The notes below the pieces were generated by a model. That model saw only the letters and a program-made list of their open reading frames with translations, was not told the DNA's origin and did no database searches. This document shows, piece after piece, positions 1 to 64,000 of a DNA stretch of 64,000 bases (position 1 is the stretch's first letter; each line of letters begins with the position of its first letter). The stretch comes from Ignavibacteriota bacterium (GTDB lineage Bacteria > Bacteroidota > Ignavibacteria > Ignavibacteriales > Melioribacteraceae). The DNA is taken from contig PAAX01000014.1 of assembly GCA_002698995.1 (NCBI GenBank), forward strand, positions 1-64,000. The letters are read 5' to 3'. Both the position numbers and the translations under genes were made by a program.

Positions 1-98
1 AAAGATTACACTCAGCTATTGGGTATTTATCTCCGGTTGATTATGAAAATTTATCTTAATTACCTTATTTTTTTGTCTACTTTTTGGGGTAAAGATCA
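1..98 (+). mobile_element. 3' end of an IS3-family insertion sequence (transposase OrfB tail plus right terminal repeat)
   Basis: Reading the plus strand from base 3 gives RLHSAIGYLSPVDYENLS followed by a TAA at 57-59. The pattern RLHSA(L/I)GY(L/K)SP.(D/E)YE is the classic C-terminus of IS3-family OrfB transposases (rve integrase core). About 15 bases after the stop lies TGTCTACTTTTTGGGG, continuing to TAAAGATCA at 90-98. Its reverse complement begins TGATCTTTACCCC, like an IS3-family terminal inverted repeat, so the right end of the element is placed near 98. The rest of the element lies outside the window, so intactness and the left end cannot be judged. Identification of the peptide is solid; the exact boundary is inferred. 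Confidence 0.75.
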
Positions 99-313
99 GA
101 ATTCAAAAGAAATATTTTGATTAGGCTGCTGTCTAGATAAATCTGAAAAACAGGCGGACAGGTTAGGAATTAAGGAGTGAATTAAAAGCTATTAGAATAT
201 TTGAATAATATTATTTACTCAAGTCCAGTCTGTAAAATTTTACTGCTGATATTTTGATAGGAAAATTGTGGTTTATGATTTCTGAATGTTTGATATATTT
301 AAAAACAATAAAT

Positions 314-346
314 AGACATGCCATTTCTTTGAGAAATAGCATGTCT
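314..346 (-). terminator. Intrinsic terminator-like hairpin after the multiheme cytochrome gene
   Basis: AGACATGC (314-321) pairs with GCATGTCT (339-346), and inside it ATTTCT pairs with AGAAAT around a TTG loop. It lies about 20 bases past the stop codon of the minus-strand cytochrome gene and is followed on that strand by an AT-rich stretch containing TTTTT. The rest of 99-364 shows no coding potential that I can support. Confidence 0.7.
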
Positions 347-364
347 TGATTAATTTTCTAAATA

Positions 365-2767
365 TTATTCTTTCTCTTCAGAGTTTTGTTTTTCAACCCA
401 TTCTCTTAATTCAAGATCATTTTCCAATTCACTTTGTACAAATTCTTTCAGATCAACCTTATTATCAGTTAATCGTTTCTTGAATAATTGAGCAAAGTTC
501 TTCAATTCTGATTCTTGAATTTTGCCTTCTGTAAATTGCTTTAACTGCATAAAAACTTCTTTGTAATGAACTTTATGGTGTTCTTTATATTTAGCTAGAG
601 TTACTCCTCCGCTAATCCATGCAAAGCTCATTGGATATTCACTTGGTCTAAATATTACAAAGAACCAGTGCCAAACAATAATTGCTAAAGTAGCAAGAAT
701 TGCTTCATAGAAGTGAATTATTTCACTTACTTTAATTAACCAAACAGGAGCCCAATCACCAACCATAGTTGGGAACCATAGAATAAATCCGGTTACACCC
801 ATTACAATTGTACCCCAAATTAAAGCCCAGTATTCTGCTTTTTCGGTATAATCATATTTGTGGAAAGTAGGATGTTTCTTTGATAATCTTAAGTAGTACA
901 TTAAATTATCTATCACATCTCTTAAATCCTGGAAGTTTGGTAGAAGATTTTTAAGTACATCTCTGCCTCTTGAGGTAAACAGTAAATACCAAACATGATA
1001 GAAACCGACTGCAAGCATAACTATTGCTGAGATTCTATGAATCCATTGACGGGCAAATTCCGTCATTCCCATTGCAAGCAGCATTTCAGCCCACCAGCTG
1101 TCGTGGAATTTTAATGCAAATCCAGTTACAGCAAGAGTTAAGAAAGAACTTAGTAACAGAACATGCTGAATCACTTCACCTTCGGTAAATCTTGGAACAG
1201 TAATTTCTTTTTGCACTTTTCTATAAGATTTTCTTATTTCATAAACATAGATTAATAAGTTATGAACTATCATTCCGCCAATAACCACAACAACCAGCCA
1301 GAAATATAAATTTGTTACTAAATCTTCAACAAATTTTGCTTCTTCATTTTGACTAACATGTGAATAACTTTGTGAAAATACTTCAGTTGCTTCAGGGTGA
1401 CAAGTTTGACAAGTTGCAGTTACATTTTCCGGACTTACCATAGATTCCGGGAATGATTTTGGTAATATTTTGTGAACACCGTGGCAGTCAACACACAAAG
1501 CTGCTTCATCAGAACCGCGCATTGCAGCTAATCCATGATAACTATCTTGATATTGAAGAGCTTGTCCCCCCTGCTTACCAAATTTTTCAGCCATTCTAGG
1601 GTCTTGATGACAAACCATACAAGTCTGTTCTTGAATTAACTTTACATTTTTCTTGTCTTTTAATGCATTTACAGAATGAATATTATGTTCATTATGGCAG
1701 TCATTACAAACAGGTGCTTCTCTAATTCCTTTTACTGCATAAAGCCAGTGAATTGACTGTGTATATTCTTCTGTTTCTTTAGGGTGGCATTGACCGCATG
1801 TTTCCGGTAAATGGAAACTTGATATAGTTGATCCGGGCTGAACTCTGTTTTTAATGTTGTGAGTTCCGTGACAGTCTAAGCAAGATGGAGCATCTTTTGA
1901 ACCTTCTTCAATCAATTTTCCGTGTACAGAATTGGAGTATAATGCACCAGGTGATTGAATAGTCATATTATGTTTTTTCTGGAATGCCGGATCATCGTGG
2001 CAATAACCACAAGTGTTAACCAAATTTGCCGATGAAACAGGACTTGCCGGATCAGAAACTTTTACAATCTCATGACTTCCGTGACAATCCCAGCATTTTG
2101 CTGCATCTTCCATTCCGTTAAGAATTGAAATTCCGTGAATACTTTCTTTATGTTCTTTTGCGATATCAGAGTGACAAACATAGCAATCGGCTGCTTTTGC
2201 AGGATCAAGATTTCCGGGATGATCTTCAATTTCAGCAGAAATACTTCCGTGGCAGTCAACACAATTTAAAGTTGAGTGAACAGAAGCTTTAACAAGAGGA
2301 GTATAGTCTTTATCACTATGGCAATCTTGGCATTGATTATCACTAACCGGTGGTCTGTGATATGAACTTGTTAAAACCATATTTTGATGACAACTATTGC
2401 ACATAGTTTTAGCTGGATTTCTCATTGTTGAAGGGGAAATCACTTCATGAGTACCATGACAGGTTTTACAAGTTGGAGCATTTTCAACTTTTAATCTATG
2501 ATGAATATCTGTGGCAACCATCTCTTCATATTCTGAATGGCAGTCAGCACAATTTACCGCTTTAGCACCATCTTCCATGTGTGCTTCATCTTCAACATCA
2601 CTATGGCAGTCTTGGCATGCAATCACTTCGTTATGAACAGATTTTTCGGTAAAATTATCATGGCAATCCATACATGAAAAATCTTGAGCATTAATATTTG
2701 CTGCAAACAAAATTAAGGTCAGCCAAATAAGTCCGGTAAATCGTTTTACTGTTAAAGGAAACTTCAT
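365..2767 (-). CDS. 16-heme cytochrome c fused to a membrane di-heme-type cytochrome b (CbcL-like quinol oxidoreductase)
   Basis: 800 aa. A signal peptide (about residues 1-28, cleavage after NINAQ) is followed by 16 CXXCH heme-c motifs whose first Cys lie at about 32, 51, 73, 100, 123, 146, 169, 195, 225, 253, 296, 324, 354, 383, 425 and 453. Residues 488-707 form about five membrane helices with His at about 502, 535, 577, 591, 685 and 700. The HFYEAILATLAIIVWHWFF segment resembles the HydC/FdnI type of cytochrome b that binds two b hemes. A charged cytoplasmic tail follows. Geobacter CbcL has the same plan (periplasmic multiheme c domain plus HydC/FdnI-like b domain) but with nine c hemes. 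The inferred role is passing electrons from menaquinol to a periplasmic heme wire. A GGAGAGG ribosome site precedes the ATG. No oxidoreductase partner gene is adjacent. Confidence 0.85.
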   Translation of the reverse strand: MKFPLTVKRFTGLIWLTLILFAANINAQDFSCMDCHDNFTEKSVHNEVIACQDCHSDVEDEAHMEDGAKAVNCADCHSEYEEMVATDIHHRLKVENAPTCKTCHGTHEVISPSTMRNPAKTMCNSCHQNMVLTSSYHRPPVSDNQCQDCHSDKDYTPLVKASVHSTLNCVDCHGSISAEIEDHPGNLDPAKAADCYVCHSDIAKEHKESIHGISILNGMEDAAKCWDCHGSHEIVKVSDPASPVSSANLVNTCGYCHDDPAFQKKHNMTIQSPGALYSNSVHGKLIEEGSKDAPSCLDCHGTHNIKNRVQPGSTISSFHLPETCGQCHPKETEEYTQSIHWLYAVKGIREAPVCNDCHNEHNIHSVNALKDKKNVKLIQEQTCMVCHQDPRMAEKFGKQGGQALQYQDSYHGLAAMRGSDEAALCVDCHGVHKILPKSFPESMVSPENVTATCQTCHPEATEVFSQSYSHVSQNEEAKFVEDLVTNLYFWLVVVVIGGMIVHNLLIYVYEIRKSYRKVQKEITVPRFTEGEVIQHVLLLSSFLTLAVTGFALKFHDSWWAEMLLAMGMTEFARQWIHRISAIVMLAVGFYHVWYLLFTSRGRDVLKNLLPNFQDLRDVIDNLMYYLRLSKKHPTFHKYDYTEKAEYWALIWGTIVMGVTGFILWFPTMVGDWAPVWLIKVSEIIHFYEAILATLAIIVWHWFFVIFRPSEYPMSFAWISGGVTLAKYKEHHKVHYKEVFMQLKQFTEGKIQESELKNFAQLFKKRLTDNKVDLKEFVQSELENDLELREWVEKQNSEEKE

Positions 2768-3099
2768 TCTTAGCCTCTCCGTAATAATTAAATTTTATAC
2801 TAAATTCCGGTTTTAGTACAATTTTATCCTATAATAGATTATAATTTCTATCAAAAACTGTGCTTAAATTTTTGTTAAAAAATAGATTAAAAGATGCGTT
2901 TTTTATCAAAAGTGTGACAATAATTTCCATCAAAGTTCTTGTTATTACTAAAATTGAGAAATCCAATAGATATAGGAGTATTTTATCCGATAAATTACCT
3001 CAATTAAACATTATTTCCAAATAAAAATTTCTCCCCAAAAAATTATTCTTTACTGCTAATTGAACAGCAATTTTGATTAATTAGTAAAAAATCTGTGAT
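2768..3099. other. 332-base gap upstream of the multiheme cytochrome gene
   Basis: AT-rich spacer between the cytochrome gene and the ArsC-like gene, both on the minus strand. The cytochrome ribosome site (GGAGAGG on the minus strand) lies just after 2767. I see no convincing ORF, RNA gene, repeat or TAnnTTTG promoter box on either strand, although the size suggests that the cytochrome promoter and possibly a regulator site lie here. Confidence 0.5.
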
Positions 3100-3435
3100 C
3101 TATTCTATCCAGCTTTTCCAAATCTCAGGTTCAAAACCGATTGTAACTTGGTTTCCGTTTCTCACAATAGGAGTTTTGAACAATAAAGGATCGGACAATA
3201 ATTCCTCTTCTATATCATGAATTATATACTGCAAATTTCTCTTTTTATATTCTTTCCCTTCTTTATCAATTAAATCTTCCACATCAAAAACTCTTTTAAT
3301 ATTATCCAATTCTCCTTTGCTCATTCCTTTTTCCGCAAAATCTCTGTAATGAAATTTAATTCCTCTTTCCTTAAAAAATCTCTCAGCTTTTTTTGTATCA
3401 TTACACTTCTTTGTACCAAATATTTGAATATTCAT
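3100..3435 (-). CDS. ArsC/Spx-family thioredoxin-fold protein
   Basis: 111 aa. The N-terminus MNIQIFGTKKCNDTKKAE has the ArsC/YffB-type arrangement of a beta strand followed by one Cys at residue 11. CNDT shows that it lacks the CXXC of Spx. The later LLFKTPIVRNGNQVTIGF matches the cis-Pro/Arg segment that forms the thiol-side active site of ArsC-family proteins. Length is typical of the family (about 110-120 aa). Such proteins are arsenate reductases or glutathione/thiol-dependent reductases of unknown substrate. No arsenic genes are nearby, so arsenate reduction is not supported by context. It is divergent from the TPR gene at 3482, sharing a 46-base gap. Confidence 0.8.
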   Translation of the reverse strand: MNIQIFGTKKCNDTKKAERFFKERGIKFHYRDFAEKGMSKGELDNIKRVFDVEDLIDKEGKEYKKRNLQYIIHDIEEELLSDPLLFKTPIVRNGNQVTIGFEPEIWKSWIE

Positions 3436-3481
3436 CTAAATTCCTTTTTTATATTTTTCAGATTAAAAATAATAATATACT

Positions 3482-4603
3482 TTGAAAATTTTACTAACTC
3501 TTATTTTTACTTTATCATTAAGTGCACAAAGTGCTAGATTTGATTCTCTGGTTACATCCGGAATTGAACAAATTTATAATCTTAAATTTAACCAAGCCGA
3601 AAAAACTTTTCTCCTTGTTCAAAAAGATTTTCCTAAAAATCCGGCAGGAAAATTTTTCTTTGCAATGATTGACTGGTGGAGAATTATGATGGATTTTGAG
3701 GTTGAAAAATATGATGATCAATTCTACGATAAGCTTGATGATGTTATTGATATGTGTGACGATATTCTTGATAAAAATCCAAAAAATATTGATGCCGTCT
3801 TTTTCAAAGGGGGTGCACTTGGATTTAGAGGAAGGTTAAAAGCAGTGCGTGAAGATTGGCTTGATGCCGCATTGGATGGTAAAGATGCTCTTCCTTTAGT
3901 CTATGATGCATACAAAATTGATTCAACTAATATTGATATTCAATTCGGTTTAGGAATTTATAATTATTATGCTGAAGTAATTCCAAATAAGTATGAGTTT
4001 ATAAAACCATTTATGTATTTCTTTCCAAAAGGAAATAAGTCTAAGGGAATAAAACAGCTTGAAAATACAGCTATGAATGGGAAGTATGCAAAATACGAAG
4101 CTCAATATTTTTTAATGACTTTATATTTCAGCTTTGAGGAGAATTCTACATTAGCATTAAAATATGCTCAAAAATTATTCAATAAATTCCCCGATAATCC
4201 TGCTTTTGAAAAGTATATTGGAAGAATTTACGTAAAACAGAATAACTACAAAAAGGCATCTGAAATTTTTTCAAAAATGGTAGAGAAACATAAACATAAT
4301 AAATTCGGTTATAACGAAAGAATTTTAAGGGAAGCATATTATTACATTGGCTATTATAATTACCAAAATAAAAATGATAGAGAAGCAATAAAATATTTTA
4401 GAGAATGTGAGCGTTTATCAATAGAATTTGATGAAGGAGATACGGGATTTCTTGTAAACTCAACTTTATATTTGGGAATGTTATACGATAGAATTGGAGA
4501 ACGATCTAAAGCATTAAAAAAATATGATGAAGTTTTAGATATGGATGAATTTCGAAATTCCCACGAAAGAGCAGAAAAATATATCGCAAAACCTTTCCGC
4601 TAA
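3482..4603 (+). CDS. Secreted tetratricopeptide-repeat protein
   Basis: 373 aa with a TTG start. A short signal peptide (MKILLTLIFTLSLSAQSA) is followed by helical repeats. The clearest TPR-like units are KYAQKLFNKFPDNPAFEKY, NYKKASEIFSKMVEKH, DREAIKYFRECERLSI and ERSKALKKYDEVLDMD in the C-terminal half, and the N-terminal half also has paired helices. No catalytic motif is visible. TPR proteins exported this way usually act as scaffolds in the envelope; the partner is unknown. The last four bases overlap the end of the convergent porQ gene. No Shine-Dalgarno sequence is obvious, which is common in this group. Confidence 0.75.
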   Translation: MKILLTLIFTLSLSAQSARFDSLVTSGIEQIYNLKFNQAEKTFLLVQKDFPKNPAGKFFFAMIDWWRIMMDFEVEKYDDQFYDKLDDVIDMCDDILDKNPKNIDAVFFKGGALGFRGRLKAVREDWLDAALDGKDALPLVYDAYKIDSTNIDIQFGLGIYNYYAEVIPNKYEFIKPFMYFFPKGNKSKGIKQLENTAMNGKYAKYEAQYFLMTLYFSFEENSTLALKYAQKLFNKFPDNPAFEKYIGRIYVKQNNYKKASEIFSKMVEKHKHNKFGYNERILREAYYYIGYYNYQNKNDREAIKYFRECERLSIEFDEGDTGFLVNSTLYLGMLYDRIGERSKALKKYDEVLDMDEFRNSHERAEKYIAKPFR

Positions 4604-5532
4604 AATGAAGTAGAAATTCCTATTCTATGCAATGCTCCAATTAATCCCAATGATGAAAAACCGTAATCAAAATTATAATCTGAGATATTAATTCCCAAAC
4701 CAAGATTAAATCCGGCTAAACCTGCACTTGATCCAACTTTTAACTCTTTACGCTTTTCGTTATCATAACCTAATCTTAAACGTAAAGTATTGCTCAGCTT
4801 AAATTCGCCGCCGAATGTGAACTGAGAAAATCTATCAGTAAAGTTATTATACTTTTCGTTCAGTTTATTTAACGAAGCAAAGAAAGTAAAAGGTAAGTTC
4901 TGCAAAGTTTTTGCAAATCCAAATCTGACGTCAAGCGGAAGATCTTCGGTAGTATTAACATAAGAGGAAATCTGTGAACCCAAATTCAATATAGAAAATC
5001 CGAAAGACCATCTTTCCTCGGGTATGTGATACTGCAGCCCAATATCTGCTGCTAAACCAGTTGAGCTGTAATCTGCAATTGATGAATAAATAAACTTAAC
5101 ATTCACACCATAATAAAAATTCTTATCCAATTCGTTAGCATAGCCAAGCGTAAAGGCAAAATCACCCGCGCCAAACTCACCTAATTTATTCCCAACTTGA
5201 TCTGCTTCTATAAAATTACCAAAACTGATGTATTGAACACCGGCAGCAAATCTTCCCCAATCTAAAATTTCTTGAGAATAAACCAGGCTGGCTGAATTAA
5301 TATCTTCCAAATGTTTAAGAAATGAAAATGAAACCGGACGGTTTTCTAAAGTTTTAATTCCAGCCGGATTATAAAACATAACATTCGCATCACCGTTGTT
5401 TGCAACAAAACTTCCCGCTAAGGCTGCTGCTCTCGGACTGTTATCCAGTCTTAAAAACTCAAAAACATTTTGTGCATTTATAGAAAAACCGGTAAATCCG
5501 ATAATCAAAAAAGTAAAAAGAATCTTTTTCAT
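4600..5532 (-). CDS. porQ: T9SS-associated outer-membrane protein PorQ
   Basis: 310 aa. The signal peptide ends at SINAQ. The mature start NVFEFLRLDNSPRAAALAGS and the following NNGDANVMFYNPAGI are the hallmark of the PorQ/PorV group of FadL-like 14-stranded barrels; length and first-block wording fit PorQ better than the longer PorV. The rest alternates aromatic and polar residues in beta strands and ends in the outer-membrane-type sequence HRIGISTSF. In Porphyromonas, PorQ is needed for type IX secretion or surface attachment of CTD cargo. This window contains at least two proteins with T9SS-style tails. It stands alone here, convergent with the TPR gene and divergent from htpX. Confidence 0.8.
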   Translation of the reverse strand: MKKILFTFLIIGFTGFSINAQNVFEFLRLDNSPRAAALAGSFVANNGDANVMFYNPAGIKTLENRPVSFSFLKHLEDINSASLVYSQEILDWGRFAAGVQYISFGNFIEADQVGNKLGEFGAGDFAFTLGYANELDKNFYYGVNVKFIYSSIADYSSTGLAADIGLQYHIPEERWSFGFSILNLGSQISSYVNTTEDLPLDVRFGFAKTLQNLPFTFFASLNKLNEKYNNFTDRFSQFTFGGEFKLSNTLRLRLGYDNEKRKELKVGSSAGLAGFNLGLGINISDYNFDYGFSSLGLIGALHRIGISTSF

Positions 5533-5629
5533 TAATGTCTCAAATTTGAAAGGATTATTTTAATTATTAAATGGAATAATGGCAAGACAATTAACGATAC
5601 AAAAGGAACAAAGATTTAAATATTTGTGT

Positions 5630-5637
5630 TAAATTTG
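5630..5637 (+). promoter_or_regulatory. -7 promoter box for htpX
   Basis: TAAATTTG fits the Bacteroidota -7 consensus TAnnTTTG and lies 29 bases before the htpX ATG. I did not find a well-placed TTTG -33 element, so only half of the promoter is supported. Confidence 0.4.
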
Positions 5638-5665
5638 CTCAATAATTTAAGAAAGGTAATGTAAA

Positions 5666-6517
5666 ATGAATACTTTGAAAACCGTTTTTTTGATGACTGC
5701 AATGATGATGCTTTTTCTTCTTGTGGGTGCTGCTATTGGTGGTCAGCAGGGAATGGTAATCGCATTTGTTCTATCTCTTGTAATGAACTTTGGTTCTTAT
5801 TGGTTCTCTGATAGGATTGTACTCAAAATGTATAAGGCGCAGGAAGTTTCAAGAAACGAAGCTCCGGAATTATATGATATTGTTGAAGACTTGAGTGCAA
5901 AAGCAAATCTGCCAATGCCAAAAGTATATATAATGAATAATCCGACTCCAAATGCATTTGCAACCGGCAGAAATCCGCAAAACGGTGCGGTTGCAGTTAC
6001 AACCGGAATTATGAAAATATTAAATAGAGATGAATTAGCGGGTGTTATTGCTCATGAATTAGCTCATATTAAACATAGAGATATTCTAACCGGAACTATT
6101 ACTGCTACTTTAGTTGGTACCATAACATTTATAGCAGAAATGGCAAGCTGGGCAATGATATTAGGTACTGGAAGAGATAGAGAAGAAGGTGGAGGAATTG
6201 GTGATTTACTAATGATTTTCTTAGCGCCGATTGCTGCTGTTCTTATTCAAATGTCTATTTCAAGATCAAGAGAATTTGCTGCCGATGCCGGAGGAGCTTC
6301 AATTTCCGGGAAACCATTAGCTTTAGCTTCTGCATTAGGTAAATTAACAATGAGCAACCAAAGAACTCCGATGAAGAATGCAGGGACTTCTTCTGCACAT
6401 ATGTTTATTGTTAATCCCTTGCGTGGTAAATCGATGATGAAATTATTTTCTACTCACCCTCCAATTGAAGAGAGAATTCAAAGACTGCAGGAAATTGAAC
6501 AAGGAAGAAGAATATAA
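5666..6517 (+). CDS. htpX: HtpX-type membrane zinc metalloprotease
   Basis: 283 aa, the usual length for HtpX. Two N-terminal membrane helices are followed by a cytoplasmic M48 domain with the HELAH zinc motif at residues 130-134 and a third ligand, Glu203, in SRSREFAADAGG. A further hydrophobic hairpin (about 145-165 and 180-195) separates the two motifs. HtpX degrades misfolded inner-membrane proteins and is typically stress-induced. The NPTPNAFATGRNP segment before the motif is conserved in the family. ATG start with AAAGG upstream. Monocistronic, with a terminator at 6527. Confidence 0.93.
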   Translation: MNTLKTVFLMTAMMMLFLLVGAAIGGQQGMVIAFVLSLVMNFGSYWFSDRIVLKMYKAQEVSRNEAPELYDIVEDLSAKANLPMPKVYIMNNPTPNAFATGRNPQNGAVAVTTGIMKILNRDELAGVIAHELAHIKHRDILTGTITATLVGTITFIAEMASWAMILGTGRDREEGGGIGDLLMIFLAPIAAVLIQMSISRSREFAADAGGASISGKPLALASALGKLTMSNQRTPMKNAGTSSAHMFIVNPLRGKSMMKLFSTHPPIEERIQRLQEIEQGRRI

Positions 6518-6526
6518 TTAAATTTT

Positions 6527-6559
6527 ACCGGCTCAATTCATATCTTGTTTTGAGCCGGT
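6527..6559 (+). terminator. Terminator hairpin after htpX
   Basis: ACCGGCTCAA (6527-6536) pairs perfectly with TTGAGCCGGT (6550-6559). The following CTATTCTATAA is not a strong U-tract. Confidence 0.6.
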
Positions 6560-6613
6560 CTATTCTATAAATTAAGTCTTGTATATTTCTAAAATAAAAA
6601 AGCAAATTACATT

Positions 6614-7189
6614 TTGAAGAAAATATTAATTACATTTTTATTAACTGCATCTGCTTTATCGGCGCAGCTAAAAACTAACTTTGAAGTTGTTCAAAACGGA
6701 ATAGAATCTTCAGTTGATAAATTAGTAAGCGAAATCAATAAAAACGATGAATATAGTTTGGAAATCAATTCTCCTAATGAATATTCAAGCTTAACTGCTT
6801 CAATAAAAAATGCTTTTTCTCAAAAAATTAATATACAAAGCAGCAGCCCGGAAAAAATAAATTTTACTGTAAATGAAATCCATCTTAATTACAATGATTG
6901 TTTTAGAGATGGGCTTTTTGGTGATTTTTATACTGAGCGGATTGTAAATATTAATTCCACATATAATTTAGAAGGAATAAAAAACTCAATCAAAGGAAAC
7001 TCAATTTCAATATCATTAACAGATACTATCGCTCTTGATAAAATTGATGACTTAGAAAACAAGGCATATAACTTTACAAGATCGGAAAAGCCGGAAGAAC
7101 CTTTTCTATCTGGTTTAACTGAACCATTAATTGCAGTTTCCGCAATTGCCGTAAGTATTTATCTGTTGTTTTCAGTTAGAAGCAATTGA
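6614..7189 (+). CDS. Exported protein of unknown function with a C-terminal membrane helix
   Basis: 191 aa with a TTG start. The signal peptide is MKKILITFLLTASALSAQL. The mature part is polar and beta-rich, with the phrases NEIHLNYNDCFRDGLFGDFYTERIVNI and a single Cys. One hydrophobic helix near the end (PLIAVSAIAVSIYLLFSV) would anchor it in a membrane. I do not recognise the family. It sits between htpX and the bamD promoter and appears to be transcribed alone. Compatible with an envelope protein; nothing in the sequence points to an enzyme. Confidence 0.6.
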   Translation: MKKILITFLLTASALSAQLKTNFEVVQNGIESSVDKLVSEINKNDEYSLEINSPNEYSSLTASIKNAFSQKINIQSSSPEKINFTVNEIHLNYNDCFRDGLFGDFYTERIVNINSTYNLEGIKNSIKGNSISISLTDTIALDKIDDLENKAYNFTRSEKPEEPFLSGLTEPLIAVSAIAVSIYLLFSVRSN

Positions 7190-7203
7190 GAAACAGATTG
7201 GTA

Positions 7204-7234
7204 TTTGAGTACTATACTAATTTGCTTATTTTTG
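7204..7234 (+). promoter_or_regulatory. Bacteroidota-type promoter of the bamD operon
   Basis: TTTG at 7204-7207 and TATTTTTG at 7227-7234, separated by 19 bases, match the TTTG-N19-TAnnTTTG consensus of the Bacteroidota housekeeping sigma factor. Transcription would start near 7240, about 30 bases before the bamD ATG. Confidence 0.65.
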
Positions 7235-7271
7235 AAGTTTAATTAAAATCTTAATAAGGAATACCGATTTA

Positions 7272-8024
7272 ATGAAGAAAATTTTTGCACTTATATTATT
7301 GATAGTTTTGTTTAATGCTTGTTCTAATTATATAGATACTATTTCCTTAACGCCGGAACAGCACCTTGAGTACGCAGTTTCACTATATAATGATGAAGAT
7401 TATATTGAATCAAAGAAAGAATTTGAATCAATTTTGATACAATATCCCGGAAATGCAGTTAATGATGATGCCCGTTATTATTTAGGGATGACATATTTTA
7501 ACAGCGATCAATTTTTATTGGCAGCATACGAGTTTAGTAAATTAATAAATGATATTCCTGCCAGCCCGTTTGTCCCGGATGCTCAATTTATGCTTGCAGA
7601 ATCTTATTATCAATTATCTCCAGCTTATCAATTAGATCAAAGATATACAGAAAAAGCAGTTGAAGAATTTCAGGCTTTTATCGATTTCTTCCCTTTAAAT
7701 GCTAAGGTTGAAGAAGCTGAAAATAAAATTAAAGAAATGAATTATAAGCTTGCTCAAAAAGCTTATCAGCAGGCAACCATTTACGAAAAAATGGAATATT
7801 ATACAGCAGCTTTGATGTATTTTCAATCTGTTATTGATACTTATCACGATACCGAATTTGCCCCTTTGGCAATTGAAAAAAGAGTCGACATTTTAATAAT
7901 GAAAGAAAGAATACAGGAAGCAGTAAAAGATATAGATTTGTTCTTAGCAAATTATCCAGATCATCCCGATGCAGAAAAAATGCAGAGACTTCAATTTGAG
8001 TTAATTGGTGAAGTTGATGGATAA
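7272..8024 (+). CDS. bamD: Outer-membrane assembly lipoprotein BamD
   Basis: 250 aa. The signal peptide has a lipobox (LFNAC, lipidated Cys17). Tandem TPRs start with PEQHLEYAVSLYNDEDYIESKKEFESIL and continue with YYLGMTYFNSDQFLLAAYEFSKLI and FMLAESYYQLSPAYQLDQRYTEKAVEEFQAFIDFFP; the last is the characteristic BamD third repeat. BamD is the essential TPR lipoprotein of the BAM complex that inserts beta-barrel proteins, which this organism needs for PorQ and its TonB receptors. Length is typical. First gene of a plus-strand run; its stop overlaps the next ATG by eight bases, suggesting translational coupling. Confidence 0.9.
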   Translation: MKKIFALILLIVLFNACSNYIDTISLTPEQHLEYAVSLYNDEDYIESKKEFESILIQYPGNAVNDDARYYLGMTYFNSDQFLLAAYEFSKLINDIPASPFVPDAQFMLAESYYQLSPAYQLDQRYTEKAVEEFQAFIDFFPLNAKVEEAENKIKEMNYKLAQKAYQQATIYEKMEYYTAALMYFQSVIDTYHDTEFAPLAIEKRVDILIMKERIQEAVKDIDLFLANYPDHPDAEKMQRLQFELIGEVDG

Positions 8025-8493
8025 TCTTAGTATTAAACGTGTTGCCGATTCAAATATTATTATGACAGAATTGGTTCTTCCACAGCATACTAATCAATTA
8101 GGTAATCTGCTTGGGGGACAATTAATGCATTGGATTGACATTTGCGGTGCAATTTCTGCAGCTAAACATTCTCATAGAGTATGCGTTACCGCTTCTGTAG
8201 ATAGAATTGATTTCCATCACCCAATTAAATTGGGAGATGTTGTTACTTTGGTTTCATCGGTTAACAGAGCTTTTAAAACTTCAATGGAAGTTGGCGTTAA
8301 GGTTTATGCTGAAGTTCTATCTACCGGAAAAAGAGTACATACTAATACAGCTTATTTAACTTTTGTAAGCGTTGATAAAGATGGTAAACCGGTTCCAACT
8401 TTTGAAATTATACCGGAAACTGATGATGAAAAAAGAAGATTTGAAGAAGCACTTAACAGAAGAAAATCTAGACTTATCTCTCGACAGTCTTAA
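8017..8493 (+). CDS. Acyl-CoA thioesterase (hotdog fold)
   Basis: About 159 aa from the ATG at 8017, which overlaps the bamD stop. An upstream in-frame TTG at 8005 is possible but less likely. The block TNQLGNLLGGQLMHWIDICGAISAAKHSHRVCVTASVDRIDFHHPIKLGDVV is diagnostic of YciA/ACOT-type single-hotdog thioesterases, with the conserved helix Asp in HWIDICGA. These hydrolyse acyl-CoAs to free acid and CoA in the cytosol. Substrate length cannot be read from the sequence. The C-terminal tail is rich in Arg/Glu. Its last 70 or so bases also encode the start of the next gene in another frame. Confidence 0.9.
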   Translation: MDNLSIKRVADSNIIMTELVLPQHTNQLGNLLGGQLMHWIDICGAISAAKHSHRVCVTASVDRIDFHHPIKLGDVVTLVSSVNRAFKTSMEVGVKVYAEVLSTGKRVHTNTAYLTFVSVDKDGKPVPTFEIIPETDDEKRRFEEALNRRKSRLISRQS

Positions 8494-10522
8494 TATTATT
8501 TTATTTCTACTTTTTCTTTTCTCTTTCAATCTTGTTCATGCTCAAATTAATACCAATAATTTTATTAATATTGATAAGATTGATGTTCGTGTAGATTATA
8601 ATAGAATTTACGACCTAGATTTTGACAACGATAATCTTATTGATCTTTTATTAATTAATAAATCCAATAGAGATTATTCGTTAATCAGAAATCTTTTTAC
8701 AAAAGATCAAAGAATTATTAACCAGAAATTTTGGCTCAATTTATCATCTCTTTCACGTTACAGAAATGATAATAATATTATTTATTATTTTCTGGCTTCG
8801 CGTAAAGATAAATCCGTTAGTTTAGTTTACTTTACTAATTACGGTTCATTAATAATTAAAGAAACTCTTAAATTAAACTCCTTTCCATCAAAAGTATTTA
8901 CGGCAAATTTCCGAAATAGAGGTAAATCTCAATCCGTTATTTATGGACCTTCTTTTAGCGGAATTTCATTAATAACGGAAAATAAATTCAAATTATATGA
9001 GACCAACATAGTTAAGGAAAACAGTTACTCAGAAGTATTTGCAAACGATTTTAACGGCGATACTTATTTAGATCTTGCAGCCTTAAATACTCTTAATAAC
9101 TCGTTTGAAATATACTCCAATGATCAAAGCGGCAGTTTTTATTTCGACAGGAAAATCAATCTGCAAAGGAATGAAGTTTTTCAGCTTTATTCAGATCTTA
9201 ATAATGATTCATTTCTTGATTTTGTAACTTCACTTAACAATTCGATAAATATTTATTACGGCGATTCGGTTTATTCTTTTTCGAACAAATTAGAATTGAA
9301 TATTAACGAGCCGGTAAAAAAAGTAATTGCCGCAGATATTAATTACAATAACACAAAAGACATAATTTATATAAATAAAAATCAGACTGAAATTAAAGCT
9401 CTTTTTAGTAAAGAAGAAAACAGCTACGAAAAACCAATTACACTCCTTAATGGAAATAATTTTGAAGATATCAGAATTACAAGACGCGGTATTCTAAATC
9501 GGCTTCTCGCTGTTGATTCTAAGGGAAAACTATTTTCAGTAAGTTACCTGAGAAATAAAGAATCAGAGTTCCATATTTCGTTAGGTGATTCTCTCACAAA
9601 TATTTTTTCAAACGAAAATATTTTGGGAGCTGTTAATCCGGAAGAAAAAAAACTGCATATCTTAAAACATGAAAATGATTCTTTTATATATAATGATTTC
9701 AACCTCTCAAAACCTTTTAATGATCTGCTTTCCTTTAAAGACAAACATGAATTGTTCTTGGTTTTCTACAATAGAGAAGAAAAGTTTGTTGAAGCTTTTC
9801 AAATTGATTCACTATTAACTCTAAAGCAGAAAACAAATTTTTATCTTGCTGAAAATATTTCTTCTTTAATTTATGATAAATCTACTAATCAAATTACCGC
9901 TTTTACAACAAAGGGAGACTCATACTCCTTACAAAACCTTTCTCTGTTTAATGAAGAAAAAGAAATAACAAAAAGTGAACTTTTCCTAATATCAAATTCA
10001 GCAGTGGATAAAGATGTTGTTAATATTGATTCAACATTTATATCTTATTTATCTATGGATAAGGAAGGAATTCATTTCAATTTGTCATTAAAAAATAAAA
10101 TGATTTTCAGAGATTTATTAAGAGTTAAGATTAATACCGAGCAGACAAAAAACAGCGTTAAATCATTTAACAGAAATAATAGATTCTTCTCGATAATTAA
10201 TGTGAATGAAAGCAAGGAATATTTGGTTTACAACAGAGATGAATTAAAAAAATATAAATCAGATTTTTATTTTGATCCGAAAAAACTACAATTAATTACT
10301 TATAAAAGAAAAGATAGATTTGTTTATCTTGATGAACAAACAAACAATCTTTATTGGATAAAAGTGAGTATTGCTGATAAATATTTTGCAAAAGAATTAC
10401 TGCTTAAAAATGTTACTGCAGATGATTATTCATTATTTGTTTATAACAAAATTCCAATGATTGTATATTTTGATAACTCAGAAAAATTACTAACATTTAA
10501 AGAAATTCCTTTCAATGATTAA
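8423..10522 (+). CDS. Exported VCBS/FG-GAP-like repeat protein
   Basis: About 699 aa from the ATG at 8423; a TTG at 8441 is an alternative. Either start lies inside the thioesterase gene. A hydrophobic signal segment LNIILFLLFLFSFNLVHAQ ends with an AQ cleavage site, with an unusually long charged stretch before it. The clearest repeats are DLDFDNDNLIDLLLINK, DFNGDTYLDLAALN and DLNNDSFLDFVTSLN, i.e. the D.(N/D)GD...D loop of FG-GAP/VCBS beta-propellers, which often binds calcium. The C-terminal half has no recognisable motif. Predicted extracytoplasmic beta-propeller. It overlaps the following metalloprotease by eight bases, so the two may work together. Confidence 0.7.
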   Translation: MMKKEDLKKHLTEENLDLSLDSLNIILFLLFLFSFNLVHAQINTNNFINIDKIDVRVDYNRIYDLDFDNDNLIDLLLINKSNRDYSLIRNLFTKDQRIINQKFWLNLSSLSRYRNDNNIIYYFLASRKDKSVSLVYFTNYGSLIIKETLKLNSFPSKVFTANFRNRGKSQSVIYGPSFSGISLITENKFKLYETNIVKENSYSEVFANDFNGDTYLDLAALNTLNNSFEIYSNDQSGSFYFDRKINLQRNEVFQLYSDLNNDSFLDFVTSLNNSINIYYGDSVYSFSNKLELNINEPVKKVIAADINYNNTKDIIYINKNQTEIKALFSKEENSYEKPITLLNGNNFEDIRITRRGILNRLLAVDSKGKLFSVSYLRNKESEFHISLGDSLTNIFSNENILGAVNPEEKKLHILKHENDSFIYNDFNLSKPFNDLLSFKDKHELFLVFYNREEKFVEAFQIDSLLTLKQKTNFYLAENISSLIYDKSTNQITAFTTKGDSYSLQNLSLFNEEKEITKSELFLISNSAVDKDVVNIDSTFISYLSMDKEGIHFNLSLKNKMIFRDLLRVKINTEQTKNSVKSFNRNNRFFSIINVNESKEYLVYNRDELKKYKSDFYFDPKKLQLITYKRKDRFVYLDEQTNNLYWIKVSIADKYFAKELLLKNVTADDYSLFVYNKIPMIVYFDNSEKLLTFKEIPFND

Positions 10523-12143
10523 ATATATTTTTCTACTCTTTTTATCTGCCGGAATTATTTTTGCCCAGGATATGGATTCTCTGTACAATCAACTTTTTTT
10601 AATTCATTCACATACAGATCAAAGGCATAATGAGTTAACCTACGAAGAAAATATAAAGTGTGGATTTGGAACAGTTGCAAACATCAGAGCTAACTTAAGT
10701 CAGTTCTCAAATCAAAAACAGAATGAAATTTTATCTGTTTTATCCCGTCCGGCAACTCAAAAATCTATTGTTTCTCCTTCTGGTTTTTTTAGAATTCATT
10801 ATGATGAAACCGGTACAAATGCAATTGGTTATGATGTAAATGAACTGGCTGCAGCGTTGGACTCATCATACAATTTTGAAGTTAACAAACTTGGATTTCT
10901 CCCACCACCTTCTGATAATGGCCTTGGCGGAGATGATCTTTACGATGTTTATGTTCAGAATTTAGGTTCTGGTACTTATGGTTATACCGATCCAGAGACT
11001 TTAATAAATGAGGAAAGAGGTTATTATTCAAGTTATATGTTTATAGATAATGATTTCGGTTCCGACTTCCCGACAAACGGAATTGATGCTGCTAAAGTAA
11101 CTGCTGCGCATGAATTTCATCATGCAATACAAATAGGTAATTATTCTTCCAATTATAATGATTTATTCTATTTTGAAATAACTTCAACTGCAATGGAAGA
11201 ATTTGTATTTGATGAGGTTAACGATTACTATTATTATCTTCCTTCATATTTTGCCGATCCTTCAAAAAGATTTTATTTTGTACAAGGTTCAAATGCCGGA
11301 TACAATAGAGCAATTTGGAATATCTTCTTAGCTAAAAAATTTGATTACGATATAATTAAATCAATCTGGGAAAAAATGAGAACCACCAGAGCAATTGAAT
11401 CAATTGCTTCAGCAATAGGTGATAGAGGAAGTTCATTTAAAGTGATTTTTAATGAATTTGTCTCATGGGTTTGGTTCACAGGAAGCAGAGCAGTTCCCAA
11501 TCAGTTTTTTGAAGAAGCTCTTTTTTATCCTCAAGTTACTCCAAAAGCTTCATATCAATTAAGAAATACTACTGTTTCATTAAGCGCCGAGCATACCGGA
11601 AATGATTTTCTAATCTTCAGCAATCAGACAGATTCTTTAGTTATTATTGTATCGGAATGTGATATAAATTCTGCTGTAAATTCTCCCGGTTCTCAAACTT
11701 CTTATCAGTTAAACTTAACAACCTCAACGGAATCGGGTGATATTAAGATTAACGAAAATTATTTTGCTTCCTATTCTTTAGAGGGAAATAATACCGGGAT
11801 GTTTGAGACTTCATCAATTTTGAATAACCGCCTAATAGATGGTGACACAAAATTAATTGAATTGGAATTTCCCTATCCCCAGCCATTTAATTATTCTAAG
11901 CACAGCAGTATATTTATTCCCGTTTCGTCCGAATCAAAAAATTCTGCTGAATTATATGTTTATAGTTCTGATATGAATTTAGTATTTTCCGGTTCTCTTA
12001 ATGTATTTTTAATTAATTATGCATTGTTAAGATGGGATGGAAAAGATAACAGCGGAAATAAGCTTCCAACCGGAGTTTATTATTTCGTTACCAATTCGAA
12101 TGAAAAAATTAAAAAAGGAAAATTAGTTATTATTAATGAGTGA
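10515..12143 (+). CDS. T9SS-exported zinc metalloprotease, MXAN_6640-like
   Basis: 542 aa. The signal peptide ends FAQ (residue 18). The catalytic zincin motif is AAHEFHHAIQ, with HEFHH at residues 199-203 and a downstream TAMEEFVFDE likely supplying the third ligand; this resembles the MXAN_6640 family of putative metalloproteases. A beta-sandwich region follows. The last 90 residues (from YPQPFNYSKHSSIFIPVS to RWDGKDNSGNKLPTGVYYFV and GKLVIINE) form a FlgD-Ig-like domain of the sort that serves as a sorting domain for the type IX secretion system. Probably surface-bound or secreted. It is flanked with overlaps by the VCBS protein and ccmA. Confidence 0.75.
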   Translation: MIKYIFLLFLSAGIIFAQDMDSLYNQLFLIHSHTDQRHNELTYEENIKCGFGTVANIRANLSQFSNQKQNEILSVLSRPATQKSIVSPSGFFRIHYDETGTNAIGYDVNELAAALDSSYNFEVNKLGFLPPPSDNGLGGDDLYDVYVQNLGSGTYGYTDPETLINEERGYYSSYMFIDNDFGSDFPTNGIDAAKVTAAHEFHHAIQIGNYSSNYNDLFYFEITSTAMEEFVFDEVNDYYYYLPSYFADPSKRFYFVQGSNAGYNRAIWNIFLAKKFDYDIIKSIWEKMRTTRAIESIASAIGDRGSSFKVIFNEFVSWVWFTGSRAVPNQFFEEALFYPQVTPKASYQLRNTTVSLSAEHTGNDFLIFSNQTDSLVIIVSECDINSAVNSPGSQTSYQLNLTTSTESGDIKINENYFASYSLEGNNTGMFETSSILNNRLIDGDTKLIELEFPYPQPFNYSKHSSIFIPVSSESKNSAELYVYSSDMNLVFSGSLNVFLINYALLRWDGKDNSGNKLPTGVYYFVTNSNEKIKKGKLVIINE

Positions 12144-12783
12144 TTATAAATTAAAGCTTGATAATGTTACAATGATCTTTGGAAGAAGACTTATTTTCAA
12201 AGAAATAAATTTTGAGTTTGAGAACGGAAAAGTATATGGAATAGCTGGACATAACGGTTCTGGTAAATCTACTCTTGCAAAAATTATATCCGGTATAATT
12301 GCCCCTACAAGAGGAAAGGTAATTCACACCAACAGTTCCAAAAAAATTATTCCCGAAAAACTTCATGATTACTTGGGGTTTGTCTCCCCTTATTTGGTTT
12401 TGTATGATGAATTTACGGCCGAAGAAAATCTTATTCACTTTTCAAAAATTAGGGGACATAAATACGACCATGAAAAAGCTGAACATCTTTTAAACCATTT
12501 CGGAATTTATGACAGAAGAAATGATTTGCTGAAAGGTTATTCTTCCGGAATGAAGCAGAGAATGAAATTTGTTTTTGCATTAATGCATTCACCACGATTA
12601 TTACTTTTAGATGAACCGACTTCTAACCTTGATAATGAAGGAAAGGAAAGTGTTTATCAAATAATTGAAAAGGAATCTAAAGATAATCTTGTAATTGTTG
12701 CATCAAATGAGGAAACTGATTTAAGCTATTGCAGTAATATTCTGGAAGTAGAAATGTTTAAGAAAGATAACGGTACAAAATGA
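12136..12783 (+). CDS. ccmA: ABC transporter ATPase, cytochrome c maturation CcmA-like
   Basis: 215 aa. Walker A GHNGSGKST at about 38-46, signature YSSGMKQRMKF, Walker B LLLLDEPTSNLD. Short single-domain ATPase. The CcmA assignment rests on the partner encoded right after it, a clear CcmB; the ATPase alone could belong to many families. CcmAB drives release of holo-CcmE heme chaperone during system I cytochrome c maturation. The ATG overlaps the metalloprotease stop by eight bases, and its own TGA overlaps the ccmB ATG. Confidence 0.8.
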   Translation: MSDYKLKLDNVTMIFGRRLIFKEINFEFENGKVYGIAGHNGSGKSTLAKIISGIIAPTRGKVIHTNSSKKIIPEKLHDYLGFVSPYLVLYDEFTAEENLIHFSKIRGHKYDHEKAEHLLNHFGIYDRRNDLLKGYSSGMKQRMKFVFALMHSPRLLLLDEPTSNLDNEGKESVYQIIEKESKDNLVIVASNEETDLSYCSNILEVEMFKKDNGTK

Positions 12784-13439
12784 AAGCTCTTGCACTTTTT
12801 CAAAAAGACTGGAAATCAGAAGTAAGAACAAGATACGCAATAAATGCTTTAGCAATGTTTATTTTGGTTACAATTAGTGTTATTCTTTTTTCAATAGGTA
12901 GTGAAAAAATAACAGATTACTTAACCGGCGGATTGCTTTGGGTTGTAATATTTTTTTCCGCAATGTCCGGTTTATCAAGAGCATTTGTTTCAGAAGAAGA
13001 AAGAGGTACAACTTTAACACTGCAGCTAATTGCAGCCCCTTCAACTGTATTTTCCGGCAAACTTCTTTTTAATGTACTTTTAGTTTTCTTAATGAACTTT
13101 GTAATTACCTTTTTATATGAAATTCTTTTCGAATCATTTACAATTGAAAATTATTCCTTATTTGCTTTAGCATTTCTCTTTGGAAATATTGGAATTGCTG
13201 TCTCTTCCACAATGATTGCAGCAATAATTTCAAAGGCAAGCTCTAAAGGTACTTTATACCCGGTGTTATCTTTTCCAATTTTACTCCCCTTAATTTTAAC
13301 TTTACTCGAATTAACCAAATTTTCAATGGATGGAAAAACTATCGAAGAATCTTTTGTTGAATTGGCAATTCTTGTAAGCTATGATGTTATAATGCTTACT
13401 GCCGGATATTTATTATTTGATTTTATCTGGAAGGATTAA
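12780..13439 (+). CDS. ccmB: Heme exporter subunit CcmB
   Basis: 219 aa with about six membrane helices. ALFQKDWKSEVRTRYAINAL at the N-terminus, FFSAMSGLSRAFVSEEERGTT and the LYPVLSFPILLPLI block near residue 160 are conserved CcmB features. It is the membrane partner of CcmA, with the ATGA overlap typical of a fixed stoichiometric pair. The rest of the ccm set (C, E, F, H) is not in the window, but three proteins here (16-heme fusion, single-heme cytochrome and thioredoxin-like lipoprotein) fit an organism that matures c-type cytochromes. Confidence 0.88.
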   Translation: MKALALFQKDWKSEVRTRYAINALAMFILVTISVILFSIGSEKITDYLTGGLLWVVIFFSAMSGLSRAFVSEEERGTTLTLQLIAAPSTVFSGKLLFNVLLVFLMNFVITFLYEILFESFTIENYSLFALAFLFGNIGIAVSSTMIAAIISKASSKGTLYPVLSFPILLPLILTLLELTKFSMDGKTIEESFVELAILVSYDVIMLTAGYLLFDFIWKD

Positions 13440-13448
13440 GAAGTTTTA

Positions 13449-14417
13449 ATGGAAATTACTTTATGGATTGGATTTATTGCACTCGTAATTTTTCTGCTGG
13501 TTTTAGATTTAGGTGTTTTTCATAAAGAAGATCATGTGATTTCAGTTAAGGAAGCACTGCTTTGGACCGGCTTCTGGATTGTTCTTGCCCTTCTTTTTGG
13601 TATTTTCATTTATTATGCTTACGAAGACCATTTCTTCGGAATTGCAATTGATTCTCACTCAATCAGCTCCGGTAATGATGCGCTGTTGAAATATTATACC
13701 GGTTATATCATTGAAAAATCTTTGAGTCTTGATAACATTTTTGTGATTGCATTAATTTTTTCCTATTTCGGAGTTCCGCTTCAATATCAGCATAGAGTTT
13801 TGTTTTACGGAATTTTAGGAGCCTTAGTATTTAGAGCAATTATGATTATTGCCGGAAGTGCTCTTATCCAAAATTTTTCATGGATGATTTATGTTTTTGG
13901 CGGTATTCTTATAATTACTGCTGTAAAAATGCTTTTTTCAAACCATGAAAAAGTTGATCCTGAAAAAAATTTTTTGGTGAAGCTTACTAGAAAAATCTTT
14001 CCGGTAAGTGAAAAGATTGAAGGACATAATTTCTTTACAAAAATTAATGGAAAAACTGCAATCACTCCTTTGTTTTTAGTTTTGGTAGTTATTGAAAATA
14101 CAGATGTAATTTTTGCCGTTGATTCAATTCCTGCAATATTTGCCGTTACAACCGATCCTTTTATTGTATTTACTTCAAACGTTTTTGCAATTTTAGGATT
14201 ACGGTCTCTATACTTTGCATTAGCTGCAATGATGAATAAATTTAAATACCTGAAAATTAGTCTGGTTTTTATTCTAGCTTATGTTGGTGTTAAAATGCTG
14301 CTTTCAAATTTTTATCATATTCCTACTTTAATTTCATTGGGAATTATAATAGCTGCTATTTCAATTGGTATTACCGTCTCATTAATAACTGCAAAAGATG
14401 ATAAAAATCTGCAATGA
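13449..14417 (+). CDS. TerC-family integral membrane protein (Alx type)
   Basis: 322 aa with about nine membrane helices. Conserved TerC blocks include LVLDLGVFHKEDHVISVKEAL, the acidic YIIEKSLSLDNIFVIALIF, ENTDVIFAVDSIPAIFAVTTDPFIVFTSN and FAILGLRSLYFALAAMM. The helix-embedded Asp/Glu residues are those proposed to bind metal. Members of this family, such as Alx, are linked to manganese export or to metallation of exported enzymes, which would suit the zinc-dependent secreted protease encoded upstream; that link is inference. It follows ccmB by nine bases. Confidence 0.9.
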   Translation: MEITLWIGFIALVIFLLVLDLGVFHKEDHVISVKEALLWTGFWIVLALLFGIFIYYAYEDHFFGIAIDSHSISSGNDALLKYYTGYIIEKSLSLDNIFVIALIFSYFGVPLQYQHRVLFYGILGALVFRAIMIIAGSALIQNFSWMIYVFGGILIITAVKMLFSNHEKVDPEKNFLVKLTRKIFPVSEKIEGHNFFTKINGKTAITPLFLVLVVIENTDVIFAVDSIPAIFAVTTDPFIVFTSNVFAILGLRSLYFALAAMMNKFKYLKISLVFILAYVGVKMLLSNFYHIPTLISLGIIIAAISIGITVSLITAKDDKNLQ

Positions 14418-14465
14418 TTTAATCCTTTCTTAATTTTATATTTAAGAAAAGTTCTTGGGGGAAAA

Positions 14466-15482
14466 ATGAAACTTATCTTAAAATTTTTGTTTCTGATTAT
14501 TATTCTTTCTGCATGCCGACAGTCAACTGAACCGGAAGATGATTTTAAATTACCGGATGTACCGGATTCTGCCGAAGTAACTTTTAACAACAAAGGCTGG
14601 GCAGAAATTAAAAGCTTTCCTAATAATGTTATTTATGAAAATATTCGTTTAGTTGAAGCGGCTAATGAAAAAACTGCATGGGTTTCTGATTGGGATATTA
14701 GTATAATTTACAAAACCGAGAATGGCGGTGAATCCTGGAAAAAAATTGAGCCCCCAATTAAAGGAAATATGTTTTATATGGAAGCTCTTGATTCATTAAC
14801 TCTTTGGATCGGGACTCAAGTCGGTGAAATATTAAAATCAACCGACGGCGGTTATAATTGGGTTTTACAACATGATTCTTATTTCATTAATTATATAGAA
14901 TTCTTTGATTCCCAAAACGGAATTGCAATGGGGGATTCTCCCTTATCAAATGAAGCTCCGATTGAAATAATTCACACTACAGATGGAGGCAGCAGCTGGA
15001 TAAATAAAAATAGTCAGCTTTACGGATTTACGACTAATATGGCAGTATCATTTTCTGATCCAAATAATGGTTATATGAGAATTACGGAATCATCTTCTAT
15101 ACTTAGAAAAACAACTAACGGAGGTGAAAACTGGAGTGAGATAAGACCTCCAATTGGAGGACAAAATATTTTTACAGTTGTTGCTTTAACTCCAAGCATT
15201 GCAATTATTTCACAAAGTCTTCCTTCAATTACTACCGATGGTGGAGTGACTTGGATTCAACAGAATCTTCCAACTTATGCAAGTCGATTTTCTAAAGTAA
15301 GAAACAACCAAAATTATTTATTTACAATTGCGGGAACTGTTCATCGATCTGTTAACAGCGGAAGAGATTGGGAATCAATTGACACCGGGATTTCTACTTT
15401 GTGGCAGTCAATCTCAACACCAAAAGAAAACATAATTTGGCTTACCGGTAAATTTGGAAATGTAACTTATAAAGTTTTATAG
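14466..15482 (+). CDS. YCF48/BNR-repeat beta-propeller lipoprotein
   Basis: 338 aa. Lipobox LSAC with Cys17. Six repeats around the motif T.(D/N)GG..W are seen: TENGGESWKKI, STDGGYNWVLQ, TTDGGSSWINK, TTNGGENWSEI, TTDGGVTWIQQ and SVNSGRDWESI. This is the Ycf48/BNR photosystem-assembly-like propeller fold, widespread as exported lipoproteins in non-phototrophs of this lineage; here it says nothing about photosynthesis. It follows terC by 48 bases and precedes the MITE-like repeat, so it likely ends the operon that starts at bamD. Ligand unknown. Confidence 0.8.
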   Translation: MKLILKFLFLIIILSACRQSTEPEDDFKLPDVPDSAEVTFNNKGWAEIKSFPNNVIYENIRLVEAANEKTAWVSDWDISIIYKTENGGESWKKIEPPIKGNMFYMEALDSLTLWIGTQVGEILKSTDGGYNWVLQHDSYFINYIEFFDSQNGIAMGDSPLSNEAPIEIIHTTDGGSSWINKNSQLYGFTTNMAVSFSDPNNGYMRITESSSILRKTTNGGENWSEIRPPIGGQNIFTVVALTPSIAIISQSLPSITTDGGVTWIQQNLPTYASRFSKVRNNQNYLFTIAGTVHRSVNSGRDWESIDTGISTLWQSISTPKENIIWLTGKFGNVTYKVL

Positions 15483-15489
15483 AAATGTT

Positions 15490-15704
15490 AAAAGGGGCTG
15501 TCTCAAATTGACTTTTGTCATCACGAGCGCCCGCCATGCTGAGCAAAGCGAGGCAGGAAGCGAAGTGATCTCAATTTTTAGCTAAAAAAGAAAGATTGCC
15601 CGCCTTGCAAAGCGAAGCGAGGCAGGCCCGCCTTGCAAAGCGAAGCAGGCTTCAGCAAAAATCGCTTCGCAATGACGATTTGCGATATTTGAGACAGCCC
15701 TTTT
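15490..15704. repeat. MITE-like interspersed repeat with 17-base terminal inverted repeats
   Basis: The element starts AAAAGGGGCTGTCTCAAA (15490-15507) and ends with its complement TTTGAGACAGCCCTTTT (15688-15704), with one G less. Inside are a GTCATCACGAGCG block, a tandem duplication of GCCCGCCTTGCAAAGCGAAG, and ATCGCTTCGCAATGACGAT, which pairs with the first part. The interior is much more GC-rich than the surroundings and has no ORF. GAAGCGA/AATGACG repeats of this kind occur in many bacterial genomes. It lies between convergent genes and could form a long hairpin. Confidence 0.8.
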
Positions 15705-15705
15705 C

Positions 15706-16647
15706 TTAAATATGAATATATGTCTGCCCAATTTCATCAAGTCCAACTTTCAAACCATATTTTGGCGCAGATTTGTTCATCCAATCAATCGGTTCGTTAA
15801 ATGGTTCATTCCCCTGCTTAAAAGTTTTACAATGCATCGGTATAAAAACTTCAGCTCCAATTTCATGAGACATTCTTAATGCTTCTTCGGGATTGCAATG
15901 AGCTCTTGTCCAAGGATTATAAGCTCCAATCGGCATTAAAGCAATATTTATGTTTTCATTCTTCAAAGGTTTTAGGAGATCGGTATCTGCGGTATCACCT
16001 CCGAATAAAATCTTTTTACCTTTATAATCAATCACATAACTGTTATAGCTTCTGCCGTCTTCAAAATGTCCTCTTGAACGATCTTTCTCCCAAGGAACCC
16101 GCCATCCGAAATGTTTTACTTCATTAGCTTTAATTCTTATACCGGAAACAACTGATTCATCCTCCCAATCCAAAACAGTAATATTTTTCCAAGGGAGATC
16201 TTCAATAACATCCTTAGTAAAGTAAGCAACAACTACTTCAATTTGATTAGGATATTTTTCTGTTAAATCTCTTAATGTAGGATAATCAGTGTGATCCATA
16301 TGAGCATGTGAAAGAAGAATAATATCAGGCTTAGGAATTTCATTTACCGTAAGTGCAGGAGGAGTTAATCTTGATGGACCAATGCTGGATCCCATAAAAT
16401 AAACACCTACTCTGCTGTATAAAACCGGATCGGTAAGAATCCATTTATCATAAAATTTAATCAGCATAGAAGAATGACCAAGCCATGAAATTCTTATATT
16501 TTCGTCATCCCATTGATCCACATTTGGTTTATAGTTTAGCGGGATATAATCATCAGCATAAACTTTTGATAGAATTCCCGGAAAAAAGGATAGTGTCAAT
16601 CCCCCGGCAAATAATTTCTTTATAAAATTTCTTCTATTCTGTTTCAT
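15706..16647 (-). CDS. Tat-exported metallo-beta-lactamase-fold hydrolase (UlaG/NAPE-PLD-like)
   Basis: 313 aa. The N-terminus NRRNFIKKLFAGGLTLSFF is a twin-arginine signal (RRxFIKK), implying export after folding. The motif SHAHMDHTDY (His114, His116, Asp118, His119) and later PIGAY and PMHCKTF segments are those of the beta-lactamase-superfamily domain in UlaG and NAPE-phospholipase D-like proteins; WLGHSSMLIKF near residue 55 supports this. Likely a periplasmic phosphodiesterase or lactonase with two metals; substrate unknown. The stop codon sits at the very edge of the MITE-like element, which therefore inserted right after the gene or supplied its end. Confidence 0.88.
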   Translation of the reverse strand: MKQNRRNFIKKLFAGGLTLSFFPGILSKVYADDYIPLNYKPNVDQWDDENIRISWLGHSSMLIKFYDKWILTDPVLYSRVGVYFMGSSIGPSRLTPPALTVNEIPKPDIILLSHAHMDHTDYPTLRDLTEKYPNQIEVVVAYFTKDVIEDLPWKNITVLDWEDESVVSGIRIKANEVKHFGWRVPWEKDRSRGHFEDGRSYNSYVIDYKGKKILFGGDTADTDLLKPLKNENINIALMPIGAYNPWTRAHCNPEEALRMSHEIGAEVFIPMHCKTFKQGNEPFNEPIDWMNKSAPKYGLKVGLDEIGQTYIHI

Positions 16648-16720
16648 GATTTTTAAAACAAAGATACAGTGTCAATAATTCAAAATAAAGTGTAGAATTA
16701 TATCAAAGATTAAAATTGAA

Positions 16721-16728
16721 TATTTTTG
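16721..16728 (+). promoter_or_regulatory. -7 promoter box upstream of the outer-membrane-type protein at 16811
   Basis: TATTTTTG matches TAnnTTTG. No TTTG lies at the proper distance upstream, so support is partial. Confidence 0.3.
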
Positions 16729-16810
16729 TTAAAAATGATAATTTTATCCTTTAATAATTGTTATTATTAAATTCAACGTTGTTTTGAAAAACATAATTTT
16801 GGTGGACAAG

Positions 16811-17644
16811 GTGAAAATTCTTTCAGTTATAATCCTTTTTTCAATTTCCATTTATGCGCAAACCGATACTTTAAAAACTACAAAGTATCAGAACGTAGTT
16901 TTAAAAACGGGAGAATCCTATGAGGGATATATTTTGGATGAAGATTCGCTTAATATAAAATTAAAAACTATCAATAGTATTGAGGTTAAAATTCCAAAAC
17001 GATTAATCAATAGATTAGAAGATATTAAAGGAGAGAAAATAGATTCGGTTTTTTACAAACATGATAAAAATGATTACCATCTCTACTTTGCCCAAACCGG
17101 TAAATCTATAGGTGCAGGTAACGTTTCTTTTGGTATTTCAGAAATCTTTTTTCCTTTTGTTACAGTAGGCATTACTGATTTCGCAAGTATAAGCGGCGGT
17201 ATTTCTCTTTTCCCATCTTTTAGCGATCAATTATTTTACATAGCGCCAAAACTAAATTACACTATCAATAATTTTTCATTTTCAGCAAATGCAATTTATT
17301 TCAATTCTTTTTCAAATGATAATGGCGGCAGCGGTTTAGCCTATTTAAGCTCAACAGTTGATCAAAAAAAGTATTCAATAACTGTTGGTTATGGTTCCGG
17401 ATTTGAGGAAAATAAATTTACTAAATTCAATTTTTTAATAGTTGGGTTAGAATTTAAAGCCGGTACAAGCTCAAAATTTATTTCTGAAAACTGGTTTTCC
17501 GGTTCGGATACTCCTTCTTTTATTTCATTCGGATTTAGAACTTTCAGTTCTACTCTTTCATGGGACTTTGGATTTATTACTCCAATTTATGATGACATTG
17601 GTTTCTTTATTCCTTGGGTTGGTGTAACTTATAACTTTAGATGA
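16811..17644 (+). CDS. Putative outer-membrane beta-barrel protein
   Basis: 277 aa from a GTG at 16811, chosen because it gives an ideal signal peptide (MKILSVIILFSISIYAQ); a TTG at 16784 would add nine residues before it. Residues about 20-75 form a small beta domain (VVLKTGESYEGYILDEDSL...) like the Sm-like or DUF-type folds seen at the start of many Bacteroidota envelope proteins. The remainder is rich in amphipathic strands (FASISGGISLFPSF, FSFSANAIYFNSF) and ends with aromatic VGVTYNFR, as outer-membrane barrels do. No enzyme motif. Function unknown. Confidence 0.65.
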   Translation: MKILSVIILFSISIYAQTDTLKTTKYQNVVLKTGESYEGYILDEDSLNIKLKTINSIEVKIPKRLINRLEDIKGEKIDSVFYKHDKNDYHLYFAQTGKSIGAGNVSFGISEIFFPFVTVGITDFASISGGISLFPSFSDQLFYIAPKLNYTINNFSFSANAIYFNSFSNDNGGSGLAYLSSTVDQKKYSITVGYGSGFEENKFTKFNFLIVGLEFKAGTSSKFISENWFSGSDTPSFISFGFRTFSSTLSWDFGFITPIYDDIGFFIPWVGVTYNFR

Positions 17645-17823
17645 TTCTGAGAATAACTACTTGAATTAATATCCTTCATTATACAGATTTTCTTTTCTCT
17701 GCCATAAAATCAATTTTTCTAAAATTACATATGCATACTGAATGAAAATAATAAAACATTTTTCATTTTTTATTTTCATAACTAAATTTAGCAGTCGATT
17801 CAAATTAATTCCGGAGAAACATT

Positions 17824-19677
17824 TTGAAAAAGCAAATTCTAATTTTTATTTCCATCTTATTTGTTTTTACAAACTGCAATGCACAGCAAAATCTATTAGA
17901 AGAAAATTATGTTAAGCAAGAATATAAAATTAAAATGAGAGATGGGACTAAACTTTTCACATCTGTTTATACTCCAAAAGATGATTCGCAGAATTATCCG
18001 ATAATTCTTAGAAGAACTCCATACAGTGCTGCTCCATACGGAATTAGTAATTATCCAAAAAATATTGATACTTGGAAACATTTAATTGAAGAAGGATACA
18101 TTTTTGTTTTTCAGGATGTTAGAGGAAGATTTATGTCCGAAGGTGAGTATGTAAATATGCGTCCTTATATTCCTAATAAAAGTAAAAACCAAATTGATGA
18201 AACAACCGATACATATGACACAATTGAATGGCTGATTAACAATATTCCAAACAACAACGGCAAAGTTGGATTGTATGGAATTTCTTATCCCGGATTTTAT
18301 TCATCGATGGGAGCAATTGATGCACATCCAAATTTAATTTGTGTTTCTCCTCAGGCTCCAATTGCTGATTGGTTTATTGGAGATGATTTTCATCATAACG
18401 GTGCGTTTAACTTGCCGCTAGCTTTTTCATTCTTTTCAACTTTTGGTATAGAGCAGGATTCTCTTTACAAATCATGGCCAAAGAGATCTTTCGAATTTAA
18501 TACTGAAGACGGTTATAAATTTTATTTGGATATGGGTCCATTAAAAAATGCGAACAACAAATATTTAAAAAATGAAATTCCTTTTTGGAATGATTTAATG
18601 AATAATGGAACATATAATGATTTTTGGAAATCAAGAAATATTAGACCTCATCTTAAGAATATCAATCCCGCAGTTATGGTAGTAGGAGGATTTTTTGATG
18701 CAGAAAATTGTTTTGGTGCACTTGAGACTTATAAATCAATTGAAAACCAAAATCCAACTATAAACAATACTTTAGTAATGGGTCCATGGTACCATGGCGG
18801 CTGGGTTAGAAGCGACGGTGATAAATTAGGAAATGTTTTCTTCGGATCAATGACCTCAGAGTATTACATTCAAAATGTAGAGCTCCCTTTTTTTAATTAT
18901 CACTTAAAAGGAAAAGGAGAATTGAATCTTCCCGAAGCATTAATATTTGAAACCGGTTCCAATGTTTGGAAAAGTTATGAATCATGGCCTCCAAATAATT
19001 TAGTTAAGAAAGATTTATTTATTAATTCAGATGGAACTCTTACATTCAACAAAAAAGAAAATCAAAATGAATATACAGAATACGTAAGTGATCCAAGCAA
19101 TCCGGTTCCTTATACTCAGACAAAATCTGTTAGAATGGTAAAGGAATATATGGTTGAAGATCAGCGATTTGTTAGCAACAGAAGTGATGTCTTAGTTTTT
19201 GAAAGCGATGTTTTGGAAAACAATGTAACTTTAGCCGGATCAATTAATGTGGAATTTTTTGTTTCAACTTCTGGCACAGACTCTGATTGGATTATAAAAA
19301 TTATTGATGTATTCCCCGATGATTATCCTAATTATGAATTTACTCCCGACAGTATAAAAATGGGGGGCTTTCAAATGTTAGTCCGCGGTGATATTATGCG
19401 TGGTAAATTTAGAAACAGTTTTGAGAATCCAGAACCATTTATTCCGAATGAAGTTACAAAAATTTCGTTTGCATTGAATGATGTAAGTCATACTTTTAAA
19501 AAGGGACACAAAATCATGGTTCAAATACAAAGTTCTTGGTTCCCTTTATTTGATAGGAATCCACAGAAGTTTGTTGATATCTATAATGCTGATGAATCAG
19601 ATTTTCAAAAAGCAATTAATAGAGTTTACAGCAGCAATGATTTTCCATCAAAAATTGAAATAAATGTTATTGAGTAA
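17824..19677 (+). CDS. Secreted CocE/NonD-family (S15-like) serine hydrolase
   Basis: 617 aa with a TTG start; GGAG lies eight bases upstream. After a signal peptide, the alpha/beta-hydrolase domain shows GLYGISYPGFYSSM with nucleophile Ser154, the QDVRGRFMSEGEY block that shapes the oxyanion region, and VMGPWYHGGWVR with the catalytic His. AVMVVGGFFDAENCFGALE probably supplies the acid. The C-terminal third is the jelly-roll X-Pro dipeptidyl-peptidase C domain. Relatives hydrolyse acyl or peptide bonds (cocaine esterase, alpha-amino-acid ester hydrolase, glutaryl-7-ACA acylase). Physiological substrate unknown. It ends one base before the convergent TonB receptor gene. Confidence 0.9.
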   Translation: MKKQILIFISILFVFTNCNAQQNLLEENYVKQEYKIKMRDGTKLFTSVYTPKDDSQNYPIILRRTPYSAAPYGISNYPKNIDTWKHLIEEGYIFVFQDVRGRFMSEGEYVNMRPYIPNKSKNQIDETTDTYDTIEWLINNIPNNNGKVGLYGISYPGFYSSMGAIDAHPNLICVSPQAPIADWFIGDDFHHNGAFNLPLAFSFFSTFGIEQDSLYKSWPKRSFEFNTEDGYKFYLDMGPLKNANNKYLKNEIPFWNDLMNNGTYNDFWKSRNIRPHLKNINPAVMVVGGFFDAENCFGALETYKSIENQNPTINNTLVMGPWYHGGWVRSDGDKLGNVFFGSMTSEYYIQNVELPFFNYHLKGKGELNLPEALIFETGSNVWKSYESWPPNNLVKKDLFINSDGTLTFNKKENQNEYTEYVSDPSNPVPYTQTKSVRMVKEYMVEDQRFVSNRSDVLVFESDVLENNVTLAGSINVEFFVSTSGTDSDWIIKIIDVFPDDYPNYEFTPDSIKMGGFQMLVRGDIMRGKFRNSFENPEPFIPNEVTKISFALNDVSHTFKKGHKIMVQIQSSWFPLFDRNPQKFVDIYNADESDFQKAINRVYSSNDFPSKIEINVIE

Positions 19678-19678
19678 A

Positions 19679-21874
19679 TTATAAATGGAAATACAATTTA
19701 TAAGTAGCTCTTAAATTAAATCCGGCTTCAGGAAGTATAGATTTAATTCTAGATAAATGATTTCTATGTTCTCTGTTTAGGATATTATCAAGATTAATTG
19801 AGATGTTGTGAATCAAATTATTGCTGTAGAATGAGTATTGACCAAATGCATTAAAAATTATGTATCCGGCAGTCGGTTCTTCAAAAGCATCAACATAATT
19901 TTGATCTGCTGTCATTTCGCTGTTTATTCCAAATGAATAAACATCATTAGTATAGCTAATTCCAAAGACCCCTTTTAGTGGTGGGATTTGCGGTAATGAA
20001 CCGCCCGATTTAAATTCTCCTCTTGTGTAACTTATTGATGAACTAAGCTTTATTTCATCTGTCATATTCCAATCAATTTGGTTTTCTATTCCATACATAT
20101 ATGCTTCTACTCCAAATGTTTTATAGATTGGAAGAAAAGTTGCAAAGTTTGTTTCACCTGTATTTCTAGGAATGATATAATAGGACAAATCATTTCTGAA
20201 AATATTCAGATTGAAATACAAATCTCTAAATTTATGATAAACAAAAACTTCAGAACCAAATCCTCTTTCTGCTTCTAATTCAGGATTTCCAATTTCGTAT
20301 GAATATGCTGCTAAATGGGGACCTTCTGAGAAGAGTTCTTCAATTGTTGGAACACGTGAGGAACGATTGATATTAAATCCAATATAAACAATCTTAGATA
20401 ATTCATACAAAGCTGAAAAAGAAAGTGAATACGTATTGAATATTTTTTCTCTTATATAACCAATTTTGGAATTCGGTTTTTCTTTATCCGGAGTAACCTT
20501 ATCGAAATTGTATCTTGCACCAAACTCAAAGCTGAATTTTCTGTATGAAAAACTTTCAAATAAATAAGCAGAGAGATTTAATGATTTACTTTGTGGAGTA
20601 AAAACAAATCCGCCTACTGTAAAATCACGGCTTTCAAAACTCAATCCGTATGTACCGCTGTTAAAAAACAAAAACTGATTATGATTAAAATTAGTGTAAC
20701 CAACATAATTTTCAATTTTAAACTCAGATCCAATTCTTCCGCTGGCTTCAAATTCTTTATGTCTATATGTACTTTTACTCAAATGAAATTCAATATCATT
20801 AACTGCAGGAGTATGAAGACTAATCTTTCCTTTTACATTATTCTGAATTCTGTACATTTCAATATCAACACCTTTAGGATGGGCTCCAACAAATCCTCCC
20901 GGAACTCCGTAATTCAATTCAAAATTTCTGAATGAATACCCAATGAAACCAAAACTTGGAACGAAAGAAGTACTAAAACTATAATTCAGATTTTCTGAAT
21001 AAGAATTATCTAAAACTCCATTTGGTGTTGAGATATCATTAGTTTTACGTCTGCTTAAATCTCCGCGTACAGCAAAATTTTCAATCGGTATTTCTGCATT
21101 AACTGAACCCAAATAACCTTTATTAACTGTTTCGCCATAAAATCCAGCAGTTCCATAAATTTCATTATGAAGAACTTCCGGTATTTCATTCCTAACAATA
21201 TTAACTACGCCACCGATTGTAGTTGGAGATTTCAATAAAACTTTTGGTCCACGTAAAACTTCAATTCGGGATACACCAAAAGGTTCAATAGAAACTGCAT
21301 GATCAGGTGAAGTAGATGAAAGATCAGTTGTTTTATTCCCATCTTCTGAGATATGAACTCGGTCTCCTCCAAGTCCTCTTATTACAGGTCTAGCCGGTGC
21401 TGGGCCCATAGACCTTATTGCTAATCCTGTCTCATTCTTTAAAGTTGCTGCTAAAGTTTGGCCTAAATCCTTTTCAAGCTCTTTTCCTTTAAGCACATTT
21501 GAAATCTCGTAAAGATCATCAAACTTAGATTGTGGTGTTTGTCCCGTTATAATAACAGGAGAAATCTCAATAGTTTTGGGAATCAAATAAATGATAATTC
21601 TCTTATTATCATTAGGATTGTGCTTCACTTTAGTAATATTTTCTTGATAAGCTACATGAGTTACTTTTAATAAATGCTCATTATGATCAATTGAAATAAA
21701 CTCAAATTCTCCATTTGCATTGGTAGTTGTATAAAGTTTATCATCAACAAGAGCAACTTCTGCAGATGCAATTGGTTTATTTGTTTCTGAATCAATTACA
21801 ATCCCCTGCAGTTTACCATCAAAGGCAAAGAGATTGAAAATAATGCTTAGAGCTAAATAAAGAATTCCTTTCAT
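19679..21874 (-). CDS. TonB-dependent receptor, ZnuD-like
   Basis: 731 aa. Signal peptide, then a carboxypeptidase-regulatory-like domain (about 22-95), a plug (about 110-230) and a 22-strand barrel ending in YKLYFHL. The plug phrase RPVIRGLGGDRVHISEDGNK followed by SPDHAVSIEPFGVSRIEVLRGP closely echoes the neisserial zinc receptor ZnuD (VIRGQTGRRIKVL... SPDHAIMVD... VEILRGP), and later RVPTIEELFSEGPHLA and NILNREHRNHLSRIKSILPEAG also correspond. It lacks ZnuD's His-rich loop. Substrate metal is inferred. Last gene of a minus-strand cassette with a lipoprotein and a small His/Cys protein; a hairpin with a U-tract lies in the 77-base gap upstream. Confidence 0.87.
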   Translation of the reverse strand: MKGILYLALSIIFNLFAFDGKLQGIVIDSETNKPIASAEVALVDDKLYTTTNANGEFEFISIDHNEHLLKVTHVAYQENITKVKHNPNDNKRIIIYLIPKTIEISPVIITGQTPQSKFDDLYEISNVLKGKELEKDLGQTLAATLKNETGLAIRSMGPAPARPVIRGLGGDRVHISEDGNKTTDLSSTSPDHAVSIEPFGVSRIEVLRGPKVLLKSPTTIGGVVNIVRNEIPEVLHNEIYGTAGFYGETVNKGYLGSVNAEIPIENFAVRGDLSRRKTNDISTPNGVLDNSYSENLNYSFSTSFVPSFGFIGYSFRNFELNYGVPGGFVGAHPKGVDIEMYRIQNNVKGKISLHTPAVNDIEFHLSKSTYRHKEFEASGRIGSEFKIENYVGYTNFNHNQFLFFNSGTYGLSFESRDFTVGGFVFTPQSKSLNLSAYLFESFSYRKFSFEFGARYNFDKVTPDKEKPNSKIGYIREKIFNTYSLSFSALYELSKIVYIGFNINRSSRVPTIEELFSEGPHLAAYSYEIGNPELEAERGFGSEVFVYHKFRDLYFNLNIFRNDLSYYIIPRNTGETNFATFLPIYKTFGVEAYMYGIENQIDWNMTDEIKLSSSISYTRGEFKSGGSLPQIPPLKGVFGISYTNDVYSFGINSEMTADQNYVDAFEEPTAGYIIFNAFGQYSFYSNNLIHNISINLDNILNREHRNHLSRIKSILPEAGFNLRATYKLYFHL

Positions 21875-21901
21875 AATTTTATCAAATCCTAAAACATAAA
21901 A

Positions 21902-21944
21902 GCTGTTTCAACAGTTTATAAAGAAATAAGCCTGTTAAAACAGC
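21902..21944 (-). terminator. Attenuator-like terminator between the lipoprotein and TonB receptor genes
   Basis: On the minus strand GCTGTTTTAACAG and CTGTTGAAACAGC form a 13-base stem with one mismatch and are followed by TTTTTATGTTTT. It lies inside the cassette, after the lipoprotein stop and before the receptor start, so it may reduce or regulate receptor expression. Confidence 0.6.
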
Positions 21945-21951
21945 CAAAAAA

Positions 21952-22788
21952 TTAATTAACGTTAATCTGAATATTAGCAAAAGTTTTTTCAATTGATCCA
22001 TCATGCAAAAGACTGATTTCCAACTGAGCAGTTCCAACCGATTTAGCTTCAATTTTAAATGCATACGGTTCAGCTGCATCTTGTCCGGTTATAACCGCAA
22101 CATTAGTATTTGAAATACTCAACTGTATTCCATGGTCAGGTACCGGAGGTTGAAATTGGGTTCCGTTTTCATCAAAAAATTTAACTACTAGATGATCTGT
22201 TGTTGTACCATTCTGCAATGCAAAATTTCCATTAACTGATCCATCTTGGTTGATTTTTACTAATTGATTTCCGCTCTCTTCATCAAAAATAATCAATCCA
22301 ACAGGTTCTCCGTAAGATCCTTCTTCATGTTCAATTTTAACCGGAATTTTGCCGGATCTAAAATCGGAATGTCCTTCATGCATAATAAAGAATTCAATTT
22401 TGGTTTCCCCTTCTTTCAATCCTTTTATATGAAATTCATAACCTCCTTCTTCTCCGGGATGCTGCCAAACTTCAAAAATAGTTGGATCATCTATTTCCCA
22501 TGCTAACTTTGGTTCAGATGGCGGAGCAATTTCATTTTCATCTTCGTCTATAAAAGTAATATCAAGAGCATCTCCAATTGCTCCTTCGGGTCCTTTTAAT
22601 GTGTCTGTAGTTATTCCTCTTAATATTCTTGCTGCTTCAATGCCGGATGTTCTAAAAACCATTCCAATTGCTTCAAAATGTTCTTCTTGTGTACTTACGG
22701 GATCATCGGTTTTATCACATGAAGTAACAAATAAAGCTGAGATCAAAATTGTAAACGCAATTACAAATCTTTTAAATAGAATTGACAT
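21952..22788 (-). CDS. Exported lipoprotein of a putative metal-uptake cassette, unknown family
   Basis: 278 aa. The signal peptide has lipobox VTSC (Cys24). The mature protein appears to be two Ig-like beta repeats: EIAPPSEPKLAWEIDDPTIFEV...LKEGETKIEFFIMHEGH and TQFQPPVPDHGIQLSISNTNVAVIT...SVGTAQLEISLLHDG are parallel in wording, suggesting an internal duplication. The motif HEGHSDFRSGKIPVKIEHEEG and the preceding EEHFEAIGMVF are His/Glu-rich, compatible with metal binding. Encoded directly before a ZnuD-like receptor, so probably a surface or periplasmic metal-binding partner. This is inference from context; I do not recognise the family. Confidence 0.65.
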   Translation of the reverse strand: MSILFKRFVIAFTILISALFVTSCDKTDDPVSTQEEHFEAIGMVFRTSGIEAARILRGITTDTLKGPEGAIGDALDITFIDEDENEIAPPSEPKLAWEIDDPTIFEVWQHPGEEGGYEFHIKGLKEGETKIEFFIMHEGHSDFRSGKIPVKIEHEEGSYGEPVGLIIFDEESGNQLVKINQDGSVNGNFALQNGTTTDHLVVKFFDENGTQFQPPVPDHGIQLSISNTNVAVITGQDAAEPYAFKIEAKSVGTAQLEISLLHDGSIEKTFANIQINVN

Positions 22789-22840
22789 ACTAATTCCTCC
22801 TAAAGCGAATTGTTTATAAATAATTATGTTTTTCTTTTAA

Positions 22841-23197
22841 TTAGGAATTGTATGCGGGAGGTGCGCGTAATTTACTTAAGAGAAATTTTTGATTTAAGAG
22901 ATGTAATTTATTCGATTGAAGATCTACAATTATTTCTTTGAATTCTTCATCAATGGTAAATGATTTTTTTACTATTGTTTGAAAATTTGCGAAATGCAAA
23001 ATTGTACATTTGTAAGGATCATGAATTGTGTAATTGGAAGCATCTTCATGATTAGAGATATTTTTCTCAGAATTATAATCAATATCAATCTTATGGCTGT
23101 GAAGAGATGTAAGTGTAAGTAAAAATAAATATGAAAATAAAACCACAATAGAAATGGTCTTTTCTCTATTTATTAATATTTTTTTTACTCTTCTCAT
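22841..23197 (-). CDS. Small exported His/Cys protein ending in RAPP (DUF2946-like)
   Basis: 118 aa from the ATG at 23197; an upstream ATG at 23233 would add 12 residues but buries the signal peptide. MRRVKKILINREKTISIVVLFSYLFLLTL is a membrane anchor or signal, directly followed by SLHSHKID, then NHEDASNYTIHD, a lone Cys in KCTILHF, and the C-terminus LSKLRAPPAYNS. The layout of His-rich patch, Cys..HF and terminal RAPP recalls the small DUF2946-type proteins often found beside metal-related TonB receptor genes. Resemblance only. First gene of the cassette and so a candidate sensor or periplasmic metal-binding factor. Confidence 0.6.
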   Translation of the reverse strand: MRRVKKILINREKTISIVVLFSYLFLLTLTSLHSHKIDIDYNSEKNISNHEDASNYTIHDPYKCTILHFANFQTIVKKSFTIDEEFKEIIVDLQSNKLHLLNQKFLLSKLRAPPAYNS

Positions 23198-23363
23198 TTC
23201 AATCTTAACTTTTCTACAATTTTTTAACAACAAAAGATAATTAAAAATTCATTTTAAAATAATTTTAAATAAGATGCAGTGTCAAAATTTACCTTGACAT
23301 ATTTTCTACTATTTGCCAACTGAGATATGAATAAATTGGTTTTGAAATTCTAAATTGATTTTT

Positions 23364-24023
23364 CTAATCGACCTCAAATTTAATTGATTCTGTTAATTTT
23401 TTGTTTGTTTCGCGCGTAAGTTGATATTCTTCATTCAATTGCTTTAGAAGGAAAAAATAAGTAAAAACAATATTCTTAAATTTTTGATCGCCACTTAAAT
23501 CTTTCAGCATTCTTCCATTAGCCATATTCAAATTTTCCAAACCGATTGGATAAACATAGGTGCTTACAAAATCATTATAAACATTTTCTACCAAAGTAAT
23601 GCTCTCGTATCTCAGATAGAGATCAACAATATCCTTTCTCAATTTTTGATTTGATATAATTGACAAATTACCGGCATATTTTAATGACTCATAAGTGCTT
23701 GTTTGTCTATCAAAAGTAAATTGATTGATCATTACTGCTAATATTTGAGCCTGCAGTAACATTCTCTCTTCGGAAACGGCATCATCATATTTTTCAATTA
23801 TTGATTCAAGATTAATCAGATTCTTTTCATTCATCCCTATAAGTGTATCAAGTGAATTTAGATCAGATTCCAAATCACTTTGGAAACTAATCAGATACTC
23901 CGTTTCCATTTTGGATTCTTGATAATTATCATATATCCTGTCAAAAATAAACGCAAAGGATACACCGGCAAATACAACAAATAATTCAAAAAAATAGAAA
24001 CTGATATTTTTCTTATCCGCCAT
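23364..24023 (-). CDS. Membrane-anchored helical protein of unknown function (DUF6090-like)
   Basis: 219 aa. One N-terminal membrane helix (FYFFELFVVFAGVSFAFIFDRIYDN) is followed by a long, mostly helical extracytoplasmic part with LESDLNSLDTLIGMNEKNLINLESIIEKYDDA suggesting a coiled coil. The pattern of a hydrophobic helix, D-x-W/Y-like turn and then (L/E)-rich helices resembles the DUF6090 group common in Bacteroidota, but I cannot confirm it. The 24-base gap to the upstream dacB-like gene suggests co-transcription. No catalytic motif. Confidence 0.6.
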   Translation of the reverse strand: MADKKNISFYFFELFVVFAGVSFAFIFDRIYDNYQESKMETEYLISFQSDLESDLNSLDTLIGMNEKNLINLESIIEKYDDAVSEERMLLQAQILAVMINQFTFDRQTSTYESLKYAGNLSIISNQKLRKDIVDLYLRYESITLVENVYNDFVSTYVYPIGLENLNMANGRMLKDLSGDQKFKNIVFTYFFLLKQLNEEYQLTRETNKKLTESIKFEVD

Positions 24024-24047
24024 TTGTTATCTCTTTTTGTTTATAAT

Positions 24048-25514
24048 CTACTTTTTTAATTCTGCTAACTCAATCATAATTTTTTCATGAATTTTTGATA
24101 CGGCTGACGAACTTCCTTCATAATTGTTTGCAATAAAAGAAAATGAAATTGTCCGTCCCTCTTTATCTTTTACATATCCTTGATGTGATCTTACTCCCCC
24201 AATAAAACCGGATTTAACTCTTCCGTTCTTTTCCAGCGATGTTCCTTTTCCATAGTTTCCAAATGCTGCAATATCTTCTGAGTCACCGGTGATACCAAGT
24301 GAATTATAAAACGGTATAAAAGATTTTGAGTTATACATATAATCCAAAAATTGAACGAAAGTAACTGTTGTAATTGCATTGGATCTGCTCAAACCGGAAC
24401 CATCAAATAAGTTTAATCCCTTTGTAGAAATATTTTTTTCTTTAAGAAACTTACTTACTACTTCAATTCCAGCTTCAGTTGTTCCTTCCCCTTTTATTAC
24501 AAATCCGATTTCCTTTAGGAGCATTTCAGTATAAAAATTAAAACTCTTCTTGTTGATGATATAAACAATCTTGTCCAAGGTAGGAGAAGCTTTTTCAAAA
24601 ATCATTTTCTCCAATGAATATGACTTTGGGGTTTCCAAAATCTTTGCAGTTCCATTTACTTTAATTCCGTTTTCATTTAATATCCTTAATAGAAACTGAG
24701 CAGCAAATAAAGGTGGATTTGGAATCGAACCTTTTATTGAGAACTCATCAACTCCCGCCGGAACCGTTCCTCTTAATACTGCATTAAATAGATTTGGTGC
24801 ACTAAAAATATAGCCGTTATCACCCGAACCTTTTGCTCCGGTTTTCATATAATTTGTAAAAGTTAGATTCGGGATTGCCGGTTCAGTTCTTAATACTTCT
24901 GCTATATCTCCCTTTGCTTTGCCCGGTTTGAAGTATAATTCATATAGATTATCATTCAATGATAAAGCCGTATTACTCGTCCCGTAGTAATTTCCAATAT
25001 CAATCCAATACCAATTATTAGGAATTGCATTATCGCTGTACTTCAAAGCATCTGCATAAATGTTACCATTAATTATTTTGATATTAAGCTTTTTGAAGGA
25101 AGAATAAATCTCATTAGAAAGCTGATCTAAATCTGATGAACCTTCAACTCTTGATGAACCAAATGTGGGATCTCCTCCACCCACAAAGTAAATATCACCG
25201 TTTAATATTCCGTCTTCCAATTTCCCATCATAAAATATTCTAGTGAAAAATCTGTAATCTTTTCCGAGAAGTTCAAGTCCTACTCCGCTTGTAATTATTT
25301 TCAATCCTGATGCTGGGGCAAGAGCTTTATTGCTGTTCAATGTAATAAGAGGCTTTTTATCATCAACATATTTTGCATAAACACTCCAAACAGCACTTTG
25401 CATATTATCTTGATTAGAATATTCTTCTATCTGCTTCTGCAGTTTGATGTTTGTCTGAGCATTTAATGAAATAACTAAGAGGAGAAAAAGAGAAATAATT
25501 TTTTTCATGATCAT
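24048..25514 (-). CDS. dacB: D-alanyl-D-alanine carboxypeptidase/endopeptidase (PBP4, family S13)
   Basis: 488 aa. Starts MIMKK; the ATG at 25508 is an alternative. Signal peptide ends LNAQ. The penicillin-binding motifs are SGLK (Ser69, Lys72), LSRSNAITT (SxN) and VKSGFIGGVRSHQGYV (KSG, the KTG equivalent). The AAPNLFNAVL and VGGGDPTFGSSR blocks are typical of S13. It cuts D-Ala-D-Ala and peptidoglycan cross-links in the periplasm. Length matches the family. It heads a two-gene minus-strand unit with the membrane protein at 23364 and is divergent from the aldo/keto reductase. Confidence 0.92.
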   Translation of the reverse strand: MIMKKIISLFLLLVISLNAQTNIKLQKQIEEYSNQDNMQSAVWSVYAKYVDDKKPLITLNSNKALAPASGLKIITSGVGLELLGKDYRFFTRIFYDGKLEDGILNGDIYFVGGGDPTFGSSRVEGSSDLDQLSNEIYSSFKKLNIKIINGNIYADALKYSDNAIPNNWYWIDIGNYYGTSNTALSLNDNLYELYFKPGKAKGDIAEVLRTEPAIPNLTFTNYMKTGAKGSGDNGYIFSAPNLFNAVLRGTVPAGVDEFSIKGSIPNPPLFAAQFLLRILNENGIKVNGTAKILETPKSYSLEKMIFEKASPTLDKIVYIINKKSFNFYTEMLLKEIGFVIKGEGTTEAGIEVVSKFLKEKNISTKGLNLFDGSGLSRSNAITTVTFVQFLDYMYNSKSFIPFYNSLGITGDSEDIAAFGNYGKGTSLEKNGRVKSGFIGGVRSHQGYVKDKEGRTISFSFIANNYEGSSSAVSKIHEKIMIELAELKK

Positions 25515-25583
25515 TCATATTTATTAATGAGATTCACAAATTTATTAAATTGATTATTAAAAGAAATCAACTAAGGAATTATT

Positions 25584-26552
25584 ATGGTAAAATTACCTCA
25601 TACAAATCTAGATTCGTCTAGAATTATTTACGGATGCATGAACATTGGCGGTTCTTGGGATGATTCTAAAATAAGTAATGATGCGATTAACAATACTTTA
25701 GAATTAGTAAGCACTGCTTTAGAAAATAAAATTAATTTTTTCGATCATGCAGATATTTACTGCAGAGGAAAATCGGAAGAAGTATTCTCAAACATTTGGA
25801 GAGAACTAGATATAAAAAGAGAAAAAATAATAATTCAAACCAAATGCGGAATTAGATTTCCCGGCTTCCCTAACAGCGATTCACCACAGAGATTTGATTT
25901 TAGTTACGATCACATAATGTATTCGGTTGATGCAAGTCTGAAAAGACTTAAAACAGACTACATCGATATACTCCTTCTGCACCGACCAGATCCTTTAGTT
26001 GAACCGGTTGAGGTTGCAAAAGCATTTAATGAATTAAATGATAGCGGCAGAGTAAAATACTTTGGCATCAGCAATCACAATAGATTTCAAATAGAACTAC
26101 TGCAGAATTTTTTAAGTGTCCCTTTAATTGCAAATCAGCTTGAATTTAATATTGTACATAATTATTTAGCTAATGAAGGTATTACATTCAATAATTCTCA
26201 AAGTCAGATGATACATGGTTACGGAACTTTAGAATATTGCAGATTGAATGATATTACAATTCAAGCTTGGTCTCCACTTGGTAAAGGAAAATTTCTAAAC
26301 GGTGAGAACTTTCCGGATGAGACTTCTAAAAATGTTTTCGATCAATTAAAAGCTATTGCAGATAATCATAACGTTACTCCCGAAGCAATTGCAGTTGCAT
26401 GGATATTAAGGCATCCGGCAAAAATGCAGTCTGTAGTAGGAACAACAAATGTTGAAAGATTAAAAAATATTTGCAAGGGTTCTAGTATTAACTTAACAAG
26501 AGAAGAATGGTATAAGATTTTTAATGCAGGAAGAGGCGAGAGATTACCATAA
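25584..26552 (+). CDS. Aldo/keto reductase (YdhF-like)
   Basis: 322 aa. The TIM-barrel motifs are present: FFDHADIYCRGKSEEVF with catalytic Asp and Tyr, IIIQTKCGIR with Lys, YIDILLLHRPDPL with His, then GRVKYFGISNHNRFQIELLQ, IQAWSPLGKGKFL and the NADPH-binding VVGTTNVERLKNI. The wording and length match the E. coli YdhF branch. Cytosolic NADPH-dependent carbonyl reductase, substrate unknown. SD AAGGAA seven bases before the ATG. Ends in a bidirectional hairpin. Confidence 0.92.
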   Translation: MVKLPHTNLDSSRIIYGCMNIGGSWDDSKISNDAINNTLELVSTALENKINFFDHADIYCRGKSEEVFSNIWRELDIKREKIIIQTKCGIRFPGFPNSDSPQRFDFSYDHIMYSVDASLKRLKTDYIDILLLHRPDPLVEPVEVAKAFNELNDSGRVKYFGISNHNRFQIELLQNFLSVPLIANQLEFNIVHNYLANEGITFNNSQSQMIHGYGTLEYCRLNDITIQAWSPLGKGKFLNGENFPDETSKNVFDQLKAIADNHNVTPEAIAVAWILRHPAKMQSVVGTTNVERLKNICKGSSINLTREEWYKIFNAGRGERLP

Positions 26553-26554
26553 AT

Positions 26555-26588
26555 ATTTCCTCCAAGGTTTATAAGCCTTGGAGGAAAT
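26555..26588. terminator. Bidirectional terminator hairpin, also a repeat-family member
   Basis: ATTTCCTCCAAGG (26555-26567) pairs perfectly with CCTTGGAGGAAAT (26576-26588) between convergent genes. The core CCTCCAAGGTTT resembles the partial repeat at the window's right edge (CCTCCGAGGTTT). Confidence 0.75.
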
Positions 26589-26597
26589 AAGTTGTTT

Positions 26598-28670
26598 TTA
26601 TTTTACTTCAAATTTTGAATCGGCGACATCTGTATTGAACTGTGCAGATGTAAGAGTTAATTCGTTTACCATTGGTCCAACACTTTGAACCAATTTTTGA
26701 GCGACTTTAACTCCGTCAAAATCTTTATAATCACTTAATGATATAGTTTGAGTAAAAGCGCCTTGAGGAGTTTTTAATGTTGATTGCTGCTGTAACAAAA
26801 ATCCGCTTTCCTTATCATAGTAATTTATTGATTTATCGCCGTTAGCCATTGTCAATTCAACTTTAAATGCTTCTTTTCCTTCTACTTTTTCTAATCCCTT
26901 TAGTTCTGCTGTAATTCCATGCTTAGAAAAATCCAAAAACGGGAAGAGCATTGATTGATTCTTTAATGTTTCCAACTGCTCACCGGCTAAAGGGTTTGAT
27001 TGACCATTAACTATAACTGCTCCTTTTTCTCCATCATACACAGTTACCTGTTTAAATACAGAGGCATCAAGTTCTTGATAAAGTTTGTTAGGTACTTTTT
27101 GGATTGCTGTTAATGTTATATCCATTCCCTGCGCTTTGCCTTTATAAACTATAGTCTGATTAACTATTGAAGAAAGTTTTTCTCTTCCGCCAACAACTTC
27201 AATATACTTTTCAATTACAGATTCGGTAGTAACACCTTCAGGAAGATTTTTTACACTTGGATCATATTCGTTTCCATACATATCATAATAGTTTACTTTT
27301 CCGCTTAAGCTGAATTTCTTCAGGCTTTCAGCAACTTCTTCGGCTTTTCCAACAACAACTACATAAGCGTTGTCTGGTTTTAAGTATTTTTTTGCTACTG
27401 CTTGAATATCTTCAACTGTAACTGAGTTTACTTTTTGAAGATAGGTTTTGTAATAATCTTCAGGTAAATTTTCTAATTGAATATTTAAGGCAAATTCGGC
27501 AATTGTTTGTGGTGATTCTAAACTTCTTGCAAAACTACCTATTAAATATTTTTTAGCGGATTCTAATTCTTCTGCACTCACTTTCTCATTTCTTAACTTT
27601 TTTAATTCATTAAGAAATTCGGTAACAACACTATCGGTAACAGAATTTCTTGCTTCGGTTCCGGCAATAAAATTACCTACAATTTTATCAGGACCAATAG
27701 AAGCTCTTGCTCCGTATGTCCAGCCTTTATCTTCTCTTAAATTCTGATTAACTCTTGAAGAAAAATAACCGCCTAAAATCATTCCCAAAACTCTAGCTTT
27801 TACCGCATCATCACTTGCTAAAGTTAAATTAAGTGGATAAGCTACATTTATTACAGATTGCACTGCATTTGGTCTATCAACCAATGCTACTTTTGTAACC
27901 AATGGTTCTTCAACTTTAGGAATTTTCGTAGTAGGAATTTCCCCTTTTTTCCAGTCGGCAAAATACTTTTCTACTAATTCTTTAGCTTCATCAAAAGTAA
28001 TATCACCAACAACTGCCAAATATGCGGCATTCGGTTTGAAATATGTGTCATAATAATTTTTACTCATTTCTAAAGTAATGTTATTGACTGTTTCTTCTGT
28101 AGTCTGTTCACCATAAGGATGATCTAATCCATATGATAATGCTCTTCTTACATTTCCAGCAATTGCATTAGGATCATCTTTTTCTGCTTTCAAGCCGGAT
28201 ATAGTCTGTTTCTTTAATTTGTCCAACTCTTCTTGTTTGAAATCAGCATTAAGAATAACATCAGACATAATATCAAGCAGACTATTAACATGTTTTTTAA
28301 GTGCAATTCCGGTAACAGTTGATGATGTAGTAAAAAGGTCTGCACCAATAAAATCAACTTCTTCATCAATTTGATCTTTTGTTCTATTTGTAGTTCCGGT
28401 TCTTAAAAGACTTCCGGCCATTTGAACATAACCTGCATTTTCTCCTTCAATAATCGGATCGCGATCAATTACCAATCTAAATGTTACTCTAGGAAGTTTA
28501 TTATTTTCAACAACAAAAACTTTTAATCCGTTATCTAATTGAAATGATTCGAAATCTCCAAGTTGAATTTCTGGAGCTGGACCAGGTTCCGGCATTTTGC
28601 TTCTATCAACTTGCGCATTAATGCTTAATAAAAGCATTAAAACCATTAACAAGAAAAATTTTACTCTCAT
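26598..28670 (-). CDS. Non-catalytic M16 peptidase subunit fused to a LolA/LolB-like domain
   Basis: 690 aa from the ATG at 28670, chosen because AAAGGAG lies five bases upstream and it gives the signal peptide MRVKFFLLMVLMLLLSINAQ; an upstream ATG at 28694 adds eight residues. Residues about 30-460 are an M16 fold (GLKVFVVENNKLPRVTFRLV, YLAVVGDITFDEAKELVEKYF, ARASIGPDKIVGNF with the substrate-binding R/Y segment), but the HxxEH motif is replaced by AGYVQMAGSLL, so it should not bind catalytic zinc. The last 210 residues are beta-rich (VVGGREKLSSIVNQTIVYKG..., MANGDKSINYYDKESGFLLQQ) like LolA-type carrier domains. It is encoded just after the active partner. Confidence 0.88.
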   Translation of the reverse strand: MRVKFFLLMVLMLLLSINAQVDRSKMPEPGPAPEIQLGDFESFQLDNGLKVFVVENNKLPRVTFRLVIDRDPIIEGENAGYVQMAGSLLRTGTTNRTKDQIDEEVDFIGADLFTTSSTVTGIALKKHVNSLLDIMSDVILNADFKQEELDKLKKQTISGLKAEKDDPNAIAGNVRRALSYGLDHPYGEQTTEETVNNITLEMSKNYYDTYFKPNAAYLAVVGDITFDEAKELVEKYFADWKKGEIPTTKIPKVEEPLVTKVALVDRPNAVQSVINVAYPLNLTLASDDAVKARVLGMILGGYFSSRVNQNLREDKGWTYGARASIGPDKIVGNFIAGTEARNSVTDSVVTEFLNELKKLRNEKVSAEELESAKKYLIGSFARSLESPQTIAEFALNIQLENLPEDYYKTYLQKVNSVTVEDIQAVAKKYLKPDNAYVVVVGKAEEVAESLKKFSLSGKVNYYDMYGNEYDPSVKNLPEGVTTESVIEKYIEVVGGREKLSSIVNQTIVYKGKAQGMDITLTAIQKVPNKLYQELDASVFKQVTVYDGEKGAVIVNGQSNPLAGEQLETLKNQSMLFPFLDFSKHGITAELKGLEKVEGKEAFKVELTMANGDKSINYYDKESGFLLQQQSTLKTPQGAFTQTISLSDYKDFDGVKVAQKLVQSVGPMVNELTLTSAQFNTDVADSKFEVK

Positions 28671-28702
28671 TTTAACTCCTTTATCATTATTCAAACTTTA
28701 GT

Positions 28703-30034
28703 TTAGCTTTGCTTTTGTGATTTTGGCAGATAATAAAGAACTACTCTGTTATTATCGTCTAAATATTCTTTTGCAACTCTTTGAATATCTTCACGAGTAA
28801 CCTTCATATATCTTTCTAGTTCTGTGTTTATTAGATTAGCATCACCAAAATAAACATGGTAGTTAGCTAAACTTTCTGCAATTCCATTTACTGTAGAGTT
28901 TGAACTGACAAAATCAGCTTCAATCTGATTTCTTATTTTCTGGAATTCATTTTCTGTAATTAATTCATTTTTTACTTTATTGATCTGTTCCTGCATTGAA
29001 CTTTCCAAATCTTTGGGATCAATACCTGCATTAGCAATTCCGAAATTCAAAAACAATCCGGGATCTTCCAACGCCAATGGAAATGAGCCTACTTGAACTG
29101 CTTTTTGTTCTTTATCAACAACAGCTTTATACATTCTTGAACTTTGTCCGCTTGAAAGTAATGTTGTTAACATATTCAATGCATAATAATCATCTGTTCC
29201 TTGTGCTGGAATATGATAGGCTTGAATAACTGCCGGTAGCTGAATATTATCATAAACTGTATCTCTTACTTCTGCAGTCATTTTAGGTTCTTTAATTGTC
29301 GGTCTTGGAATTTCCTTTGTCCCTTTTGGAATAGAAGCAAAGTAATCTTCAACCCATTCTTTTGTTTGATCGATGTCCAAATCACCAGCAATAGTTAAAG
29401 TAGAATTTTGAGGGACATAAAAGGTTTTATAAAAATCCACAAACTCATCTAAAGTAGCTTGATCAATATATTGTGCAGAGCCTATTGGAGTCCAGCGGTA
29501 AGGATGAACCTTATAAGCATTAGAAAAAGTCTCTTCCAAAATTGATCCGTAAGGTTGATTATCCAATCTCTGTTTTCTTTCTTCCTTAACTACTTTTCTC
29601 TGTGTTTCAACACCAACCGAATCAATCTTAGCATGAAGCAGTCTTTCCGATTCCATCCACAAACCAAGCTTTAATTGATTGGATGGAAGAACTTGATAAT
29701 AATAAGTTCTATCAAATGATGTGTTGGCATTAAGCATTCCGCCATTGCTTTGAATTAGTTTAAAGTATTCGCCTCGGTCAATATTTGCAGTACCTTCAAA
29801 CATCAGGTGTTCAAAGAAATGAGCAAATCCGGTTCTTTCCGGATCTTCATTTTTTGAACCCACATGATACATTAATCCAACAGCAACAATTGGTGTTGAG
29901 TTATCTTGATGAATAATTACATGTAATCCATTATCAAGTGTATATTCAACAAATTCAATCTTTCTTGCATCGGATGCCTGAAGCATAAATGCTAAAGAAA
30001 GAAATAGGATTATCGAGAATAATTTTTGTTTCAT
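28703..30034 (-). CDS. Catalytic M16 zinc peptidase subunit
   Basis: 443 aa. The signal peptide ends MLQASDA. The inverted zinc motif is HFFEH (residues 72-76), with the downstream Glu in VVKEERKQRLDNQ near 151. Also present: GLHVIIHQDNSTPIVAVGLMYHVGSKNEDP, STLTIAGDLDIDQTKEWVEDYF. Such periplasmic M16 proteins of Bacteroidota work as pairs of one active and one inactive protein, and the inactive partner starts about 30 bases later. Together they should form a clam-shell peptidase for small unfolded peptides. Promoter presumably in 30035-30226. Confidence 0.93.
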   Translation of the reverse strand: MKQKLFSIILFLSLAFMLQASDARKIEFVEYTLDNGLHVIIHQDNSTPIVAVGLMYHVGSKNEDPERTGFAHFFEHLMFEGTANIDRGEYFKLIQSNGGMLNANTSFDRTYYYQVLPSNQLKLGLWMESERLLHAKIDSVGVETQRKVVKEERKQRLDNQPYGSILEETFSNAYKVHPYRWTPIGSAQYIDQATLDEFVDFYKTFYVPQNSTLTIAGDLDIDQTKEWVEDYFASIPKGTKEIPRPTIKEPKMTAEVRDTVYDNIQLPAVIQAYHIPAQGTDDYYALNMLTTLLSSGQSSRMYKAVVDKEQKAVQVGSFPLALEDPGLFLNFGIANAGIDPKDLESSMQEQINKVKNELITENEFQKIRNQIEADFVSSNSTVNGIAESLANYHVYFGDANLINTELERYMKVTREDIQRVAKEYLDDNNRVVLYYLPKSQKQS

Positions 30035-30226
30035 CTGTTATCCTTTCTTTTAATTAATAAGTTTTGATTAAATTTGATTTCAGATTTGTTCCCGCAAAAA
30101 TGTAAAGTTTAGATGAACTTTAATTTGTACCGTCAATTTAATTATTTGTTTACTTTGAACAAATATTAAATGATTTTATTTTAGTTAATCCACTTCGGAA
30201 ACTGTAATTACACTTTAGGGTATCTA

Positions 30227-30649
30227 ATGAAAACTACATTTTTAACTATATCAATAATCTTTCTTTTTTCATGTTCCGGAAGTATAAATAATAATTATCA
30301 AGCTGAATTGAAAAATAACAGGTGGGTTCTTAAGTATTTTGAAGGGGAAAAACTTGCGTTTAATAACTTCGAGAAAGAAGTATTTATTCAGTTCCCTATT
30401 GATTCCGAAAATCAATTTAGAGGATTTGCCGGCTGCAACAATATTTTCGGCGGTTACAAGGTAAAAAATGATTCGCTGCAGTTTCTCGATTTTGCTTCTA
30501 CAAGAATGTCATGTCCTTTTAATGATTTCGAAAGCAGATTTCTTAAAACATTACGGAGTACTGATCGTTATAAAATTGAGAAAGATATTATCACATTATT
30601 TTCCAATGATAATGCTATTTTAAAATTTCAAGCTACCTATTATCAATAA
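30227..30649 (+). CDS. META-domain lipoprotein (HslJ-like)
   Basis: 140 aa. Lipobox FSCS with Cys16. The META domain begins at LKNNRWVLKYFEGEKLAF and contains the hallmark FAGCNNIFGGYKVKNDSLQF, then ASTRMSCPFNDFESRFLKTLRSTDRYKIEKDIITLFSNDNAILKF. HslJ-family proteins are heat-shock-related envelope proteins without known enzymatic activity; in this group they are usually lipoproteins. The 17-base gap to the next gene (with AAGGAG) suggests they are co-transcribed. Confidence 0.85.
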   Translation: MKTTFLTISIIFLFSCSGSINNNYQAELKNNRWVLKYFEGEKLAFNNFEKEVFIQFPIDSENQFRGFAGCNNIFGGYKVKNDSLQFLDFASTRMSCPFNDFESRFLKTLRSTDRYKIEKDIITLFSNDNAILKFQATYYQ

Positions 30650-30666
30650 GAATGTAAGGAGACTCA

Positions 30667-31614
30667 ATGAATAGATTCTTACCAATTGCTATTCTTTTTA
30701 TTACTTCACATCTATTTGTTTCAGCACAAGATAAATTTATGTCGGTAACAATTGACGACATGCCTTTCCAGCACCAAAGTATGTTTGAAAGTGAAGAACA
30801 AGTGGAATTGGTTAAGAAAATAATCGATCACTTTCAAAAGTATGATGTTCCGGCAGTTGGATTTGTATATGAAGGAAAACTTTATAACGATAAATTAATT
30901 GATTCTACCAAATTGAGTATTCTAAAAATGTGGTTAAGTTCCGGACTCGAACTGGGCAATCATACGTTTTCGCATTTAGATATAAATCAGGTTTCTTTTG
31001 AGGAATATAAAAATGATCTTCTAAAAGGAGCAATAATTTCAAGCAGGCTTTCTAAAGAACATGGAATTAAATATGAATATTTTCGTCATCCATATTTACG
31101 GAGCGGTGAAACTAAAGCGAGAATGTTGGAATTAAGAGAATTTCTAAAAGATAATAATTATAAAGTCGCACCGGTTACAATTGATAATTCAGAATGGATA
31201 TTCGCTTTTGCTTATAATAAAGCTTACGAGCAAAACGATTCTACTACCATGAAAAAACTGGGCACCGATTATATCAGCTACATGATCGCAAAAGTAAAGT
31301 ATTATGAGGAGCAGTCAAATAAATTGTTCAGAAAAAATATTAAACAAGTTCTTTTAATTCATGCAAATTTATTGAATGCTGATTATTTGGGATATCTCTT
31401 AAAAGCAATTAATGAATATGATTATAAGTTTATAACTCTGGATGAAACGATTTCCGATAAAGCTTATGAAACTGAAAATAATTATGTCGGCAGATATGGT
31501 CCATCATGGATACATAGATGGGCATTAACCAAAGGTGCAGATGAATCCTTTTTTGCCGGTAATCCAAAAATTCCCAATTATATAAAAGATTACACAAATA
31601 TTAGATATGAATAA
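30667..31614 (+). CDS. Secreted polysaccharide deacetylase (NodB-fold)
   Basis: 315 aa. Signal peptide ends FVSA-QDK. NodB motif 1 is MSVTIDDMPFQ (Asp30, Asp31); motif 2 is LGNHTFSHLDIN (His-x-x-x-His); motif 3 is FRHPYLRSGE; motif 4 is probably LLIHANLLNADYL. This is a metal-dependent deacetylase for a sugar polymer or peptidoglycan; substrate cannot be read. The C-terminal 50 residues, with YVGRYGPSWIHRWALTKG, are an unusual extension. Downstream of the META lipoprotein. Confidence 0.88.
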   Translation: MNRFLPIAILFITSHLFVSAQDKFMSVTIDDMPFQHQSMFESEEQVELVKKIIDHFQKYDVPAVGFVYEGKLYNDKLIDSTKLSILKMWLSSGLELGNHTFSHLDINQVSFEEYKNDLLKGAIISSRLSKEHGIKYEYFRHPYLRSGETKARMLELREFLKDNNYKVAPVTIDNSEWIFAFAYNKAYEQNDSTTMKKLGTDYISYMIAKVKYYEEQSNKLFRKNIKQVLLIHANLLNADYLGYLLKAINEYDYKFITLDETISDKAYETENNYVGRYGPSWIHRWALTKGADESFFAGNPKIPNYIKDYTNIRYE

Positions 31615-31672
31615 TGATTTGTACTAAGAAAAAATGATTAAATAATTTTTACAATGAAAACAGGAGGAAGTT

Positions 31673-32596
31673 ATGCAGACAATATTAGGAACTGGGGGAA
31701 GTGTTGGTTCTTTGCTTGCAAAAGAACTTCTCAATTATGATTCTAAAATCAGATTAGTTTCGCGTAATCCTAAAAAAGTAAATCCGAATGATGAAACTTT
31801 TTCTGCTGACTTTAAAAGCAAAGAGCAGACTTCAAAAGCTATTGAAGGCTCTGACGTAGTTTATCTTATTGTTGGAATTGAATATAAATATAGTATATGG
31901 AAAACTGATTGGCCTTTAATAATGCAGAATGTAATCGACGGCTGCTTAAAGAACAATTCAAAACTTGTTTTCCTTGATAATATTTACATGCTTGGTGTAG
32001 AAAGTCTTAACAATGTAAAAGAGGATTCAAAAATTAATCCGTGTAGTAAAAAAGGAAGTGTAAGAGCAGAATTAAATCAAATGATTTTTGATGCAATCCA
32101 GAAAAAGGGATTGCAGGCAATTATTGCTAGAGCCGGAGATTTTTACGGTCCCCCTCCAAACAACAGCAGCATCTTAATGTTAATGGTTTTCAATCGTATG
32201 AAAGATGGTAAAAAAGCTCAATGGCCGGTTGAAGTAAACAAAAAACATGCATTTACTTACACGCCTGACATTGCAAAAGCTATGGCAAAACTTGGAAATA
32301 CGGAATCTGCATACAACCAAGTATGGAATATGCCTACAGATAAAAATGCATTAACCGGAAAAGAATGGATAGAATTAATTGCCAATAAACTGAACAAAGA
32401 ACCAAAGTTTCAATTACTGCCAAGTTTAATGTTCACTCTTTTATCACCATTCGTTTCTATGATAAAAGAAGTCCGGGAAATGAATTATCAATTCACAAAT
32501 GAATACATAATAAATAGCGATAAGATTGAAAAAGAATTGGGAATTAAACCGACCAAATATGAAGATGGAATTGATGAAATAATTAAATTGGGATGA
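31673..32596 (+). CDS. Extended SDR / NAD-dependent epimerase-like protein
   Basis: 307 aa. The dinucleotide motif is TILGTGGSVGSLLAKEL (GxGGxxG form), then ADFKSKEQTSKAIEGSDVVYLIVG. Position of the usual YxxxK is unclear; AIIARAGDFYGPPPNN corresponds to the epimerase R(P/A)GxxYGP block, and HAFTYTPDIAKAMAKLG to the substrate-side strand. Atypical extended SDR of unknown substrate. A strong AGGAGG ribosome site precedes the ATG. Single gene, ending in the terminator at 32613. Confidence 0.85.
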   Translation: MQTILGTGGSVGSLLAKELLNYDSKIRLVSRNPKKVNPNDETFSADFKSKEQTSKAIEGSDVVYLIVGIEYKYSIWKTDWPLIMQNVIDGCLKNNSKLVFLDNIYMLGVESLNNVKEDSKINPCSKKGSVRAELNQMIFDAIQKKGLQAIIARAGDFYGPPPNNSSILMLMVFNRMKDGKKAQWPVEVNKKHAFTYTPDIAKAMAKLGNTESAYNQVWNMPTDKNALTGKEWIELIANKLNKEPKFQLLPSLMFTLLSPFVSMIKEVREMNYQFTNEYIINSDKIEKELGIKPTKYEDGIDEIIKLG

Positions 32597-32612
32597 TTTC
32601 TCTAAATTGAAT

Positions 32613-32641
32613 AATATGCCGTTCGGTCAGAACGGCATATT
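32613..32641. terminator. Bidirectional terminator between convergent genes
   Basis: AATATGCCGTTC (32613-32624), loop GGTCA, GAACGGCATATT (32630-32641): a perfect 12-base stem between the epimerase-like gene and sucC. Confidence 0.85.
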
Positions 32642-32656
32642 AAAATCTATTATCAA

Positions 32657-33871
32657 TTAATTTGCTAAAACCGATGTAACTTTTTCTGCGGCATCTTTTA
32701 ATGTGGCAGCAACTTCAAATTTCAATCCGCTTTTCTTTAATAATACAGCAGCTTCTTCTGCGTTGGTTCCATCAAGTCTAACTATAACCGGAATTTCAAC
32801 TTTAACTTCTTTTACAGCATCAATAACACCTTGAGCAACTCTATCGCATCTTACAATTCCACCGAAAATGTTAATTAAAATTGCTTTAACATTTTTATCA
32901 GAGAGAATAATTTTGAATCCATTTGCAACGGTTTCTTTATTTGCAGTTCCGCCGACATCCAGAAAGTTTGCTGGCTCGCCGCCGGCTAATTTGATGATAT
33001 CCATTGTAGCCATTGCCAATCCGGCGCCGTTTACCATACAGCCAACGTTTCCGTCAAGTTTTATATAATTCAAATTATATTTTGAAGCTTCAATTTCGTG
33101 TGCGTCTTCTTCATCTAAATCTCTGTATGCTGCAACTTCTTTTTGACGATAAAGAGCATTATCATCAAAATTCATTTTTGCATCTAAAGCAACAACTTCA
33201 TCGGCATTAGTAATTACTAAAGGATTTATTTCAAGTAAAGATGCATCAGTTTCAACATAAGCTTTGTATAATTTTTGTATAAATTTCACAAAACTTTTGA
33301 AAGCATTTCCTTCAAGTCCTAATGCAAAAGCTAATTTTCTTGCTTGATAAGCTTGAATTCCAACTGCAGGATCGACCCATTCTTTAATTATTTTTTCGGG
33401 AGTTTCTTCGGCAACTTTTTCAATTTCAACGCCCCCTTCTGTAGAAGCCATAATTACATTTTTAGAAACTGCTCTATCTAAAAGAATACTTAAATAAAGT
33501 TCCTTCTTATAATCCAATCCCTCTGTTATAAAAAGAGTTTTAACAATTTTACCTTCATCACCAGTTTGATGTGTAACCAAAAGATTGCCGAGCATTTTTG
33601 ATGCATAATCTTTAGCCTTATCAACAGAAGTAGTAAATTTAACTCCTCCTTCCAAAACTAATTCATCACGTTTTTTAGGATTGTATAATTTCCCTTTTCC
33701 TCTGCCGCCGGCATGAATCTGTGACTTAACAACAAATTGATTTATTCCGCGAGCTTGCAGTTTTTTAATTGCAGAATCAAATTGCGACATTTTTCTAATT
33801 GCTACACCATCTTGAATAGCAACATCATATTTCTTCAAAATTTCTTTGGCTTGATATTCGTGTATTTTCAT
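32657..33871 (-). CDS. sucC: Succinyl-CoA ligase beta subunit
   Basis: 404 aa. MKIHEYQAKEILKKYDVAI is the textbook start. The ATP-grasp shows AGGRGKGKLYN, LEINPLVIT and ALDAKMNFDDNALYR; the carboxylic-acid/CoA domain shows NGAGLAMATMDIIKLAGGEPANFLDVGG and NIFGGIVRCDRVAQGVI. It converts succinyl-CoA to succinate with ATP or GTP formation together with SucD, in the TCA cycle. sucD is not adjacent, which is common in this lineage but means the pair is regulated separately. Slightly longer than the E. coli protein (388 aa). Confidence 0.96.
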   Translation of the reverse strand: MKIHEYQAKEILKKYDVAIQDGVAIRKMSQFDSAIKKLQARGINQFVVKSQIHAGGRGKGKLYNPKKRDELVLEGGVKFTTSVDKAKDYASKMLGNLLVTHQTGDEGKIVKTLFITEGLDYKKELYLSILLDRAVSKNVIMASTEGGVEIEKVAEETPEKIIKEWVDPAVGIQAYQARKLAFALGLEGNAFKSFVKFIQKLYKAYVETDASLLEINPLVITNADEVVALDAKMNFDDNALYRQKEVAAYRDLDEEDAHEIEASKYNLNYIKLDGNVGCMVNGAGLAMATMDIIKLAGGEPANFLDVGGTANKETVANGFKIILSDKNVKAILINIFGGIVRCDRVAQGVIDAVKEVKVEIPVIVRLDGTNAEEAAVLLKKSGLKFEVAATLKDAAEKVTSVLAN

Positions 33872-33902
33872 ATTGCCCTTAACTTTTAGTTTATCAGATA
33901 AA

Positions 33903-33910
33903 CAAATTTA
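33903..33910 (-). promoter_or_regulatory. -7 promoter box for sucC
   Basis: Minus-strand TAAATTTG fits TAnnTTTG, about 32 bases before the sucC ATG. The -33 position carries only a partial match. Confidence 0.4.
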
Positions 33911-33985
33911 TTAAGAAATTACTTTTTATCGAAATTTAATTTTTGAAATAAATATTTACTTTTGCTAATCCCGCTTATTTAGAGA

Positions 33986-34438
33986 CTATCTGTAAATTGT
34001 AAAAGGATAAAACAAGAGAACAGAGTCTCCCGATTCTGTTTTGCTTATCAGCTGTTCATACCCTATGCTTTTATAAATATAATTGCTGCCGTTTAATGTA
34101 TCTGCATTAGCCCCGACAAAGATTTCTTCATTTTCATATAATTCAAAATTTCGTCTTTCAATTACCCAGCCTTTTGGGCAGGTAATTCTTTTATAAAACT
34201 CTTCCTCTTTAATCTCTGAATTCAACTTTATCATTTCATGAAAAGAGACCTCAATATTTGGTTGAGGATAAGTTTTAAATTCCTTATCGAGCACATATAC
34301 TTCTACTGATAGAATAACTTTAAGCGGTAATGATGTTTGCGGTTCAGTTATCTTATTATCCTTACAGCTTATAAAAAATAGCAACAGTAGTAAAACAATA
34401 AAGAATTTTTGAATAGGTTTACTTTTACCCAATTTCAT
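33986..34438 (-). CDS. Lipoprotein of unknown function
   Basis: 150 aa. Signal peptide with lipobox FISC (Cys25), then a short linker KDNKITEPQTSLPLKV. The mature part starts as a beta sandwich (VILSVEVYVLDKEFKTYPQPNIEVSFHEM) like a small carboxypeptidase-regulatory or transthyretin-like domain. It ends DSVLLFYPFTIYR. No motif beyond this. Upstream of sucC, same strand, with a 114-base gap that contains the sucC promoter box, so not clearly in its operon. Confidence 0.6.
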   Translation of the reverse strand: MKLGKSKPIQKFFIVLLLLLFFISCKDNKITEPQTSLPLKVILSVEVYVLDKEFKTYPQPNIEVSFHEMIKLNSEIKEEEFYKRITCPKGWVIERRNFELYENEEIFVGANADTLNGSNYIYKSIGYEQLISKTESGDSVLLFYPFTIYR

Positions 34439-34582
34439 TTTATACCTAAGAAGATTTCAAATTTGTCTATCGAGAAGACATTATTATATTCTTAAAAATA
34501 ATTAGAATTATTTACAGTATTGTGTGATTCTTATATAAATCTTTTTGAACAATTAAAAGTGGGGATAAAAACTAATGTTTAC

Positions 34583-34590
34583 TATTTTTG
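34583..34590 (+). promoter_or_regulatory. -7 promoter box for the GroES-like gene
   Basis: TATTTTTG matches TAnnTTTG and lies 24 bases before the ATG at 34615. No TTTG is found at the -33 position. Confidence 0.4.
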
Positions 34591-34614
34591 TATTAATAAT
34601 CAAACAAGGAACAC

Positions 34615-34974
34615 ATGATTAATACTAATAAAATAATTGTAGTTGGTGACCGGATTTTGATAAAACCGGAGGAGAATTTAGAGAAAACCAACAGCGGTTT
34701 ATATCTTCCTCCCGGCGTAACTGAAAAGGAAAAAGTACAAGGAGGTTATGTTTTAAAGGTTGGACCCGGTTACCCAATTGCCTCTCCATCAGAGGATGAA
34801 CCTTGGAAGGAAAACGGAAATACAAAATATATTTCTCTGCAAGCTAAAGAAGGGGATTTTGCCCTTTTCCTTAAAAAGGATTCTATTCCAATTGAACTTG
34901 AAGGGGAAAAATTAATTATCGTTTCTCAAAATGCAATTTTACTTTTAATTAGAGATGAAGATTTGTTAAGCTAA
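34615..34974 (+). CDS. Divergent solitary GroES-like co-chaperonin
   Basis: 119 aa. GDRILIKPEENLEKTNSGLYLPPGVTEKEKVQGGYVLKVGPG is the Cpn10 fold, including the part that would form the mobile loop (EKTNSGLYLPPG). Compared with ordinary 95-100 aa GroES, it has a longer middle (YPIASPSEDEPWKENGNTKYISLQ) and a C-terminal tail NAILLLIRDEDLLS. No groEL follows. The mobile loop that binds GroEL appears changed, so it may be a specialised co-chaperonin or have left that role. The M2 peptidase begins 12 bases later. Confidence 0.85.
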   Translation: MINTNKIIVVGDRILIKPEENLEKTNSGLYLPPGVTEKEKVQGGYVLKVGPGYPIASPSEDEPWKENGNTKYISLQAKEGDFALFLKKDSIPIELEGEKLIIVSQNAILLLIRDEDLLS

Positions 34975-34986
34975 AAAGGATTTAAA

Positions 34987-36597
34987 ATGCAGAATGAATT
35001 AGAAAATTTTATTCAGAATTATGAAAACAAAGTTGTTAAACTAAGTAAAGAAGCTAATGAAAAATATTTTCAAGCCTCAATAAGTGGTAAGGAAGAAGAT
35101 TATCATACAGCTTCTGAGCTTCAAACAAAGCTGAGTAAAATCTATACAAATAAAGATGATTTCAAGAAATTAAAAGAATTCAAAGAAAATGGAAATATTT
35201 CTGATCCAATTTTGAAGAGAGAACTTGATATTATTTATAATGATTTTGCCGGACATCAATACGATGAAGAGCTTCTTGAAAGAATTATTAAACTCTCAAC
35301 TGAAGTGGAACAAAAATTTGCAACATATAGAGCTGAAGTAAATGGGAAAAAATTATCAGACAACCAAATTGATGATATTCTAAAAGAATCAAAAAACAAT
35401 AATGAACTTGAAGAAGTTTGGAATGCAAGCAAACAGATTGGAAGAATTGTTAGTGAAGATGTAATTCAACTGGTAAAGATGCGGAATGAATCTGCGCAAA
35501 AATTGGGCTTTAAAAATTATCATGAAATGAGTCTTAGTTTAAGTGAACAATCATACGAGCATTTAGATAAGCTGTTTGATGAGTTAAACGAATTAACCAA
35601 AGATGCATTTACTAATCTGAAAAATGAGATTGATGAATATCTATCAAAAAGATACAATGTAAATAAAGATGAACTTAAACCTTGGCATTATCAAGATAAA
35701 TTCTTTCAGCAAGGACCACAGATATATAAAACCGATCTTGATAAATATTTTAAAGAACATGATTTAGTTAAGACCACAAAAGATTATTACAACGGTATTA
35801 ATCTTAATTGTGATGATCTAATTGAAAAAAGTGATTTGTTTGAGAAAGAAGGAAAATATCAACATGCATACTGTATGGATGTTGATAGAAGCGGAGATGT
35901 GAGAGTTATCTGCAATGTTAAATCCAATCACAGATGGATGTCGACAATGCTGCACGAGTATGGACATGCAGTTTATGATAAATATATCTCTCCCAAACTG
36001 CCATGGAGTTTAAGACAACCGGCACACATTTTTGCAACCGAAGCAATTGCAATGTTGTTCGGCAGGTTTGCATCAAATCCAATTTGGCTTAAAGATGTAA
36101 TTGGAATTTCTGAAAAGGAAGCAGAGCAGATTTCTGAAGATTGTTTTAATTCTCTCAAACTAGAACAACTCGTCTTTTCAAGATGGGTTCAGGTTATGTA
36201 TCGGTTTGAAAAAGGAATGTATTCAAATCCTGATCAAGATTTAAATCAGCTTTGGTGGAACTTAGTTGAAGAATATCAGCAAATTAAAAAACCCGAAGGA
36301 AGAAATGAACCGGACTGGGCTTCAAAAATACATGTTGCTCTTTATCCCGCTTATTATCATAATTATATGCTAGGTGAACTTTTAGCTTCACAGCTTTACT
36401 TTTATATCAAGGATAAAGTTATTAAGTCTAATGACTCAGAAGTAAGCTTTAATAATGAACCTCAAGTTGGAGAATACTTAAAACATCTTTACTTCTCATA
36501 CGGTTCTTTATACAGATGGGATGAACTTATTGAAAATGCTACCGGTGAGAATTTGAATCCAAAATATTATGCTCAACAATTTGTTAAAAGGGAATGA
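34987..36597 (+). CDS. M2-type (ACE-like) zinc dipeptidyl carboxypeptidase
   Basis: 536 aa and no signal peptide, so cytosolic. HEYGH at residues 323-327 is the zinc motif, with the third ligand Glu352 in ATEAIAMLFGR. The preceding VKSNHRWMSTML and the later ALYPAYYHNYMLGELLASQLYFY blocks match bacterial M2/peptidyl-dipeptidase A proteins rather than M3. The first 150 residues form a helical lid. Probably releases dipeptides from peptide C-termini. The AAAGGA ribosome site is present. It shares its terminal ATGA with the methyltransferase gene. Confidence 0.88.
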   Translation: MQNELENFIQNYENKVVKLSKEANEKYFQASISGKEEDYHTASELQTKLSKIYTNKDDFKKLKEFKENGNISDPILKRELDIIYNDFAGHQYDEELLERIIKLSTEVEQKFATYRAEVNGKKLSDNQIDDILKESKNNNELEEVWNASKQIGRIVSEDVIQLVKMRNESAQKLGFKNYHEMSLSLSEQSYEHLDKLFDELNELTKDAFTNLKNEIDEYLSKRYNVNKDELKPWHYQDKFFQQGPQIYKTDLDKYFKEHDLVKTTKDYYNGINLNCDDLIEKSDLFEKEGKYQHAYCMDVDRSGDVRVICNVKSNHRWMSTMLHEYGHAVYDKYISPKLPWSLRQPAHIFATEAIAMLFGRFASNPIWLKDVIGISEKEAEQISEDCFNSLKLEQLVFSRWVQVMYRFEKGMYSNPDQDLNQLWWNLVEEYQQIKKPEGRNEPDWASKIHVALYPAYYHNYMLGELLASQLYFYIKDKVIKSNDSEVSFNNEPQVGEYLKHLYFSYGSLYRWDELIENATGENLNPKYYAQQFVKRE

Positions 36598-37385
36598 TGG
36601 TTAAGTGTAAAGTATGCAGTTCAAAATCAAATTATTTTGGAAGTGCATTAGTATTAACAAAATATAAAGTAAAGTATTATCAATGTTCTAATTGCAAATT
36701 TGTTCAAACTGAAGAACCATACTGGCTAGATGAAGCATACAATAGTGCCATATCCGCAGTCGACGTTGGAATAGTTAAACGAAATAGAGAACTAGCAGAA
36801 AGTACACACTCTTTAATTGTTAATTTCTTTAAGAAGACAAAAAGCTTTTTGGATTATGGTGCAGGGTATGGTCTTTTTGTAAGACTTATGCGTGATAAAG
36901 GATTCAATTTTTATTGGTACGATAAATATGCAGAAAACCTTTTCAGCAGAAATTTTAAAGGAGATAAAAATAAAAAGTATGATTTAATTACAGCGTTTGA
37001 GGTGTTTAAACATTTGCCAAATCCCATTGAAGAAGTTGAAGCTATGTTGAAACATGGTAAATCAATTTTCTTCAGTACTTATCTGCTCCCGAAATCAAAT
37101 CCAAAGCCGAACCAATGGTGGTATTATGTAACAATTGCGGGACAGCATGTTTCCATTTACACGCGTAAATCTTTAGAGATTTTAGCAAAAAAACATAAAC
37201 TGAATTTTATAACGGATGGTAAAAATCTGCATTTAATTACTCCTTTAAAAATATCGGAGGCAAAGTTTAGAATTATTGTGAATAAAAAAGTATCCCCAAT
37301 ACTTAACATTTTTAGAAAGAGAAAATCCTTAATTAATAAAGATTTCGAAAGGATTTCTGGAATAATTAAAGAAAAACTGAAATGA
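36594..37385 (+). CDS. Zinc-ribbon SAM-dependent methyltransferase
   Basis: 263 aa, starting MM at the overlap with the M2 gene. The N-terminus has CKVCSSK...YYQCSNCKFVQTE, two CxxC knuckles of a zinc ribbon as in C-methyltransferases of nucleotide sugars. The class I fold shows FLDYGAGYGLFVRLMRDKGFNFYWYDKY (motif I and the acidic strand 2), then YDLITAFEVFKHLPNPIEEVE and FFSTYLLP. Its substrate is unknown; no sugar cluster surrounds it. Ends before a strong hairpin. Confidence 0.88.
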   Translation: MMVKCKVCSSKSNYFGSALVLTKYKVKYYQCSNCKFVQTEEPYWLDEAYNSAISAVDVGIVKRNRELAESTHSLIVNFFKKTKSFLDYGAGYGLFVRLMRDKGFNFYWYDKYAENLFSRNFKGDKNKKYDLITAFEVFKHLPNPIEEVEAMLKHGKSIFFSTYLLPKSNPKPNQWWYYVTIAGQHVSIYTRKSLEILAKKHKLNFITDGKNLHLITPLKISEAKFRIIVNKKVSPILNIFRKRKSLINKDFERISGIIKEKLK

Positions 37386-37392
37386 TATATGG

Positions 37393-37426
37393 AGAGCGAA
37401 TTCAAGACTGATCTTAAATTCGCTCT
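37393..37426. terminator. Bidirectional terminator
   Basis: AGAGCGAATT (37393-37402) and AATTCGCTCT (37417-37426) form a perfect 10-base stem between convergent genes. Confidence 0.7.
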
Positions 37427-37433
37427 GTAAAAT

Positions 37434-39317
37434 TTATTGAATCAAGCTTAGCATTACTTCTATTTCATCAACTATCTTGTGGGTGTTTCCTCTAAAACCT
37501 ACGCTTCTAAATCTGATGTTTCCTTCTTTATCAATAATAAATTTTGTCGGGATTCCGGTTACTTTATATTCACCAACAACATTATTTTCAGTATCCATAA
37601 GTACATGGAACGGATAGTTGTTTTTTGCAATAAAATCTTTTGCATTTTGAAGTTTATCTTCCACTCTTTCCCAAGTATTTACAAAAAGGAATTTTGTACT
37701 TCCGTCAGCTTCAAGTTTTTCTTGAGCCAGTTTCATACCGGGAAATGAATTCAAACAAGGTCCGCACCAAGTCGCCCAAAAATCTACAATAACATTTTTT
37801 CCTTTAAAGTCTGAAAGAGAAACCTCTTTTCCTTCTAAGTCTGTTAAAGTAAAATTAGGTGCAGGTTCATTAATCAATTCTTTCTTCATTTCAGCTACTA
37901 AAAGTTCCTTTGCCATTTCGGAATATTTACTCATATATTCATCAAAACCTTTAACGCCGTTATTCTTTGCAATGTATGCTTCTTTTAATTTTTCTAAGAT
38001 TACCTCAGATGAATTTCCGGTTTTAATAAATTCTTCGGAAGCTGCCATAATTTCATCATGATTTCCAAGTTCACTTAATACAGTAATGTATAAACTATTA
38101 AGTGCTTCTTGCGGATAATAATCCATTGTTAAATCAACTGCTTCTTTTAATTCTTTAGCTGCTTGTTCAAGGTTTCCATTTTTATGAAGAATTCTTCCAT
38201 GAATAAAAAGATTCATTCCGTATTCAAATCCCCTTGAGTCTTTCCATTCTTTATCAGAAGAAGAAACTGGTTTTTCAAGAGTTGGATTTTCATATTCACT
38301 TTTACCAAACTGTAATCCATTCAAAGCAATTTTTTCTGCTAAAGCTAAATCACCATTGGCATCTACAATATTTCTTGCAGCAAAAAATCTGTAATAAGGA
38401 CTAACACTTGTGCCATACTTTTCAAGATATTCCAAAACTTTCTCATGCATTCCTGCTCTTGATAACTGAACTAAAAGATTATCATACATCGATTTTACTA
38501 GATCTTCTTCCGGAAATGATTTAATCATTTCATCAAATAGAATTAGTTTTTTATCAAAATCTGCTTCGTTCCTTAACTGATTTGATAATTCCAGCAATTT
38601 AAATTTTCCGTTTGGATTTTTCTCTAATGCTGAAGTTTTAAGTTGTTCGGCTTTTTCGGCATTCCCTAAAATATTTTGATAAACATTATAAAGATTATAA
38701 TATTCTTCATCTGTTAAGTCGGAGTTATTAGATGTGAATGCGTCTGCCTCAGTCTGTAATGCTTGAATATCATCTGCACCTTGCAGACTTCTTAAATAAC
38801 TATAAAAGTATTTTCTTTTAAGATTTTCTGACTGAGAAAAAAGAGTTTCAAATTCAGACTTAGCATTTTCAAAATCTCTTTCTAATCCGGCTGCTCTTCC
38901 TTCTCCTATTAATGCCGCTGCATAATTAGCTTTTGATTCAGCATAAAGTTCCGGATTACTTTTATTTAAATAAATTACAAATCCTTTTCCGTCATTAGTT
39001 TCTTCTGTTTCACCGCTCAAAAACTTTACAATTACTAACTTAGATTCGGGATTAGTTTTGAAGGTCGCTTTCCAGTAGTTTCCTTCATTATTCATTTCAG
39101 TTCCTATTGTTTCGGTAATTTCTTCATCAAACAAATAGGCATTCATTGTAACTTCTTCGGATAAATTCAAAGCAGATGAATCTGCTTTAAAGTAAACAGT
39201 AATTTCCTCACCACTATTCGGATTTTCCGGTTCAATAGTAAATTCATTCTTAATTTCTTTTTGTGAACAAGCAGCAGCAAATAAAATCATCAAAATGAAT
39301 AAAATTGTTTTACGCAT
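37434..39317 (-). CDS. Lipoprotein with TPR-like helices and a TlpA/ResA thioredoxin domain
   Basis: 627 aa. Lipobox AAAC (Cys17). An N-terminal Ig-like region (EFTIEPENPNSGEEITVYF...) leads to a helical TPR-like middle (about 130-460), and residues about 480-627 are a thioredoxin domain with FWATWCGPCLNSFPGM (CxxC) and the cis-Pro GIPTKFIIDKEGNIRF. The redox partner is likely a periplasmic thiol in cytochrome or envelope protein maturation. Fusion with TPRs is common in this lineage. AAGGAG precedes the ATG. Confidence 0.85.
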   Translation of the reverse strand: MRKTILFILMILFAAACSQKEIKNEFTIEPENPNSGEEITVYFKADSSALNLSEEVTMNAYLFDEEITETIGTEMNNEGNYWKATFKTNPESKLVIVKFLSGETEETNDGKGFVIYLNKSNPELYAESKANYAAALIGEGRAAGLERDFENAKSEFETLFSQSENLKRKYFYSYLRSLQGADDIQALQTEADAFTSNNSDLTDEEYYNLYNVYQNILGNAEKAEQLKTSALEKNPNGKFKLLELSNQLRNEADFDKKLILFDEMIKSFPEEDLVKSMYDNLLVQLSRAGMHEKVLEYLEKYGTSVSPYYRFFAARNIVDANGDLALAEKIALNGLQFGKSEYENPTLEKPVSSSDKEWKDSRGFEYGMNLFIHGRILHKNGNLEQAAKELKEAVDLTMDYYPQEALNSLYITVLSELGNHDEIMAASEEFIKTGNSSEVILEKLKEAYIAKNNGVKGFDEYMSKYSEMAKELLVAEMKKELINEPAPNFTLTDLEGKEVSLSDFKGKNVIVDFWATWCGPCLNSFPGMKLAQEKLEADGSTKFLFVNTWERVEDKLQNAKDFIAKNNYPFHVLMDTENNVVGEYKVTGIPTKFIIDKEGNIRFRSVGFRGNTHKIVDEIEVMLSLIQ

Positions 39318-39424
39318 TATTTCTCCTTAATGTTTTTCTCTAAAATAAAGACAATAAAATAATTATCATAAAAATTGTGGAACTATTATCGGTTTTTTAC
39401 ACTTTAAAATATTTTATTTAATCT

Positions 39425-39432
39425 TATTTTTG
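39425..39432 (+). promoter_or_regulatory. -7 promoter box for the DUF2203 gene
   Basis: TATTTTTG matches TAnnTTTG. It overlaps an in-frame TTG at 39430, which therefore cannot sit on the message and is excluded as a start. Confidence 0.45.
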
Positions 39433-39453
39433 CTAAGGAACTATAATATTGAT

Positions 39454-39834
39454 ATGAGCACAACAGAAACAAAATATTTTACACCGCTTGAAGCCAGAAG
39501 AACTCTTCCTCTAGTAAAACAAATTGTAAAAGATATTCTCAACTGCGGATATCAGATTCATACAATTGCCGAATCATTAGGAGGAAACATTGAGGGAAAT
39601 TCTGAAATTAAATCTCTTGTTAAACAGATGAACTATTACATCAATGAACTTGAAGAAATAGGATGTTATTATAAAGACTGGGATTTTAGAATTGGATTAA
39701 TCGATTTTCCGTCGATTATAGATGGTGAAGAAGTATATTTATGCTGGCGCAGCGACGAAGACGAAATCTTATATTATCACCGTATTAATGAAGGTTATGC
39801 CGGAAGAAAGGAAATTCCGCAGGAATACCTCTAA
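39454..39834 (+). CDS. DUF2203-family protein
   Basis: 126 aa from the ATG at 39454; the in-frame TTG at 39430 lies inside the promoter box. YFTPLEARRTLPLVKQIVKDIL, NYYINELEEIGCYYKDWDFRIGLIDFPS and GEEVYLCWRSDEDEILYYHRINEGYAGRKEIP are the conserved blocks of DUF2203. The family is cytosolic, of unknown function, with conserved charged and aromatic residues in the C-terminal half suggesting a binding site. Stands alone before the isoaspartyl peptidase. Confidence 0.9.
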   Translation: MSTTETKYFTPLEARRTLPLVKQIVKDILNCGYQIHTIAESLGGNIEGNSEIKSLVKQMNYYINELEEIGCYYKDWDFRIGLIDFPSIIDGEEVYLCWRSDEDEILYYHRINEGYAGRKEIPQEYL

Positions 39835-39914
39835 GTGTTTCCCTAATTATATCTCTTTACTTGTTATACTTATTTTTTTTATACATCTTTTGAAGTTCAC
39901 TTTAAGAGGCTTTT

Positions 39915-40934
39915 ATGAAAGATGTAATAAGATCACTTTTCATTTTAACCATTCTTCTATTTTTAATTTCATGCACAGAATCAGATCAGCAAAAAACCGA
40001 ATTCGGTTTAGTTCTGCATGGCGGAGCAGGTTCTATTTATAAAGGACGATTTACTGCCGAGGAAGAAAAAATTTATGAAGATAAAATCAAAGAAGCCTTA
40101 AATGCAGGTTATGAAATTCTTAAAAATAACGGAACAAGCATAGAAGCCGTTACAAAAGTAATAACAATTTTAGAAGATTCTCCTCTATTTAATGCTGGTA
40201 AAGGGGCTGTGCTAAACTCAGAAGGAAAAGTTGAACTAGATGCATCAATAATGAGCGGTAAGGACTTAACAGTTGGTGCAGTTGCGAGATTATCAAAAAT
40301 CAAGAATCCTATCTTACTTGCAAATGCTGTTAAAGATAAATCCAAACATGTTTTTCTAATCGGAGATGGAGCCGAAATTTTTGCAGTAGAGCAAGGTTTT
40401 GAATTTGTAGAAAACGAATATTTTTTAACTCCCGAAAAATTGGAATCCTTTAACAAAATAAAAGCAGAAGAAAAAGCAAAAGTGCAGTCATCTATACAGA
40501 AAAACGAAGAGTTTAAATACGGAACTGTAGGTTGTGCCGCACTTGATAAAGAAGGAAATCTAGCTGCCGGAACATCTACCGGCGGAATAATGAACAAACG
40601 ATACGGCAGAGTTGGTGATTCTCCAATTATTGGTGCCGGAACTTATGCCAATAATACTACCTGCGCAATTTCTGCAACTGGACAAGGAGAATATTTTATT
40701 CGTGGAGTTGTAGCTCATGATATTTCATCCTTAATGGAATATAAAGGAATGAATTTGAAAGAAGCTTCGAAGAAAGTTATTAATGAAAAATTAAAAACTC
40801 TCGGCGGTAAAGGGGGAATTATTGCAATTGATAGATACGGCAATATCGCAGATCCATTCAATACAGAAGGAATGTTTAGAGGTTACATTCTTGATGACGG
40901 AACCCCGGTTGTTAAATTTTATAAAGAGGATTAA
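39915..40934 (+). CDS. Isoaspartyl peptidase / plant-type L-asparaginase lipoprotein
   Basis: 339 aa. Lipobox ISC (Cys20). N-terminal nucleophile hydrolase: FGLVLHGGAGSI opens it, LFNAGKGAVLNSEGKVELDASIM is conserved, and autocleavage should occur before Thr204 in KYGTVGCAALDKEGNLAAGTSTGG. The small subunit continues GDSPIIGAGTYANN and TGQGEYFIRG. Removes isoaspartyl or asparaginyl residues from peptides. Lipidation is unusual among characterised members, but exported forms are common in this group. Followed within three bases by the methyltransferase-like gene. Confidence 0.92.
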   Translation: MKDVIRSLFILTILLFLISCTESDQQKTEFGLVLHGGAGSIYKGRFTAEEEKIYEDKIKEALNAGYEILKNNGTSIEAVTKVITILEDSPLFNAGKGAVLNSEGKVELDASIMSGKDLTVGAVARLSKIKNPILLANAVKDKSKHVFLIGDGAEIFAVEQGFEFVENEYFLTPEKLESFNKIKAEEKAKVQSSIQKNEEFKYGTVGCAALDKEGNLAAGTSTGGIMNKRYGRVGDSPIIGAGTYANNTTCAISATGQGEYFIRGVVAHDISSLMEYKGMNLKEASKKVINEKLKTLGGKGGIIAIDRYGNIADPFNTEGMFRGYILDDGTPVVKFYKED

Positions 40935-40936
40935 TA

Positions 40937-41524
40937 ATGGATCCGATTAATTTACTAGCTGCAATTAATCTTTTTGTAAATATGTCGGCTAATTATTCCG
41001 CTGCAAAAACGGGAATTAAAGTTTCTTTAACTAAAGCAGTTGAGAAACCCAAGACTTATCTTCAAAAACTTCCTCCAAATGTTTCTGCTTTTGTTCTAAT
41101 ATTAGTAATCGCAGGAATTTTTAACGTCGGTACTTTAAGTGAGGAAATAAAATCCGAATACTTTTATATAAGAATAATCGGACTTCTATTATTTATTGTT
41201 TTTTCATGGATTCAGGTTTTTTCGTTTAAATCATTAAAAGAAAATTATGCGCAGGAAATTGTAATTCTTAAGAAGCACAATTTAGTAACAACCGGAATTT
41301 ATAAGTTTATTAGACATCCGCAATATTTATCACAGATTCTTAGTGATTTGGGAGCAGCTGTTGCTGTTATGAGTTTTATTGCCGTTCCGATTGTATTGAT
41401 TTTAGAACTTCCTTTGTTTATTCTTAGAGCTAAAATTGAAGAAAAATTATTAGAAAAACATTTTAAGAATGAATACAGTACTTACAAGAAAAGGAGTGGA
41501 TTTTTTATTCCATTTATTGGTTGA
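40937..41524 (+). CDS. Membrane isoprenylcysteine-methyltransferase-like (ICMT/PEMT) protein
   Basis: 195 aa with four or five membrane helices. The signature HNLVTTGIYKFIRHPQYLSQIL is the SAM-binding (RHPxY) motif of isoprenylcysteine and phospholipid N-methyltransferases, followed by KIEEKLLEKHFKNEYSTYKKRSG, the conserved E/Y tail. Substrate cannot be inferred; bacteria lack prenylated CaaX proteins, so a lipid or small thiol is likely. Part of a compact unit with the isoaspartyl peptidase before it and the amidase after it (six-base gap). Confidence 0.88.
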   Translation: MDPINLLAAINLFVNMSANYSAAKTGIKVSLTKAVEKPKTYLQKLPPNVSAFVLILVIAGIFNVGTLSEEIKSEYFYIRIIGLLLFIVFSWIQVFSFKSLKENYAQEIVILKKHNLVTTGIYKFIRHPQYLSQILSDLGAAVAVMSFIAVPIVLILELPLFILRAKIEEKLLEKHFKNEYSTYKKRSGFFIPFIG

Positions 41525-41530
41525 TTATTT

Positions 41531-43129
41531 ATGAAATTAAAATTGATTTTTTTTCTTCTAATATTTGTCTCTGTAATCTTCCCCCAAAGATTACTTAAAC
41601 TAGATGCAGCAATTGATGGAAAATCTGCAAAGATTTCTTTTCTTCCCCGCAAAGGTTTGAATTATGTTTCATCAAAAGAATTGGCTTCTGTTGTTTCCGG
41701 AAATTACTTTTATAATGATAATGCAGACAAGATTGAAATAAAGTTCGAAAAGAAGAGCATTATTTTTACTGCAAGAAATCAATTTGTAATTATAAAGGAT
41801 AGAACTAATAATGAAAATGAAGTATTTCAAATTCCGGTTTCAACTCTGCTCATAAACAAAGATGTATTCATTCCTTTAGAATATTCAACTTCGTTTTTGG
41901 AAAAAGCTGCACAACAGAAATTAATTTTTGATCCGAAGAATAAAATTTTGTCTATAAGTAGTTCATCACCGTCAGCTGTAAAGGGAATTAACTCTAATGC
42001 CTCTGGGGAAATTGTTGAAATAAAAGTTCCTCAGAAAGAAGCAGCTACTAATTCAAAGTTTGATGTTTACGGAGTTACAGTAGATGAAAAAACAAACGGA
42101 ACACTTGTAATTCTGCATTCTCAAAAAAAGATTAAAAAATATTCAACATCTTTGATGGATAATAAACTGATTGTATTTTTAACCGGTATAAGTGTTGATC
42201 CTTCAGCTTTATCAAAAATAAAATCTGCCGGCTTAATAAAAAGTGCAAGATCAAAATATGTATCCGGTAATATTCAGCTCGAGTTTACATTGAAGCCCGG
42301 CTTTTCAACTTATGATGCTTCTGAAGATATTGCAAGCAACGACCTTTTTATTTCGATTCATAATGATGTATTAAATCCACCGGTTAAAGATTTTAGTGAA
42401 GAAAAAGATAAATGGAAGTTTGATGTTGTAGTTATTGATGCTGGACATGGAGGCAAAGATCCCGGAGCAATTGGTGTAACCGGAGTAAAAGAAAAAGATG
42501 TAAATCTTGCTATTGCATTAAAGCTGGGTAAATTAATTAAAGAGAAAATGCCCGATGTAAATGTTGTTTACACAAGAGAGGATGATAGATTTATTGAGCT
42601 TTACAAACGGGGTAAAATTGCAAATGAAGCCGGAGGAAAGTTATTCATTTCAATTCACTGCAATTCGCTTGGGAACAAAAACCGCTCTACAAGAGGATTT
42701 GAAGTATATCTTTTAAGACCCGGAAGAACAAAGGAAGCTATAGAAATAGCAGAATTTGAAAATAGTGTAATTAAACTTGAAGATAATCCCGAAAAATATA
42801 AACAGCTTACCGATGAAAATTTTATTCTAGTTAGTATGGCACATTCATCATATATGAGATACTCTGAAAAATTCAGCGATGTTCTTAATTCAAATTGGGG
42901 AAAGTATGTTAATATTCCTTCAAGAGGAATAAAGCAGGCAGGTTTTTATGTTTTAGTTGGTGCTTCAATGCCCGGCGTTTTAGTTGAAAGCGGATTCCTT
43001 TCAAACAAGGAGGATGAAGCAATTCTTAAATCAAGTAAAGGTCAATCTGATATTGCAAATGCTATTTTCAATTCAATAAAATCATACAGAATTCATTATG
43101 AAAAAGAGTTAGAAGCAGAAGTAAATTAG
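41531..43129 (+). CDS. N-acetylmuramoyl-L-alanine amidase with AMIN domain
   Basis: 532 aa. Signal peptide ends FPQ. Residues about 20-150 resemble a copper-amine-oxidase-like N-terminal fold, about 165-285 an AMIN domain for peptidoglycan targeting, and about 300-525 an Amidase_3 catalytic domain: VVIDAGHGGKDPGAIG (His zinc ligand), ISIHCNSLG (second His) and GVLVESGFLSNKEDE (catalytic Glu). It cleaves the stem peptide from glycan during cell separation. Length exceeds AmiC (417 aa) because of the extra N-terminal domain. Confidence 0.92.
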   Translation: MKLKLIFFLLIFVSVIFPQRLLKLDAAIDGKSAKISFLPRKGLNYVSSKELASVVSGNYFYNDNADKIEIKFEKKSIIFTARNQFVIIKDRTNNENEVFQIPVSTLLINKDVFIPLEYSTSFLEKAAQQKLIFDPKNKILSISSSSPSAVKGINSNASGEIVEIKVPQKEAATNSKFDVYGVTVDEKTNGTLVILHSQKKIKKYSTSLMDNKLIVFLTGISVDPSALSKIKSAGLIKSARSKYVSGNIQLEFTLKPGFSTYDASEDIASNDLFISIHNDVLNPPVKDFSEEKDKWKFDVVVIDAGHGGKDPGAIGVTGVKEKDVNLAIALKLGKLIKEKMPDVNVVYTREDDRFIELYKRGKIANEAGGKLFISIHCNSLGNKNRSTRGFEVYLLRPGRTKEAIEIAEFENSVIKLEDNPEKYKQLTDENFILVSMAHSSYMRYSEKFSDVLNSNWGKYVNIPSRGIKQAGFYVLVGASMPGVLVESGFLSNKEDEAILKSSKGQSDIANAIFNSIKSYRIHYEKELEAEVN

Positions 43130-43215
43130 AAAGGTCATTTCGATTATACTTTGAAATTGTATTCGCACATCTTAAATTTAATTTTATATTTTTTTGAAAA
43201 TCTTAGGGAAGTAAT

Positions 43216-43650
43216 ATGACTAACGCACAAAAATGGGTAGCAGCTTTTTTAGTTCTTTTTATTGTATTATTTATTTTATCAAGAAATGCACTTAAAGAAG
43301 AAATAAACGTAAACGATATAGAATTTTATGAGCCTGAAACTCAAAACCCAACTACAGCAAATACCAGTGAAATGGATGGATTAGCTTTATTGGAAAATAT
43401 TGGTTGTACTTCTTGTCACGGCGGTGACCTAAAAGGAACAAGAATGGCTCCAAGTTTATATATTGCAAAAGAACACTTTGATAGAAGTGAATTGATTAAT
43501 TATTTAAGAAATCCGGCAGATTACAGTAATGATCCTCGTTTTGATATGTATCAAGACAAATACAAAGGAATTGTAATGCCTTCTTATTCAAATATTGATG
43601 TAAAGAAACTTGGGAAAATTGCAGATTATTTATTGATGTTACAAGAATAA
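43216..43650 (+). CDS. Membrane-anchored monoheme cytochrome c
   Basis: 144 aa. A single N-terminal helix (WVAAFLVLFIVLFILS) is not followed by a cleavage site and should anchor the protein. The heme motif CTSCH lies at 64-68; Met in GIVMPSYSN is the likely sixth ligand; DIKKLGKIADYLLML is the C-terminal helix. Class I cytochrome c. A possible carrier between a quinol oxidase chain and the multiheme fusion at 365-2767, but that is inference. GGGAAG ribosome site; strong terminator after the stop. Confidence 0.88.
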   Translation: MTNAQKWVAAFLVLFIVLFILSRNALKEEINVNDIEFYEPETQNPTTANTSEMDGLALLENIGCTSCHGGDLKGTRMAPSLYIAKEHFDRSELINYLRNPADYSNDPRFDMYQDKYKGIVMPSYSNIDVKKLGKIADYLLMLQE

Positions 43651-43667
43651 CTTTGAACTTTTTATAA

Positions 43668-43701
43668 ACAAAAATGCCGGATACATTTCCGGCATTTTTG
43701 T
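43668..43701. terminator. Bidirectional intrinsic terminator
   Basis: ACAAAAATGCCGG (43668-43680) and CCGGCATTTTTGT (43689-43701): a perfect 13-base stem with U-runs on both sides, between the cytochrome and sufE. Confidence 0.92.
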
Positions 43702-43721
43702 TTTAAAGAACTTGCAGTTTT

Positions 43722-44144
43722 TTACTTTAATATTGTACTGAAAGCCAACGCATACATTTGAATCTGCTTTAACATTGCGCCCAATCCATTTTTTCTAGTT
43801 GGCGAAAGATGCGAATCGATTCCAATTTGTTTTACAAAATCGGGTGGATTATTTAATATCTCTTTGGGAGATTGATTTGAATAAACTTTTATCAGCATAG
43901 CAATTAACCCTTTTACAATCATCGCATCGCTTTCTGCTTCAATAATTACTTTATCTCCATCTAATCTTGCGTTCATCCATACTTGAGATTGACAGCCGTG
44001 AATTTTATTTTTTTCAATTCTATACTCTTCCGGAAATGGAGGCATTTCTTTTCCCATTTTTATAATGGCTGCATATTTATCTTCCCAATCCATATATTCG
44101 TTAAATTCTTTAATAAGTTTTTCTTGTGCTTCTTTAATGGTCAT
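43722..44144 (-). CDS. sufE: SufE sulfur acceptor
   Basis: 140 aa. MGKEMPPFPEEYRIEKNKIHGCQSQVWMNARL contains the persulfide Cys51 in HGCQSQVW; the later KVIIEAESDAMIVKGLIAMLIKVYS and DSHLSPTRKNGLGAML blocks are typical. It receives sulfur from SufS for Fe-S cluster assembly. The sufBCDS genes are not in this window, so sufE is detached. Length is normal. Confidence 0.94.
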   Translation of the reverse strand: MTIKEAQEKLIKEFNEYMDWEDKYAAIIKMGKEMPPFPEEYRIEKNKIHGCQSQVWMNARLDGDKVIIEAESDAMIVKGLIAMLIKVYSNQSPKEILNNPPDFVKQIGIDSHLSPTRKNGLGAMLKQIQMYALAFSTILK

Positions 44145-44267
44145 TATAAATCCCGTTTTTATTATACAATTTAATAAAAGGGAATATTTTTATTTGAATA
44201 AACGGTAGAATTTTAAGGAGAATTGATATTCAACTTCTTTAGTTTTTTACAGCTAAGAGGAAATTAA

Positions 44268-44489
44268 TTATTTAAATATTTTTTTTATTGCAGATAATGA
44301 TTTTTCACTGATTTTTGATCTGTCAATATTATGTTTTCTTAGAATTTCATCCGTAGTTACTTCTGTTAAATCAAACCAATCAGTTGGATTTCCAAACTCA
44401 TCAAATTTTGAGATTGAATTGGTTTTGGATTCAATTTCATATAAAGAGATTGTTTTCATCAGATTAATTTCGTTAACTGTAATTTCCAT
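44268..44489 (-). CDS. Small protein of unknown function
   Basis: 73 aa, acidic/basic mixed, no signal peptide or membrane helix. It contains FDEFGNPTDWFDLTEVTTDEILRKH and ends AIKKIFK. No family recognised. Codon use looks coding (few rare runs, an ATG with GGGAAA upstream on the minus strand), but the size leaves doubt. It is isolated between sufE and glutaminase. Confidence 0.45.
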   Translation of the reverse strand: MEITVNEINLMKTISLYEIESKTNSISKFDEFGNPTDWFDLTEVTTDEILRKHNIDRSKISEKSLSAIKKIFK

Positions 44490-44549
44490 TTCCCACTTTC
44501 ATTTATGTCTATTTTTTAACCAATAATCTAATAACATGGTTCCATCTTT

Positions 44550-44580
44550 TTTGTTAAGTAATTGTTAATAAGTAACTTTG
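44550..44580 (+). promoter_or_regulatory. Bacteroidota-type promoter for glsA
   Basis: TTTG at 44550-44553 and TAACTTTG at 44573-44580 with 19 bases between match TTTG-N19-TAnnTTTG. The start site near 44587 puts the ATG at 44607 on the message and excludes the upstream TTG at 44562. Confidence 0.65.
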
Positions 44581-44606
44581 TATATATTAAAATTAGAAAT
44601 GAAATT

Positions 44607-45521
44607 ATGGATTTAAAAAGAGTAGTTAATTCAGTTTATAATGAAATTAAACCCAGCATAGGTAAAGGAAAAGTTGCAGATTATATTCCGGCTCTTGCCA
44701 ATATACCGATTAATAAATTTGGTATTGCAGTTAAAACAAACGACGGCAATATATATTCAGCCGGTGATATTAACGAACCATTTTCCATCCAAAGTATAAG
44801 CAAAGTACTGCTTCTTACATTAGCAATGGATTTTATAGGTGATGATATTTGGAATAGAGTTGGAAGAGAACCTTCGGGAAATCCTTTCAATTCATTGGTT
44901 CAATTGGAAAGAGAAAACGGTATTCCGAGAAACCCCTTTATTAATGCGGGTTCTCTTGTAATTACTGATATGGTTATTTCTCATTCAAATGATGCAAAAA
45001 AACTGCTTTTAGATTTTGTAAGAAATTTATCTAATAATCCTTCTGTTAATTATGATTTTGAAGTTGCTCAAAGTGAAAAGGAACATGGATTTAGAAATGC
45101 AGCATTAGCTAATTTTATGAAATCATACGGAAATATTGAAAACCAAGTTGAACTTGTTTTGGATTATTATTTTCATCATTGTTCTTTAAGCATGAGCTGT
45201 ATTGATCTTGTTAATACTTTTAGTTACCTGGCAAACAGCGGAATCGACGTTAACTCTGGAAAAAGAATTTTATCTAAAGAATTAAACCAAAGAGTTAATT
45301 CTCTTATGTTAACATGCGGATTGTATGATGCTGTTGGCGATTTTGCATACAGAGTTGGGCTACCTGCAAAAAGCGGTGTTGGAGGTGGAATAATTACAGT
45401 TGTACCTAACGAAATGATTATTGCTGTCTGGTCTCCGGGTTTAGATAAAGTTGGGAATTCTGTTATTGGAATTGATGCCCTTGAGAAATTTGTAAAGTTG
45501 ACTAACAAATCAATTTTTTAG
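44607..45521 (+). CDS. glsA: Glutaminase (beta-lactamase-fold)
   Basis: 304 aa from the ATG at 44607, placed by the promoter. Serine-type glutaminase: PFSIQSISKV gives Ser63-x-x-Lys66, then VGREPSGNPFNSLVQLE, NPFINAGSLVITDMV, SLSMSCIDLVNTF and GLPAKSGVGGGIITVVP. Converts glutamine to glutamate and ammonia in the cytosol. Length agrees with E. coli YbaS/YneH. Followed by an outer-membrane-like protein eight bases later. Confidence 0.95.
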   Translation: MDLKRVVNSVYNEIKPSIGKGKVADYIPALANIPINKFGIAVKTNDGNIYSAGDINEPFSIQSISKVLLLTLAMDFIGDDIWNRVGREPSGNPFNSLVQLERENGIPRNPFINAGSLVITDMVISHSNDAKKLLLDFVRNLSNNPSVNYDFEVAQSEKEHGFRNAALANFMKSYGNIENQVELVLDYYFHHCSLSMSCIDLVNTFSYLANSGIDVNSGKRILSKELNQRVNSLMLTCGLYDAVGDFAYRVGLPAKSGVGGGIITVVPNEMIIAVWSPGLDKVGNSVIGIDALEKFVKLTNKSIF

Positions 45522-45529
45522 GAGATTAA

Positions 45530-46225
45530 ATGAGAAAATTCATATTGATGTTTTTTGCTTTTTCAATTATAAATACTGCACAAGTTGCCGTTAATCCAAC
45601 ACGCCCATCTGCATCCGATAATGCATTTACAACTGCCCAAGGATACAGTGAAATCGAATTCGGCTTTTCTTCTACAAAAAATAATTGGACTCTTCCTTTA
45701 TTATTAAAAATTGGGATGCTGCAGAATTTTGAATTCGGTTTCTCTATGAACGGTTTATTGAATTCAACAAATAATACAGAAGTTGGAAATACAGGACTTC
45801 AATTAAAATATAGATTTTATAATAAAGGAAGATTGTCTATAGCTCTTGTAGGTAAAACTGAATTTATTAAAAACTTAGATCCAGCTTATACATTTTATGC
45901 GGTACCATCAATTGTAGCAGAAGCATTTCAAGTGGATGCAACATTTGGAATTAAAATTGCTGATGATGGATTTGGATATAACTCTTCTTTCATTCATGCA
46001 GTATCTTTGTCACCAAACATTGATGAAAAATTCGGGATGTTTGCAGAAATATTCGGGAAAATGACGACTAATTTTAATCCGATTTATTTAGATGGTGGAA
46101 TTTCATATAAATTGAGTGATTCTTTTGTAATTGACGGTTCACTTACTTATGGTTTGAATGATGATGCGGGAAAAGATATAACATTTCAAATTGGGTTTAC
46201 TTCACTAATCTTTAAATTGTTTTAA
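45530..46225 (+). CDS. Putative outer-membrane beta-barrel protein
   Basis: 231 aa. Signal peptide MRKFILMFFAFSIINTAQ. It then looks like transporter-type barrels of the MetA-pathway-of-phenol-degradation group: VNPTRPSASDNAFTTAQGYSEIEFGF, FGFSMNGLL, TGLQLKYRFY, YAVPSIVAEA, and a terminal strand ending SLIFKLF. No ligand can be inferred. Co-transcribed with glsA by spacing. Convergent with rlmB. Confidence 0.7.
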   Translation: MRKFILMFFAFSIINTAQVAVNPTRPSASDNAFTTAQGYSEIEFGFSSTKNNWTLPLLLKIGMLQNFEFGFSMNGLLNSTNNTEVGNTGLQLKYRFYNKGRLSIALVGKTEFIKNLDPAYTFYAVPSIVAEAFQVDATFGIKIADDGFGYNSSFIHAVSLSPNIDEKFGMFAEIFGKMTTNFNPIYLDGGISYKLSDSFVIDGSLTYGLNDDAGKDITFQIGFTSLIFKLF

Positions 46226-46233
46226 TAATCAGA

Positions 46234-47010
46234 TTATAAACTTCGCTGCCTAAGAATTTCATAAAGCAGAACTCCGGTTGCTACGGAAACATTTAACGAT
46301 TGAATGTTTCCTTTCATCGGAATATTGATTAGAAAATCACATTTGGATGCAGCTAATTTTCTAATTCCTTTTTCTTCATTTCCCATTATTACAGCTACTG
46401 GAATTTTGTAATCAATTTCTGTGTATTTTTTCGAATTCTGCAATGAACTTCCGATAATCCAAAATCCCTCTTGTTTAAGAATATCAATCGTTTGCGCCAC
46501 ATTATTTATTCTGCAGATTTTAGAATAGGATAATGCACCTGCGCTTGTTTTCTCAACTGTTTCATTAATTGGAGCACTGTTGTGTATTGTAGTTAAAATT
46601 CCATCAACACCAGAAGCTTCAGCCGTTCTTATAATTGCGCCAACATTATGCGGATCTTGAATTGAATCTAAAATGAGCAGCAGCGGATATTTTGATTTTT
46701 TTGAATTATCTATAACTTCATTTAATTCATAAAATTTCTGAAATGCTTTTGCAGCCACAACTCCTTGATGATTAAGCTTTGGAAACAAGTTATTTATTTT
46801 TATCAAAGGAATTATTTTAACCGGAATTCCGGCTTTATCTGCACTTATTTTTATTTGAAGAAGAATACCGTTAAGCTGCTCTTTACAAATGTAAATGTAA
46901 CTTAATTCGGCATTAGAGTTTAATGCTTCCCAGACTGGCTTTCTGCCAATAATAAAATTCCTATTTGGATTTTCTCTCTTATTCTCCAAATGTAAATGAT
47001 TCCTTTTCAA
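46234..47010 (-). CDS. rlmB: 23S rRNA (guanosine-2'-O)-methyltransferase RlmB
   Basis: 258 aa with a TTG start at 47010; a TTG at 46989 with AAAGGA upstream is an alternative. SPOUT knot motifs: LILDSIQDPHNVGAIIRTAEASGVDGI, PVAVIMGNEEKGIRKL and INIPMKGNIQSLNVSVATGVLLYE. RNFIIGRKPVWEALNSN is the substrate-binding N-terminal domain. Methylates G2251-type sites in 23S rRNA. Its start overlaps the end of the preceding gene by 32 bases, indicating coupling. Confidence 0.92.
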   Translation of the reverse strand: MKRNHLHLENKRENPNRNFIIGRKPVWEALNSNAELSYIYICKEQLNGILLQIKISADKAGIPVKIIPLIKINNLFPKLNHQGVVAAKAFQKFYELNEVIDNSKKSKYPLLLILDSIQDPHNVGAIIRTAEASGVDGILTTIHNSAPINETVEKTSAGALSYSKICRINNVAQTIDILKQEGFWIIGSSLQNSKKYTEIDYKIPVAVIMGNEEKGIRKLAASKCDFLINIPMKGNIQSLNVSVATGVLLYEILRQRSL

Positions 47011-47491
47011 CCATAAACTGACAGAATAAACAATTGTTTTTCTTTTCGGGTTTGAATTGTTTTATAAGATTAATTTCTTTTTTGAACACGTTAAGATTGT
47101 AAACAGCAGAATTAATACTTCCATCCTGTTTTACTACATTAACTTTTAATTCACCATTTAAATCATCTAAACGAATATCGGTTCTAGCAGGTTGAATTTG
47201 CGGTACCATATTGGTCTTTGCCGAGAGTCCCATTATTACAAGGTTTAGTGTATCCTTATCCTTAAAAGCTTCAACAGAAACTTCATACGCAAAACTTGTA
47301 AAATCGACTATGGTTTGAATTGATAAAACCGCAAACTGCTGTTTCAACACTTCATCAAATTCGTAAAATGCTTTGCAGTAATATTCCAGTTTATCCGGTT
47401 TCTTCTGGGGAATTGCAGCAAGTGCTGCTTCAGCATTCTTCTTGCGTGTTTTAGGAATTTTCGGAAGTTCTTTTGGTTTTTTAAGTGGCAA
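46979..47491 (-). CDS. Conserved-looking protein of unknown function between hisS and rlmB
   Basis: 170 aa with a TTG start, preceded by AAGAGG. The N-terminus is Lys/Pro-rich (LKKPKELPKIPKTRKKNAEAALAAI), suggesting RNA or ribosome contact. The middle alternates strands and helices, and the C-terminus has a CLFC pair (NNCLFCQFMVEKE) that could bind metal or be redox-active. One base separates it from hisS and it overlaps rlmB by 32 bases. Context (tRNA synthetase, rRNA methylase) suggests a translation role. I do not recognise the family. Confidence 0.65.
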   Translation of the reverse strand: MPLKKPKELPKIPKTRKKNAEAALAAIPQKKPDKLEYYCKAFYEFDEVLKQQFAVLSIQTIVDFTSFAYEVSVEAFKDKDTLNLVIMGLSAKTNMVPQIQPARTDIRLDDLNGELKVNVVKQDGSINSAVYNLNVFKKEINLIKQFKPEKKNNCLFCQFMVEKESFTFGE

Positions 47492-47492
47492 A

Positions 47493-48752
47493 TTAACCTC
47501 TTATTCTTGTATAAACTTTTTCTAAGTTATTTATGGAAAGTTCTTCCTGTTCACTTGTTTTCATATTTTTAAGAAGAAAATTTCCCTTTTGAAATTCGTC
47601 ACCGCCAATCATAATAACATATTTTGAATTAAGCTTGTTAGCTTCCCGCATTTGCGCTTTAACACTTCTACTTAAATAATCAACTTCCGTAAGTAATCCT
47701 AGTTTTCTTAATTGGTAAGCAGACTGATAAGCTTTCTGATTAAGGTCTTTATCTATTCTTACAACATAAACATCAATAGAATCTTCTTCTAATTGAAATG
47801 CGTTTTCATTTTCACATGCAAGTAAAATTCTTTCTATCCCGGCGGCAAAACCTACTCCGGGAATATCTCTGTCTCCAATTTCGGCAGCAAGTTTATTATA
47901 TCTTCCACCGCCGCAAAGAGCCGATTGCGAACCTACACTATCGCTTATAATTTCGAATGTTGTATGAGTATAATAATCTAATCCTCTAACCAACTTCGGA
48001 TCAATTTCAAAATTTACATTTGCACTCATTAAATATTTTTTAACTTCATCAAAATGAATGAGACTTTCATCATCAAGATGCTCAATCAATAAAGGGGCAT
48101 CTTTCATTACCTTCTGATCTGTTTCATCTTTGCTGTCAAAAATTCTTAAGATATTAGAATTAAATCTCTTTTTACTGTCATCCGATAATTTATCAAAATG
48201 TGGTTCGAGATATTCTTTGAGTTTCGCTTTATAGTTTTCTCTTGAAGCAGGAATACCGAGTGAATTAATCTTCACTTTGAAATTCTTTAATCCCAACTCT
48301 GCAATTATATCGTGGGCAATAATTATCATTTCAGCATCAAGGGCTGGTGATTCACTTCCTAAAGCTTCAGCTCCAAATTGATGAAATTGTCTGAATCTTC
48401 CGGCTTGAGGTCTCTCTTGGCGAAACATCGGAGAGATATAATAAAGTTTGTTCAAGTTCTGCTGCTTATCAAAACTATGTTCTAATGCTGCTCTAACAAC
48501 TGCAGCGGTCATTTCAGGCTTTAGAGTTAAGCTAGTATCTCCTCTATCAACAAAGGTGTACATCTCCTTACTAACTATATCAGTGCTTTCTCCAATACCT
48601 CTTGCAAAAAGAGCAGTCTCTTCAAAAACGGGAGTTCTAATTTCATTGTAGTTAAAGTTTTCAAAAATTCTTTTCACAAGATTTTCAAGGTAATGCCATC
48701 TTTTAACTTCGGGAGCAAAAATATCTTTTGTTCCAGTAATTGCTTTAATCAT
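47493..48752 (-). CDS. hisS: Histidyl-tRNA synthetase
   Basis: 419 aa. Class II: motif 1 region KRWHYLENLVKRIFENF, motif 2 FRQERPQAGRFRQFHQFGAEALGSE, histidine-binding RGLDYYTHTTFEI and motif 3 GVGFAAGIERILLACE. C-terminal anticodon-binding domain is present to the end. Charges tRNA-His. It lies 19 bases after the ptsN-like gene. Normal length. Confidence 0.96.
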   Translation of the reverse strand: MIKAITGTKDIFAPEVKRWHYLENLVKRIFENFNYNEIRTPVFEETALFARGIGESTDIVSKEMYTFVDRGDTSLTLKPEMTAAVVRAALEHSFDKQQNLNKLYYISPMFRQERPQAGRFRQFHQFGAEALGSESPALDAEMIIIAHDIIAELGLKNFKVKINSLGIPASRENYKAKLKEYLEPHFDKLSDDSKKRFNSNILRIFDSKDETDQKVMKDAPLLIEHLDDESLIHFDEVKKYLMSANVNFEIDPKLVRGLDYYTHTTFEIISDSVGSQSALCGGGRYNKLAAEIGDRDIPGVGFAAGIERILLACENENAFQLEEDSIDVYVVRIDKDLNQKAYQSAYQLRKLGLLTEVDYLSRSVKAQMREANKLNSKYVIMIGGDEFQKGNFLLKNMKTSEQEELSINNLEKVYTRIRG

Positions 48753-48771
48753 AATATTTAGGAATGCCTTT

Positions 48772-49245
48772 TTAAGTTATTTCAAAAAAGTGATTTTCTT
48801 CATCGCAGAAAAGTTTGCGAATTTCTTCAGGAGTTGAAGCAGAAGTTAGTTTTTCTCTAAAACCATCTCTGTTCATTAATCTTGAAATGCGGCTTAATAA
48901 TTTAATATGAAGCCCAACTTGCGCTTCGGTACCAACCAGCAAAAAGAAGATATCTACAGGCTTGCCGTCAAGAGATTGAAAATCGATTGATTTATTAGAT
49001 CTTGCAAATGCAGCTATTACATTATTAACAGCATTAGTTTTTGCATGTGGAATTGCAAAACCAAGTCCAACTCCAGTGGACATAATCTTTTCTCTTTCAA
49101 ATACGGCTCTCTTTAAATAATCAATATCAATTACCCGACTATCTTTTTTGAAAAGATCAGTCAATTTATTGATTGCTTCTTCTTTTGATGAAATATCAAT
49201 ATCAATTAAAATTTTGTCTGTTTCCAGCAAATCACATAATTTCAT
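48772..49245 (-). CDS. PTS EIIA (nitrogen/fructose-type) protein
   Basis: 157 aa. IDIDISSKEEAINKLTDLFKK and the phosphorylation site GVGLGFAIPHAKTNAVNN (His in IPHA), then PVDIFFLLVGTEAQVGLHIKLLSRISRLM match the PtsN/FruA EIIA domain. It stands alone without EIIB/C, so a regulatory PtsN-like role is more likely than sugar transport. First gene of the operon with hisS, the unknown gene and rlmB. The promoter should lie in 49246-49486, where I see no clear box. Confidence 0.9.
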   Translation of the reverse strand: MKLCDLLETDKILIDIDISSKEEAINKLTDLFKKDSRVIDIDYLKRAVFEREKIMSTGVGLGFAIPHAKTNAVNNVIAAFARSNKSIDFQSLDGKPVDIFFLLVGTEAQVGLHIKLLSRISRLMNRDGFREKLTSASTPEEIRKLFCDEENHFFEIT

Positions 49246-49486
49246 TTAGTTATCTTCTTATATTAATTGCAGATATAAAAATAAGAAAGGTGACGTCCTT
49301 AATCAATTTATGAAATTAGAAAGATTAATTATTTCACCAAGGTGATTTTTAATTGATTTACAGAAATTTCTCTTTAATTCAAGAAACCACAAAATAAGAC
49401 CTTTTTATTTTAATTTTCTTGCCTCCCTTTTTTATAAAGAGTAATTTTAAAGTATAAGAAACTCCTAATTAATACTGAGGTAATTA

Positions 49487-51190
49487 ATGGATATTAAAAA
49501 CAAAACCGTCCTTGTTCTTGGCGGATGGGGATTAGTTGGAAATGCTGTTACAAGAAAATTAGTACCTGAAGAACCAAAACAAATTATTGTTACTTCATTA
49601 AAACAAAGTGAAGCCGAAGATGAATGTAAAAGATTAAGACTGGAATTTCCCGAAAAACCTGAGAATTATTTTATTCCTTGGTGGGGAAATATCTTTATAA
49701 GAAATGATTTTAAGGATGCAGATCGATTTGAAATTTTACGAAACAAAGAGAAAAGAAGAGTTTTAATGGCAGACGTTATGGAAGAATTAACCGACGACGT
49801 TCTTCATGCATCTTCTTTATATCAACTAATTGTTAATCATAAACCTGATATTATTATTGACTGTATTAACTCAGCTACAGGAATTGCTTATCAGGATATT
49901 TATTCAACTTACAGAACAATAAAAAAAACTATTGAGACAAATCCTACACCTGAAGCATTAATTGAAGAAACGGAAATTTTGGTTTGTACTTTATACATAC
50001 CGCAATTAATCCGTCACATTCAAACTCTTTATGCATCAATGAAAGAGGCAAAAACTCAAATCTATGTAAAGATTGGTACAAGCGGGACCGGTGGAATGGG
50101 ATTGAATATTCCTTATACGCACAGTGAAGAAAAACCTTCAAGAGTGTTATTAAGTAAATCATCTGTTGCCGGTGCACATACTTTACTTCTCTTCTTAATG
50201 GGAAGAACTCCGGAAGGCGCCATTACAAAAGAAATTAAACCAACTGCCGCTATTGCATGGAAACGCATTGAGTTTGGTGAAATCAAGAAAAGAGGAAAGG
50301 CAATTGAGATTGTTGATGTGGACTTAAAAGATGCAATTCCATTAACAAGTAAGCTAAAACTTAAGCTTGATAAAACATTTAACACAACCGGTGATACATT
50401 AAAATCAGTATTTATTGATACCGGCGAAAACGGAACATTTTCACGAGGAGAGTTTGAAGCAATAACTGCACAAGGACAGATGGAATATGTAACTCCCGAA
50501 GAAATTGCTGATGATGCTATCTACGAAATTAAAGGGGGAAATACCGGACATGATATTATTAATGCATTGGACAATGCTACATTAGAGCCGACATATAGAG
50601 CCGGATTCCTTCAGGCTTCTGCTGTTGAACAATTGGAAGAACTTGAACAAATTCATAATGTAGATAGTGTTGCTTTTGAGCTGCTTGGTCCTCCAAGATT
50701 ATCTAAACTTCTGCACGAAATAAATCTGATTAAGTTAGTTTGTAAAAATCTAAAAGATATTCTTGTAATTTCGCCGGAAGAATTATCGGATAAGATTTAC
50801 CAGATATTAAAAGAAAATGCAAAGCTTCGTAATGAAATTCTTTCTATCGGTATTCCTATTTTACTGCCGGATGGCAAATCATTATTAAGAGGAAATGAAA
50901 TGAAAATTCCTCCATACCGCGGTGATGATGAATTAGATATTAATGAAAAGAGCATCAATCTTTGGGCTCACGACGGCTGGGTTGATTTACGTGTTTCAAA
51001 TATGATTAAGTGGCAGAATGAAAGAATCAAAAAAATAATTGATGAAGCAGATTCTATCCCTAAAATTGATACAAGCTCTATGCATGTTAGAACTAAGAAA
51101 TATTGGAATAATTATAATACTATTGATATCGGTAAAGTTGTTTCGTGGATTTTTATACATGAAGAACAAGGCAAGAGAATGAAAGCCTAA
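49487..51190 (+). CDS. NAD(P)-binding Rossmann protein of unknown function
   Basis: 567 aa. The N-terminus KTVLVLGGWGLVGNAVTRKLV is a short-chain-dehydrogenase/epimerase dinucleotide motif (GGxGxxG). KPDIIIDCINSATGIAYQDIY follows in the NAD-fold position, and VKIGTSGTGGMGLNIPYTH looks like a second phosphate/nucleotide loop. The later LDNATLEPTYRAGFLQASAVEQLEELE and ILPDGKSLLRGNEMKIP regions have no known match to me. The last 200 residues are an extra domain. Its size and conserved-looking glycine loops suggest a real enzyme; substrate unknown. CTGAGG precedes the ATG. Confidence 0.75.
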   Translation: MDIKNKTVLVLGGWGLVGNAVTRKLVPEEPKQIIVTSLKQSEAEDECKRLRLEFPEKPENYFIPWWGNIFIRNDFKDADRFEILRNKEKRRVLMADVMEELTDDVLHASSLYQLIVNHKPDIIIDCINSATGIAYQDIYSTYRTIKKTIETNPTPEALIEETEILVCTLYIPQLIRHIQTLYASMKEAKTQIYVKIGTSGTGGMGLNIPYTHSEEKPSRVLLSKSSVAGAHTLLLFLMGRTPEGAITKEIKPTAAIAWKRIEFGEIKKRGKAIEIVDVDLKDAIPLTSKLKLKLDKTFNTTGDTLKSVFIDTGENGTFSRGEFEAITAQGQMEYVTPEEIADDAIYEIKGGNTGHDIINALDNATLEPTYRAGFLQASAVEQLEELEQIHNVDSVAFELLGPPRLSKLLHEINLIKLVCKNLKDILVISPEELSDKIYQILKENAKLRNEILSIGIPILLPDGKSLLRGNEMKIPPYRGDDELDINEKSINLWAHDGWVDLRVSNMIKWQNERIKKIIDEADSIPKIDTSSMHVRTKKYWNNYNTIDIGKVVSWIFIHEEQGKRMKA

Positions 51191-51201
51191 CCAAAATTAC
51201 C

Positions 51202-51228
51202 GGGCAGAGAAAATATTTTTCTCTGCCC
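51202..51228. terminator. Bidirectional intrinsic terminator
   Basis: GGGCAGAGAAAA (51202-51213), loop TAT, TTTTCTCTGCCC (51217-51228): a 12-base stem just after the Rossmann gene and facing the CBS gene. Confidence 0.9.
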
Positions 51229-51237
51229 TTTCAATAA

Positions 51238-51684
51238 CTATTTTGAAATATGCGGTACATCTTTTATATAAGTTACTAACTGCTCAATAACAAATTCTTT
51301 TTCATCAATAATTGCTTTTACAATATCTCCAATGGATAACAATCCAACCATTTTTTCATCTTCTAGAACGGGTAAATGGCGGACTCTCTTGTTAATCATA
51401 ATCGACATACATTCTTCCGGAGTTCGGGATTTATCAACACACATTACTTGATTTGACATAATCTCTTTGACTAATGTCTGGCGTGATGATTTATCTTTTA
51501 ATATCACTTTTCTAGCATAATCTCTTTCAGAAATAATTCCAATAAGCTCATCATTTTCTAAAACCGGCAAAGCTCCAATTCCCTTTTCAGCCATTAATGA
51601 GAGGGCTTCATAAACAGTAGCTGATGCAGAAATTGAATAGACTTCATGTCCTTTAGTATCAAGTATTTGTTTAACGGTTTTCAT
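51238..51684 (-). CDS. CBS-domain-pair protein
   Basis: 148 aa with two CBS motifs: TVYEALSLMAEKGIGALPVLENDELIGIISERDYARKVI and the repeat TPEECMSIMINKRVRHLPVLEDEKMVGLLSIGDIVKAI. Such free Bateman modules sense adenine nucleotides. It has no fused effector domain. Convergent with the Rossmann gene, whose function it might regulate (speculative). Confidence 0.92.
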   Translation of the reverse strand: MKTVKQILDTKGHEVYSISASATVYEALSLMAEKGIGALPVLENDELIGIISERDYARKVILKDKSSRQTLVKEIMSNQVMCVDKSRTPEECMSIMINKRVRHLPVLEDEKMVGLLSIGDIVKAIIDEKEFVIEQLVTYIKDVPHISK

Positions 51685-51799
51685 ATTGCCCTCTAATTGT
51701 TAGTAAATAGTTTTATATTTCAGCATCAAGATTTTATAAAAATTAAGAATTATTTCTTTGGCAAACAAGTAGTCTAATAAACCAATAAATGAGGAAATA

Positions 51800-52459
51800 G
51801 TGAAAAAATTAATCATACTTTTATTAGCATTAACAGTAGTATCATGCGATCCGGAAGAAGTTGTTAATTCTTTAGATGATGTTGGAATAGCATCTTCGGT
51901 TACTGCCAAACAATCGGCTGATGATGTTTTATTAGAAGCCAGAACAGATTATTCTTCTGATGCACAATTAGCAGGAATTTACGGTTGGAATGTTAACCGC
52001 AACGGAAAGGTTGACTTATTAAGTACATCAAGTGCATTTGTTTATATTGTTCAATCGGATATTAAGCAGGAAAATGAATTTTATGTGCCGGTTTATTTGG
52101 CAGGTCCTGTAAAATCACCAGTTAACTTCAGTACAATGTTGAGTTTTGTAAATGATGAAAATGCAAAAGAAAAAATGAATGGTGTATTCGGATTATTAGC
52201 CCAGCAAGGTATCGATCCATCTGCAAATTATCTTGATAGTCCGACAGCTCTTGATGAAGTATTTTCCATTTCAGAAGTAAACACTTTTTACAATGCTAAT
52301 CCAAATGCAAAGATTGATATGTTTTTAGTCCCTTCAAAAACAATTGATATAATTAGTGGAATTGTAAATTCAGCAGATTGGATTGTTCACATTTATACCG
52401 CAAGCGAATCAAAAGTTTACTGGCTTAACAGTGGAACCGGAATTGTGACTAAATTTTAG
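51800..52459 (+). CDS. Lipoprotein of unknown function
   Basis: 219 aa with a GTG start placed by GAGGAA upstream. Lipobox VSC (Cys16). The mature protein is mostly polar with GIYGWNVNRNGKVDLLSTSSAFVYIVQSD and repeated beta segments; no motif. Similar small lipoproteins flank it (52676, 56749). Ends with a strong terminator. Divergent from the CBS gene. Confidence 0.65.
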   Translation: MKKLIILLLALTVVSCDPEEVVNSLDDVGIASSVTAKQSADDVLLEARTDYSSDAQLAGIYGWNVNRNGKVDLLSTSSAFVYIVQSDIKQENEFYVPVYLAGPVKSPVNFSTMLSFVNDENAKEKMNGVFGLLAQQGIDPSANYLDSPTALDEVFSISEVNTFYNANPNAKIDMFLVPSKTIDIISGIVNSADWIVHIYTASESKVYWLNSGTGIVTKF

Positions 52460-52486
52460 TCCCTCAAATTTTTTAATTGAAGTTTT

Positions 52487-52518
52487 AAAATACCCTGATC
52501 ATCAATTCAGGGTATTTT
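52487..52518 (+). terminator. Intrinsic terminator
   Basis: AAAATACCCTGA (52487-52498) pairs with TCAGGGTATTTT (52507-52518), followed by TTTATT. Confidence 0.9.
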
Positions 52519-52675
52519 TTTATTACCGGATCTTTTTTTTACTATGAAACAATCCGAATTACAAAAACTACTTTTCTTTTTTCCTAATTTGATCTAAATC
52601 AATATTTTAGTAAAATTCAATTAATAAATTAGACCAGATATCTATTTATGCCAATTTCAAAATATGGGAGACTAA

Positions 52676-53140
52676 ATGAGAAGTTTATTCATAATGTTAA
52701 TCGTTTCATTAATATCTTTTACAGCTTGTAGTGATGATAAGAATAATAGCAATCCAATTGAACCCCCTCCAAACAATCAATCTGCATTAAGCGGAACATG
52801 GAATGATTCTACTTCAGTAAATGAGAATAACACTACTAGAAAATTTTACTTAACATTAATGTTGACTGAATCAAACGGTAGTATAAGCGGTAATTTTTCA
52901 GCTGAACACGTCACAACAAATAATAGTGGTTCAATTCTGAGAGAAGGATCATCAGGTACTATTACCGGAGGAACTTTAGTCGGGAAAGTAGTTACTATTT
53001 TATGCAGTGATTTTGTTTCTATCTCAGGAGAAATTGACGATAGTAATAGTAACGAGATTAAATCTATAGCTACTGTATCCATTCCAAAACTTGACTCAAC
53101 ATACACTTATATTTATGAATTAACCCTCGAGAAAAAATAA
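52676..53140 (+). CDS. Lipoprotein with Ser/Thr/Asn-rich beta domain
   Basis: 154 aa. Lipobox TAC (Cys18) and a polyproline spacer IEPPPNN. The mature domain starts LSGTWNDS and has LTLMLTESNGSISGNFSAEH and GTITGGTLVGKVVTI, a lipocalin-like or META-like small barrel pattern common in Bacteroidota lipoproteins. GGGAG precedes the ATG. Monocistronic with a terminator. Confidence 0.65.
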   Translation: MRSLFIMLIVSLISFTACSDDKNNSNPIEPPPNNQSALSGTWNDSTSVNENNTTRKFYLTLMLTESNGSISGNFSAEHVTTNNSGSILREGSSGTITGGTLVGKVVTILCSDFVSISGEIDDSNSNEIKSIATVSIPKLDSTYTYIYELTLEKK

Positions 53141-53149
53141 ATCATCCAA

Positions 53150-53174
53150 AGAGCGGCAAAACTGCTGCTCTTTA
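53150..53174 (+). terminator. Terminator hairpin
   Basis: AAAGAGC (53150-53156) pairs with GCTCTTT (53168-53174), followed by ATTTTATTT. Confidence 0.6.
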
Positions 53175-53256
53175 TTTTATTTAATGTACTACTTTTTATC
53201 TTGCCAACTTCATCATTTTTAATAATGTTACATCCGGTATTATTATGAGGATAAAA

Positions 53257-53799
53257 ATGAAACCTCTTTTAACTTCATTATTATTTTTCTGTTTTACAGT
53301 AAGCATTTCTGCACAAGAAATAATAAGATTTAATTCCGAGAACAACGATAACTCCATTGAATACGGGCTTCGTAATTCTGGAAATATATTTTATCCGGTT
53401 TTTGGTGAAACTGCTAAGGAAGATTTTAAAGAGGCTAACCATTATTATGAATTTATTGATTATACAGATTATGTTCTGTATGGAATAGGATATTTTTACT
53501 TTGATGAATTCAAAAAACTAAATCGTTTTGAATATCAATCTGATATTACAGAAAATACAAAATTTTACCTAAATGATATTCTACTGATTGACAGACATCT
53601 TCTTATGAAAAATTATGACGATCTTTTAGAATTAGGATTTAAGTACAACGGCAAACCAAAGTTTGATAAAACAGAAATTGATCTGAATAGTTTTTATACA
53701 ATATCAAACGGAGAGTTAAAGCTGATAATTTTTCCATACGGCAGAACGGGATTTCCAAATACCAAATCCACTCCATATGTAATAATTCAGAAAAACTAA
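53257..53799 (+). CDS. Exported protein of unknown function
   Basis: 180 aa from the ATG at 53257, chosen because GAGG lies six bases upstream; an ATG at 53245 is also in frame but overlaps that site. Signal peptide ends ISAQ. The mature protein is rich in Tyr, Asp and Phe (NHYYEFIDYTDYVLYGIGYFYF) with no recognised domain. Its stop overlaps the end of the convergent threonine dehydratase gene by a few bases. Confidence 0.6.
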   Translation: MKPLLTSLLFFCFTVSISAQEIIRFNSENNDNSIEYGLRNSGNIFYPVFGETAKEDFKEANHYYEFIDYTDYVLYGIGYFYFDEFKKLNRFEYQSDITENTKFYLNDILLIDRHLLMKNYDDLLELGFKYNGKPKFDKTEIDLNSFYTISNGELKLIIFPYGRTGFPNTKSTPYVIIQKN

Positions 53800-54737
53800 A
53801 ACGGTAAATTTTCTACATCAACATTTCCACCGGAAAGAATAATTGCAATTTTTTTATTAGCAAAGAAATCTTTATTCTCTATAATAACAGCTAATGGAAC
53901 AGCAGCAGATGGTTCAACTATAATCTTCATTCTTTCCCAAATTAATCGCATTGCACTAATTATTGATTCTTCTTGAACAATGAAAATTCTGCTTACATTT
54001 TCTTTAATAATAGCGAATGTCTTTTCCCCTAAAGAAGTTAACAAACCGTCAGCAATAGTTTTGGGATTTACAGAAGGATATATTTTATTATCTCTAATTG
54101 ATCTAAATGCATCATCTGCGCCTGCAGGTTCACAACCAATAACTTTAGTGCCTGGTGAAAAATATTTTGCAGACAAAGATGTTCCGCTAAGCAATCCACC
54201 GCCGCCAACAGGAGTTAAAATAAAATCTAGATCGCTGTATTCATCAAATATTTCTTTAGCGCATGTTGCTTGTCCGGCAATAACCTTATAATTATTAAAC
54301 GGATGAACAAAAACTGCATTTGTTCTTTCAACAACATGATTTAAATGTTTTTCTCTATCTTCTAAAGTCGGTTCACTAAAAATAATTTCGGCACCGTAAC
54401 CTTCAACCGCTTTCCTTTTTATTACCGGTGCAGTATGGGGCATAACAATATAAGCTTTGGAGTTCATCATTTTTGCCGCTAATGAAATTGCTGCTGCATG
54501 ATTTCCGGATGAATGCGTTGCTACTCCGTTTTTAAGCTCTTCCTTTGTTAAAGATAAAACAGTGTTTGAAGCTCCTCTAAATTTAAATGCACCAACTTTT
54601 TGAAAATTTTCGCATTTGAATAAAATTTCACAGCCCAAATACGAATTAATAAAACTCGATTTCATAATGGGAGTATTATGAATAAACGGCTTTATTCTTT
54701 CATGAGTTTCTAAAATTTCTTCTTTAGTGGGAATCAT
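53796..54737 (-). CDS. PLP-dependent threonine/serine dehydratase
   Basis: 313 aa. CENFQKVGAFKFRGASNTVL carries the PLP lysine (Lys52), HSSGNHAAAISLAAKM binds the phosphate, and TPVGGGGLLSGTSLSAK is the tetraglycine loop. No C-terminal regulatory (ACT) domain, so a catabolic-type enzyme like TdcB or serine racemase. Deaminates threonine or serine to the 2-oxo acid. A TetR regulator gene ends three bases before its ATG, so the two are probably coupled. Confidence 0.93.
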   Translation of the reverse strand: MIPTKEEILETHERIKPFIHNTPIMKSSFINSYLGCEILFKCENFQKVGAFKFRGASNTVLSLTKEELKNGVATHSSGNHAAAISLAAKMMNSKAYIVMPHTAPVIKRKAVEGYGAEIIFSEPTLEDREKHLNHVVERTNAVFVHPFNNYKVIAGQATCAKEIFDEYSDLDFILTPVGGGGLLSGTSLSAKYFSPGTKVIGCEPAGADDAFRSIRDNKIYPSVNPKTIADGLLTSLGEKTFAIIKENVSRIFIVQEESIISAMRLIWERMKIIVEPSAAVPLAVIIENKDFFANKKIAIILSGGNVDVENLPF

Positions 54738-54740
54738 AAG

Positions 54741-55331
54741 TCAGTCCGGTTTAATTGCGTTCCAAATAAAATTTATATGTCCGTCTATCTTCTTAATTAA
54801 TTCATCTTTTGAATATTTCTTAATCGTGAACTCTATCCTCAGCATGAACAATCTTGATATATATTCATCAGTGATAATTTGAGGATCAATATTCTTAATG
54901 ATTTTCAACTTTTTCATTTCATCAAAAATCATCCACCAAATACTTCTCAGTTCATCTAAATATGAATTAATGGAAATTGTTAGCTGATTGAGATTTATTT
55001 CAATTTCTTTAAGCACAAATTGAAAGAACAATTTTTCTTCTTCATCAGACCAAAATTCAAATAATCTTTTCGCAAAAATTTCTAAAAACTTTTCCGGTCT
55101 GCTAAGCTCGTCAAGCAAATCATCTGTCAAAATAACCTTGTTAATTCTTCCCGATTTATACTTTTCACATAAAGCTTCCAAAATACTTTCTTTCGATGAG
55201 AAGTGGTTATAAAGTGCACTTTCTCTAAAGCCAAGTTTTGAAGTTATATTTCTAACAGAAGCTGCATGATAACCTTTTTCAGCAAACAGCGTTAATGAAG
55301 TTTTTAGAATTTTCTCTTTCGTATCTTTCAA
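54741..55331 (-). CDS. TetR-family transcriptional regulator
   Basis: 196 aa with a TTG start. The DNA-binding region is KEKILKTSLTLFAEKGYHAASVRNITSKLGFRESALYNHFSSKESILEAL, the standard TetR helix-turn-helix. The helical C-terminal half is for ligand binding and dimerisation. It is immediately upstream of the dehydratase gene, so it may regulate that gene, or the divergent phosphodiesterase, from the shared 55-base region that holds promoter boxes for both strands. Confidence 0.93.
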   Translation of the reverse strand: MKDTKEKILKTSLTLFAEKGYHAASVRNITSKLGFRESALYNHFSSKESILEALCEKYKSGRINKVILTDDLLDELSRPEKFLEIFAKRLFEFWSDEEEKLFFQFVLKEIEINLNQLTISINSYLDELRSIWWMIFDEMKKLKIIKNIDPQIITDEYISRLFMLRIEFTIKKYSKDELIKKIDGHINFIWNAIKPD

Positions 55332-55342
55332 TTGAGTAATTT

Positions 55343-55350
55343 TATTTTTG
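55343..55350 (+). promoter_or_regulatory. -7 promoter box for the phosphodiesterase gene
   Basis: TATTTTTG matches TAnnTTTG, 36 bases before the ATG at 55387. No -33 box. Confidence 0.4.
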
Positions 55351-55362
55351 TAAACAGTTCAA

Positions 55363-55370
55363 CAAATATA
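55363..55370 (-). promoter_or_regulatory. -7 promoter box for the TetR/dehydratase pair
   Basis: Minus-strand TATATTTG matches TAnnTTTG, 31 bases before the TetR start. No -33 box. It lies within 20 bases of the plus-strand box, so a regulator bound here would affect both. Confidence 0.4.
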
Positions 55371-55386
55371 ATCCTTTTGAAATAGA

Positions 55387-56121
55387 ATGAATAATTTGAA
55401 TTTATTATTAAATCTTCCGATTGCTCACCGTGGTCTTCACAATGATCTAATTCCGGAAAATACTATCCATGCAATTGATTCTGCTTTTAAAAATAATTTC
55501 AACTGCGAAATTGATGTCCGTTTAACTAAAGATAATAAAGTAATCGTATTTCACGATGATTCACTTTTAAGATTATGCGGGATTGATAGGTTTGTGAATG
55601 ATCTTACTTATGAAGAAATTAAAAATTATGAAATATCTAAGTCGAGTGAAACTATACCATTATTAACAGATGTTTTAAAGATAATTCCCAATAATAAAAT
55701 ATTGCTTATAGAATTGAAGAATATGAATCTGCCCGGAACACTTGAAGAGTTGGTTTTAGAAGAAATCAGAAACTATCATGATAGAGTTTGTCTGCAGTCA
55801 TTTAGTCCCTTTACAACAACTTGGTTTAAAAGAAAAACTAGAAATATTCCTGTTGGATTTATAACCTCTGATTTTCAAGATGAAGAAATAAATGTATTCA
55901 CAAAATTTTTTCTTACAAGAAAATTATTAGTAAAATATATTAAGCCGGATTTTCTTTCTGTTGATATCAATATTAATCCAAAGAAAATATCTTTTTTCAA
56001 AAAATTAGATTTACCAATTCTTACTTGGACAATTGACTCATTTGAAATGCTTAATAAATCAAAAGATTTTTCAAACAATATAATTTTCGAAAAAATTAAT
56101 CCGTTTAGTTATGACACTTAA
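55387..56121 (+). CDS. Glycerophosphodiester phosphodiesterase
   Basis: 244 aa. PIAHRGLHNDLIPENTIHAIDSA with His14, CEIDVRLTKDNKVIVFHDDSLLRLCG (metal-binding Glu-x-Asp and His-Asp) and ILLIELKN are the GDPD signature. It lacks a signal peptide, so is cytosolic. Hydrolyses glycerophosphodiesters to glycerol-3-phosphate and an alcohol. The next gene starts inside its last codons. Confidence 0.93.
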   Translation: MNNLNLLLNLPIAHRGLHNDLIPENTIHAIDSAFKNNFNCEIDVRLTKDNKVIVFHDDSLLRLCGIDRFVNDLTYEEIKNYEISKSSETIPLLTDVLKIIPNNKILLIELKNMNLPGTLEELVLEEIRNYHDRVCLQSFSPFTTTWFKRKTRNIPVGFITSDFQDEEINVFTKFFLTRKLLVKYIKPDFLSVDININPKKISFFKKLDLPILTWTIDSFEMLNKSKDFSNNIIFEKINPFSYDT

Positions 56122-56725
56122 TGTAAAGAAGGAACTTGAACAGAATACTTTAACCTTGGAAAAAGTATTAACCTCTATATGGGAATTAATTTCTGACGGT
56201 GCTGTTAATTCAAATAAACCATTTCATACTCCGGTAATCGGAACAGTTTCAAATGATTCAGCAAAAATTAGAACTGTTGTTTTAAGAAAATTTGATTTGG
56301 AGAAACTCCTTTTAATTTTTCATGCAGATATAAGATCAAATAAAATTCAAGAATTGATAGAAAACTCGAATTTGTCTTGGCTTTTTTATGATCCGACTGA
56401 GCGGATTCAAGTAAGGATATTATCTACAGCCATTATCCTAACTGAAGGAGAATTGTTTGAAACTCAGTGGAATTCAAATCAATTGATGAGCAGAAGATGT
56501 TACACAATAACAGAAAAACCCGGTACTATTACTAAGTTTCCTTCATCCGGAATCCCAAATCAATTTGTTGAAAGATTAATAACAGAATCCGAGAGCGAAT
56601 TAGGAAAAAACAACTTTGCAGTTGCTGCTTCTAGAATCAAATCAATTAACTGGCTTTTCTTAAAATCGAATGGAAATATTAGTGCTGAATTCAACTTTAC
56701 AGAAAATGGAATAATCCAAAACTAG
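56111..56725 (+). CDS. Pyridoxamine-5'-phosphate oxidase-like FMN protein
   Basis: 204 aa. PFHTPVIGTVSNDSAKIRTVVLRKFD is the FMN-binding split-barrel start, then LIFHADIRSNKIQELIENSNLSWLFYDPTERIQVRI is the PNPO-like block. The C-terminus shows SRIKSINWLFLKSNGNISAEF. Closer to the Alr4036-type family than true PdxH, so pyridoxamine oxidation is unproven. It overlaps the phosphodiesterase by 11 bases. Confidence 0.88.
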   Translation: MTLNVKKELEQNTLTLEKVLTSIWELISDGAVNSNKPFHTPVIGTVSNDSAKIRTVVLRKFDLEKLLLIFHADIRSNKIQELIENSNLSWLFYDPTERIQVRILSTAIILTEGELFETQWNSNQLMSRRCYTITEKPGTITKFPSSGIPNQFVERLITESESELGKNNFAVAASRIKSINWLFLKSNGNISAEFNFTENGIIQN

Positions 56726-56748
56726 ATTATTCCATAAACAAAAACGAA

Positions 56749-57141
56749 TTAATTTGAACTGCTGCTGCAATCATCAGATGCAGTAAAATTACCGACTCCA
56801 ACCGTTCCAAAAATTTCTATACGGAGACTTCCGTTTGTAGTTTTACCTTCAGCAGTCATTTTAGCATTTTGATTTTCATTACTAAATGTGAAAGTTTTCT
56901 GCCAAGGAAGTTCTGGATTTTCAACAGTAATTGTTCCGGTATTATCAACATAAGTTAATTTAGTCATTACTCCATCACCGGTTTTTTCGGCTTTATAGGT
57001 AACCAAATAACCGTTAGCATCATTTAAAGGTTCAGCAGATAAACTGCATGAATTTTCGGTAGGAGAATCAGTTGTATCGCATGAAGCAATTCCAATTACC
57101 AAAAGAATCACCAACAAAAAAATTAAAACTCGTTTAATCAT
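56749..57141 (-). CDS. Small lipoprotein of unknown function
   Basis: 130 aa. Lipobox IASC (Cys21). The mature part contains NDANGYLVTYKAEKTGDGVMTKLTYVDNTGTITVENPELPWQKTF, a short beta sandwich, and a Ser/Asp/Cys-rich end (SDDCSSSSN). GAGG precedes the ATG on the minus strand. No family assigned. Confidence 0.65.
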   Translation of the reverse strand: MIKRVLIFLLVILLVIGIASCDTTDSPTENSCSLSAEPLNDANGYLVTYKAEKTGDGVMTKLTYVDNTGTITVENPELPWQKTFTFSNENQNAKMTAEGKTTNGSLRIEIFGTVGVGNFTASDDCSSSSN

Positions 57142-57188
57142 TTTTTCCTCAATTTATTTTATGATTATGATATTTTATTTAGTAAGCG

Positions 57189-58382
57189 CTATCCAAAAAG
57201 GTTTTTAATAATTTCATAAGCACCTACATAAGTCCCAACAGCACTTCCCAAACCGGAAAGTATGAAAACCAAAAATATTCTTAATAGTTTATTGCTCCAC
57301 CAATTAGAAACTTTTGAAATATCATTAGAAACCGTTTGAAACTCTTTTACTTTTGGGGGAGCAAAATAGGCTTGAACAAATGCCGCAACATAACCTGCAC
57401 CAATAACCGGAGTTAAACTTGTAAAAGGAGCAGCTAAAAAGGCAGTTAAAATTGTTAATGGATGACCAAGCGCAATCAATGTTCCTAACGCACTTGGAAT
57501 TCCATTTGCTAAAAACCAGTAAAGTGCATTATCTCCGGCTTCCGTTAATCCTTGTGAATAACCAATGTAAGCAATTGAACCAATAATAATAACGGGAATT
57601 AACCATCCTATAATTTTTATTACCGGAGATGCCGGAGGAATCTGCTCAATCGAATCTAATTCTCTGGCTTTATTTTCTTTTAATATTTCCAGCATACCGG
57701 ATACATGTCCGGCTCCCACAACGGCAACAATTTTATTTCCTTTTGCTCTCCTAATTTTTTCGGCTAGATAAACATCACGTTCATCAATTAATACTTTCTT
57801 AAGTATTGGTAAAGTTTTGCCAAGTTCATTCATTAATTCCGAAAGTACATCTTTCTGTTTTATTTCATTTAATTTTTCTTCTGTTATTGCTTCATCATCA
57901 AAAATTCCGGCTAAACCTGAAGTCATAAATTTTAATTTCTGCCAAAAGGTCATTGAGTTCCAAGCACGCTTTAATGTTATTCTTACATCTCTATCACATA
58001 ATTCAATCGGTATATTCAAACGATCCGCAGATTGTGCAGCTTCCAGCAATTCTAATCCCGGCGAAACACCTAATTTTTCTCCAAGCTTTTTTTGATATGA
58101 TGCCAAAAGAATGTTTATTAAAAGTGTACTTAACTGTTTTTGCTTAATTAATTCTTTTAGATCAAGTTCTTCCCATTTTTTCTTTTCACTTAATGATTTG
58201 TATCTCTTTTCATCAAGTTCTATACAGACAGTATCCGGCATTTCATTTTCAATAACCTCTTTAACTAAATCTGCCGATTGCTTAGAAATATGAGCTGTTC
58301 CAACAATTATTATTTCTTTTTCATCAACTTTAATATACCTAACATCTTCCGAATAGGTTTTGTATGAATTCTCTAATTCCAA
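57189..58382 (-). CDS. TraB-family membrane protein
   Basis: 397 aa with a TTG start and AGGAG upstream. The TraB domain begins IIIVGTAHISKQSADLVKEVIENEMPDTVCIELDEKRYKSL (the conserved GTAH motif and ELD) and includes AVVGAGHVSGMLEIL. The C-terminus has about four membrane helices (WLIPVIIIGSIAYIG, NALYWFLANGIPSALGTLIALG, LLRIFLVFILSGLGSAVGTYV). TraB relatives are proposed membrane proteases or pheromone inhibitors; substrate unknown. Confidence 0.9.
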   Translation of the reverse strand: MELENSYKTYSEDVRYIKVDEKEIIIVGTAHISKQSADLVKEVIENEMPDTVCIELDEKRYKSLSEKKKWEELDLKELIKQKQLSTLLINILLASYQKKLGEKLGVSPGLELLEAAQSADRLNIPIELCDRDVRITLKRAWNSMTFWQKLKFMTSGLAGIFDDEAITEEKLNEIKQKDVLSELMNELGKTLPILKKVLIDERDVYLAEKIRRAKGNKIVAVVGAGHVSGMLEILKENKARELDSIEQIPPASPVIKIIGWLIPVIIIGSIAYIGYSQGLTEAGDNALYWFLANGIPSALGTLIALGHPLTILTAFLAAPFTSLTPVIGAGYVAAFVQAYFAPPKVKEFQTVSNDISKVSNWWSNKLLRIFLVFILSGLGSAVGTYVGAYEIIKNLFG

Positions 58383-58434
58383 ATTTTCTCCTAGGATTGT
58401 AAATTATTACTATCAAATTTCATTTAAGCAAAGA

Positions 58435-58442
58435 CAAATATA
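58435..58442 (-). promoter_or_regulatory. -7 promoter box for the TraB-family gene
   Basis: Minus-strand TATATTTG matches TAnnTTTG, 52 bases before the start. No TTTG at -33. Confidence 0.3.
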
Positions 58443-58469
58443 AATATTAAATTTGATTAGCGTTGCGAC

Positions 58470-59012
58470 TTATTGACTAAATCCTTTAATAGTTTGTTCT
58501 GCCTGCCAGATGTGTCTTCTTTGGTGTGCCGCATTAAATAGTATTGCAAAAGCACAATTAAACTTCAACATTTTTGCTGCCGGTGAAGAAAATTTTACTG
58601 AGGTGAAGTCTTTATCATAATACTTTTTTAATAAATCTATGTAATCATCTTGATAAGACAAATAATCATTAATTACTTTCTCTTTAGAAAGATTTTTTGA
58701 GGGAATGAAATCTCCCCCAGTAGGCATTTTAAATTTATATGGGGGTTCTAATAAGTCGATCATTTTCTTTTGCGGCCAGCTTATTCTAATAAACTCTTGA
58801 TTTGTTACTTTTGAATTCTCAAGAGCTTTTTTTATTTCAGGAATGTACATTTTACATCCGTTATTAAGATGTTCAATGCATTCAGCTGCAGACCATCTCT
58901 TTTCGTCAGGTTTTCTCAAGAAGATACTTTCATCTAATTGACTAAAAATTTTTATGACCTCTTCTTTATCTCTTACTAAATTATTTTCTATATCTTTCTT
59001 ATTTATCAGCAC
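58470..59012 (-). CDS. DinB-family protein
   Basis: 180 aa with a GTG start preceded by AAAGGA. Four-helix-bundle DinB features: WSAAECIEHLNNGCKMYIPEI with the first metal His and CAFAILFNAAHQRRHIWQAEQT with the other two His. These zinc or nickel proteins often act as thiol-dependent S-transferases. The gene starts two bases after the crotonase gene ends, so they are co-transcribed. Confidence 0.9.
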   Translation of the reverse strand: MLINKKDIENNLVRDKEEVIKIFSQLDESIFLRKPDEKRWSAAECIEHLNNGCKMYIPEIKKALENSKVTNQEFIRISWPQKKMIDLLEPPYKFKMPTGGDFIPSKNLSKEKVINDYLSYQDDYIDLLKKYYDKDFTSVKFSSPAAKMLKFNCAFAILFNAAHQRRHIWQAEQTIKGFSQ

Positions 59013-59014
59013 TA

Positions 59015-59782
59015 TTAATCCTTTCTTGAATTCAAAAATTCTTTCAAATATTTTTTTGTATAATCGGAAAGCACCAATTCACCACTTATCTCTGCTCTTT
59101 TTTCTAATAAATTATCCCAATCTTCAGTTCCTTCCCAATGGACTCTTTTCAGCTTTTCCATAGCCTCAAAGCTCAGCTTCGAAAGTTTTACTGCAAGCTG
59201 ATTTACGGAATTATCCAACTCATTTATATTATCGTGAAGTTCTGTAAACAAGCCGTATCTTTCAGCCCAAGCAGCAGTTCGCCATTCATAATCTGTAGAA
59301 AGTGCGGTAAAAGGACCTTTACCAATTTTTCTTTCTACTGCAGGACCAACTACAAAGGGACCGATTCCTAATGCAAGTTCACTCAATTTAATTGATGCAC
59401 TTTTAAGCGCTATTGCATAATCGGATGCAGCAGCAATTCCAACTCCGCCGCCAACAGTCTTTCCTTGAATTCTGGTAATAATAAACTGCGGTGCTTTTCT
59501 CATTTCATTTATGATTCTTGCAAAACCCATAAAAAATTCTTTACCAGATTCCAAATCAGCAATATCAATTAATTCATCAAAAAAAGCTCCGGCACAGAAT
59601 GCTTTCTCCCCTTTACTTTTTATTACAATCACTTTTACATTTTTATCATTTCCGAATTCCTTAATTGATGCTGCTATTTCCTTTAACATAACAGAAGGCA
59701 AGGAATTACTCTTTGGATGAAAGAATTCAATTGTGCCAATTCCATTTTCTATTGATTTATTAACCTCTCCTTGTTCAATCAT
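59015..59782 (-). CDS. Enoyl-CoA hydratase/isomerase-family protein
   Basis: 255 aa. Crotonase fold: AFCAGAFFDELIDIADLESG, IQGKTVGGGVGIAAASDYAIAL (oxyanion Gly) and ASIKLSELALGIGPFVVGPAVERKIG with Glu in the catalytic position. Substrate may be a short- or branched-chain enoyl-CoA such as methylglutaconyl-CoA; not certain. Starts inside the last codon of the HAD gene (ATGA overlap) and precedes dinB-like. Confidence 0.92.
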   Translation of the reverse strand: MIEQGEVNKSIENGIGTIEFFHPKSNSLPSVMLKEIAASIKEFGNDKNVKVIVIKSKGEKAFCAGAFFDELIDIADLESGKEFFMGFARIINEMRKAPQFIITRIQGKTVGGGVGIAAASDYAIALKSASIKLSELALGIGPFVVGPAVERKIGKGPFTALSTDYEWRTAAWAERYGLFTELHDNINELDNSVNQLAVKLSKLSFEAMEKLKRVHWEGTEDWDNLLEKRAEISGELVLSDYTKKYLKEFLNSRKD

Positions 59783-60441
59783 TTTGATTCTCCATTTTTA
59801 TTAATTACTGTTAATAATTCATTAATGGAATCAATTACTATATCCGGTTGTTCAGTCTGCAATCTTTCTTTAGTTCTATAACCATAAGCTGCGGCACATG
59901 ATTTGGTTTTAGCATTATGTGCACAATTAACATCTAGTTCAGAGTCACCGACCATTAGTGTGTTTTCCGGTTTAACCTTTAGATTATTGCAGATAAGAAG
60001 AAGCGGTTCGGGATTTGGTTTAATAGGGAGTTCAGGTCTTCTTCCGTGTATTTCATCAAAATACGAATCTAAATTAAAATGAGAAATTATCTTTTCTGCT
60101 TGATCTTGTCCTTTAGTAGTAAGAAGAGCAATTTTATATTCTTTCTTTTTTAAGTGATTAAGTGTTTCCGCAACATCCGGGTATAGTTCAGAAGTATTCA
60201 TTAAAATGTTATAATGATACTTATATACTTCAATAAAATGATCAAAATCATTAACATGAATTTCAAATTCATCAAAGATATCTTGAAAATGCATTCCTAT
60301 CATATTATAGAACTCATCTTCATCCAGCTTATCCTGAATTCCTAAATCCTCAAAAGCCTTTATTGTAGCCAGATAGATTGTTTTATGTGATCTTACCAAA
60401 GTTCCGTCTAAATCAAAAACAATAAGTTCAATATTTTCCAA
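59779..60441 (-). CDS. HAD-superfamily phosphatase (phosphoglycolate-phosphatase-like)
   Basis: 220 aa with a TTG start. Motif I VFDLDGTLVRSHKTI, motif II IALLTTKGQDQAEK, motif III KPNPEPLLLI, and motif IV MVGDSELDVNCAHNAKTKSCAAAYGYR. The alpha-helical cap of the Gph/PgmB type lies between motifs I and II. Phosphate-monoester substrate unknown. First gene of the HAD/crotonase/DinB operon. Confidence 0.92.
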   Translation of the reverse strand: MENIELIVFDLDGTLVRSHKTIYLATIKAFEDLGIQDKLDEDEFYNMIGMHFQDIFDEFEIHVNDFDHFIEVYKYHYNILMNTSELYPDVAETLNHLKKKEYKIALLTTKGQDQAEKIISHFNLDSYFDEIHGRRPELPIKPNPEPLLLICNNLKVKPENTLMVGDSELDVNCAHNAKTKSCAAAYGYRTKERLQTEQPDIVIDSINELLTVINKNGESK

Positions 60442-60551
60442 ACTTTCACCGTTACATTAATTTTTATCACAAATTAAGAAATAAAGAAGTGATTTTGAAA
60501 AAGAATTAATTTATTTTGATTTTTTATCTGCAAACAATAGAGGTTTCCTTT

Positions 60552-63500
60552 ATGAAAAAACTTTCCACAATCCTTATCATACTATTTTTAATTGGTAACA
60601 TTTCATTAACAGCCCAAGAAAATTATGTTAAGAATGAATTAATCTTAAGAGTAAAAAAAGGCATTACCGAGAAAGAAGTATCCTATGAATTTAAGGATAT
60701 CAATTTAACTTCAGTAAAAGCACTATCAAAAAGAATGAATATTTGGCTTTACAGATTTGATGATACAAAAATTGATAAAGATGATGTTCTATACAAAATA
60801 AGAACCAGTAATAAAATTGAGCAGGTACAAAGAAATCATTTTGTAGAATTAAGAAAAGGCATTACTGAAAAAGACAATTTTAATCCCAGCAATAACAAAG
60901 TTAATATTCCTAACGATCCGAGATTTGGAGAACAATGGGCATTAAACAATACCGGGCAATCAAGCGGAACCATTGATGCTGATATTGATGCAGTAGAGGC
61001 ATGGGATTTATCTTTTGGCGGACCTACAGCATTAAACGATGAAGTTGTTATTGCTATTATTGACGGCGGAATTGATTTGAATCATCAAGATATCAGTTAT
61101 TTTAAAAATGAATTAGAGATTCCGAATAATGGAATTGATGACGACAATAACGGCTATGTAGATGATTATCACGGATGGGATGCTTACAGCAGCGACGGAA
61201 CTATTCCAAGTGACGACCATGGAACACATGTTGCCGGAATTGCTGCTGCAATTGGGAATAATGGTTTGGGGGTTGTTGGAGTTAATCCAAATGCGAAAAT
61301 TTTACCAATCGCCGGATCTTCGGGAACAGAATCAATTGTGGTTGAAGCTTACGGTTATGTTTTAGAGATGCGAGCAAGATATAATGAAACAAATGGTGCT
61401 GAAGGAGCTTTTATTGTTGCAACTAATGCTTCATTTGGAGTTGATTATGGAAATCCGGCCAATTACCCAATTTGGTGCGGTATTTATGATGACTTAGGTG
61501 AAGTTGGTGTATTAAGCTGTGGAGCTACGGCAAATATAAATCTTAATGTTGATGTTCAGGGTGATGTTCCAACTGCATGCGGAAGCGATTTCCTAATTTC
61601 AGTAACAAATACGACCGATGATGATCTGAAAAACAGCGGTGCAGCTTACGGCGCAACTACTATTGATTTAGGTGCCCCGGGAACAAGTATTCTAAATGCA
61701 ACTCCGGGTAATTCATACGGATATAAAACCGGAACATCAATGGCAACCCCTACAGTTACTGGAGCAATTGCACTTTTATATTCTGCAGCTAACGAAAGTT
61801 TAATGCAAAGTTATAAAGAGAATCCGGCAGAAGTTGCTCTGCAAATGAGACAATTTTTACTTGAAAGTGTTGATCCGATCTCATCTTTAAATGGAATTAC
61901 GGTGACCGGCGGGAGATTGAATATTTACAACGCAATACTAAATGTAATTGCCGAACCGGATGATATTCCTCCAACTGTAATTTCAGATCTTGCTGTTACC
62001 GATACAACATCAAACTCATTAACATTAACATGGACTGTTCCTTCCGATACAACAAGAAACGGAGTTGTGGGTTATGATATTAGATATTCTACCTTCCCAA
62101 TAAATGATGAAACAGATTTTCAGAATGCAGAACAATTTTTATATGAAGGTACACCAAACGAAGAAGGTGAATTAGAATCTGTTACTTTTGATTCTCTAAG
62201 TTTTGAAACAACATACTACTTTGCAGTTAAAGCATATGATTTCTGGTTGAATATTTCCGATATGAGCAATACCGCAGTAGGAAAAACATACATGGCTCCC
62301 GTAATTTCGGTTACTCCAAATCAGATGTATCATTCAGCTGAATACACAGAAGAAATTTCGGACACTATTGCATTATCAAATATTTCTGCAGGAGCTTCAA
62401 CTCTCGATTATTCGGTTGAACTTATGAACAATACTTTTCCCGAAGGAAAAGTTAATGTAAAACTTATACCTCAAGAAATTGCATTAAAAGCTAAATCTAA
62501 AAATGAAAAATCTTCATTGGGATATTTTGGTTTTAGAGAAAGCGGAGGTCCGGATAATTTTGGTTATGAATGGATTGACAGCGACGAACCTAACGGTCCG
62601 CAGTTTATATGGAATGATATTTCAACTACAGGAGAATTAGCTTCAAGCTGGGTGGCGGTATCTTCATTCAATGCAAAAGACGAAGGCTATTCTGGTCCTT
62701 TTAACTTGGGATTTAATTTCAAGTATTACGGAATTGAATACTCAGAAATCTATATCAATTCAAATGGATTTATAACTTTTTCTCCTCCTACATCAACATC
62801 TTATACAAATAATATTTTCCCTACCGGTGCGGCTCCCAATGGTATTATTGCTCCTTTTTGGGATGATTTGGACGGATCAAATGGGAATGGAAAAGTTTAT
62901 TATAAAAATGACGGGAATAAATTTATAATTCAATATACCGACTGGAAAAGATACAGCAGTTCCAGTCCGGGCACTTTTACATTTCAGGTTGTAATTAATG
63001 CAAGCGGTTCGTTTAACTATTACTATTATAGTATGACCGGAACAAAAAATGAAAGTGTTATAGGATTTGAAAATGAATCCGGTCAAGATGGATTAACAAT
63101 TGACTACCGCTCCGGTTATGCAAAAAATAACCTGGCAGTTAAAATTGCAGCCGAACCGGAATGGATGTTCACTGCACAGCAAAGCGGTACAATTTACAAC
63201 GGATTTTATTCGAATATTATTATTGACTTTTCAACCGATACCGAACTACTTCCCGGACTTTATGAAATGGATATAAAGATTTCCAGCAACGATCCAATTA
63301 ATCCCGAAATCATTATTCCGGTTTCTTATAATCTTGGCGGTGTTGTTCCAGTTGAATTGACTTCTTTTGAAGCCAGTGTTGGTAAAGATGATGTTGTATT
63401 GAATTGGTCAACTGCAACTGAGACAAATAATCAAGGATTTGAAATTGAAAGAGCATCCGAAGAAAAGAAATGGACAAGAATTGGTTATGTTGAAGGAAAC

Positions 63501-63905
63501 GGAAATTCAACATCCAGAATTAATTACAGCTATACGGATAAAGTCAGCAATCCAGGAATTTATTTCTACAGATTAAAGCAAATTGATTATGACGGATCAA
63601 TCAATTATTCAAAAGAAATTGAAACAGAAGTTTTAACTCCTGTAGCATACACACTAAAACAAAATTTCCCCAATCCTTTTAATCCTACTACCAGTATTGA
63701 GTATTCGATACCTAACAGTGAATTTGTTAGTCTTAAAGTATTTGATGTACTTGGAAACGAAGTTGCTTCTTTGGTTAACGAAGTTAAAGAGCCGGGCAAT
63801 TACTCAGTTAATTTTGAAGCCTCATCATTAACAAGCGGAATTTATTTTTACACAATAAGTTCGGGTAATTTTTATCAAGTTAAAAAGATGATGCTTTTAA
63901 AATAG
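60552..63905 (+). CDS. T9SS-secreted subtilisin-like serine protease
   Basis: 1117 aa from the ATG at 60552, chosen because it gives the signal peptide MKKLSTILIILFLIGNISLTAQ; an upstream ATG at 60516 is in frame. After a propeptide (about 25-105), the S8 domain shows IAIIDGGIDLNH (Asp171), DDHGTHVAGIAAAIG (His223), the oxyanion Asn292 in ATNASFG and GTSMATPTVTGA (Ser396). A fibronectin-type domain follows (DDIPPTVISDLAVTD...), then a nidogen-like beta domain (GPFNLGFNFKYYG... DDLDGSNGNGKVYY), a second Ig-like domain, and the C-terminal sorting tail NFPNPFNPTTSIEYSIP ... GIYFYTIS ... KKMMLLK, diagnostic of type IX cargo. A surface-anchored or released peptidase. Confidence 0.95.
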   Translation: MKKLSTILIILFLIGNISLTAQENYVKNELILRVKKGITEKEVSYEFKDINLTSVKALSKRMNIWLYRFDDTKIDKDDVLYKIRTSNKIEQVQRNHFVELRKGITEKDNFNPSNNKVNIPNDPRFGEQWALNNTGQSSGTIDADIDAVEAWDLSFGGPTALNDEVVIAIIDGGIDLNHQDISYFKNELEIPNNGIDDDNNGYVDDYHGWDAYSSDGTIPSDDHGTHVAGIAAAIGNNGLGVVGVNPNAKILPIAGSSGTESIVVEAYGYVLEMRARYNETNGAEGAFIVATNASFGVDYGNPANYPIWCGIYDDLGEVGVLSCGATANINLNVDVQGDVPTACGSDFLISVTNTTDDDLKNSGAAYGATTIDLGAPGTSILNATPGNSYGYKTGTSMATPTVTGAIALLYSAANESLMQSYKENPAEVALQMRQFLLESVDPISSLNGITVTGGRLNIYNAILNVIAEPDDIPPTVISDLAVTDTTSNSLTLTWTVPSDTTRNGVVGYDIRYSTFPINDETDFQNAEQFLYEGTPNEEGELESVTFDSLSFETTYYFAVKAYDFWLNISDMSNTAVGKTYMAPVISVTPNQMYHSAEYTEEISDTIALSNISAGASTLDYSVELMNNTFPEGKVNVKLIPQEIALKAKSKNEKSSLGYFGFRESGGPDNFGYEWIDSDEPNGPQFIWNDISTTGELASSWVAVSSFNAKDEGYSGPFNLGFNFKYYGIEYSEIYINSNGFITFSPPTSTSYTNNIFPTGAAPNGIIAPFWDDLDGSNGNGKVYYKNDGNKFIIQYTDWKRYSSSSPGTFTFQVVINASGSFNYYYYSMTGTKNESVIGFENESGQDGLTIDYRSGYAKNNLAVKIAAEPEWMFTAQQSGTIYNGFYSNIIIDFSTDTELLPGLYEMDIKISSNDPINPEIIIPVSYNLGGVVPVELTSFEASVGKDDVVLNWSTATETNNQGFEIERASEEKKWTRIGYVEGNGNSTSRINYSYTDKVSNPGIYFYRLKQIDYDGSINYSKEIETEVLTPVAYTLKQNFPNPFNPTTSIEYSIPNSEFVSLKVFDVLGNEVASLVNEVKEPGNYSVNFEASSLTSGIYFYTISSGNFYQVKKMMLLK

Positions 63906-63928
63906 CCTTCAATTAAACAGTAGGGACT

Positions 63929-63956
63929 GTAGGGACAACTCATGAGTTGTCCCTAC
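63929..63956. repeat. Perfect 28-base palindrome after the subtilase gene
   Basis: GTAGGGACAACTCA (63929-63942) is followed directly by its reverse complement. A partial copy of its start (GTAGGGACT, 63920-63928) stands just before it. It may act as a terminator for the subtilase, but REP-like palindromes of this kind are also dispersed repeats. Confidence 0.85.
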
Positions 63957-63977
63957 GTTTGTTGTTATCAACAATTC

Positions 63978-64000
63978 AAACCTCCGAGGTTTTAAAAACC
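63978..64000. repeat. Truncated hairpin repeat (CCTCCGAGGTTT family)
   Basis: AAACCTCCGAGGTTT (63978-63992) is an interrupted palindrome, followed by TAAAAACC to the window edge. The layout matches the hairpin at 26555 (CCTCCAAGGTTT...), so the missing right half should contain TCGGAGG. Confidence 0.55.

What the first reader, a model, noticed from the sequence alone, without database searches (positions are those of the whole stretch)
365..2767. 16 c-type hemes fused to a cytochrome b in one polypeptide
Sixteen CXXCH motifs are followed by a five-helix HydC/FdnI-like segment. The architecture is that of Geobacter CbcL (nine c hemes), known to pass menaquinol electrons toward extracellular acceptors, but with many more hemes. 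The gene is solitary, with no porin-cytochrome conduit next to it, so it may be a complete quinol-to-periplasm wire or the input to an unseen outer-membrane conduit.
Basis: partly seen in the sequence, partly recalled or inferred. Interest (0 to 1): 0.7.

Follow-up and report, generated by a model that had tools for sequence, protein, structure and literature searches.

The report
Sixteen-heme CbcL-like quinol oxidase
The gene encodes an inner-membrane protein that probably takes electrons from the quinone pool and passes them along sixteen hemes into the periplasm, toward an outer-membrane conduit that is encoded elsewhere in this Melioribacter-like genome and, in most relatives, right next to it; it is an enlarged member of a known kind of protein rather than a new system.

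Summary
The minus-strand gene 365-2767 encodes 800 aa with a signal-peptide-like N-terminus, exactly 16 CXXCH motifs, 16 invariant candidate distal histidines, then five membrane helices. The last four match FdnI of formate dehydrogenase N by sequence and fold, and FdnI's four heme-b histidines all align with histidines invariant in 67 relatives.

The interpretation needs correcting. Here the gene stands alone (own ribosome site, terminator-like hairpin after the stop, contig end at a repeat), but that is not typical. In 39 of the 61 same-family genomes that have it, a beta-barrel gene lies within 2.3 kb; where read in full the order is 16-heme gene, tetraheme, beta-barrel, 14-heme, multiheme lipoprotein-like protein. 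This genome keeps that conduit once, on contig C2, and the usual upstream block on C19.

The 16-heme form is one clade (Melioribacteraceae and a few other lineages) nested among 11-heme relatives from many phyla; the extra five hemes fit a duplication of the first five. Published CbcL/MtoC/MtrH homologs already range from 3 to 23 motifs.

Best explanation: a CbcL-like menaquinol oxidase feeding a porin-cytochrome conduit. Function rests on family, ligands and gene neighbourhood; direction, acceptor and heme spacing are untested.

The parts
365..2767 (-). Complete CDS, 800 aa, 16-heme c / b fusion
   Evidence: single copy in the genome
2774..2780 (-). Ribosome-binding site GGAGAGG
   Evidence: read from sequence
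2687..2767 (-). Signal-peptide-like segment, residues about 1-27 (hydrophobic helix then ANINA/QD)
   Evidence: hydropathy; inferred, no signal-peptide predictor was run
2345..2686 (-). Hemes 1-5 (residues about 28-141), the block absent from 11-heme relatives; aligns in register with hemes 6-10
1346..2344 (-). Hemes 6-16 (residues about 142-474), the 11-heme core shared across many phyla; hemes 9-16 are four doubled-CXXCH modules (by inspection)
1238..1345 (-). Extra membrane helix (residues 475-510) with invariant H502
650..1183 (-). FdnI-like four-helix di-heme b core (residues 529-706); ligands H535, H577, H685, H700 align with FdnI H18, H57, H155, H169
314..346 (-). Terminator-like hairpin (15 pairs, loop 3, T-rich tail) 18 bases after the stop codon; one found, 1.7 expected in shuffles
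1..130 (+). Repeat also found at the first bases of contigs C33 and C9; bases 3-59 read like the 3' end of an IS transposase (recognised by eye)

Best explanation
An inner-membrane CbcL-like menaquinol:cytochrome oxidoreductase. Two b hemes in an FdnI-like four-helix core (H535/H700 toward the cytoplasm, H577/H685 toward the periplasm, by analogy with FdnI) take electrons from menaquinol and pass them to a periplasmic arm of 16 bis-His c hemes. The arm hands them, directly or through periplasmic carriers such as the tetraheme protein, to an outer-membrane conduit of beta-barrel, 14-heme protein and multiheme lipoprotein encoded at G000 C2:22.3-26.3 kb. Shown: motif number, ligand conservation, b-domain fold and homology, conserved gene neighbourhood, presence of the conduit genes in this genome. 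Inferred: quinone specificity, direction (quinol oxidation rather than electron uptake), partner contacts, extracellular acceptor.
For: 16 CXXCH and 16 invariant candidate distal His in 22 orthologs, so no obvious open catalytic heme. FdnI match: HMMER 1.5e-11, Foldseek probability 1.00, TM 0.78 by target, all four FdnI heme ligands aligned with invariant His. Gene order 16h-4h-barrel-14h-lipoprotein in relatives; barrel within 2.3 kb in 39 of 61 genomes and elsewhere in 19 more. Co-occurrence 58/61 against 6/18, Fisher p 1.3e-7, not corrected for kinship. Own-genome conduit genes are 54-64% identical to relatives'. The 420-aa protein is predicted as an outer-membrane beta-barrel. Ignavibacteria with porin-cytochrome clusters were enriched on anodes (PMC7399161).
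Against: No Geobacter CbcL sequence could be fetched, so kinship to CbcL itself rests on architecture and FdnI homology. Five helices, not the six usual in CbcL. In this genome the gene is unlinked to the conduit, and in the nine-row subtree that holds it (support 94/89) none of the rows shown is linked to it, so partnership is inferred from relatives. This genome also has other possible quinol oxidases (ImcH-like on C2, NrfD/FeS/13-heme on C19) that could feed the same conduit.
Confidence: 0.75

Rival explanations
1. Electron uptake: the same chain run inward (MtoC-like quinone reductase), accepting electrons from extracellular Fe(II) or a cathode.
For: MtoC is a member of the same family, and the published comparison found no sequence feature that separates quinol oxidation from quinone reduction (PMC6295460).
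Against: The organism's relatives are anaerobic heterotrophs of Ignavibacteria, with Fe(III)- and nitrate-reducing species among them (PMC7399161). Nothing found here points to Fe(II) oxidation, but it was not searched for systematically.
Confidence: 0.12
2. Quinol oxidase for a soluble periplasmic reductase (nitrite, tetrathionate or similar) rather than for extracellular transfer.
For: Many multiheme b/c quinol oxidases feed periplasmic enzymes; the genome has an octaheme tetrathionate reductase family protein with its own cytochrome b (L060); the gene is unlinked to the conduit here.
Against: The conserved neighbours in relatives are a beta-barrel with multihemes, not a periplasmic reductase. 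The octaheme protein has its own neighbouring cytochrome b.
Confidence: 0.1
3. A complete one-chain wire from quinol to the outer membrane that bypasses soluble periplasmic carriers.
For: 16 hemes in one chain, more than the 9 of CbcL; the arm grew by five hemes in this clade.
Against: A tetraheme gene is the immediate neighbour in the operons. Two family members in the tree have an 11-heme version, one of them in the conduit operon (L094), so the extra five hemes are dispensable. Reach of the arm unknown (pTM 0.62).
Confidence: 0.12

Closest known systems
CbcL of Geobacter sulfurreducens and the CbcL/MtoC/MtrH homologs (PMC6295460, PMC9129911)
   Same: N-terminal multiheme c domain with all bis-His ligation, C-terminal HydC/FdnI-like di-heme b domain; often encoded beside other c cytochromes; published homologs include Ignavibacteriae (2) and Bacteroidetes (5) and 3-23 CX2CH motifs.
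   Different: 16 rather than 9 c hemes; five rather than six membrane helices; linked in relatives to a beta-barrel/14-heme conduit that was not compared directly with known OmbB or MtrB types.
FdnI, cytochrome b556 subunit of E. coli formate dehydrogenase N (PDB 1kqf chain C)
   Same: Four-helix core, four b-heme histidines, fold (TM 0.78 by target).
   Different: One extra N-terminal helix and a covalent 16-heme arm in place of the FdnG/FdnH partners.
11-heme + b relatives in Calditrichota, Acidobacteriota, Zixibacteria, Latescibacterota, Gemmatimonadota and others (loci L135-L182)
   Same: Hemes 6-16 and the b domain align end to end, 36-41% identity.
   Different: Lack hemes 1-5; often next to an ImcH-like gene or a 19-heme b fusion.

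Membership tests
CbcL/MtoC/MtrH | N-terminal c domain with 3-23 CX2CH motifs | tested here: met
   16 motifs; published range from PMC6295460
CbcL/MtoC/MtrH | C-terminal HydC/FdnI-like b domain with conserved His ligands | tested here: met
CbcL/MtoC/MtrH | Six membrane helices (usual, not universal: four published homologs have five, one has four) | tested here: not met
   five helices in model and hydropathy; exceptions in PMC6295460, so not treated as excluding
CbcL/MtoC/MtrH | Sequence kinship to G. sulfurreducens CbcL | not testable with these tools
   no Geobacter CbcL sequence was reachable; the one genome-contig scan returned only the closest 80 loci
CbcL/MtoC/MtrH | Needed for low-potential extracellular acceptors | not testable with these tools
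   needs a mutant
FdnI-type cytochrome b (Pfam Ni_hydr_CYTB) | Pfam profile over cut-off and four b-heme His | tested here: met
   55.5 bits against cut-off 30.1; ligands aligned
NrfA/octaheme nitrite or sulfite reductases | A catalytic heme with an open or Lys-type ligation (CXXCK or unusual motif) | tested here: not met
   no CXXCK or CX15CH motif; 16 invariant distal His for 16 hemes

The most novel reading that the evidence does not exclude
The five-heme extension turns the quinol oxidase into a periplasm-spanning wire that docks straight onto the 14-heme conduit protein, giving quinone-to-surface transfer with no diffusing carrier in this clade.
Probability: 0.12. Interest if true: 0.6.

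Novelty: new member of a known kind. Interest (0 to 1): 0.35.

Why it matters
It supplies a concrete inner-membrane entry point and a conserved operon for extracellular electron transfer in Melioribacteraceae, a group found on anodes but poorly understood, and it shows how the heme arm of a CbcL-like enzyme grew, probably by a five-heme duplication. It also shows that a 'solitary' cytochrome at a contig end can be a displaced member of a conserved operon.

Tried and rejected
Solved structures by sequence with the single protein: only weak hits to MccA and a cytochrome c; the profile then reached FdnI. Plasmid tblastn: no match. Measuring heme-heme distances: the structure tool exports no coordinates and places no hemes. 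Direct kinship to Geobacter CbcL: no sequence reachable. A chance or frameshifted ORF was rejected: all 16 motifs and many further residues are invariant in 22 homologs. The contig edge hiding a downstream operon was rejected as far as the sequence goes: terminator-like hairpin and no ORF to the edge, and the conduit is found on another contig. In the b-domain tree FdnI and the own-genome 220-aa cytochrome b are very long branches, so their placement is not used.

Full report
Observation. The ORF 365-2767 (minus strand) encodes 800 aa. It has a hydrophobic N-terminal segment like a signal peptide, 16 CXXCH motifs and no CXXCK or long-spacer motifs. In the rest of the window only one other frame over 60 aa holds a CXXCH, and it holds one, so the array is not a chance feature. 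The protein is single copy in its genome of 4.23 Mb, 36 contigs.

Membrane domain. Hydropathy and an AlphaFold2 model built on 67 relatives (mean pLDDT 84.6, pTM 0.62) both give five long helices: 475-510, 529-553, 570-597, 640-664, 675-706. Pfam Ni_hydr_CYTB matches at 55.5 bits against a cut-off of 30.1. A profile of the relatives hits FdnI, PDB 1kqf chain C, at 1.5e-11, and a fold search with the model finds the same chain as the only hit below 0.001, TM 0.78 by target. Reading that alignment, FdnI His18, His57, His155 and His169, its known b-heme ligands (established knowledge), each face a histidine, while its four other histidines do not. The corresponding window residues H535, H577, H685 and H700 are conserved in 67 of 67 relatives. 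The extra first helix carries an invariant H502 whose role is unknown. Topology is inferred: periplasmic c domain, helix 1 inward, then the four-helix core with the same orientation as FdnI.

c-heme arm. In an alignment of 22 sequences of 16-heme form (this one and 21 others, 47-57% identical to it), all 16 CXXCH and 16 further histidines are invariant (H45, 63, 89, 107, 137, 164, 206, 211, 232, 282, 303, 340, 361, 411, 432, 470), and H183 is kept in 21 of 22. This is what all-bis-His ligation predicts and leaves no obvious catalytic heme, so a terminal reductase is unlikely. Hemes 1-5 are missing from the widespread 11-heme relatives in Calditrichota, Acidobacteriota, Zixibacteria, Gemmatimonadota and other phyla. 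Block 1-5 aligns collinearly with block 6-10 (HHalign probability 99.3, 31% identity) and scores higher in that register than in six other registers (mean 138.8 against 91-124); other heme blocks also resemble each other, so a duplication is likely but not proven. In a tree of the b domains the 16-heme proteins form one fully supported group with two 11-heme members inside, which fits one gain and two losses.

Neighbourhood. In this genome the gene is alone: upstream is a gap of about 330 bases and an ArsC-like gene, and 18 bases after the stop is a terminator-like hairpin (such hairpins are expected 1.7 times by chance in the stretch, so its position is the argument). The contig begins 364 bases away in a repeat that also starts contigs C33 and C9. 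In relatives the order is Fe-S protein, NrfD, 13-heme, histidine kinase, two response regulators, (often a 19-heme plus cytochrome b pair), the 16-heme gene, tetraheme, 420-aa barrel, 14-heme, 5-10-heme lipoprotein-like protein. Named relatives include Melioribacter sp. and Melioribacteraceae genomes with the same order. Of 61 family genomes with the gene, 39 have the barrel gene within 2.3 kb, 19 elsewhere and 3 nowhere; of 18 without the gene 6 have the barrel (Fisher p 1.3e-7, kinship not corrected). In this genome the tetraheme, barrel, 14-heme and 6-heme genes sit together on C2 at about 22.3-26.3 kb, best matches 54-64% identical to relatives', and the FeS-NrfD-13-heme-kinase-regulator block is on C19 at 68-75 kb. 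Pfam confirms the NrfD, Fe-S, kinase and regulator assignments. The barrel gene has no Pfam match, but the prediction for a relative's copy is a beta-barrel of more than twenty strands and the top 50 fold matches listed are nearly all outer-membrane barrels, with no preference for a particular electron-conduit porin.

Mechanism. The most likely role is a CbcL-like menaquinol oxidase that sends electrons through 16 c hemes toward this conduit. If the quinol site lies on the cytoplasmic side as in FdnI, the reaction itself would not conserve energy; that is inference. CbcL in Geobacter is needed for acceptors below about -0.1 V and its nine hemes are all bis-His (PMC9129911). Direction could be reversed in principle, since published comparison found no diagnostic for oxidation versus reduction (PMC6295460).

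Novelty. A 2018 survey already reports CbcL/MtoC/MtrH homologs with 3-23 heme motifs in many phyla including Ignavibacteriae and Bacteroidetes, mostly with six but sometimes five helices, and Ignavibacteria with porin-cytochrome clusters are known from anodes (PMC7399161). I found no paper in the searched library describing the 16-heme clade or its fixed operon, but that library is incomplete. Hence a new member of a known kind, of moderate interest.

Noticed in passing
G000 C20, L053:5081-9390: A second possible electron-transfer cluster: 5-heme, 14-heme and 37-heme (949 aa) frames followed by a 535-aa barrel-like protein.
   Followed up: partly
G000 C7, L055:4469-7177: A 902-aa protein with nine CXXCH motifs and a type IX secretion sorting tail, so perhaps a cell-surface cytochrome; relatives G031 and G046 have a 9-heme gene of similar length beside the 16-heme gene.
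   Followed up: partly
L061:3145-5004 and 1156-2310: The histidine kinase of the conserved block carries one CXXCH motif (in the relative L064 it lies before the HAMP domain; possible heme redox sensor), and the partner response regulator is fused to a glycine-cleavage H-protein domain.
   Followed up: partly
L092 (G008, one-contig genome): The orthologous gene is split by an in-frame TAA inside the membrane domain into 644 and 150 aa frames; real split or sequencing error not resolved.
   Followed up: no
loci L103-L172, '19h'/'cytb' genes: A second CbcL-like protein with 19-23 hemes, as a c/b gene pair in Melioribacteraceae and as one fused chain in other phyla, often next to the gene studied but not detected in this genome.
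   Followed up: partly
G000 C24, L057:5183-5752: A five-heme membrane-anchored protein resembling QrcA of menaquinone reductase, below the curated cut-off.
   Followed up: no
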